In this document: piece after piece, positions 1 through 46,767 of the stretch
How positions within the stretch are numbered: the stretch's first letter is position 1
Layout of the letters: every line of letters starts with the position of its first letter
Source of the DNA: Pseudomonadota bacterium
GTDB lineage: Bacteria > Pseudomonadota > Gammaproteobacteria > Steroidobacterales > Woeseiaceae
NCBI GenBank assembly: GCA_022572185.1
Contig: JACZWL010000025.1
Coordinates: forward strand, 1 to 46,767
Length of the DNA: 46,767 nt
Reading direction: 5' to 3'
The notes under the pieces: generated by a model
Seen by the model: only the letters and a program-made list of their open reading frames with translations
Database searches by the model: none
What the model was told of the DNA's origin: nothing
Position numbers and translations under genes: made by a program

Positions 1-3000
1 TCTTCATTGCTGAGCTGTTCATCCGCTTTATAGCCCCAGAACTCTTTACGAATGCGTTCATGCAAGTGTTCTGCAAAAGCTTCAGCAAAACGGTCAGCCA
101 ATGACTGAACTAAGATTGCAGAGTAGTCATCACCTTTGGCTTTATATTCATTTGCCAATTCTTCTGCACCAAAAATCGATACAGTGAATCCGCCCAAGTA
201 GTCTTGCTGCTTACGGTCATTACGAATGTAATCTGCTAAAGACAAGTTTGGTTTACCTGTGACTTTGTCAGATTGCTGACGTAGGTGCTCAAAAGTATGA
301 GTAACGTTTTGACCAGCTTCATCAAATACGCTGACGCTATCTGCACCTGTACGTTGTGCAGGGTATAAACCAAACACTGCACGCGCATCGAAACGATTAT
401 TCTCGATAATGTCTTTCAACATCGCTTGCGCTTGGTTGTATAAATCAGTCGCAGCTTCACCCACCACTTCATCTTCTAAGATTTTCGGGAATTTACCCGC
501 CAAGCTCCAAGAGATAAAGAACGGTGTCCAGTCAAAATATTCAACCAGCGTTGCCAAAGGATAGTTGGTGATGACTTGCGTACCCAAAGCATTTGGCTTT
601 GGTGGCACATAGTTGTCATCCACTTTAAAACCATTTTTGATTGATTCTGCATAACTCAGTTTGGCTGCTTTTGGCTGCTTATTGGCCAAACGCTCACGAA
701 TTTTGGCATATTCAGCACGGTGTTCTGCAATAAAGTTACCACGCATTTCTTTAGAGAGCAGGGTGGTTGCCACACCGACAGCACGAGATGCATCCGCCAC
801 ATAAATCACAGCATCGTTTTGGTACTGAGGGTCAATTTTTACTGCGGTATGTGCTTTAGATGTCGTCGCACCACCAATCAACAGTGGAATATCAAAGCCT
901 TTACGTTGCATTTCTTTAGCAACAAATACCATTTCATCTAAAGATGGAGTGATCAAACCAGACAAACCGATGATGTCACATTTTTCATCAATCGCAGTTT
1001 GTAGGATTTTTTCACATGGTACCATCACGCCAAGGTCAACGATGTCATAACCATTACAACCAAGCACTACGCCTACGATATTTTTACCAATATCGTGTAC
1101 GTCGCCTTTAACCGTGGCCATCACGATCTTGCCGTTCGATTTGATGGCGCCGCCTTTCTCCTCCTCTATGAAGGGCACGAGGTGACCAACCGCTTTTTTC
1201 ATCACGCGTGCTGACTTGACGACCTGCGGCAGGAACATCTTGCCGGCACCGAACAGGTCGCCGACGATGTTCATGCCATCCATCAGCGGTCCTTCGATGA
1301 CATCGAGCGGGCGATCCGTGGCAAGTCTTGCTTCCTCGGTGTCATCGATCACGAATTCATCGATGCCATTGACGAGTGCATGCTCCAGGCGCTTGTCTAC
1401 CGGCAGTTCGCGCCAGCTCAGATCCTGAGCATTGGTCTTCGACCCCGATTTCTGCCCCTTATAGTTCTCTGCGACGTCGAGCAACCGCTCGGTGGCATCG
1501 TCTCTGCGATTGAGAACGATATCCTCAACCGCATCCCGCAAATCCGTGGGCAAGTCTTCGTAAATAGCCAGCTGACCGGCATTGACGATGCCCATATCCA
1601 TGCCGGCCTGGATCGCGTAATACAGAAATACGGAGTGTATGGCTTCACGAACGACGTTATTTCCGCGGAAGGAAAAGGAAACGTTGCTGACGCCGCCACT
1701 GACCAGGACATGCGGCAGTGCCTCTTTGATAAGGCGTGTCGCCTCGATGAAATCCAGGCCGTAGCTGTTATGTTCCTCGATACCGGTCGCGACAGCGAAA
1801 ATATTCGGATCGAAAATAATGTCCCCCGGGTCAAAACCGACGACCTCGGTGAGAATCTTATAGCACCGCTTGCAGATAGCGACCTTGCGTTCGACGTTGT
1901 CCGCCTGCCCCTTTTCGTCGAAGGCCATCACGATCACGGCAGCACCGTAATCGCGAACAAGTTTCGCCTGAGCAATGAATGCTTCCTCACCTTCTTTCAG
2001 ACTGATGGAGTTGACGACGGCCTTGCCCTGCACGCAGCGCAGCCCCGCCTCGATGACCGACCATTTGGACGAATCGATCATGACGGGAACGCGCGCTACA
2101 TCGGGTTCCGAGGCAATCAGGTTTAGAAATCTTGTCATCGCCTTTTCCGAATCCAGCATGCCTTCGTCCATGTTGACGTCGACAATCTGAACGCCGTTTT
2201 GGACCTGTTGGCGTGCGACCTGAACCGCTGCGGCGTAATCATCGTCCTCGATCAGGCGCCGGAAAATCGCCGAGCCCGTGACGTTGCATCGCTCACCAAC
2301 ATTGACAAACAAATCGTCCGGACCGATCGTTACGGATTCGAGGCCTGACAGGCGGCAGCGGGCAGGTATTTCCGGAACTTTGCGCGTTGCCTTGCTCTGA
2401 ATCACCTCGTGCAGGGCACGAATGTGTTCCGGCGTAGTGCCGCAACAACCGCCGACCATGTTCACGATACCGCTCTCTGCGAACTCGCCGATGATCTGCG
2501 CCATGTGATCGGGCGTTTCATCGTATTCACCGAACTCGTTAGGCAAGCCTGCGTTCGGGTGCGCGCCGACGCCCGTATCCGCAATGCGGGACAACTCTGC
2601 AACGTAAGGACGGAGGTCGCCTGCGCCCAGTGCACAGTTCAGGCCAACCATGAATGGCTCGGCGTGGCTCACGGAATGCCAGAAGGCCTCCGTTGTCTGT
2701 CCGGACAGCGTACGGCCCGATGCATCGGTAATCGTGCCCGAGATCATGACCGGTAATTTCAGTCCGGCGGCTTCGAAACTTCGATGAATCGCAAAAATCG
2801 CGGCCTTGGCATTCAGGGTATCGAAGATGGTCTCGACCATCAGGAAATCGACGCCTCCTTCGATCAGTGCAGTCGCCGCTACCTGATAGGTTCTGGCGAG
2901 TTCTTCAAAATCGATATTTCGATAGCCGGGGTCGTTAACGTCAGGGGATATTGAAGTGGTTCGATTCGTCGGACCGAGAACGCCGGCGACGAATCTGGGC

Positions 3001-3377
3001 TGACCACTATTCACCGCATGAGTATCTGCGCATTCCCGTGCGATCCTTGCGGCCGCGAGGTTGAGTTCGGCGACCAGCGACTCCATGCCATAGTCGCCCA
3101 TCGACGGCGCGTTCGAATTGAATGTGTTCGTTTCGATGATGTCGGCGCCGGCGTCCAGAAATCGACGGTGAATGTCCTGGATTACGCTTGGGCGCGTAAT
3201 CGACAACAGGTCGTTATTGCCCTTCAGGTCTTGCTGCCAGTCCCTGAAACGATCGCCCCGGAAGTCATCCTCATCGAGACCAAAACCCTGAATCATCGTG
3301 CCCATGGCGCCGTCCAGGAGCAAAATTCGCTCGGACAGCGCCTGGTGCATTGCCTCTATGCGCTGCCTGCGTTCCAT
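1..3377 (-). CDS. metH: Cobalamin-dependent methionine synthase, 3' end beyond window; sequence looks chimeric
   Basis: MetH moves the methyl group of 5-methyltetrahydrofolate to homocysteine through methylcobalamin. About 1125 codons are visible; the family is about 1230, so the end of the activation domain lies outside the window. The homocysteine domain carries the zinc-ligand pair Cys311-Cys312 ([11 protein letters not shown]). The cobalamin domain carries DVHDIG with the cobalt-ligand His761 (codon 1095-1097), and GLSGLITPS follows. The ATG at 3377 lies 10 bp after the metF stop with a GAGG upstream. From about 1145 to 3377 the codons are GC-rich like the rest of the window. From 1 to about 1090 they are distinctly AT-rich (many TTT, AAA, GAA, TTA) and read like an Acinetobacter-type MetH. 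The frame stays open across the change, which falls at the most conserved motif. Identity is certain; whether the fusion is real is doubtful. Confidence 0.93.
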
Positions 3378-3387
3378 CGTCAGTTCC

Positions 3388-4329
<942 letters not shown>

Positions 4330-5226
4330 TCAGGCCGCGGCACTCTGACGGTCCGAAACCGTCGCAACCGACACGAGCCACTGTGGATCGATTCTTGGTG
4401 CAAGGCGCGCCGGCGCCAGGCGCAGGCCGGCAGTCGCACTCCATGCAGCTAACTGACTCTGCAGCTCGTCCGGTGAACGGTCACTGACCGCGAGCAAGAC
4501 AAAAAGTCTGCCCCCGGCCCGCAATAGACGCCGCGCCTCTGTCAGCACCCGAACCGGGTCCCTGGCATCGGCGAGGACATCATCCAGAATGATCGTGTCG
4601 AACTCCGCGTCGCCGAATGGCAGTCGGTACATGTCGCCCCTGCGCAGGCTGCAATTCGGCAACCCGGCGAGCATCAGTTCGGCGCGCGCGAGGCGGCGCG
4701 CGTCGGCATCGATATCGACACCCACGGCACGATGTGCCCGGCTGGCGAGCAATTTAAGGATCCGGCCCCGGCCACAACCGACATCAAGCAGATCTCCGAG
4801 TTGCGCCGTCACGGTCAGTTCCAGGAGTGCCTTGTGAAGCGCCCGGTCTCCGGGCCGCTCCGTGCCGGCGTCTGCCCCCGCATCCGCGACCCGTTCACCC
4901 CGGAGTTCCTGCAGGCGCGCGAGGTCATGTTGAAAAAACGCATCGTCATCAGGGATCAGCTCGAGCAGGCGGCGTCTTGCTGCCGCGTCACCACCATGCA
5001 CCGGCACACGATAAAAGACCCACTGGCCGTCCCGAAAGCGCTCCAGTATCCCGGCGTCGCAGAGCCGTTTCAGGTGCTGCGAGATCCGTGGCTGACTCAG
5101 GCCGACGACCTGCGTGAGCTCGGAAACACTGCATTCGCCCTGTCGGCACAGCGCAACGAGCCGCATGCGTACCGGATCCGCAAGGGCTTTGAATTGCGCT
5201 GCAAGCTGCTCTGCCTGGCTTAACAT
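4330..5226 (-). CDS. sahR: ArsR-type regulator fused to a SAM-methyltransferase-like domain (SahR-like)
   Basis: A 298-residue two-domain protein. Residues about 1-95 form an ArsR winged helix (LADPVRMRLVALC, then LSQPRISQHLKRL as recognition helix). Residues about 130-290 form a Rossmann methyltransferase fold with the nucleotide loop LDVGCGRGRIL and an acidic VGVDID strand end. No metal-binding ArsR cysteine pair is evident. This architecture matches SahR, a proteobacterial repressor that senses S-adenosylhomocysteine and controls methionine-cycle genes. Its position as first gene before metF and metH supports that role. The dyad at 5230-5251, overlapping the ribosome-binding region, suggests autoregulation. 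The effector is inferred from the family and context; the sequence does not show whether the methyltransferase domain is catalytic. Confidence 0.85.
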   Translation of the reverse strand: MLSQAEQLAAQFKALADPVRMRLVALCRQGECSVSELTQVVGLSQPRISQHLKRLCDAGILERFRDGQWVFYRVPVHGGDAAARRRLLELIPDDDAFFQHDLARLQELRGERVADAGADAGTERPGDRALHKALLELTVTAQLGDLLDVGCGRGRILKLLASRAHRAVGVDIDADARRLARAELMLAGLPNCSLRRGDMYRLPFGDAEFDTIILDDVLADARDPVRVLTEARRLLRAGGRLFVLLAVSDRSPDELQSQLAAWSATAGLRLAPARLAPRIDPQWLVSVATVSDRQSAAA

Positions 5227-5229
5227 AAA

Positions 5230-5251
5230 TATATAACTATATCTTTATATA
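5230..5251. promoter_or_regulatory. AT-rich dyad at sahR start, candidate SahR operator
   Basis: A perfect 7-bp inverted repeat, TATATAA and TTATATA, is separated by 8 bp (5237-5244). It lies 4 bp upstream of the sahR ATG in a very AT-rich patch inside otherwise GC-rich DNA. The position would let a bound ArsR-family repressor block transcription or ribosome access of sahR-metF-metH. The assignment to SahR is inference from position and symmetry. Confidence 0.5.
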
Positions 5252-5467
5252 ATGCATTGGATAGTTTAGCACGACCGCTCATGGAAGTCCCCGCCCTGGC
5301 ACCGATCCAGCGCCGGGTACCGGGATACTCGATGAGCGTCGTATTGTCCGCGCGGGGCAGGATGCGGCAGCGAGGACACTCCGATGTGGGCGGAGTCAGG
5401 AACGACGCAGCGAACTTGAGCGAAACCAGATAGCCCTGTCCGCCGCGCCGCGTTTCTCCTGGCCCAG
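5252..5467. other. Intergenic region between hslO and sahR, no gene assigned
   Basis: About 215 bp with no convincing gene. It contains a small hairpin (ACTCCG at 5378-5383, CGGAGT at 5391-5396) and the palindromic GGTACC at 5317-5322. On the plus strand an unrecognised 50-codon frame runs 5281-5433. On the minus strand a longer frame without a usual start codon includes a CPRC pair. Neither resembles a family I know. The sahR promoter must lie at the left end of this stretch. Confidence 0.35.
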
Positions 5468-6343
5468 TCAGTGGACCCGGTCGGTGCCCTCTACGACGTG
5501 CTCCGAGAAGAGGCGGGAGACATCGACAGTATCGAATGAACGCGTGCGGCCACAGTATTCACAGGTCACGTCGACACGATCTTTTTCCGCACATGCGGCG
5601 TTTGTCTCTTTTTCGCCGAGCATCCGCAGCACATCTTCGGCCCGCTTTTTTGAACACCGGCATTTGAAGGTGACCGGTCTCGGCCCGAAAACCCGGACGT
5701 CGTCTGCGGCGAACAATTTGCCCAGTAAATCGATGCCGACGCCGGCGGCGATGTCGTCGGGGCGCAGCGTCGCAGCGAGCATGCCCAGACGGCGCCAGTC
5801 ATCTTCGAGCGCGCTGTCTTTCTCCGGCATTTGTTGCAACAGGATCCCGCCGCAGCTGGACGGCTCACATACCAGGTGAATGTGACTCGGAATTTGCGCA
5901 GATTTCGCGTAATAATTTTCGAGGCTGTCGGCGAGAGACGCTCCTGTTACCTCAACGATGCCCTGATAGGGGCGTTCCATCGCACCCGCATCGACGGTGA
6001 TCGCGCATCTGGCCTGCGCCACAAGCTCGGCGAACGAAGCATGATCCGTCAGATCAGGAGCACTGGCCATGCCGCGCAGCTCGAGTTCGCTGGTGCATTG
6101 CATAACCAGCATGGCCAGTGGTCCGTCACCACTGAGCTGCATCGTAATTATGCCGTCGAACTTGAGGCTTTGGGCGATGAGTCCGGTGGCCGCTGCAGCA
6201 TGGCCAAGCGTTTCGAGCACGCTCATTTGATAGGTATGACCGAGCTGCATTCGTTGCCAGGACTTTTGCAGCTGAATCAGCGCGCCTCGCACCGGCAGCG
6301 ATTCGAAGACGAACGGAACGACAGCGTCGCTATGCGTCTGCAT
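5468..6343 (-). CDS. hslO: Redox-regulated chaperone Hsp33
   Basis: Hsp33 is a cytoplasmic holdase activated by oxidation and unfolding. The 291-residue length is normal. The C-terminal zinc-binding redox switch is intact: Cys228-x-Cys230 (FKCRCSK) and Cys261-x-x-Cys264 (CEYCGR). The N-terminal domain carries the usual LETLGHAAAATGLIAQSLKF and YYAKSAQIPSHI segments. The gene starts 8 bp after the gatB stop, so it is probably read with gatCAB, an uncommon partner. Assignment is secure. Confidence 0.95.
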   Translation of the reverse strand: MQTHSDAVVPFVFESLPVRGALIQLQKSWQRMQLGHTYQMSVLETLGHAAAATGLIAQSLKFDGIITMQLSGDGPLAMLVMQCTSELELRGMASAPDLTDHASFAELVAQARCAITVDAGAMERPYQGIVEVTGASLADSLENYYAKSAQIPSHIHLVCEPSSCGGILLQQMPEKDSALEDDWRRLGMLAATLRPDDIAAGVGIDLLGKLFAADDVRVFGPRPVTFKCRCSKKRAEDVLRMLGEKETNAACAEKDRVDVTCEYCGRTRSFDTVDVSRLFSEHVVEGTDRVH

Positions 6344-6351
6344 GCAGACTC

Positions 6352-7797
6352 CTAACCCTTGCGAAGGCGGCGCTTCAACACCTCATTGACCTGGCCTGGA
6401 TTTGCCTTGCCGCCAGTCTCTTTCATCACCTGGCCAACGAAGAACCCGAGTACTTTGACCTTGCCTGCGCGATATTGTTTTACCTGATCGGGGTTTGCGG
6501 CAATGACGGCGTCCACAATTTTCTCAATCGCCGAGCTGTCCGTGATCTGCCGCAGACCCCTGGTTTCTATGATTTCATTGGCGCCGCCGCCGCCCGTCCA
6601 CATGGCTTCGAATACCTCTTTCGCGATCTTGCCGGAGATAGTTCCGTCCTGGATACGACTCAAGAGTGCAGCAAGGTCCGCCGGGGCGATCTTGCTGTCG
6701 GTAATTTCCATGCCGTCGCGGTGCAGTGCTGCGGAAAGTTCACCGGTGATCCAATTTGCCGCCGTCTTCGGATTATCTTTGAATTCAGCTACCGTCGCTT
6801 CGAAGTAGTCCGCAACTGCGCGGCTGACCGTCAAGATCGCGGCGTCGCTGGGTTTCAATGCATATTGCTCCACGAAGCGGGCTTGCTTCGCGTCGGGCAG
6901 CTCTGGCAGCGTCTTTTTCACCTCTGCGATAAAAGCATCGTCGAGCACAACCGGAAGCAGATCCGGATCCGGAAAGTACCGGTAATCGTTTGCTTCTTCC
7001 TTGCTGCGCATCGATCGGGTCTCGTCCCGGTCGGAGTCATAGAGGCGCGTTTCCTGTGCCACCTCGCCGCCATCTTCCAAAATGTTGATCTGGCGTTTGA
7101 TTTCAAAGTTGATCGCTTTTTCGACAAAGCGGAACGAGTTGAGGTTTTTGAGTTCGGATCGTGTGCCGAGCTTTTCCTGCCCGTGAGGTCTCACCGATAC
7201 GTTGGCATCGCAGCGAAAGGAGCCTTCCTGCATGTTGCCGTCTGAGATCTCGAGGTAACGGACGATCGAATGAATCTTGCGCATGAAAGCAACAGCTTCC
7301 TTTGCTGAGCGCATGTCCGGTTCGGAGACTATTTCGAGCAAGGGCGTGCCCGCGCGATTGAGGTCGATTCCCGATGACTGATTCAGGCCTTCGTGAATCG
7401 ACTTGCCCGCATCTTCTTCAAGATGTGCGCGCGTGATGCCAATTCGTTTGTCCTCGCCTCGATCATCCTTGATCATGAGCTCGCCGTCGTAAACGATCGG
7501 CAACTCATATTGACTGATCTGATAGCCCTTGGGCAGGTCGGGATAAAAATAATTTTTCCTTGCAAAGACACAACGTGACGCCACTTTAGCGTTGATCGCA
7601 AGGCCGAACTTACAAGCCATGCGCACGACTTCGGCATTCAGGACCGGCAACACGCCCGGATATCCGAGGTCGACGAGGCAAGCCTGGGTATTGGGTTCGG
7701 CACCGTACGCGGTCGACGCACCGGAAAAGATCTTGCTGCTTGTTGCAAGTTGCGTATGAAGCTCGAGTCCGATAACGACTTCCCAGGCACTGTTCAT
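6352..7797 (-). CDS. gatB: Asp/Glu-tRNA amidotransferase subunit B
   Basis: GatB is the kinase and tRNA-binding subunit of GatCAB, which converts Glu-tRNA(Gln) and Asp-tRNA(Asn) to their amidated forms. The 481-residue protein shows [13 protein letters not shown] at the N-terminus, [23 protein letters not shown] and the C-terminal YqeY-like tail ending [10 protein letters not shown] chose the ATG at 7797 over an upstream in-frame start at 7827. It overlaps the gatA stop as ATGA and gives the normal family length. Cotranslated with gatA and gatC. Confidence 0.96.
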
Positions 7798-9269
7798 TGG
7801 TAGGCCTCCGGACAGCGCTGATGCCAATCGGTCAGTTGCTGATACTGGTGTGCACAGGCAAGAATGGTCTCTTCTGCAAAATGCGGCCCGACGAGTTGCA
7901 GGCCGACCGGCAGATCATCGACGAAGCCACAGGGCACCGATATTCCGGGAAGTCCGGCAAGGTTTGCGCCGATCGTATAAATGTCGTTGAGATACATCGT
8001 AATCGGGTCATCTGTTTTTTCGCCCAGCGGGAACGTCGGCGTCGGTGTGGTGGGCCCCGCTATGACGTCGACTTTCTCAAACGCGTTTTTGAAATCCTGG
8101 CTGATGAGCTGACGCACTTTTTGTGCTTTCAGGTAATACGCATCGTAATAGCCGGCCGACAAGACATAGGTACCAGTCATGATGCGGCGTTTGACTTCCG
8201 CGCCAAATCCGTCGCCACGACTGCGACGATAAAGGTCCAGGAGATCTTTGGCGCCATCGGCACGGTAACCGAAACGTACGCCATCGAAACGGGAAAGGTT
8301 TGACGAACATTCGGCTGGCGCGACTACATAATAGGTTGGAACTGACAAATCGAGGTTGGGGAGATCGACTTCGATCAGACTGGCGCCCTGTTGCTCGAGC
8401 ACATTCAGCGCATCTTTTACCCGTGCCGCACATTGCTCATTCAGGCCCGCGTCGAAGTGCTGTCGAACAACACCGATTTTGAGTTCCTTCAATGACACGG
8501 TCAGACCGCTCACATAGTCGGGCACCGGATGATCAACTGAAGTCGAATCGCGCTCGTCAAACCCGGCCATCACAGAAAGCAGCATCGCCGCATCTTCAGC
8601 AGTCCTCGTAATAACGCCCGCCTGATCCAGGCTGGAGGCGAACGCGACCATGCCGTAACGGGAAACGCGGCCGTAGGTCGGCTTGAGACCAACGGTATTC
8701 GTCAGTGCAGCAGGCTGCCTGATCGATCCGCCGGTGTCAGTGCCGGTCCCGGCCGGGGTCAGGCGCGCGGCGACGGCCGCCGCCGAGCCGCCGGACGACC
8801 CACCGGGCGAACGTACAGTGTCCCAGGGATTCCTGACCGGGCCAAAATAACTGGTCTCGCTCGACGAGCCCATCGCAAATTCGTCCATGTTGGTTTTGCC
8901 CAGCATGACAGCGCCTGCCGACGATAGCCGTTCCACCACGGTCGCGTCATACGGAGATACAAAGTTTTCCAGAATGCGGGAACCGCAGGTGGTCAGAACA
9001 CCTTTGGTGCAAAAGATGTCTTTATAGACGATCGGAAGGCCGGCAAGCGTGCCTGCCTCTCCTTTCGATCTTGCTTTGTCGCTTGCATCGGCGACTGCCA
9101 GCGCCTGGTCCGCCGTGACACTAATAAAAGCGTTCAACGACCTGTCATGCTCTTCGATCCGTGATAACAGGGTCTCGATCAACTCGCGCGAGGAAAACTC
9201 GCCTTTTGAGAGGCCCTTCGCCAGCTCGGCCAGTGACTGCGTGTGTAATGCCTGTTGCTGCCCTGCCAT
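7794..9269 (-). CDS. gatA: Asp/Glu-tRNA amidotransferase subunit A
   Basis: GatA is the glutaminase subunit that supplies ammonia to GatB through a channel. The 491-residue protein has the amidase signature with the Ser-cisSer-Lys triad: Lys83 (VYKDIF), Ser158 (SPGGSSGGS) and Ser182 ([11 protein letters not shown]). These are offset by about four residues from the classical GatA numbering. The ATG at 9269 follows the gatC stop by 2 bp, and the end overlaps gatB by 4 bp. The order gatC-gatA-gatB is standard. Nothing unusual. Confidence 0.97.
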
Positions 9270-9271
9270 GA

Positions 9272-9559
9272 TTATTCGATGACTTTGGGCACGAGATAGA
9301 AGCCGTCCTGAATAGCGGGTGCGTTAGCCTGGAACGCGTCGCGCTCATTGGTTTCTGTTACCACATCCGGGCGCAGGCGTTGCACCTGGTCCAGCGGGTG
9401 CGCCATCGGCACGACATCGTCGGTCGGCACCTGCTGCAGTTGATCGACAAAATCGACAATGCTCGACAGCTTGGCGACGATATCGTCGAATTCATCCTCG
9501 TCCAGTTGCAAGCATGCCAGCGCAGCGATGTGTTGAACCTGTTCTTTGCTTAGTGACAC
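9272..9559 (-). CDS. gatC: Asp/Glu-tRNA amidotransferase subunit C
   Basis: GatC is the small clamp that holds GatA and GatB together. From a GTG start at 9559 the product is 95 residues, the usual size, beginning [16 protein letters not shown] and ending [11 protein letters not shown], both typical. A longer frame to 9625 would add 22 unconserved residues, so I reject it. The gene is first in gatCAB-hslO and divergent from mreB, an arrangement also known in Pseudomonas. Confidence 0.92.
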
Positions 9560-9631
9560 GATTTGGACCCGGTATGCGGCCGCCCGACAGAGTACCGGGC
9601 AGCATGAGCGGCGACAATGGTACACACCGCC

Positions 9632-9660
9632 TTGTGCAATGTCCTGTGCATTGTTAGATT
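9632..9660 (+). promoter_or_regulatory. Possible sigma-70 promoter of mreB
   Basis: TTGTGC at 9632-9637 and TAGATT at 9655-9660 are 17 bp apart, 37 bp upstream of the mreB ATG, in the divergent gatC/mreB gap. The match to the consensus is moderate (3 or 4 of 6 in each box), so this is only a candidate. Confidence 0.35.
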
Positions 9661-9675
9661 ACAAAGTTCATTTGA

Positions 9676-10739
<1,064 letters not shown>

Positions 10740-10740
<1 letters not shown>

Positions 10741-10790
10741 GGGCGGCTTTAGCCGCGACGATAATAAGGAATCGCGGCTAAAGCCGCTCC
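10740..10790. repeat. REP-like extragenic palindrome between mreB and mreC
   Basis: Two 19-nt arms, 10740-10758 and 10772-10790, are reverse complements except for one G-T pair. The core is GCGGCTTTAGCCGCGA, with a 13-nt loop. Each arm is itself partly palindromic (GCGGCTTTAGCCGC). This resembles the mobile REP-type sequences found in many copies in gammaproteobacterial genomes. The left arm overlaps the last base of the mreB stop codon. Confidence 0.8.
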
Positions 10791-10831
10791 TACCGCCGCT
10801 CCTACCGCCGCTCCTGCGGGCGCTCCTACTG
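10784..10831. repeat. Four tandem 12-bp units next to the REP palindrome
   Basis: Units begin at 10784, 10796, 10808 and 10820. The first two are identical (CCGCTCCTACCG); the third and fourth have two and three changes. They look like expansion of the tail of the adjacent palindrome, whose right arm ends inside the first unit. The array is noncoding and lies about 80 bp before the mreC start. Confidence 0.75.
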
Positions 10832-10908
10832 CTGCTCGTCCGCGCGTGCAGGCGACATGTGCGGTGGTTGGTTATTGCCACTGTCGTAATGGCGGTATCA
10901 TTCCGCTA

Positions 10909-11778
10909 ATGCTTACCGCAAGAACAGAAAATCAGCATCGCTCACAGAAAACGCCGGCCCTGGGCCTGCGCTTGCTGCTGTTTGCCGGCCTCAGCATTCT
11001 GATTCTGGTTATCGACCACCGTGAGAATTACCTCGACGCCGTGCACAGAGCCATCGATGTCACGATCCATCCGCTGCGTGTCATTGTCGACGCACCCGTC
11101 GCCATGTGGCACTGGCTTGGCGAGACCAGCGCGGGCCGCAACGAACTCCGGCTGGAGAACAGCCGGCTCAAGGCCGAACGCCTGCTGACCCACGCCCGAC
11201 TGCAAAGATATTCGGCACTCGAGGCTGAAAACACGCGCCTGCGCGCAATGCTGGAGGCACGGACCAGAGTTAGAGACGAGGTCCGCGTTGCCGGCATCAT
11301 GTCGGTCAGCGCTAATCCGTTTCGCCACGATCTTGTCATCGACAAGGGACTAAACGATGGTGTTTATGACGGCCAGGCGATGATTGATGCTGACGGCGTG
11401 GTCGGCCAGGTCATAGAGACCGGCCTGTTTTCGGCGCAGGCAGTACTGATCAGCGATCCGGATCATGCGCTGCCGGTCGAGATCAACCGAAACGGCCTGC
11501 GTACGATTGCCGTTGGCACCGGCGAATTCGACCGGCTGGATCTGCCCTTCCTGCCCAATAACGCCGATGTTCGCCAGGGGGACCTGCTCGTCACCTCGGG
11601 ACTCGGTGGTGCCTTCCCGGCGGGCTATCCCGTTGCAATCATTGATAATGTGACCCGAATTCCACAGGAACCGTTCGCAGCCGTATCCGCAAAACCTGCC
11701 GCCAAGCTGAACCAGGTCCGGGAAATCATGCTGATCTGGTCAATCGCGGACGAAGACGTTCCGGAGACTCCCGAATGA
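10909..11778 (+). CDS. mreC: Rod shape-determining protein MreC
   Basis: MreC is a bitopic inner-membrane protein that links MreB to PBP2 in the periplasm. The 289-residue product has a short cytoplasmic N-terminus, one membrane helix (LRLLLFAGLSILILVI), a coiled coil around residues 75-115 (LRLENSRLKAERLL, LEAENTRLRAMLEA) and the beta-barrel domain (DKGLNDGVYDGQAM, GDLLVTSGLGGAFPAGYPV). I place the start at the ATG 10909; a frame to 10846 adds 21 residues lying in repeat DNA. The end overlaps mreD by 4 bp (ATGA). Confidence 0.95.
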   Translation: MLTARTENQHRSQKTPALGLRLLLFAGLSILILVIDHRENYLDAVHRAIDVTIHPLRVIVDAPVAMWHWLGETSAGRNELRLENSRLKAERLLTHARLQRYSALEAENTRLRAMLEARTRVRDEVRVAGIMSVSANPFRHDLVIDKGLNDGVYDGQAMIDADGVVGQVIETGLFSAQAVLISDPDHALPVEINRNGLRTIAVGTGEFDRLDLPFLPNNADVRQGDLLVTSGLGGAFPAGYPVAIIDNVTRIPQEPFAAVSAKPAAKLNQVREIMLIWSIADEDVPETPE

Positions 11779-12260
11779 CTCAGGACCGGGCATCACGGCG
11801 CTTACCCGTAGTCGCCTGCATTATCGCGGCGCTGATGCTGGCAATCGCTCCGATGCCCGATTGGGCCAGCCCGTTTCGCCCTGATTGGGTGGCGCTGACA
11901 CTTATATATTGGGCGATGATGTTACCGCGCACCTACAGCGTCGGCACAGCCTGGATCGTGGGGATCCTCCTGGACGTCGCTCAGGGTTCTTTACTCGGCC
12001 AACACGCCGTTGCGCTTTGTTTCGTGGCCTACATTGCGGTCAAATTTCATTTGCAGTTTCGGGTGTTCCCTGTATCGCAGATGACGGCGACCGTGTTCGC
12101 AATTCTCGCGTTTTACCAGTTCATTCTTTTCTGGGTCAACGGTGTCGCCGGAGTGAATGCCCCTGCTGTGGCGTACTGGGGACCTGTCATCACAGGCACA
12201 TTGATCTGGCCGCTGCTGACCCTGTTTTTCGGCAGCGTGCGTTACCGGGCGAGGCCATGA
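11775..12260 (+). CDS. mreD: Rod shape-determining protein MreD
   Basis: A 161-residue integral membrane protein with about five predicted hydrophobic helices and the family segments RPDWVALTLIYWAMMLP, GILLDVAQGSLLGQHA and QFRVFPVSQ. MreD works with MreC in controlling PBP2-RodA. It overlaps mreC and mrdA by 4 bp each (ATGA), so translational coupling is likely. Confidence 0.95.
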   Translation: MTQDRASRRLPVVACIIAALMLAIAPMPDWASPFRPDWVALTLIYWAMMLPRTYSVGTAWIVGILLDVAQGSLLGQHAVALCFVAYIAVKFHLQFRVFPVSQMTATVFAILAFYQFILFWVNGVAGVNAPAVAYWGPVITGTLIWPLLTLFFGSVRYRARP

Positions 12261-14152
12261 GGCTGCTCGCACCCATCAAGGACCATCACTCCGAAAGGCG
12301 CTTGTTTGTCAGGCGCGTCGTGCTTTCCTCGATCATCGGATTCCTGCTGTGCAGCAGTGTCGTCGCCCGCCTTGTCCAATTGCAGGTTTTCGACCACGAA
12401 CTCTTCGCCGAGAAGTCGCAGGGCAACCGCATCCGCATCGAAGCCATGCCGCCGACGCGCGGCCTGATTTTCGATCGGAAAGGGCGGGTGCTCGCCGAAA
12501 ACCTGCCGGCCTATCAGCTCGAGTTGATTCCGGAACAGGTAGCGGATCTCGACGACACGCTGAACCGCCTTGCAGAAATCAAGCTAATCGACAAGGAAGA
12601 TATTCCGCGCATCCGGTCACTCAGTCTGAGTGGGCCGCGCTTCAAGCCGGTCACGTTGCGATTCCGGCTTTCCGAGGCCGAGATCTCAAACTTCGCCATC
12701 CAGCGCCCGCGGTTTCCAGGCGTAGATTTTCAGCCCAGGCTGGTGCGTCGCTACCCGCATGGGGAAAGTGTGGCGCATGCCCTTGGCTATGTCGGCGCCG
12801 TGGACACGACCGACCTGGCAAGACTCGATCCAGCCGCTTACGTGGGCTCCGCTCACACCGGCAAAACAGGCATAGAAATCAGCTTTGAGTCGGAGCTGCA
12901 CGGCAGTCCCGGCTACCGACAGGTCGTGACCAACGCACGCGGCAGGCAGGTTCCGCCGGACTTCCGGGAACTCTCTGCTTCGCTGCCGGAAAGAGAGTCT
13001 CCCCTGCCAGGCGCAAATCTCTATCTGAGCCTGGACCTCGATCTCCAGATTCTCGCAACACAAGCTTTGCGCGGCCGTCGTGGCGCCATCGTCGCGATTA
13101 ACCCGGAGAACGGCGAGATACTTGCGCTTGTCAGTGCGCCGGCATTCGATCCAAATATTTTCGCGACGGGCATGAGCACGGACGAATTCAGTGCCTTGCA
13201 AGCCGACGCCGGACAGCCGCTGTTCAACCGGGCTGTTCGGGGAACCTATCCGCCCGGTTCAACGATCAAACCGATGTTATCGCTCGCGGCGCTTGAGACA
13301 GGCGCTACCAATCTGACCCACCGGAATTTCTGCAGGGGGTTTTATACCTTGCCCCACAGCACGCACCGTTACCGGGACTGGAAACCCCAAGGTCATGGCG
13401 ATATGGACCTGCATGACGCGATTACGCAGTCCTGCGACGTCTATTTTTATTCGATCAGCACCGCCATCGGAATCGATCAGATGCATTACTATCTGGACCA
13501 ATTCGGGCTCGGGCAATACACAGGCATCGACATGGTGGGCGAGCACCAGGGGCTGCTGCCATCACGTGAGTGGAAACGGCACGCTTTCCGCGAACGGGCA
13601 GACCAGGTCTGGTTCCCAGGGGAAACGGTCATCGCGTCGATCGGTCAGGGTTACATGCTCGCGACGCCTTTGCAGCTGGCGAACGCGGTGGCGACATTGG
13701 CAACCAGGGGCAAGCGCTTCGAGCCACGCATCGTTGCTGCCATAGAAGACCCGCTTACCGGCACGAGAAAAATCATTGCACCCAAACAATTGCCAGACGT
13801 CGAAATCGACAACGAGGTTTATTGGGAAACTGTGATTGGCGCGATGCACGATGTCATGCAAAGCGACAAGGGCACAGCCCGGGCCGCCGGCCGTGACGCG
13901 GCGTACGAGATGGCCGGAAAGAGCGGGACGGCGCAGGTGTTCTCGGTGGGTCAGGACGAAAGCTACGAAGCGGATGAAATCGAAGAGCACCTCAGGGATC
14001 ATGCCCTGTTTATTGCATTTGCACCGCTTGGAAATCCGAAAATTGCGGTCGCGGTTGTTGTCGAGAACGGCGGTAGCGGCAGCGGCGTGGCTGCGCCGAT
14101 GGCACGCGCAATCATGGACCGCTACCTCGGGGTGAATCCCAATGCGCTTTAG
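12257..14152 (+). CDS. mrdA: Penicillin-binding protein 2 (elongasome transpeptidase)
   Basis: PBP2 crosslinks peptidoglycan during cylindrical growth in complex with RodA. The 631-residue protein has an N-terminal membrane anchor (residues about 18-42), a dimerisation domain (RGLIFDRKGRVLAEN, RRYPHGESVAHALGYVG) and the transpeptidase domain. Active-site motifs are Ser335-T-I-Lys338 (PPGSTIKPM), Ser392-C-D (QSCDVYF) and Lys555-S-G (AGKSGTAQ). I chose the ATG at 12257, which overlaps the mreD stop as ATGA. The same frame is open back to 11885, but that extension is a shadow of mreD. Confidence 0.97.
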   Translation: MRLLAPIKDHHSERRLFVRRVVLSSIIGFLLCSSVVARLVQLQVFDHELFAEKSQGNRIRIEAMPPTRGLIFDRKGRVLAENLPAYQLELIPEQVADLDDTLNRLAEIKLIDKEDIPRIRSLSLSGPRFKPVTLRFRLSEAEISNFAIQRPRFPGVDFQPRLVRRYPHGESVAHALGYVGAVDTTDLARLDPAAYVGSAHTGKTGIEISFESELHGSPGYRQVVTNARGRQVPPDFRELSASLPERESPLPGANLYLSLDLDLQILATQALRGRRGAIVAINPENGEILALVSAPAFDPNIFATGMSTDEFSALQADAGQPLFNRAVRGTYPPGSTIKPMLSLAALETGATNLTHRNFCRGFYTLPHSTHRYRDWKPQGHGDMDLHDAITQSCDVYFYSISTAIGIDQMHYYLDQFGLGQYTGIDMVGEHQGLLPSREWKRHAFRERADQVWFPGETVIASIGQGYMLATPLQLANAVATLATRGKRFEPRIVAAIEDPLTGTRKIIAPKQLPDVEIDNEVYWETVIGAMHDVMQSDKGTARAAGRDAAYEMAGKSGTAQVFSVGQDESYEADEIEEHLRDHALFIAFAPLGNPKIAVAVVVENGGSGSGVAAPMARAIMDRYLGVNPNAL

Positions 14153-15284
14153 TGACACGGAGCAGCTGCTCGAACGCAAAGCGGCGCCACTGGGCAACGC
14201 GGCGAGGATCATGCGGCGTTTGAACATCGACGGGAAGTTGCTCGGCGGCCTGCTGCTTATATGCGGTTTGGGACTGGTGGTTCTCTTTAGCGCCGTCGGC
14301 GAAGACATGGATCTGTGGTTGCAGCAGTGCATCAGGCTAAGTGTCGCAATCGTCGGCATGTTCGTTGTCGCCCAGCTGCCACCCGACGTCCTGCGGCGCT
14401 GGACACCGTGGGGTTATGGTGCCGGGCTCGTCCTGCTGATTCTCGTGCTTGCGTTTGGCGAAGTTGGCCAGGGGGCAAAACGCTGGCTCGATCTGGGCAT
14501 TCGATTCCAGCCTTCGGAAATCATGAAGCTGGCCGTGCCGATGATGGCTGCCTGGTACCTGCACGACAGGCAGCTTCCGCCCAAGGCCGGCCACATGCTG
14601 ATCATAGCGGTGCTGGTCATCGCGCCGACCGCGCTGATTGCCATGCAACCAGACCTTGGCACAGCGTTGCTGATCGCGACCGCCGGATTTCTTGTGCTGG
14701 TACTCGCGGGCATGTCATTTTGGCTGATGGCCGTACTTGGCCTGATGTCGGTGCCGGGCGCGATGGTCCTGTGGAATTACTTTATGCAGGACTACCAGAA
14801 GCAGCGCGTATTGACTCTCCTGAATCCGGACAGCGATCCGCTGGGCGCCGGTTACAACATCATCCAGTCAAAAATTGCCATTGGCTCGGGCGGCTTGTTC
14901 GGCAAGGGATGGACGAACGGCAGCCAGGCACAGCTCGAGTTTCTTCCGGAACGTCAGACGGACTTCATATTTGCGGTCATGGGCGAGGAACTGGGCCTGC
15001 TGGGTGTCTTGAGTCTTCTGGGTCTGTATCTTTTTGTTGTCGGCAGAGGCTTATATATCGCCATACAGGCCCCGGATACCTATGCGCGGCTGCTCGCCGG
15101 CAGCATAAGCCTGACTTTTCTTGTCTATGTTCTTGTAAATACGGCCATGGTCACGGGAATTGTTCCGGTTGTCGGCATACCCTTACCGCTGGTTAGCTTT
15201 GGAGGCACATCGATGGTGACCCTTATGGCTGGATTCGGTATTCTGATGTCGATCCACACACACCGGAAGTTGCTGCCACACTGA
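14142..15284 (+). CDS. rodA: SEDS glycosyltransferase RodA
   Basis: RodA polymerises glycan strands from lipid II as partner of PBP2. The 380-residue polytopic protein has about ten hydrophobic helices and SEDS signatures: GQGAKRWLDLG, FQPSEIMKLAVPM, MQPDLGTALL, SKIAIGSGGLFGKGW, FLPERQTDFIFAVMGEE and GIPLPLVSFGGTSM. The start at 14142 overlaps mrdA by 11 bp; a second Met at 14211 is a possible start giving a more typical short N-terminus. It runs into mltB by a TGATG overlap. Confidence 0.96.
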   Translation: MRFSDTEQLLERKAAPLGNAARIMRRLNIDGKLLGGLLLICGLGLVVLFSAVGEDMDLWLQQCIRLSVAIVGMFVVAQLPPDVLRRWTPWGYGAGLVLLILVLAFGEVGQGAKRWLDLGIRFQPSEIMKLAVPMMAAWYLHDRQLPPKAGHMLIIAVLVIAPTALIAMQPDLGTALLIATAGFLVLVLAGMSFWLMAVLGLMSVPGAMVLWNYFMQDYQKQRVLTLLNPDSDPLGAGYNIIQSKIAIGSGGLFGKGWTNGSQAQLEFLPERQTDFIFAVMGEELGLLGVLSLLGLYLFVVGRGLYIAIQAPDTYARLLAGSISLTFLVYVLVNTAMVTGIVPVVGIPLPLVSFGGTSMVTLMAGFGILMSIHTHRKLLPH

Positions 15285-16285
15285 TGAAATTCGCCAAGGA
15301 TTTACGGCACACAGGACTTCTGATTCTGCTTATCTGCAGCGGACAGACCGCCCTCGCCATCGATATCGAAAGATCGGATGTCAAGCAGTTCATCGATTCG
15401 ATGGTGTCAAAGCACGACTACGACCGTATGACTCTGACCAGGGTGCTGCGGCAAGCCAGGACGCAGGAATCGATTCTCGAAGCGATCAGCAAACCCGCCG
15501 AAAAGACCAAATCCTGGCAGGAGTATCGCGCCATATTTCTGACGGAAAAGCGCATCAGGGCAGGCGCTGACTTCTGGCGCGAGCACGAGTCGAAACTCAA
15601 GAGAATCAGCGAGGAAACTGGTGTTCCCTGCGAAATTCTGGTCGGCATCATCGGTGTCGAAACCTATTTCGGCCGTATTACCGGCGGTTATCGTGTGCTC
15701 GATGCACTAACGACACTGGCGTTCGACTACCCGCCCAGGGCCGCTTTCTTCCGACGGGAACTCGAGGAGTTCCTCCTGCTCGTGCGCGAGGAGAATATTG
15801 AAGCGTCCGAGGCAACGGGGTCGTATGCCGGCGCGATGGGCGCACCGCAGTTCATGCCAAGCAGCTTCCGTGCCTATGCCGTCGACAGCAGCGCCGATGG
15901 AAAAAGGGACATCTGGACTGACTGGTCGGACGCCATCGGCAGTGTAGCGAATTATATTGTCGCACACGGCTGGCAACACAGCGCCGAGGTGGTTACCCGG
16001 GCTACTCTCAGCATCAGATGGCAGGGCAAACTACCGGAAAATACTTTGCAACCCGCCGAGACCGTCAGTTCGCTGAGCCGTCAGGGTGTCATGTTCGCGA
16101 CCGACCTGCCGAACGATCACAAGAGCCAGTTATTGACGCTCGAGGGAGCCGACGGCGAGGAACATTGGGTCGGCTTTCACAACTTCTTCGTTATTACGCG
16201 ATATAACCGCAGCATCATGTATGCCCTGGCCGTACATCAGCTCGGCCAGGAAATCGCGATCGAGGTCAACCGCCGTGAGACCTGA
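15284..16285 (+). CDS. mltB: Lytic murein transglycosylase B
   Basis: MltB cleaves peptidoglycan glycan strands with formation of 1,6-anhydro-muramic acid. The 333-residue protein has a hydrophobic N-terminal signal (LLILLICSGQTALA) and no lipobox, so it is probably soluble periplasmic (SltB1-like) rather than a lipoprotein. The catalytic Glu126 lies in GIIGVETYFGRITGGYRVLD. Further family segments are AGAMGAPQFMPSSFRAYAVD and SVANYIVAHGW. It overlaps rodA by 1 bp and rlpA by 11 bp. Confidence 0.94.
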   Translation: MKFAKDLRHTGLLILLICSGQTALAIDIERSDVKQFIDSMVSKHDYDRMTLTRVLRQARTQESILEAISKPAEKTKSWQEYRAIFLTEKRIRAGADFWREHESKLKRISEETGVPCEILVGIIGVETYFGRITGGYRVLDALTTLAFDYPPRAAFFRRELEEFLLLVREENIEASEATGSYAGAMGAPQFMPSSFRAYAVDSSADGKRDIWTDWSDAIGSVANYIVAHGWQHSAEVVTRATLSIRWQGKLPENTLQPAETVSSLSRQGVMFATDLPNDHKSQLLTLEGADGEEHWVGFHNFFVITRYNRSIMYALAVHQLGQEIAIEVNRRET

Positions 16286-17111
16286 GCGATATCTGCTCGT
16301 CTGGTCGCTTGTTCTGGTTTTGCTATTGGCTGGCTGTGCCGGCAAACAGCCGAAGGATGGTCCTCCTCGCAGCGGCTCGATAATGCCACGCGATCTGCCC
16401 GAAGACCCGGTGCCGCGCAAGGAGCCGAAGAGCCGTTATGGCAATGGACCCTTCTATGAAGTGCATGGCAACCGCTATGAAGTGATGGGCTCCAGTTATG
16501 GATATCAGGAGCGTGGCGTCGCTTCCTGGTACGGCAATAAATTCCATGGACGCCAGACGTCGAGTCATGAGCGGTATGACATGTACGCACTGACTGCAGC
16601 ACACAAAGCGCTGCCATTACCGACGTATGTCCGCGTCAAGAACCTGCGTAACCATAAGAGTGTGATAGTCCGGGTCAATGACCGCGGTCCGTTTGTTGCT
16701 AACCGGATCATCGACCTCTCCTATTCGGCGGCGCTGCGCCTGGACATGATCAGGCAAGGAACGAGCCTCGTTGAAGTAACAGCGATCAGCTTCGACGAGC
16801 CGCCGCCGCCTGTCGCGCGGGCGCCGACCGAAGTGAAACCCGAAGAAACGAAAGCGATCGTGCCAGAAAAAACCGAAGCCGTTATCTATGTGCAGGTCGG
16901 CGCATTCGGCGATGCGGAGAACGCAAGTCGCCGCTTCGCCCTCCTGAGGAGCAGTGGCGTCGGCAATGCTTTCGTTCTGGAGGATAACAGTCAGTCGCCG
17001 GCCCTTTACCGGGTCAGAATCGGACCGATTGTCGACGTCGTTCAATACGACTCCCTCGTGGCGCGACTGCAGAACCTTGGCATCTCCGAAACGCATTTGG
17101 TAACTGAATAA
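16275..17111 (+). CDS. rlpA: RlpA septal-ring lipoprotein, lytic transglycosylase type
   Basis: A 278-residue protein from the GTG at 16275, just inside mltB. It starts with a lipoprotein signal ending LLLAGC, so Cys21 should be lipidated. Residues about 80-175 form the double-psi beta barrel (GVASWYGNKFHGRQTSSHERYDM, NDRGPFVANRIIDLSY) with the acidic residues linked to glycan cleavage in Pseudomonas RlpA. Residues about 202-278 form a SPOR domain (YVQVGAFGDAENASRRF) that binds denuded glycans at the septum. An ATG at 16221 would add 18 residues before the signal and is less likely. Confidence 0.92.
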   Translation: MRPERYLLVWSLVLVLLLAGCAGKQPKDGPPRSGSIMPRDLPEDPVPRKEPKSRYGNGPFYEVHGNRYEVMGSSYGYQERGVASWYGNKFHGRQTSSHERYDMYALTAAHKALPLPTYVRVKNLRNHKSVIVRVNDRGPFVANRIIDLSYSAALRLDMIRQGTSLVEVTAISFDEPPPPVARAPTEVKPEETKAIVPEKTEAVIYVQVGAFGDAENASRRFALLRSSGVGNAFVLEDNSQSPALYRVRIGPIVDVVQYDSLVARLQNLGISETHLVTE

Positions 17112-17197
17112 CAGGGGTTTGGGGCCGAGTGATGGGCGATCTTTTCTTGCCACAGGCGTTACAATACGCGCCTCTATTTCGATGTTATGCAGGACTT

Positions 17198-18349
17198 ATG
17201 CGTTTCAAAGCCCCTTTCTTACTGATTTCCCTCGTATTGTTGCTTGCTCCCTCGATGGCCCCGGGTGCCGTCGAAATGCGCCCGGTGCCGGCCGCACCGA
17301 TCATTGGCGCCAAAAGCTATTTCGTCGTCGATGGCAACACCGGATACGAGCTGAGCTCACTCGAGCCCGACAAGCGCCTGGCGCCGGCCAGTCTGACCAA
17401 GCTCATGACGGCTTTTACGATTTTTACGGCGCTCGCTGAGAAACAGATCGCTCTCGATGACCAGGTAACGGTCAGCGAAAAGGCCTGGCGTACTCCCGGC
17501 TCACGGACGTTTATCGAGCTTGGGACGCGGGTCACGGTGCAAGACCTGTTGCTCGGCATGATTGTGCAGTCGGGTAATGACGCAAGTGTTGCACTGGCCG
17601 AACATGTGGCCGGCACCGAATCCGTGTTTGCCGAAGTGATGAATCAATACGCGGCGAAGCTTGGCATGCATTCCAGTCATTTCGAAAACGTGACCGGCCT
17701 TCCCGGTGAACAGCATTATTCGACCGCGAGAGATCTGGCGACGCTTGCGCGCGCCATTATCAACGAGTTTCCTGAGTACTATAAGTGGTATTCGGTGAAG
17801 GAATTCGAATACAACAATATTTCACAGAGTAATCGCAATGCGTTGCTTTGGCGAGATTCCACCGTTGATGGCATGAAAACGGGGCACACCGATGATGCCG
17901 GCTACTGTCTTATTGCGTCTGCGAAGCGAGATGGCATGCGCATCATTTCCGTCGTGCTGGGAACCGCGAGCGCGAAGGCGCGTATCGATGGCAGCCAGGC
18001 GCTGATTAATTACGGTTTCCGTTTTTTCGAGACCAAGTTGCTGTATAAAGCGGGCGAACCGGTTACCAATGCGCGAATCTGGAAAGCCGCGAATGAATTT
18101 ACGCCGCTTGGACTCCCCGAAGACCTGTACATCACCGTGCCGCGCGGCAGCTACGACGCCGTCGAGTCAGTACTCAACATTCCGGCTATTCTCGTAGGCC
18201 CGATCGCAGAGGGCCAGCCACTTGCCGAACTGAAGGTGAGCCTCAACGGCACCGACCTGGTGAGCGAGCCTTTGAGAGCACTCAACGACAATCCCAGTGG
18301 AACGTTCTGGCAACGCACCCGCGATGGCGTAAAGCTCTGGTTTGAGTAA
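17198..18349 (+). CDS. dacA: D-alanyl-D-alanine carboxypeptidase (PBP5/6 family)
   Basis: DacA trims the terminal D-Ala from peptidoglycan stem peptides. The 383-residue protein has a cleavable signal (residues about 1-25, FLLISLVLLLAPSMAPGA). Active-site motifs are Ser65-L-T-Lys68, Ser125-G-Asn127 and Lys227-T-G. A C-terminal PBP5 domain and an amphipathic tail ending FWQRTRDGVKLWFE suggest membrane attachment. I chose the ATG at 17198 over GTG/ATG codons at 17129-17132 because it leads straight into the signal peptide. The order dacA-ybeD-lipB is conserved in gammaproteobacteria; in Pseudomonas a D-alanine transaminase gene lies between, which here is at 36.9 kb. Confidence 0.96.
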   Translation: MRFKAPFLLISLVLLLAPSMAPGAVEMRPVPAAPIIGAKSYFVVDGNTGYELSSLEPDKRLAPASLTKLMTAFTIFTALAEKQIALDDQVTVSEKAWRTPGSRTFIELGTRVTVQDLLLGMIVQSGNDASVALAEHVAGTESVFAEVMNQYAAKLGMHSSHFENVTGLPGEQHYSTARDLATLARAIINEFPEYYKWYSVKEFEYNNISQSNRNALLWRDSTVDGMKTGHTDDAGYCLIASAKRDGMRIISVVLGTASAKARIDGSQALINYGFRFFETKLLYKAGEPVTNARIWKAANEFTPLGLPEDLYITVPRGSYDAVESVLNIPAILVGPIAEGQPLAELKVSLNGTDLVSEPLRALNDNPSGTFWQRTRDGVKLWFE

Positions 18350-18389
18350 GCGGAAATTGCGCCCCTCGCTGGGGCCGGGCATGTGACCG

Positions 18390-18662
18390 ATGACTGCACC
18401 CAAGGAAGAAAAGCTTCTCGATTTCCCTTGTGATTTTCCGATCAAGATGATGGGCCGGGAGCAGCCGGAATTCCGCGATGCGGCGGTAGCGCTGATCGAA
18501 CGGCATACAGGAAAAATTCGCAGTGATGCAATTCGCACAGCGCTGAGCCGTAACGGCAATTTTCTGTCGGTCACGATTATGATAAAAGCACAGAGTCAGC
18601 AACAACTGGACGACATATACAGCGATCTGACCGAACACGAAGAAATTCTGGTCGCGCTGTGA
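18390..18662 (+). CDS. ybeD: YbeD-like DUF493 protein (UPF0250)
   Basis: A 90-residue protein of the YbeD family, an ACT-like small fold of unproven role that is nearly always encoded before lipB. Recognisable parts are [27 protein letters not shown] and the end [16 protein letters not shown]. Its TGA overlaps the lipB GTG start as GTGA. Function is unknown; context links it to lipoate attachment or cell-wall genes. Confidence 0.92.
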
Positions 18663-19306
18663 CGGTACCTTCCAGGATTCAGCATGCTGGTCACGAAAGA
18701 GCGCTCGAAATACGTTGGCTTGGGCAACGGGCATACGAACCGCTGTGGCGTTCGATGCAGGAGTTCACGAATTCACGTGGGGATGAGACGCCCGACGAAA
18801 TCTGGTTTACCGAGCACCCGCCGGTTTTCACGCTCGGCCTGAATGCAAGCCGTGAGCATGTACTCGCACCCGGAGATATCCCGGTAATCCAGATCGATCG
18901 AGGCGGCCAGGTGACCTATCACGGGCCCGGTCAGCTCATGGTCTATCCGCTGGTCGATCTGAGACGGGCCGGACTGGGCGTCCGCGACCTCGTCACCGCA
19001 CTCGAGCAGTCCGTTATCGATCTGGCGGCGCAATACGACATCGTGGCGGCAAGCCGGGCGGATGCGCCTGGCGTTTACGTGCAGGGGAAAAAAATCGGCA
19101 GTGTCGGTCTCCGTGTACGGCGAAACTCCAGCTACCACGGCTTGGCACTGAACGTTGATATGGACCTCGAGCCCTTTACGCGCATCAATCCCTGCGGCTT
19201 CGACGATCTCGAGGTCACGGACCTGGCAGCGCTTGGTGTGACCAAAGACCTGTCAGAGGTAGCAAGGGATCTCGAGCCGCAGCTCTTGAGGCACCTCGGA
19301 TTCTGA
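18659..19306 (+). CDS. lipB: Octanoyl-[ACP]:protein N-octanoyltransferase
   Basis: LipB moves octanoate from acyl carrier protein to lipoyl domains, the first step of lipoate synthesis. The 215-residue protein has [20 protein letters not shown], the catalytic Lys145 ([11 protein letters not shown]) and the catalytic Cys179 (INPCGF). The start is a GTG at 18659 overlapping ybeD. The usual next gene lipA is missing: the following genes are on the other strand and unrelated. Confidence 0.95.
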
Positions 19307-19433
19307 GTCGTGGAAGATGCTCGATTTGCCCCGCTACCCGGTTCGGCCTGAGACCCATATTTCGGCGCCGACAGAATGAACGCCTTCGGCCAAAGAGGAG
19401 ATTCATAGCGGACCGTTTGCCGGCCACCCACTT

Positions 19434-21323
19434 CTACTCGGGTAGCGTCACGTCAAACTCGATGGCCGCCAACTGCTCCGGGGACTTGCCGATGCTCTCG
19501 AGGAACGGCAGCCAGCGCGGGTCACTGTGGATATTGGCGAACATGGGCATGTTTGCGACCTGAGCAAGGCCGGGGTCATTGTACTGCACCGCCTTGTCCA
19601 GCCATTCGAAGGCGCGATCGGTCTCCCCCCGGAACGCCAGCGCGTAGGCGATGTTGAAGGATGCCACCTGCTCGGTCGTTTCAATTGACTTTGCCAGCTC
19701 CGCATCGGACTCGGGCGCCTGCCCCAACGCGTGGTGGGCCATGGCCAGGCCAATTTGGCGCCAACCCCGGCCTGCCTCCCTCTGCATGGCCGCCAGTGCC
19801 GCTTCCCGTTCGCCCTTCATTAACAGCGCCACCCCCATCATTTGCCCTGCGCCGAGCTGTCCAGGGCTCAACGTCAGCGCGGTGCGGAAAGAGGCGATGG
19901 CGTCGTCCAGGCGGCCGGCCATCAAGTAGGGAAAGCCCAAGCGCCGATGGCCTCTGGCGTTTACCGGGTCGCGGGCAACCACGTATTCCTGTAGCGCAGC
20001 AGCCTCCTCCAGACGACCGAGGTCCTCGGCCAGCACAGCGGCGTCGCCGAGGATGTCAGGATCGGCCGGGTCCAGCTCCAATGCGCGCTCCAGATGCCGC
20101 GCTGCCGCGGCCAGGTCACGGTCGTAAACGATCGCGATCCAACCGAGCCGGGCATGGCCCTGCGGATTATCCGGATCGATCGCCAGCGCCTTGTCCGCGG
20201 CCGCGCGGGCCAGGGCATAGCCCTCCTCGACGGGCCGCAGGCCCCTGTCCGTCTGGTCGCAGTACACCGCAGACAGGCCATCCCATGCGGCGATGTAATC
20301 CGGGGCGATGGCCAGCGCCTGCTGGTACAGCGCGATGGCTTGCTCGAAAGCCTTGGCCGTGCCCTGGCGGCCGAGGTGACGGGCCTGCAGGAACAGGGCA
20401 TAAGCTTCCGGGTCGGTCTCCTTGGCTACGGGCGCAGCGCTCAGCAGCGTGACCTTGAGCTGCGCCACTACCTCGGCGGCAATCTCGTCCTGGATGGCAA
20501 AGACATCATCCAGCGTTCGGTCATAAGTTTCCGACCACAGGTGATAGCCGTCCTCGGCCTGGATCAGCTGGACGGTAATGCGCACCCGGTCGCCGGACTT
20601 GCGCACGGAGCCCTCCAGCACGTGGCTCACGTTGAGCTCTGCACCGATCTGCGCGACCTTCACGTCCTTGCCCTTGTAGGAGAACGACGAGGTCCGTGCC
20701 ACCACTCGCAGCTCCGGAATCTTGGTCAGCAGGTTAAGCAACTCCTCGGCGAGTCCGTCAGAGAAATATTCCTGCTCTGCATCGGAACTCATGTTGACGA
20801 ACGGCAACACGGCGATGGCTTTGGGAGTATCGCCAGCCGATTCTGTTCCCGCCGCTTCGGCAGCAAGGTCAGGCTCGGCCGGAACTCGGCCCGGTGTGGC
20901 GGACGGCACGAGTCGTACCAGCACAATGGCTGCTATGAGCAACAAAACGACGACGCCGATCAGCACGAACGGTGGCACCTGTCCCATCAACTGATCCATG
21001 ACCACCACAGCGATGGCCAGAGCCAGCATGACGATGATCAGGACATTGACCTTGCGACCGGTTTCGGATGCGCTGGACTGGCTGCGGTCCACGTCCTTCT
21101 CGCGCTGCAGCCCCTCCGGGGTTATCTCGAAGACCCAGGAGAAGATCAGTGCCAGCGGGAAGCCGAGGATGAGAATCGCCAGGACCAGCCGTACCCACGT
21201 GGAAGGCAATTCCATAGCGTCGAACAGGACATCCGCGATCTGCAATATCAACCAGGAGGCGACGACATAGAGGACCGCGGCCTTGACGACGTTACGGCGC
21301 TTGAGTTCCTCGTAAAACGACAT
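19434..21323 (-). CDS. Membrane protein with FlgO/TolB-N-like domain and TPR repeats
   Basis: A 629-residue protein. Residues 1-70 (SFYEELKRRNVVKAA) hold two hydrophobic segments (about 13-32 and 42-66); two more lie at about 92-110 and 117-138. Residues about 165-295 form a domain like those related to FlgO or the TolB N-terminus (AIAVLPFVNMSSD, YFSDGLAEELLNLL, VLEGSVRKSGDRVRITVQL). From about 300 to 600 are TPR repeats (DPENPQGHARLGW type units, ALELDPADPDILGDAAVL). Such proteins are numerous in some marine gammaproteobacteria, sometimes with an adenylate cyclase or winged-helix domain in place of the membrane part. The precise role is unknown; a scaffold or sensor is plausible. Codons are more GC-rich than in the flanking genes. 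It ends the lpxD transcript, 8 bp after that stop is passed on the opposite order of reading, so both may share control. Confidence 0.75.
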   Translation of the reverse strand: MSFYEELKRRNVVKAAVLYVVASWLILQIADVLFDAMELPSTWVRLVLAILILGFPLALIFSWVFEITPEGLQREKDVDRSQSSASETGRKVNVLIIVMLALAIAVVVMDQLMGQVPPFVLIGVVVLLLIAAIVLVRLVPSATPGRVPAEPDLAAEAAGTESAGDTPKAIAVLPFVNMSSDAEQEYFSDGLAEELLNLLTKIPELRVVARTSSFSYKGKDVKVAQIGAELNVSHVLEGSVRKSGDRVRITVQLIQAEDGYHLWSETYDRTLDDVFAIQDEIAAEVVAQLKVTLLSAAPVAKETDPEAYALFLQARHLGRQGTAKAFEQAIALYQQALAIAPDYIAAWDGLSAVYCDQTDRGLRPVEEGYALARAAADKALAIDPDNPQGHARLGWIAIVYDRDLAAAARHLERALELDPADPDILGDAAVLAEDLGRLEEAAALQEYVVARDPVNARGHRRLGFPYLMAGRLDDAIASFRTALTLSPGQLGAGQMMGVALLMKGEREAALAAMQREAGRGWRQIGLAMAHHALGQAPESDAELAKSIETTEQVASFNIAYALAFRGETDRAFEWLDKAVQYNDPGLAQVANMPMFANIHSDPRWLPFLESIGKSPEQLAAIEFDVTLPE

Positions 21324-21331
21324 GGCTGTTG

Positions 21332-22384
21332 TTATGGCCTCCCCTGCTCCTCAGCTTTATTCAGCTCGTCGACCCGCTTCTCCAGCTTCTTCAGGCGCAA
21401 GCGCATGTTCGGGAGCTCGGGGAGGGTGAGCTGGATCTTCATGGCGGTGACGGGCGGGTAGTTGGCGGCCGCCAGGGCGATCTGTTCCCCCGCGGCCAGG
21501 TCCTTTTCGAGGACCCGTGCGCATCTGCCCACAACAGCGCCATCGCCCACGGTCCGGTCGTTGGAGATGCCCGCATCCTGCAGCAGAAAGACGTTCTTGC
21601 CGACCTTCACCGATCCGCCCATGGCCGTGCGGCCGCAGATGACCGTGTGGTCGCCGATCTCGCAGTTGTGGGCCACGTGGCAGTGATCGTCGATGACCAC
21701 GCCCTTGTGGATAATTGTATTCTCGATGGCCCCCCGGGTCACGGTGCTCAGGGCGCCGACCTCGACATCGTCCTCGATGATCACGTTGCCGACCTGGGGG
21801 ACCCTCACGTTCTTGCCCTCGCGCTGCAGGAAACCGAAGCCGTCCTTGCCGATCACGGCGCCGCTCCACACCGTCACCCGGTCGCCGAGCCAGCAGTGGT
21901 CGAGGATAGTCGCGTTGGGGTGCACCTGGCAGTCCGCACCGATGGTCACGTTGTGGCCGACGTAGGCGCCTCCCCGGACCTGGGTGCGCTCGCCGATGGT
22001 CGCCCCGGCTTCGATCACCGCGCCGGGCCCGACGGCGACGCCCTCGCCGAGGGTGGCCTCGTCGGAGACGAAGGCCGTGGCATGGACGCCCGGCGGGAGG
22101 TCGGGGTGCCGCATTTCGTAGACCTGTCCGAGGAGCATGAGCATGGCAGCCTGCGGATCATCGACGACGATGCACGTCAGCCCGCCCGGTGCCTCCCTGG
22201 CGATGACCGCACTGGCCTTGCAGGTCCTGGCAGCCGCGAGGTATTTGTCATCCCACAGGAAGGCCAGGTCGCCGGGGCCTGCGGCGTCGAGGGAGCGAAC
22301 GCCGGAAACCTTCACCCCAGCCTGGCTGGGTTCCGTAAGCTCACCCCCGATGAGGTCAGCCAGCTGGCCGAGTTCAAACTCCAT
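21332..22384 (-). CDS. lpxD: UDP-3-O-acylglucosamine N-acyltransferase (LpxD type)
   Basis: LpxD adds the N-linked acyl chain in lipid A synthesis. From the ATG at 22384 the protein is 350 residues. It has the N-terminal LpxD domain (VSGVRSLDAAGPGDLAFL), a left-handed hexapeptide-repeat helix (VGHNVTIGADCQVHPN and many more), the KDGFGF motif and the catalytic His239 in HCHVAHNCEIG. The C-terminal helix (MRLRLKKLEKRVDEL) is family-like. A frame running back to 22600 adds 72 unconserved residues and is rejected. It is not in the usual skp-lpxD-fabZ-lpxA cluster and is GC-rich, so it may be a second, transferred copy. Whether another lpxD exists cannot be seen here. Confidence 0.85.
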   Translation of the reverse strand: MEFELGQLADLIGGELTEPSQAGVKVSGVRSLDAAGPGDLAFLWDDKYLAAARTCKASAVIAREAPGGLTCIVVDDPQAAMLMLLGQVYEMRHPDLPPGVHATAFVSDEATLGEGVAVGPGAVIEAGATIGERTQVRGGAYVGHNVTIGADCQVHPNATILDHCWLGDRVTVWSGAVIGKDGFGFLQREGKNVRVPQVGNVIIEDDVEVGALSTVTRGAIENTIIHKGVVIDDHCHVAHNCEIGDHTVICGRTAMGGSVKVGKNVFLLQDAGISNDRTVGDGAVVGRCARVLEKDLAAGEQIALAAANYPPVTAMKIQLTLPELPNMRLRLKKLEKRVDELNKAEEQGRP

Positions 22385-22563
22385 ATTGTCCCTCCTGATT
22401 GGCGTACAGCGTGTCGGGCACGATCCGCCCGGAGTCAAGCGCCGCAACGGCAGCCGCAAAGCATTTGCTCTTACAGCATCCCACTGCCATGAAAAACTCC
22501 GCAGCAGCTGTTGGCAAGCGCAGCTCACATCGGAGTTTGCGGTATCGGTTCGGCGCCGATCAA

Positions 22564-22603
22564 TATAATATTGTGCCTGCACAAACGCCATCTTGCACAA
22601 TAT
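22564..22603 (+). promoter_or_regulatory. P450 promoter region with repeated TTGTGC half-sites
   Basis: A perfect -10 hexamer TATAAT lies at 22564-22569, about 45 bp before the P450 ATG. Right after it come three half-sites: TTGTGC 22571-22576, GCACAA 22579-22584 and GCACAA 22595-22600. The first and second form a tight palindrome (2-bp gap). The first and third form a 9-bp-arm repeat (22568-22576 and 22595-22603). This is the layout of a repressor operator over a transcription start. No matching regulator gene is in the window. Confidence 0.5.
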
Positions 22604-22614
22604 CCCTATTATTC

Positions 22615-23946
22615 ATGACCGATCCTCTCGCAGTTTTCCGGCGTCCCCCGGGACCCGATGGACCCGTTGCGCTCGGCGCTGACGCGGAGACACTCAGAAG
22701 CCTCGAGAAATTGCAGCGTTCTTACGGCAATGTCGTGGCTGTAACGACACCCAATGGCAGGCAGGCTTTTTTTCTCAATGACCCTGAAGATATTCGTCGC
22801 ATATTGGTGACGAACCACAGCAAATATATAAAGGGCCCGGGCTTCGAGCGGGTCAAGCTGCTGCTGGGGAACGGGCTGATTGTCAGCGACGGGGCCGCCT
22901 GGCGGCGATCGCGGACAATGGTGACACCCGCGTTTACACGACGGAATCTGCATAAACTGATTTCGATGATCGTCCAGTGCTGTGAGCAAAAATCGCAACG
23001 ATGGGCGAAACTCGCTGCGGCAGAGGAGCCGGTAAATATCACAAAGGAAATGGCCGACTATGCGCTCGAGGTCATTCTCAGGGCGATCTTCGGGCCGGAC
23101 TTTGACTCGAAAATCATTGCGGATGGTGACAACCCGTTCGCGTTCCTCAGCCAGGATTCGTCGCGTGACCTGAAATTCGTACTCCGCCTGAGAGCACTCC
23201 GCGAACTCGTGCTCAGCATCATTGACGAGCGGCGGCACGCGGGGCCTGTAGAGCACTATGATTTTCTCTCCATGTATATGTCCGCAGAAGATAAATCCGG
23301 CGAGAAGTACAGCGACGACGAGTTATTGAATGAGGTAATGACTTTGATTATTGCCGGCTTCGAAACTTCCTCCGGCATACTCAACTGGGCGTGGTATCTG
23401 ATCGCGCGCCACCCGACTGTCGACGCAAAGCTTTTCAAAGAAGCAAGACAGCAAGTGCCTGACGCCGATTTGGTGAACAGTCAATCCATCGCCGAGCTGA
23501 AATATTTGCATCAGGTTCTCGATGAAACCATGCGGCTGTATCCACCGGTCTGGTTGTTTTCGCGCCACGCCATCAGGGACGACACCCTCGCTGATTACGA
23601 CATACCAGCCGGCACCGACATCTACATCTCTCCTTATGTTTTGCAACACACCGAGCAGTACTGGCCCGACCCGGAAAAATTCGATCCGGATCGATTTGCT
23701 GCACCAGAGGCCAGGGAGAAAAAAGACCGGCGTCAGGCTGCGCACATCCCGTTTTCGCTGGGGCCGAGGCGTTGCATTGGTGAGTATCTTGCGTTCCTCG
23801 AAATGAAGGTTCACCTCGGGCTGCTATTGCAGCAGTTTCAAATGACGACGACGACGGATATGCAACCGGAGCTGGACATTGGTGTCAACTTGCGCACGAA
23901 AGAGGATATTTACCTGCGCCCGACCTTACGCACGCTCAATCGATGA
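22615..23946 (+). CDS. Cytochrome P450
   Basis: A 443-residue heme monooxygenase with all P450 landmarks: I-helix oxygen-binding Ala247-Gly-x-Glu-Thr251 (IIAGFETSSG), K-helix Glu303-x-x-Arg306 (LDETMRLYPP), the PERF-like FDPDRF, and the heme loop FSLGPRRCIG with ligand Cys387. No membrane anchor or reductase domain is present, so it needs separate redox partners, none of which are in the window. The sequence style (ARHPTVDAKLFKEARQQ, PAGTDIYISPYVLQH) is like bacterial CYP102 or CYP4-type fatty acid or terpenoid hydroxylases; the substrate is unknown. I chose the ATG at 22615, since upstream codons are unconserved and overlap the operator. Confidence 0.93.
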   Translation: MTDPLAVFRRPPGPDGPVALGADAETLRSLEKLQRSYGNVVAVTTPNGRQAFFLNDPEDIRRILVTNHSKYIKGPGFERVKLLLGNGLIVSDGAAWRRSRTMVTPAFTRRNLHKLISMIVQCCEQKSQRWAKLAAAEEPVNITKEMADYALEVILRAIFGPDFDSKIIADGDNPFAFLSQDSSRDLKFVLRLRALRELVLSIIDERRHAGPVEHYDFLSMYMSAEDKSGEKYSDDELLNEVMTLIIAGFETSSGILNWAWYLIARHPTVDAKLFKEARQQVPDADLVNSQSIAELKYLHQVLDETMRLYPPVWLFSRHAIRDDTLADYDIPAGTDIYISPYVLQHTEQYWPDPEKFDPDRFAAPEAREKKDRRQAAHIPFSLGPRRCIGEYLAFLEMKVHLGLLLQQFQMTTTTDMQPELDIGVNLRTKEDIYLRPTLRTLNR

Positions 23947-23981
23947 AACTATATCGGCCATCGCCCGCGATGCAGGCGATC

Positions 23982-24635
23982 TCATTCCTGGTTCAATGCC
24001 GCCAGCCTCTCCGGCGTGCCGGCGTCTTCCCATACGCCCTCGAACAGACTTCCGCTTAACTGGTCGCAATCGGCCGCTTCGCGCAGTATCGGCGCCAACG
24101 GGAAACGACCGGGCTCTTGTCCGGCAAATAACTCCGGACGATAAAGCGCAATTCCGCTGAAAGTCAGGGCCGGGTTCTCGACATTACGAACCAGCCCTTC
24201 AGCAAGTTCAAAATCGCCGTTTTTCTTATGCCCCGGTGTCGGTACCAGAATCAGGTGGCCAAGCTTGTTGTCATCTAATTTGAGTTTTGGCAGCCGTATT
24301 TCTGTGTATGTATCCGCATTGACAACCCAGAACGGCCCCGGGCCGAGTAACGGCAGCGCGCGATGAATACCCCCACCGGTTTCAAGCACATCATCATATT
24401 CGGGACTGTAGACGACCTGCAGGCCGAATTGAGCGCCGGAACCGACTCTTTCTACTATCTGTTCTCCCAGCCAGCCAAGATTAATTACGACCGTGTCCGC
24501 CCCGGCCTCCGCCAGTGACCTGAGATGCCTTTCGAGCAGGCTTTCGCCGTTGACTTCGACGAGTGCCTTCGGCGTCTCATCCGTCACCGGACGCAATCGT
24601 TCGCCCCGACCTGCCGCAAGAATCATCGCAATCAC
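23982..24635 (-). CDS. murU: N-acetylmuramate alpha-1-phosphate uridylyltransferase
   Basis: MurU turns MurNAc-1-phosphate into UDP-MurNAc in the recycling shortcut that bypasses fosfomycin-sensitive synthesis. The 217-residue nucleotidyltransferase shows AMILAAGRGERLRP, TPKALVEVNG, ETGGGIHRALPLLG, VVNADTY and the end WEDAGTPERLAALN. A GTG at 24635 overlaps the amgK stop as GTGA and gives the right length; an ATG at 24626 is the alternative. Pairing with amgK is conserved in Pseudomonas. Confidence 0.92.
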   Translation of the reverse strand: MIAMILAAGRGERLRPVTDETPKALVEVNGESLLERHLRSLAEAGADTVVINLGWLGEQIVERVGSGAQFGLQVVYSPEYDDVLETGGGIHRALPLLGPGPFWVVNADTYTEIRLPKLKLDDNKLGHLILVPTPGHKKNGDFELAEGLVRNVENPALTFSGIALYRPELFAGQEPGRFPLAPILREAADCDQLSGSLFEGVWEDAGTPERLAALNQE

Positions 24636-25654
24636 ATTCTCTCCCTTAAAAAGGGCAGACAACGCTGATTGATAAGCTCTACCAAAAATGCCAGCTCACT
24701 GTATTTCGGCCCGAGGGCTTCGATGTATTCAAGCGTTCGCGGCACATCAGGCATGTATCCGATCTTTCCATCGCGATGCAACAGGCGCGCAAAAATTCCT
24801 GCCGCCTTGAGATGTCGTTGTACGCCCATCAAATCAAAGTGACGGATGAACTGCTTCGCGTCTAGCCGCTCAACCAGCCTGTCAGCCAGTTGATCGTAAA
24901 ACTGCAATGCCCATGTACGCACCTGGTCCGCCGGCCAGCGAATATAACAGTCCTTGAGAAGCGAAACGAGGTCGTAAGTCAGAGGACCTTCGACAGCATC
25001 CTGAAAATCGAGTATGCCCGGGTTATTTTTCTCAGTCAGCATCAGGTTTCTCGAATGATAGTCGCGGTGAACAAATACTCGTGGTTGCTGCAGCGCGTTA
25101 ACAATCAGCAGGTGACAACATTCCTGCCATCGCCCTTCGTCCGATTCCGTGAATTCGATTTCGAGGTGTCGTTCGCAGAGCCAGTCGTGGAAAAGTGACA
25201 ACTCGAATGACAGCAACCCCTCATCGTAGGGAGGCAGTTCTGACTGAAACTCGGCGCCATGTTTTTGTATCCTTACGAGGGCAGAAATTGCATCGTCGTA
25301 AAGATTGTTTGCGCGGGACCGATCGTTTCGAAGCTCAGTCAGATACAGCCTTGATCCGAGATCGGTCAGCAGGAGAAAACCGCGGTCCGGATCCGCCGCA
25401 AGAACGCGCGGGCTGTTTAGATCCATCTGTTCGAGATACCCGGCGATCTTGATGAATGGCCCGCAATCTTCCTGCTCCGGAGGTGCATCCATGACAATCC
25501 GCGTCGAATTGCCGCTTTTGAGCCGATAGTAGTGGCGGAAGCTGGCGTCTTCAGACGCTGACGCAAGCGTCGAGGGATCCAGACCGTTTATCCCGGCCAG
25601 CCAGCTCTCGAGTTCCTGCCGGCGGGGCTTCAGATTGGTATCGATCCTGGTGAT
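24632..25654 (-). CDS. amgK: N-acetylmuramate/N-acetylglucosamine kinase, start codon unusual
   Basis: AmgK phosphorylates the anomeric hydroxyl of MurNAc and GlcNAc in wall recycling. It is an aminoglycoside-phosphotransferase-fold kinase: HRDYHSRNLM holds the catalytic Asp and LDFQDAVEGPLTYDL the metal-binding Asp. The first ATG (25492) would cut off the conserved part SEDASFRHYYRLKSG, which is present in frame upstream. Between the in-frame stop at 25691-25693 and 25492 there is no ATG, GTG or TTG. The best candidate is ATC at 25652-25654, 7 bp after a GGAG (25662-25665), giving 340 residues, the normal family length. The identity is firm; the start is uncertain. Confidence 0.85.
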   Translation of the reverse strand: MTRIDTNLKPRRQELESWLAGINGLDPSTLASASEDASFRHYYRLKSGNSTRIVMDAPPEQEDCGPFIKIAGYLEQMDLNSPRVLAADPDRGFLLLTDLGSRLYLTELRNDRSRANNLYDDAISALVRIQKHGAEFQSELPPYDEGLLSFELSLFHDWLCERHLEIEFTESDEGRWQECCHLLIVNALQQPRVFVHRDYHSRNLMLTEKNNPGILDFQDAVEGPLTYDLVSLLKDCYIRWPADQVRTWALQFYDQLADRLVERLDAKQFIRHFDLMGVQRHLKAAGIFARLLHRDGKIGYMPDVPRTLEYIEALGPKYSELAFLVELINQRCLPFLRERM

Positions 25655-25760
25655 ATTGTGTCTCCGTTCCGCGTTGAAGGCTCCAAAGAACTATGCGAAG
25701 GTAGCAAATCGCAATAACTGATAACATCTTTTCTCGACAACACCTTGTAGCCGTTACATT

Positions 25761-27998
25761 TTGTCAGATAGTTCTGCCGCAATTTTGAACCGATTTCATT
25801 TTCCAATTGCCAGCCTGCTCATTGCGCTGGCCTGCGCGCCTGCCCACTCGCAACAGGAGTTTCAGTGCGCGGTCGCCGATGCCGGCGACAGCCTGGACAA
25901 GTTGTTGTTCGGTGATGCTGGTACTGGTGATTCAGAGGTAATTCAGTTCGAAGCGGGGCAGTTCACAGCGCAACTGGGCGAGAAGCCGAGTGCCACCATG
26001 TCGGGCGGCGTGCTCGTGCAACAGGGTGAACGGCTCGCCGGTGCGGAGCGCGCGAATTTTAGCGCCGAAACCATGGCCTTGCGCCTGCAAGGCGACGTGC
26101 GATACGAAGACCCGAGCACACGGATCAACAGCGACTCGGCCGAATTTTCCTATACATCCGGGCGCATCCGGTTCGAAGGTGCCGAATTCACCCTTTCAGG
26201 CGGCGCCGCCAGGGGTGCGGCCAGTGCACTCGAAATAAACCAGCAGGGCCGGCTGGAACTCGACGATGTGACCTACACGACCTGCCCGCCGGGTTCGAAC
26301 GACTGGTTACTCGAAGCGGCGGATATCGATCTCGATACTGTAAGTGGTACTGGCACGGCCAGGAACGTCAAACTGAGATTTCAGGGTGTGCCGATTCTGT
26401 ATGCACCTTATTTTTCGTTTCCGATCGGCGATGCACGCAAGTCCGGAATTCTGACACCGGAGTTCGGCAGCGCGGGCCGAAGTGGTCGCGCGATAAGCAT
26501 CCCCTATTACTGGAACATCGCGCCCAATTACGATGCGACATTTACGCCGCGACTTCTGACCGATCGCGGTCTGCAGATGCAATCCGAGTTTCGATACCTG
26601 ACGGAGCGTCATAACGGTGCTTTGCGCGTCGATTATCTGCCCGATGACAGTCTGATCGATGCAGATCGTCATTTGCTGGACGTCAAACACACAACACTAT
26701 TTGCGAACGGTTGGCGAAATCTTATCGACTACCGCGACGTTTCCGATAGCAGATACTTCGAAGACCTGGGCGGCAGCCTGAGCATATCGAGCATCACACA
26801 CCTGAATCGAAGTGTGTTGTTCGATCATTACGGCGAGCACTGGTCTGTATTGGCCAGGTTTCAGGAATACCAGACAATTGATGAGGCAATCCTGCCGGCG
26901 GACCAACCGTACCGGCGCCTGCCGCAGGTTCGCGTCAAAGGGTCATGGCCGGACCAGCCACTCGGGCTACGTTACGGATTCGATGGAGAGCTTGTTTATT
27001 TTGATCGCGATGTCGGCGTAACCGGTTGGCGCCTCGATGTGGCGCCACAGCTTGAATTGCCGCTCGAGAACGCGGGTTGGTTCATAACGCCGGGCGTCAT
27101 TCTCGAATATACACGCTATGAACTCAACAATGTCGCCCCCGGGCAGCCCGAAGATCCGACCCGCACCTTGCCGATCGCCAGCCTGGACACCGGCATGATT
27201 CTGGAGCGAACGATGCGATCGTCACGCGGACGGACTCAGACTCTCGAGCCGAGAATCTTGTATGTTCACGTTCCCCATCGCGAGCAATCGGACCTTCCGG
27301 TATTTGACACGATTGTGCCGGACCTTAATTTCGTGCAGCTGTATCGAAAGAATCGTTTTCTCGGTGTCGACCGGATCGCCGATACCGACCAGCTCAGCAT
27401 CGGCATCACATCTCGAATCCTGGATATCTCCACCGGCAGGGAAGTGGTTACTGCGACAATAGGCCAGGCTCTGTACCTGAGCGAGCAGGGCGTTTCACTT
27501 CCCGGTCAGCCTATAACACTCAGTGAATCTTCCGACTACATTGCCGAGATTCGATTTCTTTTATACGAAAACCTTAACTTCGACCTGGGCTACCAGTGGG
27601 GCACTGGAGAAAATGGCACGACCCAGTCGGAAGCCAGGATCCAGTACCGGCCGCAAAGTAATAAGATCCTGAATCTCTCCTATCGCTTCCGCAAAGAATC
27701 ACTTGAGCAGGGCGACGTGTCCTGGTCATGGCCGGTAGCGAAAAGCTGGAATTTCGTCGGTCGATACAACTTTTCTTTTCGCGACAATGAGGTGCTCGAG
27801 CAACTCTTCGGCATTGAATACGAAAGTTGTTGCTGGGGTTTGCGGCTGGTGACGCGCCGCCACATCAGCACCCGCGACGGCACGCGGGATTCGTCGTTCG
27901 GCATACAGTTGGTCCTCAAGGGAATGACCAGCCTGGGAACCAAAGCTGACCGGCTTTTGGAAAATGGTATCCTTGGCTATTCGCGTGACCGCTTCTAA
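25761..27998 (+). CDS. lptD: LPS-assembly outer-membrane protein LptD
   Basis: LptD is the 26-stranded barrel that inserts lipopolysaccharide into the outer membrane. The 745-residue frame has a signal peptide (HFPIASLLIALACAPAHS), an OstA-type periplasmic domain (AERANFSAETMALRLQG) and the barrel. The cysteines needed for the two structural disulfides are present: Cys36 (EFQCAV), one near residue 174 (TTCPPGS) and the C-terminal pair 690-691 (YESCCWGLR). No ATG precedes the signal peptide; TTG at 25761 or 25785 must serve, and I used the first. It leads lptD-surA-pdxA-rsmA-apaG-apaH, the usual order. Confidence 0.93.
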   Translation: MSDSSAAILNRFHFPIASLLIALACAPAHSQQEFQCAVADAGDSLDKLLFGDAGTGDSEVIQFEAGQFTAQLGEKPSATMSGGVLVQQGERLAGAERANFSAETMALRLQGDVRYEDPSTRINSDSAEFSYTSGRIRFEGAEFTLSGGAARGAASALEINQQGRLELDDVTYTTCPPGSNDWLLEAADIDLDTVSGTGTARNVKLRFQGVPILYAPYFSFPIGDARKSGILTPEFGSAGRSGRAISIPYYWNIAPNYDATFTPRLLTDRGLQMQSEFRYLTERHNGALRVDYLPDDSLIDADRHLLDVKHTTLFANGWRNLIDYRDVSDSRYFEDLGGSLSISSITHLNRSVLFDHYGEHWSVLARFQEYQTIDEAILPADQPYRRLPQVRVKGSWPDQPLGLRYGFDGELVYFDRDVGVTGWRLDVAPQLELPLENAGWFITPGVILEYTRYELNNVAPGQPEDPTRTLPIASLDTGMILERTMRSSRGRTQTLEPRILYVHVPHREQSDLPVFDTIVPDLNFVQLYRKNRFLGVDRIADTDQLSIGITSRILDISTGREVVTATIGQALYLSEQGVSLPGQPITLSESSDYIAEIRFLLYENLNFDLGYQWGTGENGTTQSEARIQYRPQSNKILNLSYRFRKESLEQGDVSWSWPVAKSWNFVGRYNFSFRDNEVLEQLFGIEYESCCWGLRLVTRRHISTRDGTRDSSFGIQLVLKGMTSLGTKADRLLENGILGYSRDRF

Positions 27999-28004
27999 GC
28001 ATTT

Positions 28005-29306
28005 ATGAATAAAATCAAACATTTATATGGATGCTTGGCTCTTCTGCCCTGCGCAATTCCCGTCTCCGCGGACGAACTCTCGACGACCGGCGATATGCTG
28101 GATGGCATCGCCGCCATCGTCAACGACGGCGTCGTTTTGAAGAGCGAGTTGCACCTGCAAACGGAGACAATCACAAAGCGTGCACAGGATCAGAACATGC
28201 AGCTTCCACCGCCGGGCATCCTGGAAGAACAGGTGCTTGAAAGCCTCATCGTAAAGCGGATTCAGCTGCAACGTGCCGATCGGATCGGTATCCAGGTGTC
28301 AGACCAGATGCTGAATCAGTCTATCGCCGCAGTCGCGGAGCAAAACGGCATCGCATTTGAAGATATGCCCCGCCTTCTCGCTGAAGATGATATTTCATAT
28401 GGCGTTTATCGTCGTGAGATGCGCGAGCAATTGATCCTCGACCAACTGAGGCGCATTGATGTAATCGGACGTATATCGGTTGCACCGCGTGAGATAGATC
28501 AATGTCTTGCGGATCTTGAAGACAACGTCGTTGTTAATTCGGAATACAACCTGTCACATATCTTGATTTCGGTTCCTGAATCCGCGACCGCAGATGAGCT
28601 CGCGGAGGCGGAAACCGAAGCAAACTACGTGTACAAGCAGCTTCAGGACGGTACCGACTTTGCCGAATTGGCGATTCGTTATTCCGACAGTCAAACCGGA
28701 CTTGAAGGCGGCAGCCTCGGATGGCGTAAAGGCGATCAGCTACCGACGATTTTCTCGGACGTCGTCGGCCCGATGGAAGCTGGTGACTTTTCAAGTCCGA
28801 TCCGGGCAATCAGTGGCTATCACATCGTCAAGGTCAACGATCTTCGCGGCGCTATTCAACGCAGCGAAGTCGAGCAGATGAGGATTCGCCATATCCTGAT
28901 TACGCCAGATGAAATAATCGACGACGAAACCGCCAAACAACAGCTAAAGGAAGCGGTTTCGCAGATCAACTCCGGCGAAGATTTCGGCGAGATAGCGAAG
29001 CTGCTTTCTGACGACCCCGGTTCGGCGAACGACGGCGGGGAAATGGGCTGGAGGGGTCCCGGCACGTATGTACCCGAATTCGAGGCGATGGCCAAGCAAG
29101 CGGAGATTGGTGTAATAAGCGAGCCGTTCCAGACGCGATTCGGCTGGCACATTATCGAAGTGATGGACCGTCGCATACATGACAACACGGAAGAGCTCAA
29201 GGAAAGCGGTTGCATACAACGCGTCAGAAACAGCAAGCTGACAGAGGAAGAAGAACTCTGGGTGCGGCGAATTCGGGACGAAGCGTTCGTCGACATACGC
29301 ATGTAA
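28005..29306 (+). CDS. surA: Periplasmic chaperone and peptidyl-prolyl isomerase SurA
   Basis: SurA escorts unfolded outer-membrane proteins, including LptD, across the periplasm. The 433-residue protein has a signal peptide (LYGCLALLPCAIPVSA), the chaperone N-domain (LDGIAAIVNDGVVLKSELH) and two parvulin domains, at about 180-285 (LSHILISVPE, GGSLGWRKGDQLP) and 290-395 (IRHILITPDE, GGEMGWRGPG). The start lies 6 bp after lptD. Family length and order are normal. Confidence 0.95.
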   Translation: MNKIKHLYGCLALLPCAIPVSADELSTTGDMLDGIAAIVNDGVVLKSELHLQTETITKRAQDQNMQLPPPGILEEQVLESLIVKRIQLQRADRIGIQVSDQMLNQSIAAVAEQNGIAFEDMPRLLAEDDISYGVYRREMREQLILDQLRRIDVIGRISVAPREIDQCLADLEDNVVVNSEYNLSHILISVPESATADELAEAETEANYVYKQLQDGTDFAELAIRYSDSQTGLEGGSLGWRKGDQLPTIFSDVVGPMEAGDFSSPIRAISGYHIVKVNDLRGAIQRSEVEQMRIRHILITPDEIIDDETAKQQLKEAVSQINSGEDFGEIAKLLSDDPGSANDGGEMGWRGPGTYVPEFEAMAKQAEIGVISEPFQTRFGWHIIEVMDRRIHDNTEELKESGCIQRVRNSKLTEEEELWVRRIRDEAFVDIRM

Positions 29307-29348
29307 CACGCACACCGCAGAGATCCCACCTGCGACAGACCCAACCCT

Positions 29349-30329
29349 ATGACATCAACAAATCGCAATCCTCTCGTAATCACTGCGGGAGAGCCCGCGG
29401 GTATCGGGCCTGATTTGTGTCTCGCGCTGGCACAGACAGAGTGGTCGGACCGGGTGGTCGTAATTGCTGACCCCGAGATTCTCGAATCGAGAGCGCGCCA
29501 GCTCGGTGTTGACGTTACTATTCTGAGTAGTGGTGCGAAAAAAGAAGGCGCAGCAAATCACTATCTCAGGGTGCTGCGGCAGCCCCTTATCAATGCTTCA
29601 GTTTGCGGCACGCCCGATCCCGCCAATGCCAAATCCCTGCTGGCGGGACTGAATCGCGCCGTCAAGGGCTGTATCGACGGAGAATTCTCAGGACTGGTTA
29701 CAGCGCCGCTGCAAAAGAGCACAATCAACGATGCCGGTATTTCGTTCACCGGCCACACAGAGTACCTGGCGGAGTTAACCTCAACTCAAACGCCGGTTAT
29801 GTTGCTTGTTACGGACACCATGCGGGTGGCACTTGCCAGCACGCACATGCCGCTCCGTCAGGTCCCCGACTATCTGACAAAGGACAGGCTTCGTAATGTG
29901 ATCGAAGTCTTGCACGCCGACCTTATTACAAAGTTCCATATAGCCGCGCCCGAGATCGTGGTTTGCGGACTGAACCCGCACGCCGGCGAAGGCGGTTATC
30001 TGGGTGAAGAGGATGCTGCGGTCATCGAACCGGTCATCAATGAATATCAACTGCGGGGCATGATCGTGCGGGGCCCGCTACCGGCGGATACGGCGTTTAC
30101 TCCCGCTGCAGGCCATGCCGACGCTGTACTCACGATGTACCACGACCAGGGTTTGCCCGTTTTGAAATACGCCGGATTCGGCAAAGCTGTCAACGTTACT
30201 CTCGGCCTGCCGATCATTCGGACGTCCGTCGATCACGGTACGGCACTCGATATTGCCGGCACCGGCAAGGCCGATGCCGCTAGCATGATTGCGGCGGTTG
30301 AACTGGCTGCAGAGTTGGCCGGTGTATGA
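29349..30329 (+). CDS. pdxA: 4-hydroxythreonine-4-phosphate dehydrogenase
   Basis: PdxA oxidises 4-phosphohydroxy-threonine in pyridoxal phosphate synthesis. The 326-residue protein shows ITAGEPAGIGPDL and the metal-binding His segments SFTGHTEYLAELT, GLNPHAGEGGYLG and MYHDQGLPVLKYAGF, followed by RTSVDHGTALDIAGTG. It overlaps rsmA by 4 bp (ATGA). The supply of PLP also serves the transaminases and GcvP encoded elsewhere in the window, though that is only a metabolic link. Confidence 0.96.
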   Translation: MTSTNRNPLVITAGEPAGIGPDLCLALAQTEWSDRVVVIADPEILESRARQLGVDVTILSSGAKKEGAANHYLRVLRQPLINASVCGTPDPANAKSLLAGLNRAVKGCIDGEFSGLVTAPLQKSTINDAGISFTGHTEYLAELTSTQTPVMLLVTDTMRVALASTHMPLRQVPDYLTKDRLRNVIEVLHADLITKFHIAAPEIVVCGLNPHAGEGGYLGEEDAAVIEPVINEYQLRGMIVRGPLPADTAFTPAAGHADAVLTMYHDQGLPVLKYAGFGKAVNVTLGLPIIRTSVDHGTALDIAGTGKADAASMIAAVELAAELAGV

Positions 30330-31129
30330 GCCGCGGTCACCGGCCACGCAAGCGATTCGGCCAGCATTTCCTGACTGATCAGACGACGATCGACAAAATC
30401 GTCGCAGCTATTCAGCCGCAAAGCACCGACACAATCGTCGAGATTGGTCCGGGCCAGGCGGCAATCAGCGAACCACTGGCAAGACTCGCCGGCGTATTTC
30501 ACGCCATAGAGTTTGACCGCGATCTGGCAGCGGCGCTCAAGCGACAATTCGCGACGCAGACAAACGTAACGATTCATGAAGCGGATGCCCTCAGATTCGA
30601 CTTCCCCAGCCTGGGGAACGACCTCCGTATCGTCGGCAACTTGCCTTACAACATTTCGACACCTTTGCTTTTTCGGCTCACAGAGTGCAGACATGTAATC
30701 AAGGATATGCATTTCATGCTGCAAAAGGAAGTTGTCGACCGAATGGCCGCGCCGCCGGGCAACAAGACTTATGGCCGGTTGAGCATCATGCTCGGCTGTT
30801 ACATGGAGATTGAGCCGTTGTTCGATGTGCCGGCGACCGCATTCAGTCCACAGCCAAAAGTTACGTCGTCAATTGTCCGATTACGCCCGCTGCCGGTCGA
30901 CGCTTATACGATCACAGACCACGAAAAACTGTCTGGCATCGTTGCAGAAGCATTCAGTAAGCGTCGAAAAACGCTGCGTAACGCGCTAAGAGCCATTGCA
31001 ACGGAGGAAGATCTCATCGCTGCCGGGATGGACCCGGCCTCAAGGCCCGAGCAGGCAACGATCGCGAATTATGTCACCCTCGCAAATCAAATTACCCGGA
31101 GCCAGGAGTCTGCACATAGCCCGGTGTAA
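30326..31129 (+). CDS. rsmA: 16S rRNA dimethyladenosine transferase
   Basis: RsmA (KsgA) dimethylates two adjacent adenines in the 3' loop of 16S rRNA during 30S maturation. The 267-residue protein has RKRFGQHFLTD, the SAM loop VEIGPGQAAIS, the catalytic NLPYNISTPLLF motif and FSPQPKVTSSIVRL, then FSKRRKTLRNAL. It overlaps pdxA and is followed by a 71-bp gap before apaG. Confidence 0.97.
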   Translation: MSRGHRPRKRFGQHFLTDQTTIDKIVAAIQPQSTDTIVEIGPGQAAISEPLARLAGVFHAIEFDRDLAAALKRQFATQTNVTIHEADALRFDFPSLGNDLRIVGNLPYNISTPLLFRLTECRHVIKDMHFMLQKEVVDRMAAPPGNKTYGRLSIMLGCYMEIEPLFDVPATAFSPQPKVTSSIVRLRPLPVDAYTITDHEKLSGIVAEAFSKRRKTLRNALRAIATEEDLIAAGMDPASRPEQATIANYVTLANQITRSQESAHSPV

Positions 31130-31200
31130 TGCGCATGCTCATCAATCTTACGTTAGAATGTGCGCATCCGGGCGCTGGTCCGACGAAGATGCGGTGACTA

Positions 31201-31581
31201 ATGGATAAGAAAAACTGCGAATTCAGTATCGAAGTCGAGACGGATTATGTGCATGAACAATCTGAACCAGACCATGGCCGTTACGTATTTTCCTACACGA
31301 TTACTATCGCCAACCGCGGCGACGTGCCGGCCCGATTATTGAGCCGCCACTGGATTATCACTGATGCCAATGGCAAGGTTCAGGAAGTGAGCGGCGACGG
31401 TGTTGTCGGCGAACAGCCGCATCTGAATCCGGGCGACGTATTCCGCTATTCGAGCGGCGCGGTCCTCGAAACGCCCGTTGGTTCAATGCAAGGCAGCTAT
31501 CGAATGGAAGCGGACAACGGCACCAACTTCGACGCGCGCATCCCTCCTTTCACGCTGGCCATGCCCGGAGTTCTTCACTAG
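31201..31581 (+). CDS. apaG: ApaG protein
   Basis: A 126-residue fibronectin-III-like protein of the ApaG family, with YVFSYTITIANRG, ARLLSRHWIITDANG, VVGEQPHLNPGDVFRYSSG and GSMQGSYRM. Its biochemical role is not settled; it normally precedes apaH and is linked with diadenosine polyphosphate metabolism. Its TAG stop (31579-31581) lies at the edge of a large palindrome. Confidence 0.95.
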   Translation: MDKKNCEFSIEVETDYVHEQSEPDHGRYVFSYTITIANRGDVPARLLSRHWIITDANGKVQEVSGDGVVGEQPHLNPGDVFRYSSGAVLETPVGSMQGSYRMEADNGTNFDARIPPFTLAMPGVLH

Positions 31582-31656
31582 CCCGAATGTTGTACCGGTT
31601 GATTTGCTCTCACTTAGTCTTTGATCGTCTATTTCAACTGGTACAACTTTCGGGCT
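31580..31656. repeat. Large intergenic palindrome between apaG and apaH
   Basis: Arms 31580-31602 and 31634-31656 are 23 nt long with two mismatches (core GTTGTACC and GGTACAAC), around a 31-nt loop. The left arm includes the last two bases of the apaG stop codon; the right arm ends 7 bp before the apaH ATG. In RNA it would form a long stem that could affect apaH translation. No T-run follows, so it is not a standard terminator. Confidence 0.8.
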
Positions 31657-31663
31657 GAAGCAG

Positions 31664-32482
31664 ATGGCGGTTTATGCGATAGGCGATCTGCAGGGCTGTT
31701 ACGACCCGTTCCGGCGCCTGCTCGACAAACTGAAATTTGACCCTGACGAAGACCGGCTGTGGCTGACAGGGGACCTTGTCAATCGTGGGCCGAAGTCCCT
31801 GAAGACCGTACGCTTCGTTCGCAGCCTTGGCGGCTCTGCCAAAGTAGTGCTGGGCAACCATGATCTGCATTTGCTTGCGGTTGCGCACGGAATAGGCAAT
31901 TCGACAGACAGGTTTGGGTCGCTTGCCAGGATCCTGGCTGCGGACGACAGTGACGATCTGATCGACTGGTTACGTTGCCGGCCGCTCGCACACTACAGTA
32001 AGAAACTGAATACGCTACTCGTACATGCCGGACTTCCCCCACAATGGAGCATCAAGAAAACCCTTGTGTACGCGGCTGAGGTCGAATCCAGACTGCGAAG
32101 CAAGTCATACGTGAAATTCCTGGCGAAGATATATGGCAATTCGCCAGATCGATGGTCGGGCGATCTTAGCGGATACAATCGGCTGCGTTTCATCGTGAAC
32201 TGCCTGACACGAATTCGCATGGTTGACAAAAAGGGCCGACTTGATTTCGAACACAAAGGACCGCCGGCCGATGCAAGAAAAGGCCTTACGACCTGGTTCG
32301 AAGCCAAGGATGTAGCCTGGAAAGGCACGCGAATCATTTTTGGTCACTGGTCCGCTCTCGGTTTGATTATCAATCCGGACCTGATCTGCGTTGATACCGG
32401 TTGCGTATGGGGCCGTCAGCTCACAGCCGTTCAACTTGGCAAACGCCCGAAAGTCACGCAGGTGATGTGCCACAACAGTTAA
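31664..32482 (+). CDS. apaH: Bis(5'-nucleosyl)-tetraphosphatase, symmetrical
   Basis: ApaH splits Ap4A into two ADP. The 272-residue metallophosphatase shows AIGDLQGCYDPFRRLL, LTGDLVNRGPKSL and LGNHDLHLLAVAHG, with the later IIFGHWSALG and CVDTGCVWG. It ends the lptD operon and is convergent with folA. Confidence 0.95.
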   Translation: MAVYAIGDLQGCYDPFRRLLDKLKFDPDEDRLWLTGDLVNRGPKSLKTVRFVRSLGGSAKVVLGNHDLHLLAVAHGIGNSTDRFGSLARILAADDSDDLIDWLRCRPLAHYSKKLNTLLVHAGLPPQWSIKKTLVYAAEVESRLRSKSYVKFLAKIYGNSPDRWSGDLSGYNRLRFIVNCLTRIRMVDKKGRLDFEHKGPPADARKGLTTWFEAKDVAWKGTRIIFGHWSALGLIINPDLICVDTGCVWGRQLTAVQLGKRPKVTQVMCHNS

Positions 32483-32509
32483 CAGAGAAAACTGCCGCCG
32501 TCAGTGGGT

Positions 32510-32536
32510 CCGAATCCTCTTGAGGAATTGATTCGG
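32510..32536. terminator. Hairpin between convergent apaH and folA
   Basis: CCGAATC (32510-32516) pairs with GATTCGG (32530-32536), with an inner CTC-TT-GAG stem. It lies in the 63-bp gap between two convergent genes, so a shared transcription end is likely. No clear T-run flanks it, hence low confidence. Confidence 0.35.
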
Positions 32537-32545
32537 GCTGGACAC

Positions 32546-33031
32546 TCAGACGCGATCCAGCGTCACGAACGAGAAGCCGAATTGCCGGGACTCGTCCGCA
32601 GGAAAATCCACGCGATCAACGACCTGCCATTCCTTGTCGTTGAGCTCCGGAAAGAATGTATCGCCATCGACCGTGGCGTCTATCCGCGTCATGTATATCC
32701 GGTCAGCCATCGGCAACATCTGAGCGTAGACGCCACCGCCACCAATGACCATCACCTCTTCGGCACTACCCGCCAGCCGTATCGCGGCATCCGGCGTGTC
32801 CACAACCTCGCAGCCGTCAATATTCAGCCCCTTGCAGGTACTTAGGACGATATTCCTTCGGTCCGGCAACGGCCTGCCGATCGATTCGCAAGTCAGGCGC
32901 CCCATGATGACAGGCTTGCCGATTGTCAGCTGCTTGAATCGTTTCAGGTCTTCGGGCAACCGCCACGGAAGCTCGCCGTCGCGGCCAATTACGTTGTTCG
33001 TCGCGGCTGCAACGATGATGCTTATCTTCAC
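32546..33031 (-). CDS. folA: Dihydrofolate reductase
   Basis: FolA regenerates tetrahydrofolate, needed after ThyA makes dihydrofolate. The 161-residue protein has NNVIGRDGELPWRLPEDLKRF with the catalytic acidic residue in PED, KPVIMGRLTCESIGRPLP and VIGGGGVYAQMLP. The start is 3 bp after the thyA stop. Standard length. Confidence 0.96.
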   Translation of the reverse strand: MKISIIVAAATNNVIGRDGELPWRLPEDLKRFKQLTIGKPVIMGRLTCESIGRPLPDRRNIVLSTCKGLNIDGCEVVDTPDAAIRLAGSAEEVMVIGGGGVYAQMLPMADRIYMTRIDATVDGDTFFPELNDKEWQVVDRVDFPADESRQFGFSFVTLDRV

Positions 33032-33034
33032 GAA

Positions 33035-33829
33035 TCAGACGGCGACGGCAGCACGAATATGTGGATGACTTTCGTAGTTCAGGATCTCGAGATCCTCAAA
33101 CCGGTAGTCGAATATGCTTTCTGGCCGGCGTTTGATCGCCAGGCGCGGGAGCGCCAGCGGTTCACGTTGCAGTTGTTCGTCTACCTGCTCCAGGTGATTG
33201 AGATAGAGGTGGCAGTCCCCGCCGGTCCAGATAAACTCACCGACACTCAGGCCCGATTGCTGGGCCAGCATGTGTGTCAGCAATGCATAGGACGCGATGT
33301 TGAATGGCACGCCGAGGAAAATATCTGCACTGCGCTGATACAACTGGCAGGAGAGCTTGCCATCGGCAACGTAAAACTGAAACAGGCAGTGGCAGGGAGG
33401 CAAGGCCATGTTCGGCAATTCGGCGACATTCCAGGCGCAAACCAATATTCGACGCGAGTCGGGATTTTCGCGCAAGGCCTCAACGACCTGACTGATCTGA
33501 TCGATAGTTCCACCGTCCGGTGCCGGCCAGTTGCGCCACTGTACGCCGTACACCGGGCCGAGTTCACCGTTGTCGTCTGCCCACTTGTCCCAGATCGACA
33601 CGCCGTTTTCCTTGAGGTAACGAATGTTCGAATCGCCACTCAGGAACCAGAGCAGTTCGTGAATGATAGAGCGAAGGTGCAACTTCTTCGTTGTAATGAC
33701 CGGAAAGCCGCGGCTCAGATCGAAACGCATTTGATAGCCGAACACGCTGAGGGTCCCGGTTCCGGTGCGATCGTTTTTTCGCGCGCCGTTGTCACGTACA
33801 TAACGCATCATGGACAGATACTGTTGCAT
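33035..33829 (-). CDS. thyA: Thymidylate synthase
   Basis: ThyA methylates dUMP to dTMP using methylene-THF. The ATG at 33829 gives 264 residues, the classical size, starting [17 protein letters not shown]; the longer frame to 33871 adds 14 residues that lie over the lgt end and is rejected. Catalytic Cys146 is in [12 protein letters not shown]; other motifs are [23 protein letters not shown] and [18 protein letters not shown]. It lies 1 bp after lgt and 3 bp before folA. Confidence 0.97.
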
Positions 33830-33830
33830 C

Positions 33831-34634
33831 TCAAGCACCCTCTCTCTGAGGCGTTCGATTACGATAGGCAATGATCAGCATTGACAGCCCTGCCAGAATC
33901 ATTGGCGCGCTTAATACCTGTCCCATGGTGATCCAGCCGAAGCCCAGGTAGCCGGCATCCTCGCTCAGCTGCGCATCCGGCACACGATAAAACTCGATAA
34001 AGAACCGGAATATGCCATACCAGAGCAAGAACATGGCTGAGACCGCCATATAGGGCCTCTGCCTCGCCGAAAACAACCACAGGATCACGAAGAGCACGAG
34101 TCCCTCGAGCAATGCCTCATAAAGTTGCGAGGGATGCAGCACCTCGTTGCCGACCTTGAATCCCCAGGGCACATCGGTGGGCTTTCCCCAAAGCTCGTTG
34201 TTAATAAAATTGCCGACGCGGCCCAGCCCCAGCCCGAGCGGACATAGTGGTGCTACAAAATCGGTGATGTGCCACATCGTTTTGCCGAGGCTGCGTCCGT
34301 AAAGCCACATTGCAGTCAGGACGCCGACGAGACCACCATGGAATGACATGCCGCCTTTCCATATTTTGAAAATGTAAAAGACATCCCTGGCCATCTCGTC
34401 CCATCCATAGACCAGGCAATAGCCGACCCGGCCACCGATGATCACACCGAGCATCATGTAAAACACGAGATCGTCGACTTGAGCAGGCTTGATCGGAGCA
34501 TAGCTCCGGACCGCTCGCTTTCGCGCCAACACCCAGCCAAGCACGAAGCCGGCAACGTACATCAATCCGTACCAGCGAACCGTCAGAAATCCAATGGAGA
34601 AAATGTCCGGGTCGATTTCGGGGTACGTGAGCAT
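33831..34634 (-). CDS. lgt: Prolipoprotein diacylglyceryl transferase
   Basis: Lgt adds diacylglycerol to the lipobox cysteine of prelipoproteins such as RlpA here. The 267-residue membrane protein has seven hydrophobic helices and the signatures FHGGLVGVL and [22 protein letters not shown] chose the ATG at 34634 ([15 protein letters not shown]); a longer frame to 34712 reads through the palindrome at 34640-34676. The order lgt-thyA-folA is usual. Confidence 0.96.
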
Positions 34635-34639
34635 CGGCG

Positions 34640-34676
34640 CTAGTGGTCCAACAAGGCTATATTGATGGACCACTAG
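34640..34676. repeat. Palindromic element between lgt and the YyaL gene
   Basis: Perfect 11-nt arms CTAGTGGTCCA (34640-34650) and TGGACCACTAG (34666-34676) surround 15 bp. The first 30 bp recur on the other strand at 39776-39805 with 27 of 30 positions the same. It sits 5 bp upstream of the lgt start within a divergent promoter region, so it could be an operator. The second copy at a gene end argues for a dispersed repeat instead. Confidence 0.75.
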
Positions 34677-34769
34677 TCTAACCACCGCGGTCACGAATGG
34701 CGAGGGCAGCAAATCGGCCGGAATTGCTCAATGCGTTATAGTGCCAACCCGGAGAAACACACCCAAATA

Positions 34770-36851
34770 ATGAGCGCTTCGGCAAAATACGAAAACCAGC
34801 TGTCGACCGAATCCAGCCCCTATCTTCTGCAACATGCGAGTAATCCGGTCGACTGGTATCCGTGGAGCGAGGATGCACTCAAGCTCGCCAGGGAGACCGG
34901 TAAACCGATACTCCTGTCGGTCGGATACTCGGCCTGTCACTGGTGCCACGTGATGGCCCACGAGTCCTTCGAAGACGAGGGAACGGCATCGCTGATGAAC
35001 AAGCTCTACGTAAATATCAAGGTCGATCGCGAGGAACGCCCTGACATCGACAAGATCTATCAGACGGCACATCAGTTATTGACGCAGCGACCCGGCGGCT
35101 GGCCGCTGACCGTGTTTATTAATCCCGATGATCAGCGGCCTTTCTTCGCCGGCACCTACTTTCCGAAAGAAGCGCGTTACGGCATGCCAGCGTTCTCGGA
35201 TCTGCTGCAACGCGTTGCCGCATACTTTGCCGAAAACCGGGACGAGGTCCGCAGCCAGGGCCAGCAACTGCAGGATGTCCTGGGAACGCTCGAGCCGCAG
35301 GCCATTGCCGATGACTATGAGCTGAACGCAGAACCACTGCGGGCCGTGAGAGCAAAGATCGCAGAGAATTTTGATCGCGAATTCGGCGGCATGGGCAATG
35401 CACCCAAGTTTCCGCATCCCGAAAACCTGGATCGTCTGTTGCGCCACTGGCGCGCGAGCGCGACGGAAGCCGAGCCCGACATCGATGCGCTGTTCATGGT
35501 GTCACTGACACTTACGCGGATGGCTGAAGGCGGCATTTACGATCAGCTCGGTGGTGGCTTTTGCCGCTATTCAGTTGATCGCTACTGGCAGATTCCGCAT
35601 TTCGAAAAAATGCTATACGACAACGGTCCACTGCTAGCGCTCTTTGCCCAGGCATTCCTTGCCACAGGAGACGAACTGTTCGGCCGCATCGCCAATGAAA
35701 CCGCAGACTGGATACTCTCCGACATGCAGTCACCGGAAGGCGGCTTTTATTCGACGCGCGACGCGGACTCCGAGGGTGGGGAAGGTCTCTACTATGTCTG
35801 GACGCCGGACGAAGTCCGGGCATTGCTTGACAGCGAAAGCTATACGCTCTTTGCGGCCCATTTTGGCCTGAATGCGGATGCAAATTTCGAAGGCAAATGG
35901 CATCTGAGTGTGCGCAAGCTGATCAAGACCATTGCAGAGGAAACAGGACGAGAGAAAAGCAGCATTACGAAAAATATCGACGCTGCCAGAAAAATCCTGC
36001 TGCAATCACGCAGTCAGCGCATCGCCCCGGGCAGGGACGAAAAGCAGCTGACATCATGGAATGCGCTGGCAATTCGTGGCCTGGCTATCGCCGGCAATAT
36101 TCTCAAGAGGCCCGACCTGATCGGCGCGGCAACAACGGCTGCGGACTTCATCGACCGGGAGCTGATCCGTGACGGCCGCCTCCTGGCCAGCCATAAAGAA
36201 GGTGAATCAAGGTTTCCGGCCTACCTGGATGATCATGCATTCATGCTGGATGCCCTGCTCTACCTGTTGCAGGCAAGCTGGAATAAGCGCCACCTCGATC
36301 TGGCAATCCGCCTTGCCGACCTGATGCTGGATCACTTTTATGATAACGACAGCGGCGGCTTTTATTTTACCGCCGACGATCATGAGTCGCTGATGCACCG
36401 GCCCAAACCATTGGCGGACGAGGCGATGCCTTCAGGCAACGGCATCGCAGCGCTTGCATTGCAGCGGCTCGGCTATCTGCTTGGAGAATCGCGTTTCCTC
36501 GAAGCCGCCGAAGGCACTTTGAGAAACGCCTGGCGGGCCATGGCCGAGCATCCGCATGGTCACGTAAGCCTGATTACGGCGCTGGAAGAATATCTGGCGC
36601 CGCCCGAGATCATCATCATTCGTGGCGAGGTAGATGAAATCCACCGCTGGCGGGACACGGCCACAACGAACTATGCGCCGCGCCGGCTGGTTTTCCCGAT
36701 CACTGAGGACGCAGAAAACCTGCCAGGCGCATTAGCCGAGAGGCGCGCGATTGAAGACCAGACGATCGCCTATCGCTGCCTGGGCAGCCATTGTTCACTG
36801 CCGATCAACAGCTTTGAAGCGTTCGTTGAAGAACTCAGCGAGACAGAATGA
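34770..36851 (+). CDS. YyaL/SSP411-like protein: thioredoxin-fold DUF255 plus six-hairpin glycosidase-like domain
   Basis: A 693-residue protein. Residues about 8-165 form the DUF255 thioredoxin-like domain, with Cys56-H-W-Cys59 in [18 protein letters not shown] and [12 protein letters not shown]. The rest resembles an (alpha/alpha)6 barrel as in N-acylglucosamine epimerases ([60 protein letters not shown]). No signal peptide, so cytoplasmic. The family is widespread, including the animal spermatogenesis protein SPATA20, but its reaction is not established. The ATG at 34770 leads into conserved sequence; an upstream ATG at 34731 adds 13 residues. Confidence 0.88.
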
Positions 36852-36880
36852 TTCTACATTAGGGGTCGAACCGCTAAGAT

Positions 36881-37738
36881 CTAGTAATCGAATTTTTTGT
36901 CGGTGAAGAGCCTGTGCGCGATGGCCCACACCGGGCCCGCCTCGCCGCTACCCACGGGACTTCCGTCGAGTTGTGCGACGGGAGCCACTTCCCTGGTTGA
37001 ACTCGTTAACCAGATCTCGTCGGCATGGCGTGTTTCCTCCATTGTTACAACACGCTCTTCGACCGGCACGGAGCCATCTTTTCGCAGCATATCCAGCAAC
37101 ATCAGACGCGTGACGCCGGGTAAGACCTGGTGATCCAGTGGCGGCGTCATGACGACGCCGTCTTTGACGACGAAGACATTACTCATGCTGGCTTCGGTTA
37201 CTTCGCCGGCCACATTGAACAGCAGCGTTTCATCGCTGCCCGCGGCCTGACCTTTCTGGAAATGAATGATGTTGCCCAAAAGCGCGGTAGACTTGATATC
37301 GCAGCGACGCCAGCGCTTGTCTTCGGCACTGGAGATTTTCAGAGGCGTGACCGCCGTCTCCTCACCGTCCGGCGATGCTGCAATTTCTGACGCGAATCCG
37401 AAAACTGTCGGTGTTATCCCTTTGGGGTAGGCATGATGACGCTTGGTGTCGGCGCCGCGACTAACCTGAAGATACACCACCAGGTTACCTCCACCGTTCT
37501 TATCGACGAGCTTGTCGCAGATATCGCACCACTGATCGTGTGTCCAGTCCAGATTGATGTCGACGGCGCTCAAGCTTTTTTTCATGCGATCGATGTGCAG
37601 ACTGAACCCGATCGGCTTGCCATCATGCACGGGAATTACTTCGTATATTCCGTCCCCGAACAGGAAACCACGATCCATCGGCGATATTCTTGCCTCGTCG
37701 AGCGCCATGTAGTCGCCGTTTAGAAAAGCGGTCGTCAT
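36881..37738 (-). CDS. dat: D-amino acid (D-alanine) transaminase
   Basis: A fold-type IV PLP enzyme that interconverts D-alanine and D-glutamate with their keto acids, feeding peptidoglycan precursors. The 285-residue protein has ISPMDRGFLFGDGIYEVIP, the PLP Lys149 (RCDIKSTALLGNI), ETLLFNVAGEVTEASMSNVF and GVTRLMLLDM. In Pseudomonas this gene lies between dacA and ybeD; here it closes a minus-strand trio with a sulfotransferase-fold gene and another class IV aminotransferase. Substrate D-alanine is likely, not certain. Confidence 0.88.
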   Translation of the reverse strand: MTTAFLNGDYMALDEARISPMDRGFLFGDGIYEVIPVHDGKPIGFSLHIDRMKKSLSAVDINLDWTHDQWCDICDKLVDKNGGGNLVVYLQVSRGADTKRHHAYPKGITPTVFGFASEIAASPDGEETAVTPLKISSAEDKRWRRCDIKSTALLGNIIHFQKGQAAGSDETLLFNVAGEVTEASMSNVFVVKDGVVMTPPLDHQVLPGVTRLMLLDMLRKDGSVPVEERVVTMEETRHADEIWLTSSTREVAPVAQLDGSPVGSGEAGPVWAIAHRLFTDKKFDY

Positions 37739-37755
37739 AATCAGTCCTCTGGCAG

Positions 37756-38493
37756 CTAGTCCGCTGTGATCGCCTGTTTTACAAGGGCTTCATAGTACGG
37801 CATGCATTCCTCAAGGAGCGGCTCAAGTCGCTCCGGAAACGGCGCCGTTTTCGGCTTGTACGGTTGAAAGCCTGTTGAACGATGTACGCTGGCGTACCAG
37901 TACCGGGCCCAGATGCCGTCTTCGGGCCGGGCACCGGCCGGCCAGGACAGCATGGCCTCATCGAATGGAATGCCGATGCGACCACATAGCTTCCGGAGCA
38001 CGCCACCAGGGTTCATCAGAGTCGCCGCGGAATCCAACACCGGTGGCTCCTGCCCCAGCGAATGCAGATATTCGACAAGGTCCAGATGCGTTTTATAGCC
38101 GACATCTCTCAGGGTCGGTTCGCTGACCTGCTCGGCATAAGAGGGCAACATGTCGCGAGGGTGGCGGATCAGCATCACATTCACGGTGCGCTTCATAAAT
38201 GCGCGTTCCAGATTGACCAGGTGGTGCGTCATCTGTTTGAAAAACGCTACCGGCGTAGGCTGTTCTCCCAGGATGATATCGGCAACGACTTTCTCGCCGT
38301 CGTTCTCCATTGTAGCGATGATGTCGTCGGCGCCAGGATGGTAGTCCTTCGCAGCGGAGTTGACGAGGTAATGGGCATAAAGCGGTTCGTCATAAACCGT
38401 CGTATCAACACGCTGGGCGAAAGAATACATCAAGGCCGTTGAGATATTTCTCGGCCCGCTCCAAACACAAAGACGAATCGGTTTTTCTGCCAC
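37756..38493 (-). CDS. Sulfotransferase-fold P-loop protein
   Basis: A 245-residue protein with a PAPS-type P-loop near the start (LCVWSGPRNISTALMYSF) and a second nucleotide-site segment (VNVMLIRHPRDMLPSY), as in sulfotransferases. No signal or membrane segment. It starts 8 bp after the preceding aminotransferase and ends 17 bp before dat, so the three are cotranscribed. Similar proteins are found beside class IV aminotransferases in other genomes, but the acceptor is unknown. The WSGPRNIST loop differs from the classical sulfotransferase GTxRSGTT form, so true sulfotransfer is not assured. Confidence 0.7.
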   Translation of the reverse strand: MAEKPIRLCVWSGPRNISTALMYSFAQRVDTTVYDEPLYAHYLVNSAAKDYHPGADDIIATMENDGEKVVADIILGEQPTPVAFFKQMTHHLVNLERAFMKRTVNVMLIRHPRDMLPSYAEQVSEPTLRDVGYKTHLDLVEYLHSLGQEPPVLDSAATLMNPGGVLRKLCGRIGIPFDEAMLSWPAGARPEDGIWARYWYASVHRSTGFQPYKPKTAPFPERLEPLLEECMPYYEALVKQAITAD

Positions 38494-38501
38494 CGATCTT
38501 C

Positions 38502-39431
38502 CTATGACGCTTTTTGCGCGGCGAGAACCGCGGCTTTGATTTCATCCTGGTACAACGCTTCCAGTCGGCGCGTCATCGGACCGAAGACGCCTTCGCCGAT
38601 TGTGCGCCCGTCGACCGCCGTGACGGGTGTGAGTCCGCCGAACGTGCCTGTGACGAACGCCTCATCCGCACCGTAGACGTCAAATAGGGAAAATTTCTTT
38701 TGCAAGCAGGGGATTCCCTTGTTCTCGCACACTTCGATGACTTTGGCACGAGTGATGCCGTTCATGCAGTACTGACCCGTCGATGTCCACACTTCGCTAT
38801 TTTTGACGATGAAGAAGTTGGTCGCGTTGCAGGTTGCGACGAAGCCGTGAATATCCAGCATTAACGCCTCGTCGGCGCCGGCCTCGATTGCCTGCAGCAG
38901 TGCCAGCACCTCATGTAATTTGCTGTGACAGTTCAATCGTGGGTCGAGATAATCAGGCGATCCGCGACGAATCGCGCTGGTAAACAGGGTAACGCCATTT
39001 TCCTTGCTTTCCGGGCTGGCCAGCTTGTGCTCAGCGATGATGACCAGGTTGGGACCGCTGACCACCAGGCGCGGATCCTGTGACGGCGTTTTCTTGATGC
39101 CTCGCGTCAACATGAAGCGCACATGTACATTGTCGCGCATTTTGTTCGCTTCGAGCGTACGCCACAGCTCGGCGGTGAGGTCTTCGCGGCTCATGCGCAA
39201 GTCCATGGCAACCGCCGCGGCCGCCTGCCAGAGTCGGTCAAGGTGCTCATCGAGAAAAACGAGCACGCCTTCGTGAAGGCGCAAGGCTTCCCAAATGCCG
39301 TCGCCGATCAGATAGCCGCTGTCAAAGACGGAGATACTGGCCTCGTTGCGGGGTACAAGGTCGCCATTAACGTAAACCAGGATATTGTCATTGCGTTCGT
39401 CAGCGACCGCATTGTGCGTCCCGTGAACCAT
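38502..39431 (-). CDS. Class IV aminotransferase (branched-chain or D-amino acid type)
   Basis: A 309-residue fold-type IV PLP enzyme. Motifs are NEASISVFDSGYLIGDGIWEALR, the PLP Lys171 in RLNCHSKLHEVLALL, ADEALMLDIHGFVATCNATNFF and NGITRAKVIEVCENKGI. It resembles the DAAT/ilvE-like subgroup also present in plants more than classical IlvE. I chose the ATG at 39431, which follows GAGGA by 5 bp. The frame stays open to 39599, but those 56 residues fall inside the foldback repeat and are not conserved in character. First gene of the trio. Confidence 0.85.
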   Translation of the reverse strand: MVHGTHNAVADERNDNILVYVNGDLVPRNEASISVFDSGYLIGDGIWEALRLHEGVLVFLDEHLDRLWQAAAAVAMDLRMSREDLTAELWRTLEANKMRDNVHVRFMLTRGIKKTPSQDPRLVVSGPNLVIIAEHKLASPESKENGVTLFTSAIRRGSPDYLDPRLNCHSKLHEVLALLQAIEAGADEALMLDIHGFVATCNATNFFIVKNSEVWTSTGQYCMNGITRAKVIEVCENKGIPCLQKKFSLFDVYGADEAFVTGTFGGLTPVTAVDGRTIGEGVFGPMTRRLEALYQDEIKAAVLAAQKAS

Positions 39432-39522
39432 TTTATGTCCTCGGAAAGATTTCAGCTGCCTTTCACAAGGCTGCGAACATACACGGTTAAGAGCGGAATG
39501 CAATGCAAACCGGTGCCCTGCC

Positions 39523-39685
39523 AGGAGTCTGCGCGGTAGCAATATCCGTAGCGAGAAGGTGCCACAGCGAGGACGGTTTTTCGATCTTTTGAGGCGCATA
39601 GTGGGATTACGTAACGAAAAAAATCGGAAAAATGGACCGCTGTGGTGCCTTCGCAGTAGGCATACTTGCTACCGCGCAGACTCCT
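39523..39685. repeat. 163-bp foldback element upstream of the aminotransferase
   Basis: The outer 20 nt are a perfect inverted repeat (39523-39542 and 39666-39685, beginning AGGAGTCTGCGCGG). The match continues inward with small bulges (GTAGCGAGAAGGTGCCACAGCG against its partner to about 39637), and further through T-rich segments to a central GTTACGTAAT-like core. It fills much of the 370-bp gene-free stretch 39432-39801. It could be a MITE-like insertion or a structured leader of the aminotransferase transcript. I see no coding sense in it. Confidence 0.8.
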
Positions 39686-39762
39686 AGCCCACAAGTTTGC
39701 GCCAATGTCGTTCTCGCAGATTCCGGTCTGATCGTCGCTGGCATACACCATGAAAAACAATC

Positions 39763-39820
39763 ACAACTCGCCGAGCCCATCAACATAACCTTGTTGGACC
39801 ACTAGTAGGCGGCGAGTTGT
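39763..39820. terminator. Stem-loop spanning the M23 peptidase stop, with second copy of the CTAGTGGTCC repeat
   Basis: Perfect 11-nt arms ACAACTCGCCG (39763-39773) and CGGCGAGTTGT (39810-39820) enclose 36 bp. Read on the minus strand, the stem is followed within a few bases by TTGTTTTTC, as in a terminator. The loop carries 39776-39805, a near copy of the repeat at 34640. The peptidase stop TAG (39802-39804) is the second to fourth base of that repeat. The loop is long for a classical terminator. Confidence 0.5.
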
Positions 39821-40827
39821 TTTCCCAAATCCGGCGTCACTTCAGTCTCATTAGGGCCCTCAAACACGATTGGTAAAGACTCCAGGTGCCCTCCACCATT
39901 GCGCAGAACGACAAAATGCAAATGCGGTCCGCTCGAAAAACCAGTATTTCCGGAATCGGCGATATATTCACCGCGCTTCACTTCATCGCCGGGCCTCACG
40001 CGAATGGTGTTCCAGTTCAGATGAGCATAGACGCCAATCGTACCATCGTCGTGCAATATACGGACCAGGTTTGCCGATGCCCCCTGCTCTGCCGGGTCGG
40101 ATCCGGCGCGAAAATTCGTGCTGGCCACTTCGATAACTGTGCCTCCTCGAGCGGCATAGACGTCAGTTCCGACCGGCATTGCAAAATCGACGGCGTAATA
40201 ACTATCAGCGGTATTGTGCGTTACCTGAATAGGAAACGCCTGCGAGACCATGAATTTGTTTGCTATCGAAAACGGCGCACGATACGGACGGTGTGGCCTG
40301 TGTTCAGCGTTCGGATCCCCAAGCAGATACAAGAAGCGATAGCTGATATCGGGCACACCGACGTCGCCAACGGCATCCAGCTGCAGCAACTCAGTCTGGC
40401 TGCGGGGAGGCAAGAGCCAGTCCATTGACTGATCGGGTGGTGGTCGTTCGACATTTTCAAGTACGTCAAGCACGAGCACGAGCTCAACCGGCGCATGAAA
40501 ATCATTTGTTGCATGAAACTGAATTTTCCTGCCGACCAGACGATATGCCAGCGATACCTCCGGCTTCTTGAGCCCGCTGGGTAAATCACGCACTTCGGCG
40601 AGTGCCTCCGTCTCGGGAGCCCTGTCGGTAAATACCCACTCGCCGTCCGGGCCACGATATTTGTAGAGTGCCTGTGCCAGGCTGATTCCGGAAATGCCCA
40701 GCAGGATCGCCGAAATCAGAAGCGCTGATGATTTTGAACGAAGGTAGATCGCAGGACGGCAGCGCCCGAGACAAGCCCTACCCGATGTCGATGCGCTGCC
40801 AGCCATTTTCCGTGCGTCTGATTTCAT
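39802..40827 (-). CDS. Periplasmic M23 (LytM-type) metallopeptidase with DUF4124-like N-terminus
   Basis: A 341-residue protein with a membrane or signal segment (SALLISAILLGISGISLAQA). A DUF4124-like stretch follows (LYKYRGPDGEWVFTDRAPE), and the C-terminal lysostaphin-type domain covers residues about 200-325. Zinc-site features are the His in VTHNTADSYYAVDFAMPVG with its Asp, and the HLHF motif (GFSSGPHLHFVVL). It probably cuts peptide crossbridges or acts as an amidase activator. The 5' end overlaps the tandem HtrA gene by 50 bp; a second Met at 40806 reduces this to 29 bp. Coupled expression with that gene is likely. Confidence 0.85.
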   Translation of the reverse strand: MKSDARKMAGSASTSGRACLGRCRPAIYLRSKSSALLISAILLGISGISLAQALYKYRGPDGEWVFTDRAPETEALAEVRDLPSGLKKPEVSLAYRLVGRKIQFHATNDFHAPVELVLVLDVLENVERPPPDQSMDWLLPPRSQTELLQLDAVGDVGVPDISYRFLYLLGDPNAEHRPHRPYRAPFSIANKFMVSQAFPIQVTHNTADSYYAVDFAMPVGTDVYAARGGTVIEVASTNFRAGSDPAEQGASANLVRILHDDGTIGVYAHLNWNTIRVRPGDEVKRGEYIADSGNTGFSSGPHLHFVVLRNGGGHLESLPIVFEGPNETEVTPDLGKQLAAY

Positions 40828-43567
40828 AGGCTGGCCAGTATTGGTTGTCGAGCTTCAGAGTTATGATTTCTGCCGCACCATTCCATGTAATGGTCTTCAG
40901 GCGCACTGCCGATTTATCCTTCTTGCCCCTGACAACATCAACGAAGGTCTGCAGGTCCGGCGTCGCCTGGTCGTCCACTTCGACTATCCGCCGTCCGGCC
41001 CACAATCCGTAACGGGTTGCGGGAGATCCGTAACTAAAGAACGCGATATACACACCGTACGGATCAATACCTCGTTGCGCGGCCATTGCCCGGTGCGGAT
41101 CCTGCAGCAATGCTCCGGCCCAGGATACTGCCCGTTGTATTCCCAGCCCGTCCAGTGCAACCGTCTCAATTTCGAGCTGCTGTACAGCGCCGTCCCGCCA
41201 GGCCGTTACGACGACATCGGGCTTCTGCACTGCGCGCTCGAGCTCACGGAAGGTGGTAACCAGCTGCCCGTCGATCGCCAGTATCATGTCGCCGTTGCGC
41301 AGCTGGGCTGCGGCTGGCGACCCGGCCACGAGGCGCCTCACGCTCAATACGCGCCGGCCCTGCGGGTTGTAATTTTCGAGTTTTGACAGCCACACCTCGT
41401 CAAGTCCCAGTTTGCGGGCGGCAAACAACGGAGCATAGGCAAGCTCTGCTTGCAGCGAATACAACGGCCGTCCTGTCCGCACAAGATCGACGAGTTCGGT
41501 CACCAGATCACTGCCGACCCCGCGATTAAACTGGCCGGAATCATTGCCGCTCTGAAATGAAAAGCTGGACCACAGGCTGACGACACGTCCGCGTTTATCG
41601 AGCAGCACGCCGTCAACATCAGGCGGTGCATTCACCAGGTCAATGCCTTCCAGATTCGAATCCCGAAATCTAAGAGTGCGCGACAACGGTAGCGTCAACG
41701 GATCGACGGACGAGACGGTACTCGCCTGATGCACAAGCTGGTGGTCGCCTTTGAGACCAACGACCCAGACCTCGTCTCCGGGTTCGACCAGTTCGGTATT
41801 GAACGTTGCCGCCCTGACCGGTGTGTCGCCGATCGCCGCCGGATCGTAGGAGACCACCGCCAGGTTGTGCAGTGGGTGCACGTACTCAACCCTGCCCCGG
41901 ACTTCGAGTGAGCCTGCAAATGTGATGCTGACGTCCCCCAGTGCGACCGGAACCGTATTTCTGTCGACGACGACGAGACCCCGCTCGGTGTCAACGATCA
42001 GCCCGGTGCCGTAATAATTGCGGTCAGATACGCCGGATACCGTATAAGGCAGGTCGAAGGTGACGACAACAAGTGATGGCACTATCTTTCGAACACGCGG
42101 ATCGCTGTGACTGCTGAACCGCGCACTGCCGGTTTCTGCTGCAGAGCTGTCGGGGCCAGGCGCCAGGTCCCGGCAGGGCCAGATACCCGTAGTGTCATCT
42201 CGCTGACAATGCCGCGCTGGAAACCATCTCCTGTCCATCTCGATCGAGCGCACGATACTGTTGCGCGGGTCTTCTATGGTCTTGTACCGAATCGTCGTCC
42301 GATCGCGGTCGCCGAGACCGTTGAGGATCGCTTCGAGGTCAGCAATGCTGGCGACGACTATACCGCCGACTTCCGTGATTACCGCGCCGCGTGGTATTGC
42401 AGATCTCGACAACACATAACCGGGGTTTGCAACATACACGCCGTTTATCGGCCGATTGTAGTGACGAGCCTGCTGATACGACAGGTTGTGAACGATCGCA
42501 TCACCAAACTCCATGTACTCGTCCGGAGATATGCTGTGAAGATCGCCAACAAGCACTTCTTCGCTTATGTGACGCCCGCCCCTTTCAAGTTCAATGGTGA
42601 TCGTGTTACCCACGTTGTCATCGAAGATCGCCGCCAGCGGCACGAACTTCGTGACCAGTTCGCCGTTGATACGAAGCAATATGTCGCCCGGCGCCAGTTT
42701 GCCGGCGGCATCCGACTCGGGGATGACCTGCTCTACCGTTAGCATGCCAGTCTGTTCCGGATGCGACGAACGGACCAGCTGTTCGGTATCTTCCGTAAGG
42801 CCAAGTCTTCGCAGTTCATCATAGGGCTTGACCTGGAAAACAGTCTGCAACGTGCCGCGCGACACGGGCTTGCCGTCCTGCAGGAGTTTCAAAACTCGGG
42901 CAATACGATCGAGCGGCAGGAAGAAACTGCTCGCCGCCGAATTGTTCGCGCCGGCATTCAGCGCAACAACTTCACCCTCAATATTGACGACCGGCGATCC
43001 GGATGAGCCGCCGGACGTGCCCGATGCGGCCTGAAAATAGAAAGTGTTGAAATCGTTGTACTTGCCGCGACCGTAATCCGGCGCTCTTCGGTCGAGTCGA
43101 GCAATCGTCCCCGATAGAATCGAGAGCTGCTCGCCAGCATCGTTACCGACGACGCGGATCTCACGGCCAATGGCAGCTGCCCCCGGCACAAGGCGCAGTT
43201 CCGTCGGCTCGATATAACGCAATCCGCGCGGATCATATCTGAAAAAGCCGAAATCATGCACTGGATCACGATAGATCGGCGTCAGCCGCACTTCCTCATT
43301 GTTCAGAAAGATAGCCTCTGCCACGACCGGTCCAGGCGTTACAACGTGGCGGTTCGTCAGGATCAGGCCGCGTTTCGCATCGACGACGAACCCGGTAGCC
43401 TGTGTCGAAGAGTTCCACTCGGTATCGAATGCACGAGTGCTGTCAACGCGGATGGACACGATGCCCGACGAAATTTTTTCAATCGTGCCAACCCACGCTG
43501 GCTCTTCGGAGAACGCCGGCAGCGTGAGACAAATCGCGACCAACATCAGACCGATTCTGCTTGGCAT
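40778..43567 (-). CDS. Duplicated HtrA/Deg-like protein, one active and one degenerate protease domain, four PDZ-like domains
   Basis: A 929-residue exported protein with a signal peptide (RIGLMLVAICLTLPAFS). The first protease domain keeps the trypsin triad: His74 (LTNRHVV), Asp105 (PVHDFGFFRYD) and Ser189 (GTSGGSSGSPVV). PDZ-like domains follow at about 235-340 and 355-445. A second protease-like domain at about 490-700 aligns to the first but has Asn537, Asn568 and Asp652 at the three catalytic places. Two more PDZ-like domains lie at about 705-805 and 810-910. This plan is that of eukaryotic Nma111/Deg7 proteins. I chose the ATG at 43567 (AGGAGA just upstream) over one at 43675 because it begins the signal peptide. 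It overlaps the M23 peptidase gene. Confidence 0.88.
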   Translation of the reverse strand: MPSRIGLMLVAICLTLPAFSEEPAWVGTIEKISSGIVSIRVDSTRAFDTEWNSSTQATGFVVDAKRGLILTNRHVVTPGPVVAEAIFLNNEEVRLTPIYRDPVHDFGFFRYDPRGLRYIEPTELRLVPGAAAIGREIRVVGNDAGEQLSILSGTIARLDRRAPDYGRGKYNDFNTFYFQAASGTSGGSSGSPVVNIEGEVVALNAGANNSAASSFFLPLDRIARVLKLLQDGKPVSRGTLQTVFQVKPYDELRRLGLTEDTEQLVRSSHPEQTGMLTVEQVIPESDAAGKLAPGDILLRINGELVTKFVPLAAIFDDNVGNTITIELERGGRHISEEVLVGDLHSISPDEYMEFGDAIVHNLSYQQARHYNRPINGVYVANPGYVLSRSAIPRGAVITEVGGIVVASIADLEAILNGLGDRDRTTIRYKTIEDPRNSIVRSIEMDRRWFPARHCQRDDTTGIWPCRDLAPGPDSSAAETGSARFSSHSDPRVRKIVPSLVVVTFDLPYTVSGVSDRNYYGTGLIVDTERGLVVVDRNTVPVALGDVSITFAGSLEVRGRVEYVHPLHNLAVVSYDPAAIGDTPVRAATFNTELVEPGDEVWVVGLKGDHQLVHQASTVSSVDPLTLPLSRTLRFRDSNLEGIDLVNAPPDVDGVLLDKRGRVVSLWSSFSFQSGNDSGQFNRGVGSDLVTELVDLVRTGRPLYSLQAELAYAPLFAARKLGLDEVWLSKLENYNPQGRRVLSVRRLVAGSPAAAQLRNGDMILAIDGQLVTTFRELERAVQKPDVVVTAWRDGAVQQLEIETVALDGLGIQRAVSWAGALLQDPHRAMAAQRGIDPYGVYIAFFSYGSPATRYGLWAGRRIVEVDDQATPDLQTFVDVVRGKKDKSAVRLKTITWNGAAEIITLKLDNQYWPAYEIRRTENGWQRIDIG

Positions 43568-43658
43568 GTTCTCCTGATAACCCGTGTGCACGATTTCTCC
43601 TGTTTCCATGGTTTCTGGACTGACAGAAAACCACCCAGTTCCCTCTTTCCTTGAGATA

Positions 43659-43738
43659 GTCGGTGTTCCGACCAATAGTCGGCCCGGCCGACCATGCTGT
43701 CGATTCCCTCGACAGGGCCGAGCCCCGTCGCCTGGGGC
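43659..43738. repeat. Cluster of four short hairpins after gcvPB
   Basis: Four small inverted repeats lie in 80 bp: GTCGG/CCGAC at 43659-43672; a near-perfect 15-mer palindrome at 43678-43692; CTGTCGA/TCGACAG at 43697-43715; GCCCC/GGGGC at 43722-43738. The first two share ATAGTCGG-n-CCGACCA. They sit between the gcvPB stop and the tandem HtrA start, where gcv transcription may end or be processed. No T-run is present. Confidence 0.55.
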
Positions 43739-43745
43739 GCGACCC

Positions 43746-45218
43746 TTACTCTGACCTTACCTTGTAGGCGAGATCCAGATTTCTCGCTGCCTTCACGTCG
43801 TCCAGCCGCCGGACCGGCATCGTGTAAGGCGCTTCCTTGTGCCTCGCTCCATCCTTCTTCGCATCCTCGGCGATCGCGATCATCGCGTCAATGAAGCGGT
43901 CGAGGGTTTCTTTACTTTCTGTCTCCGTCGGCTCGATCAGCAGGCATTCGGGCACCAGCAACGGGAAGTAGGTCGTCGGCGCATGAAATCCGTGGTCCAG
44001 GAGGACTTTGGCGACATCCATCGCGGTCAGATCGAACGATCTCGACTCTTTCTTCAGTGTGATGATGAACTCGTGGCTGGCCCGCCGTTGCGGATATGCG
44101 AGTTCAAAGCCGGCATCCTTGAGACGCGCCTGCATGTAATTGGCGTTCAGCGTCGCGAATTCTGCGACGCGCTTCATACCGTCCCGCCCGATCATGCGCA
44201 TGTACACGTAGGCCCGCAGCAGTACCCCGGCATTTCCCATAAACGCCGACAGACGCCCTATGGTCTGCGGCAAATCGTCTTCTGTCAGCCAGTCGAAGAA
44301 CACCTCCCCATGGTCTTCTGTCTTACCGACGACTGGCACGGGCAAGAACGGCAGCAGACGTTCGCCGACGCCGACCGCACCCGAGCCGGGGCCGCCACCG
44401 CCATGCGGCGTCGAAAACGTCTTGTGCAGATTCAGGTGAATGACATCAAAACCCATATCACCTGGCCGGACTTTGCCGAGAATAGCGTTCAGATTGGCGC
44501 CGTCGTAGTAAAGCAGTCCACCCGCATCATGCACGAGTTCCTGGATTTCCATGATCCTGCGCTCAAATACACCGAGCGTGGAGGGATTGGTCAGCATGAT
44601 GCCAGCCGTATTGGGCCCCAGCGCTTTCTTCAGTGCCTCGATATCGATATCGCCCTCTTTATCCGTCGGCACTTCACGTACGATGCAGCCACACATCGTT
44701 GCCGTTGCGGGATTTGTGCCGTGCGCCGCATCCGGGACGATAATTTGGTCTCGTGCATGATCGCCCTGCGCGACATGATAGGCGCGAATCATTGCCACAC
44801 CCGCAAACTCTCCCTGCGCCCCGGCCATCGGCGTCAAAGAAACGCCTTGCATGCCGCTGACCGCCTTCAGCATTTCCTGGAGTTCATACATGCACTCGAG
44901 AAACCCCTGGCCGTAGCTTGCGGGCCCGAGCGGATGGCGGTGGATGAAGCCCGGCAGCATGGCCAGGGCATTACAGGCCCTCGGGTTGTATTTCATCGTG
45001 CAGGAACCGAGCGGGTAGAATTGCGTGTCTATCGAAAAATTCTCTTGCGACAAACGCGTGAAATGCCGGACGACCTGCAGTTCGGAAACCTCGGGCAAGA
45101 GCGCAGGCTCGTCTCTGAGAAATGCTTTCGGTATGCCGGCTTCGGCGGCTTCCGCAGGAGCCTGGGCAAATGCCCTGCGGCCCGGCCGCGATTTTTCGAA
45201 GATCAGTGCTTCGCTCAT
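43746..45218 (-). CDS. gcvPB: Glycine dehydrogenase (decarboxylating) subunit 2
   Basis: The PLP-carrying half of the P-protein of the glycine cleavage system, found as a separate subunit in some bacteria. The 490-residue protein shows [52 protein letters not shown] and the PLP Lys266 in [18 protein letters not shown]. It begins 40 bp after the tpx stop and works with GcvPA as a heterotetramer. Confidence 0.96.
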
Positions 45219-45258
45219 CTCATTTCCTTGTTACCTGCCCAATTGATCTCATGCAGGC

Positions 45259-45774
45259 TCAGTCTTCTATTTTGATACCGAGCGCCTGATACGCCGCCGC
45301 GTAATCGGGTTCGCTCGAAAGGTCTTCGATTTGTTCCCGATGCACAACCGTGTTGTTTTCATCGAGTACGACAACGGCCCTCGAGAACATGCCGGCAAGC
45401 GGACCCTCGATGATTTGCACGCCATAGTTTTCACCAAAGCCCATGTGGCGAATGGCGGACAGCCCGACAACTCGCTGCAGAGACTGCTTATCGCGAAATC
45501 TCGAATGCGCGAACGGCAGGTCATAGGAAATCATCAGCTCCGCAATGTCATCGTAATCTTTGGAATACCTGTCGAATGCGATGACCGACTTTGCGCAGAC
45601 CGGTGTGTCGATACTCGGGAAAATATTGAATATCTTGCGCATGCCGAGCCAGTTCGCGAGTGTGACGTCTTTGAGGTCCGTATTGACCAGGGAAAAATCA
45701 GGGGCCTTGCTGCCGACAGTTGGCAGCTCCCCGTAGGTTCGGTATGTCCCATCCTGGTATGTGATTGTTGGCAT
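45259..45774 (-). CDS. tpx: Thiol peroxidase (Tpx family) with a single cysteine
   Basis: A 171-residue peroxiredoxin of the Tpx type: APDFSLVNTDLKDVTL, the peroxidatic Cys60 in FPSIDTPVCAKSV, DLPFAHSRF and PLAGMFSRAVVVLDE. Classical Tpx carries a resolving cysteine about 34 residues later (position 95 in E. coli, SRFC). Here that place reads SRFRDKQ and Cys60 is the only cysteine, so the enzyme would need an external thiol for recycling. The gene sits between gcvPA (34-bp gap) and gcvPB (40-bp gap) on the same strand, presumably one transcript. This is not the usual place for tpx. Confidence 0.92.
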   Translation of the reverse strand: MPTITYQDGTYRTYGELPTVGSKAPDFSLVNTDLKDVTLANWLGMRKIFNIFPSIDTPVCAKSVIAFDRYSKDYDDIAELMISYDLPFAHSRFRDKQSLQRVVGLSAIRHMGFGENYGVQIIEGPLAGMFSRAVVVLDENNTVVHREQIEDLSSEPDYAAAYQALGIKIED

Positions 45775-45808
45775 CGATCAGGTTTCCAATGTCAGATTCA
45801 TCGTTCGG

Positions 45809-46767
45809 TCAGGCGCTGCGTACCTTGCCCGCACTCATAATTTCCTGCAGAGCACTGGCGTAAGCCTCGAGGTCTGCCCGTGTTTTTGTTTCCGTTGCGC
45901 AGACGAGCAGCGCATCGCCAAGCTGCGGCAATTCCCGCGACAGGTCATAGCCACCGAGGATATCCCTCACGGCGAGCGCCTGCAGGACCGGCTCAACCGG
46001 ACGATCCAGCCGGATTCCCGCGTCATGAAAATGAGGGCCGTCGAATAATCGCTCCACACCGTCAATTTGCGTGAGCAGACCTATCAGCGCCGCTGTTTGC
46101 CGCTGTGATGCCAGCGCAACCCTCGCAAGCCCCTGATGGCCCAGCAGCGACATGTAGATCGTCGCCGCAGTTACCATAAGCCCTTGATTTGTACAGATAT
46201 TTGATGTCGCCTTCGCACGGCGAATGTGTTGCTCCCGGGCCTGCAATGTGAGCGTGAAACCCGGATTGCCGTCCAGATCCGTGGTCCGTCCAACGATGCG
46301 CCCCGGCATTTGCCGCACGAGCTTTTGCTTGCAGGCCATGAAGCCGAAATAAGGCCCGCCCGACGCCAACGGCACCCCCAGCGGCTGCCCTTCGCCGCAG
46401 GCGATGTCCGCGCCTTCCGACCCCCAATCACCCGGCGCTTTGAGCAGCGCGAGTGAAGTCGGATTTACGATCGCGATGACCAACGCGCCCTGTGCGTGCG
46501 CCCAGTCTGTCAGTTGATCGATTCGCTCGAGCGTGCCGAAGAACGACGGCTGCTGAATGACGACAGCGACCGGCGCTTCCTGATTACTCAATGCATCGAG
46601 ATTTGCCGTCCCGTATTTCAGGTCCAATTGCAGCCGATCGAAGGTCAGTTTCTGGCTGCCGGTGATCGCTGTAGCTACCTTCCGATACACCGGGTTGACG
46701 CCAGACGCGAGCAATACGCGTCTTGACTTCACCGTCCGATTCGCCCTGACGGCCATCAGTGCAGCCT
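45809..46767 (-). CDS. gcvPA: Glycine dehydrogenase (decarboxylating) subunit 1, 5' end beyond window
   Basis: The N-terminal half of the split P-protein. About 318 residues of roughly 450 are present; the frame is open to the right edge, so the start is missing. Segments include [55 protein letters not shown] and [19 protein letters not shown], all typical of GcvPA. The C-terminus ends in an unconserved tail. An internal ATG at 46756 is not the real start. Confidence 0.94.

Follow-up and report, generated by a model that had tools for sequence, protein, structure and literature searches.

A one-cysteine thiol peroxidase homologue in the glycine decarboxylase operon of Woeseiaceae: stepwise loss of active-site residues under continued selection

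The thiol peroxidase homologue (Tpx) encoded between gcvPA and gcvPB in Woeseiaceae lacks the resolving cysteine throughout the family, and most family members have also lost further residues of the catalytic centre. The location of the gene is ordinary and the loss of the cysteine is a family trait; what is unexpected is that the active site has been taken apart step by step under continued selection. Tentatively, we read this as a repurposing, by which Tpx may have passed from a two-cysteine peroxidase to a single-thiol protein that probably serves the glycine cleavage enzymes.

The window (the whole 46,767-nucleotide stretch of DNA analysed) ends within gcvPA, and its features are collected in Table 1. 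The product of tpx scores 183 bits against the NCBIfam thiol peroxidase model NF001808 (cut-off 123) and is matched by the Pfam families Redoxin and AhpC-TSA; its sequence matches in the PDB are Tpx proteins, e.g. 2xpd, 3hvx and 1qxh. An AlphaFold2 model with a mean pLDDT of 82.5 (47 sequences in the alignment) gave 2xpd_C as the top Foldseek match (E 1e-18, TM-score 0.81, rmsd 5.6). The pLDDT falls below 50 at residues 110-129, a stretch that holds many of the newly fixed positions described below. By overall sequence and fold, by the PxxxTxxC motif with its peroxidatic cysteine and by the catalytic arginine the protein groups with the Tpx subfamily, from which it departs at the site matching E. 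coli C95, where the resolving cysteine is absent. With a single peroxidatic cysteine and no resolving one, it has the sequence of a one-cysteine peroxiredoxin.

Table 1 Features of the tpx locus in the window.
Feature	Position	Strand	Basis or remark
tpx, one-cysteine thiol peroxidase homologue, 171 aa	45259..45774	-	ORF, ATG start
Cys60 codon, peroxidatic and sole cysteine	45595..45597	-	Sequence, within PSIDTPVC
Arg94 codon, at the usual position of the resolving cysteine (E. coli C95)	45493..45495	-	Sequence
Pro53 codon of PxxxTxxC, intact in the window	45616..45618	-	Sequence
Thr57 codon of PxxxTxxC, intact in the window	45604..45606	-	Sequence
Arg132 codon, catalytic arginine, intact in the window	45379..45381	-	Sequence
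gcvPB, glycine dehydrogenase (decarboxylating) subunit 2	43746..45218	-	NF003346 723 bits; 40 bp downstream of tpx
gcvPA, C-terminal part, ends at contig edge	45809..46767	-	34 bp upstream of tpx

The ORF and the alignment, in which SRFR of the window protein stands opposite SRFC of the Yersinia Tpx, bear out the first-pass annotation in its description of a Tpx with Cys60 as the sole cysteine, encoded between gcvPA and gcvPB with short same-strand gaps. A substitute resolving cysteine inside the window Tpx was rejected, Cys60 being the only one. No second, normal Tpx was found either: the assembly, which is 96% complete, gave a single Tpx match at E ≤ 0.001.

The gcvPA part in the window scores 222.8 bits against the GDC-P profile and covers profile positions 142-425 of 429, and contig C96 of the same genome carries the start of gcvPA and then gcvH and gcvT. 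Upstream gcvT and gcvH were checked on this contig, in the locus L054 and in the order relative L090. Positions 46405-46767 of the window form a 363-bp contig overlap in gcvPA with L032:1-363 at 97.5% identity, and the contig break inside gcvPA has the appearance of strain variation within the assembly. Directly downstream of gcvPB lies a large ORF (40778-43675, minus strand); the ORF at the matching place in L054 encodes a trypsin-like protease with PDZ domains.

Three groups of Tpx sequences were compared: the family rows (72 distinct sequences from Woeseiaceae), the order rows (17, from further families of that order) and the class rows (88, from other Gammaproteobacteria). The family rows were obtained from 92 loci by removing identical or contained sequences. 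By hand count, 34 of the 72 come from genomes of the window's family, and the other 38 come from records labelled Woeseiaceae or Woeseia, or merely Gammaproteobacteria, Proteobacteria or Chromatiales; the assignment of these to the family rests on the single clade that the 71 usable rows make up. Two fragments (L088 and L194) were left out of the tree and of the site counts, for which 71 family and 87 class rows were used. Also left out were the Tpx of genome G246 and the fragmentary matches in G039 and G043. Many of the genomes are metagenome bins; the key substitutions nonetheless recur in many of them.

None of the 72 family rows has the resolving cysteine; all 17 order rows and 81 of the 87 class rows have it. 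Since it is absent from every one of the 72 distinct family sequences, the one-cysteine state of the window Tpx is not due to chance. Further cysteines, at varying places, occur in 18 of these sequences. When 88 rows are placed on a tree, the family members group in a single clade (SH-aLRT 99), and one change suffices for the loss of the resolving cysteine. A tree of 175 rows gives the family a support of 100 and groups it with 12 order rows at a support of 96; the resolving cysteine takes six changes overall, counts which by themselves are insufficient to set the direction of change. The pattern is best read as a single loss in a lineage that would already have had tpx between gcvPA and gcvPB. 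Selenocysteine or read-through in the relatives was considered and rejected: stops within the matches were taken as the genes' own end stops, because the alignments of the order proteins run to residue 160-169 uninterrupted by stops.

The same-strand order gcvPA-tpx-gcvPB is present at 67 of the 72 family loci, and the remaining five are cut by a contig end with the reachable neighbour as expected. It also occurs, with a two-cysteine Tpx, at 13 of the 17 order loci; the other four have neither neighbour. Among the 88 class loci, most of which offer a flank of ~0.8-1.5 kb, 47 have the full arrangement, 7 have one neighbour and 34 have neither, and the linked genes encode two-cysteine Tpx. By coordinates, of the 90 Tpx genes in the class survey (which excludes the window's own and includes one from Woeseiaceae), 51 have gcvPB on the same strand no more than 1.7 kb downstream, 16 have it elsewhere, and 23 are without a gcvPB match. 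It is common in the class for tpx to adjoin a split glycine decarboxylase, and the window is no special case; the frequency of this pairing in Gammaproteobacteria suggests a link between redox chemistry and glycine oxidation. In the titles and abstract openings listed, in which subscription papers are mostly uncovered, neither a report of Tpx in a gcv operon nor a natural family of one-cysteine Tpx was found. The two-cysteine proteins from such operons in other Gammaproteobacteria (e.g. L090, L091 and L111) agree with the window in position and strand, and differ from it in that they keep the resolving cysteine together with the Thr and the Arg. Two gcv-linked two-cysteine class proteins (L179 and L187) have Val or Ala in place of the Pro of PxxxTxxC.

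The first-pass annotation had tied the loss of the cysteine to the operon location, and had itself named a two-cysteine Tpx at the same locus in relatives as evidence to the contrary. The surveyed relatives carry just such genes, at the 13 order and 47 class loci noted above, and the operon location was rejected as the driver of the loss on this ground. Outside the family, one-cysteine Tpx were found in six class rows (L149, L159, L191, L193, L196 and L197), all of which retain the Pro, Thr and Cys. None of the 54 gcv-linked rows is of this type compared with 6 of the 33 unlinked ones, which again runs against the annotation, and the coordinate survey agrees. When scored by adjacency to gcvPB the counts are 0 of 50 versus 6 of 37, opposite to the direction proposed, with a p value of 0.005 that is no more than indicative because the rows share kinship (a single family contributes both L196 and L197).

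The same survey bears on the proposal that Cys60 belongs to a one-cysteine peroxidase for which the dihydrolipoyl arm of GcvH is the reductant, which would link peroxide removal to glycine oxidation. Lipoyl-dependent peroxidases exist, Ohr being one, and gcvH and gcvT precede gcvPA both in L054 and, on contig C96, in the window's genome. However, the operon of the relatives holds an ordinary two-cysteine Tpx, the one-cysteine Tpx of other families show no linkage to gcv genes, and catalytic residues are missing from most of the family rows, so that reduction by GcvH is considered quite unlikely. A substitute cysteine in the P-protein was also sought, and no column in GcvPB or in the window-covered part of GcvPA tracks the change in Tpx. 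The nearest candidate, PB178 of GcvPB, is a cysteine in 67 of 69 family, 13 of 19 order and 2 of 48 class rows, and also in all four of the family genomes that have both gcv genes and lack tpx; its presence in 13 of the 19 order rows makes it older than the loss of the resolving cysteine. PA145 of GcvPA is a cysteine in 65 of 68 family, 13 of 19 order and 43 of 52 class rows.

The catalytic centre itself is eroded within the family. According to PMC5719442, P-x3-[T/S]-x2-C is the invariant peroxiredoxin pattern and the Arg is strictly conserved, and PMC5022050 and PMC5719442 assign to the Thr and the Arg a role in assisting deprotonation of the cysteine. Thr and Arg are invariant in the order and class rows, and the Pro varies in only two of them (L179 and L187). 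In the family, Pro53 is lost in 52 of 71 rows, Thr57 in 16 and Arg132 in 9, corresponding to ~2, ~10 and ~8 events, respectively, when counted by parsimony on a quick tree with support below 80 on 29 of its 85 inner branches. On the same tree Cys60, retained in 70 of the 71 rows, has ~1 loss event, in L081. If ~9 events were expected at Cys60, as at Thr57 and Arg132, the Poisson probability of at most one is ~0.001, which is a rough argument. At least one of the Pro, Thr, Arg and peroxidatic Cys is missing in 53 of the 71 rows, and 18, including the window, retain all four. In the exceptional L081 protein (L081:5992-6504) the peroxidatic cysteine is replaced by Ser, and the Pro, Thr and Arg are replaced too.

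Forty sites are at least 93% conserved in the order and class rows, and 31 of these keep their letter in at least 95% of the family rows. The nine that deviate are sites 1, 8 and 15 near the N-terminus, V149I and E151D, which are conservative shifts, and P53, T57, C94 and R132. Conversely, 15 positions are newly fixed in the family, as defined by the same letter in at least 93% of the family rows and in less than 35% of the order and class rows: T32, R46, V64, Y84, H90, A107, I108, H110, G112, G114, N116, M129, F130, N141 and T142.

Part of this pattern would be expected of a one-cysteine peroxidase that is still at work, in which a general thiol (candidates are glutathione, thioredoxin acting directly, and sulfide or persulfide) would reduce the Cys60 sulfenate, and the newly fixed residues would make up for the altered ones. 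Cys60 is almost universal, the window and 17 other rows keep P, T, C and R, the newly fixed residues include His and Tyr, and the one-cysteine Tpx in 6 of the 87 class sequences all have the Pro, Thr and Cys. Against this stands the recurrent loss of the Thr and Arg, to which PMC5022050 and PMC5719442 ascribe a part in deprotonating the cysteine, and a peroxidase still at work is judged somewhat unlikely. Copies with all four residues, the window's included, may turn over peroxide using an outside thiol. Relatives have lost Pro, Thr and Arg repeatedly, which argues against a conserved role as a peroxidase.

Substitution rates showed that tpx is under purifying selection in the family. Among 42 family pairs with dS <1.5, drawn from 60 pairs that are >82% identical, the median dN/dS is 0.079 and the maximum is 0.132. 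The ratio is 0.092 between L069 and L075, both of which lack Arg132. For two-cysteine order pairs with dN <0.05 it is 0.03-0.07. The strongly altered L080, L082 and L086 have values of ~0.16-0.23 to their nearest rows, indicating a constraint weaker than the median. Pseudogene status of the family tpx is unsupported by these ratios, though L080, L082 and L086 are less constrained.

The gene is not present in every family genome. A Tpx match was found in 56 of 72 sampled family genomes, the window's excluded. Nine of the 16 without a match were checked for gcvPB, and four have gcvPA followed directly by gcvPB (L200, L201, L202 and L203, from genomes G035, G038, G056 and G007); in view of these four, tpx is dispensable. 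Of the other five, four have no gcvPB match; the match in the fifth is weaker and falls in a frame of 950 residues, as would fit an undivided gcvP. A relic on its way out, kept mainly for its operon context, might account for such genomes, for the eroding catalytic residues and for the looser constraint in L080, L082 and L086. The low median dN/dS, the comparably low ratio between the two copies without Arg132, the 15 newly fixed positions and the match in 56 of the 72 genomes argue to the contrary, and make a fading relic very unlikely.

Repurposing, the reading preferred here, would imply the following history. The ancestor was a normal two-cysteine Tpx, which very probably lay between gcvPA and gcvPB before Woeseiaceae arose, because of the gene order in the relatives and the trees. 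The resolving cysteine was then lost once, in the Woeseiaceae ancestor, on the evidence of the tree. Without it, recycling through an intramolecular disulfide is impossible, as follows from the mechanism. Selection on fast peroxide reduction would subsequently have relaxed, with loss of the Pro, Thr and Arg in many members; given the established chemistry, fast peroxide reduction is unlikely in the absence of the Thr or the Arg. Meanwhile, Cys60 and the rest of the protein stayed conserved, and the 15 positions became fixed. We infer that Cys60 most likely acts by slow reversible modification or docking and not as a bulk peroxidase, and that the protein may be a redox sensor or a thiol-protecting or adaptor subunit of the co-encoded glycine cleavage enzymes. 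Peroxide removal could be carried by other proteins, as the window's genome encodes three PrxQ-like proteins and one further peroxiredoxin-like protein, all four of which score below the curated cut-offs of the listed NCBIfam models.

Several findings weigh against repurposing. The near-universal Cys60 and the 18 of 71 intact rows also fit a continuing one-cysteine peroxidase, the constraint is weaker in L080, L082 and L086, tpx is dispensable, and no cysteine in the covered parts of GcvPA and GcvPB tracks the change. Sharing an operon with the gcv genes does not prove joint function. It is conceivable, though unlikely, that glycine decarboxylase in Woeseiaceae has gained in Tpx a new kind of regulatory subunit with a peroxiredoxin fold, which evolved within the operon and whose single thiol senses oxidation or relays it directly to the P- or H-protein. 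Such a subunit would be a former peroxidase that lost first its resolving cysteine and then its peroxide-activating residues. The order of erosion under selection can be placed on a tree, which makes the Woeseiaceae Tpx a natural experiment on roles of peroxiredoxins other than that of peroxidase, and the availability of two-cysteine and one-cysteine versions of one locus makes the redox link to glycine oxidation testable.

Among known systems, the closest are the Tpx proteins, atypical two-cysteine peroxiredoxins with structures from E. coli (1qxh and 3hvv), Yersinia (2xpd) and M. tuberculosis (1y25). The window protein resembles them in its sequence (41-47% identical in structure alignments), in its fold as compared by Foldseek, in PxxxTxxC and the Arg, and in its match to NF001808. 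In contrast to that subfamily, the Woeseiaceae proteins lack the resolving cysteine, 53 of 71 rows replace the Pro, Thr, Arg or peroxidatic Cys, and residues specific to Woeseiaceae have become fixed. The Prx6 and AhpE groups are one-cysteine peroxiredoxins, with a single peroxidatic cysteine that needs an outside reductant. The window protein shares with them the single peroxidatic cysteine; its best sequence and family matches, however, are to Tpx. In Prx6 an FSH motif precedes PxxxTxxC, according to PMC5719442, whereas the window Tpx has NIF in place of FSH. The E. coli C95S protein (PDB 3hvx), whose PDB title refers to an intermolecular disulfide bond, is likewise a one-cysteine Tpx; there the cysteine was removed in a laboratory mutant, whereas in Woeseiaceae its loss is natural and fixed in the family.
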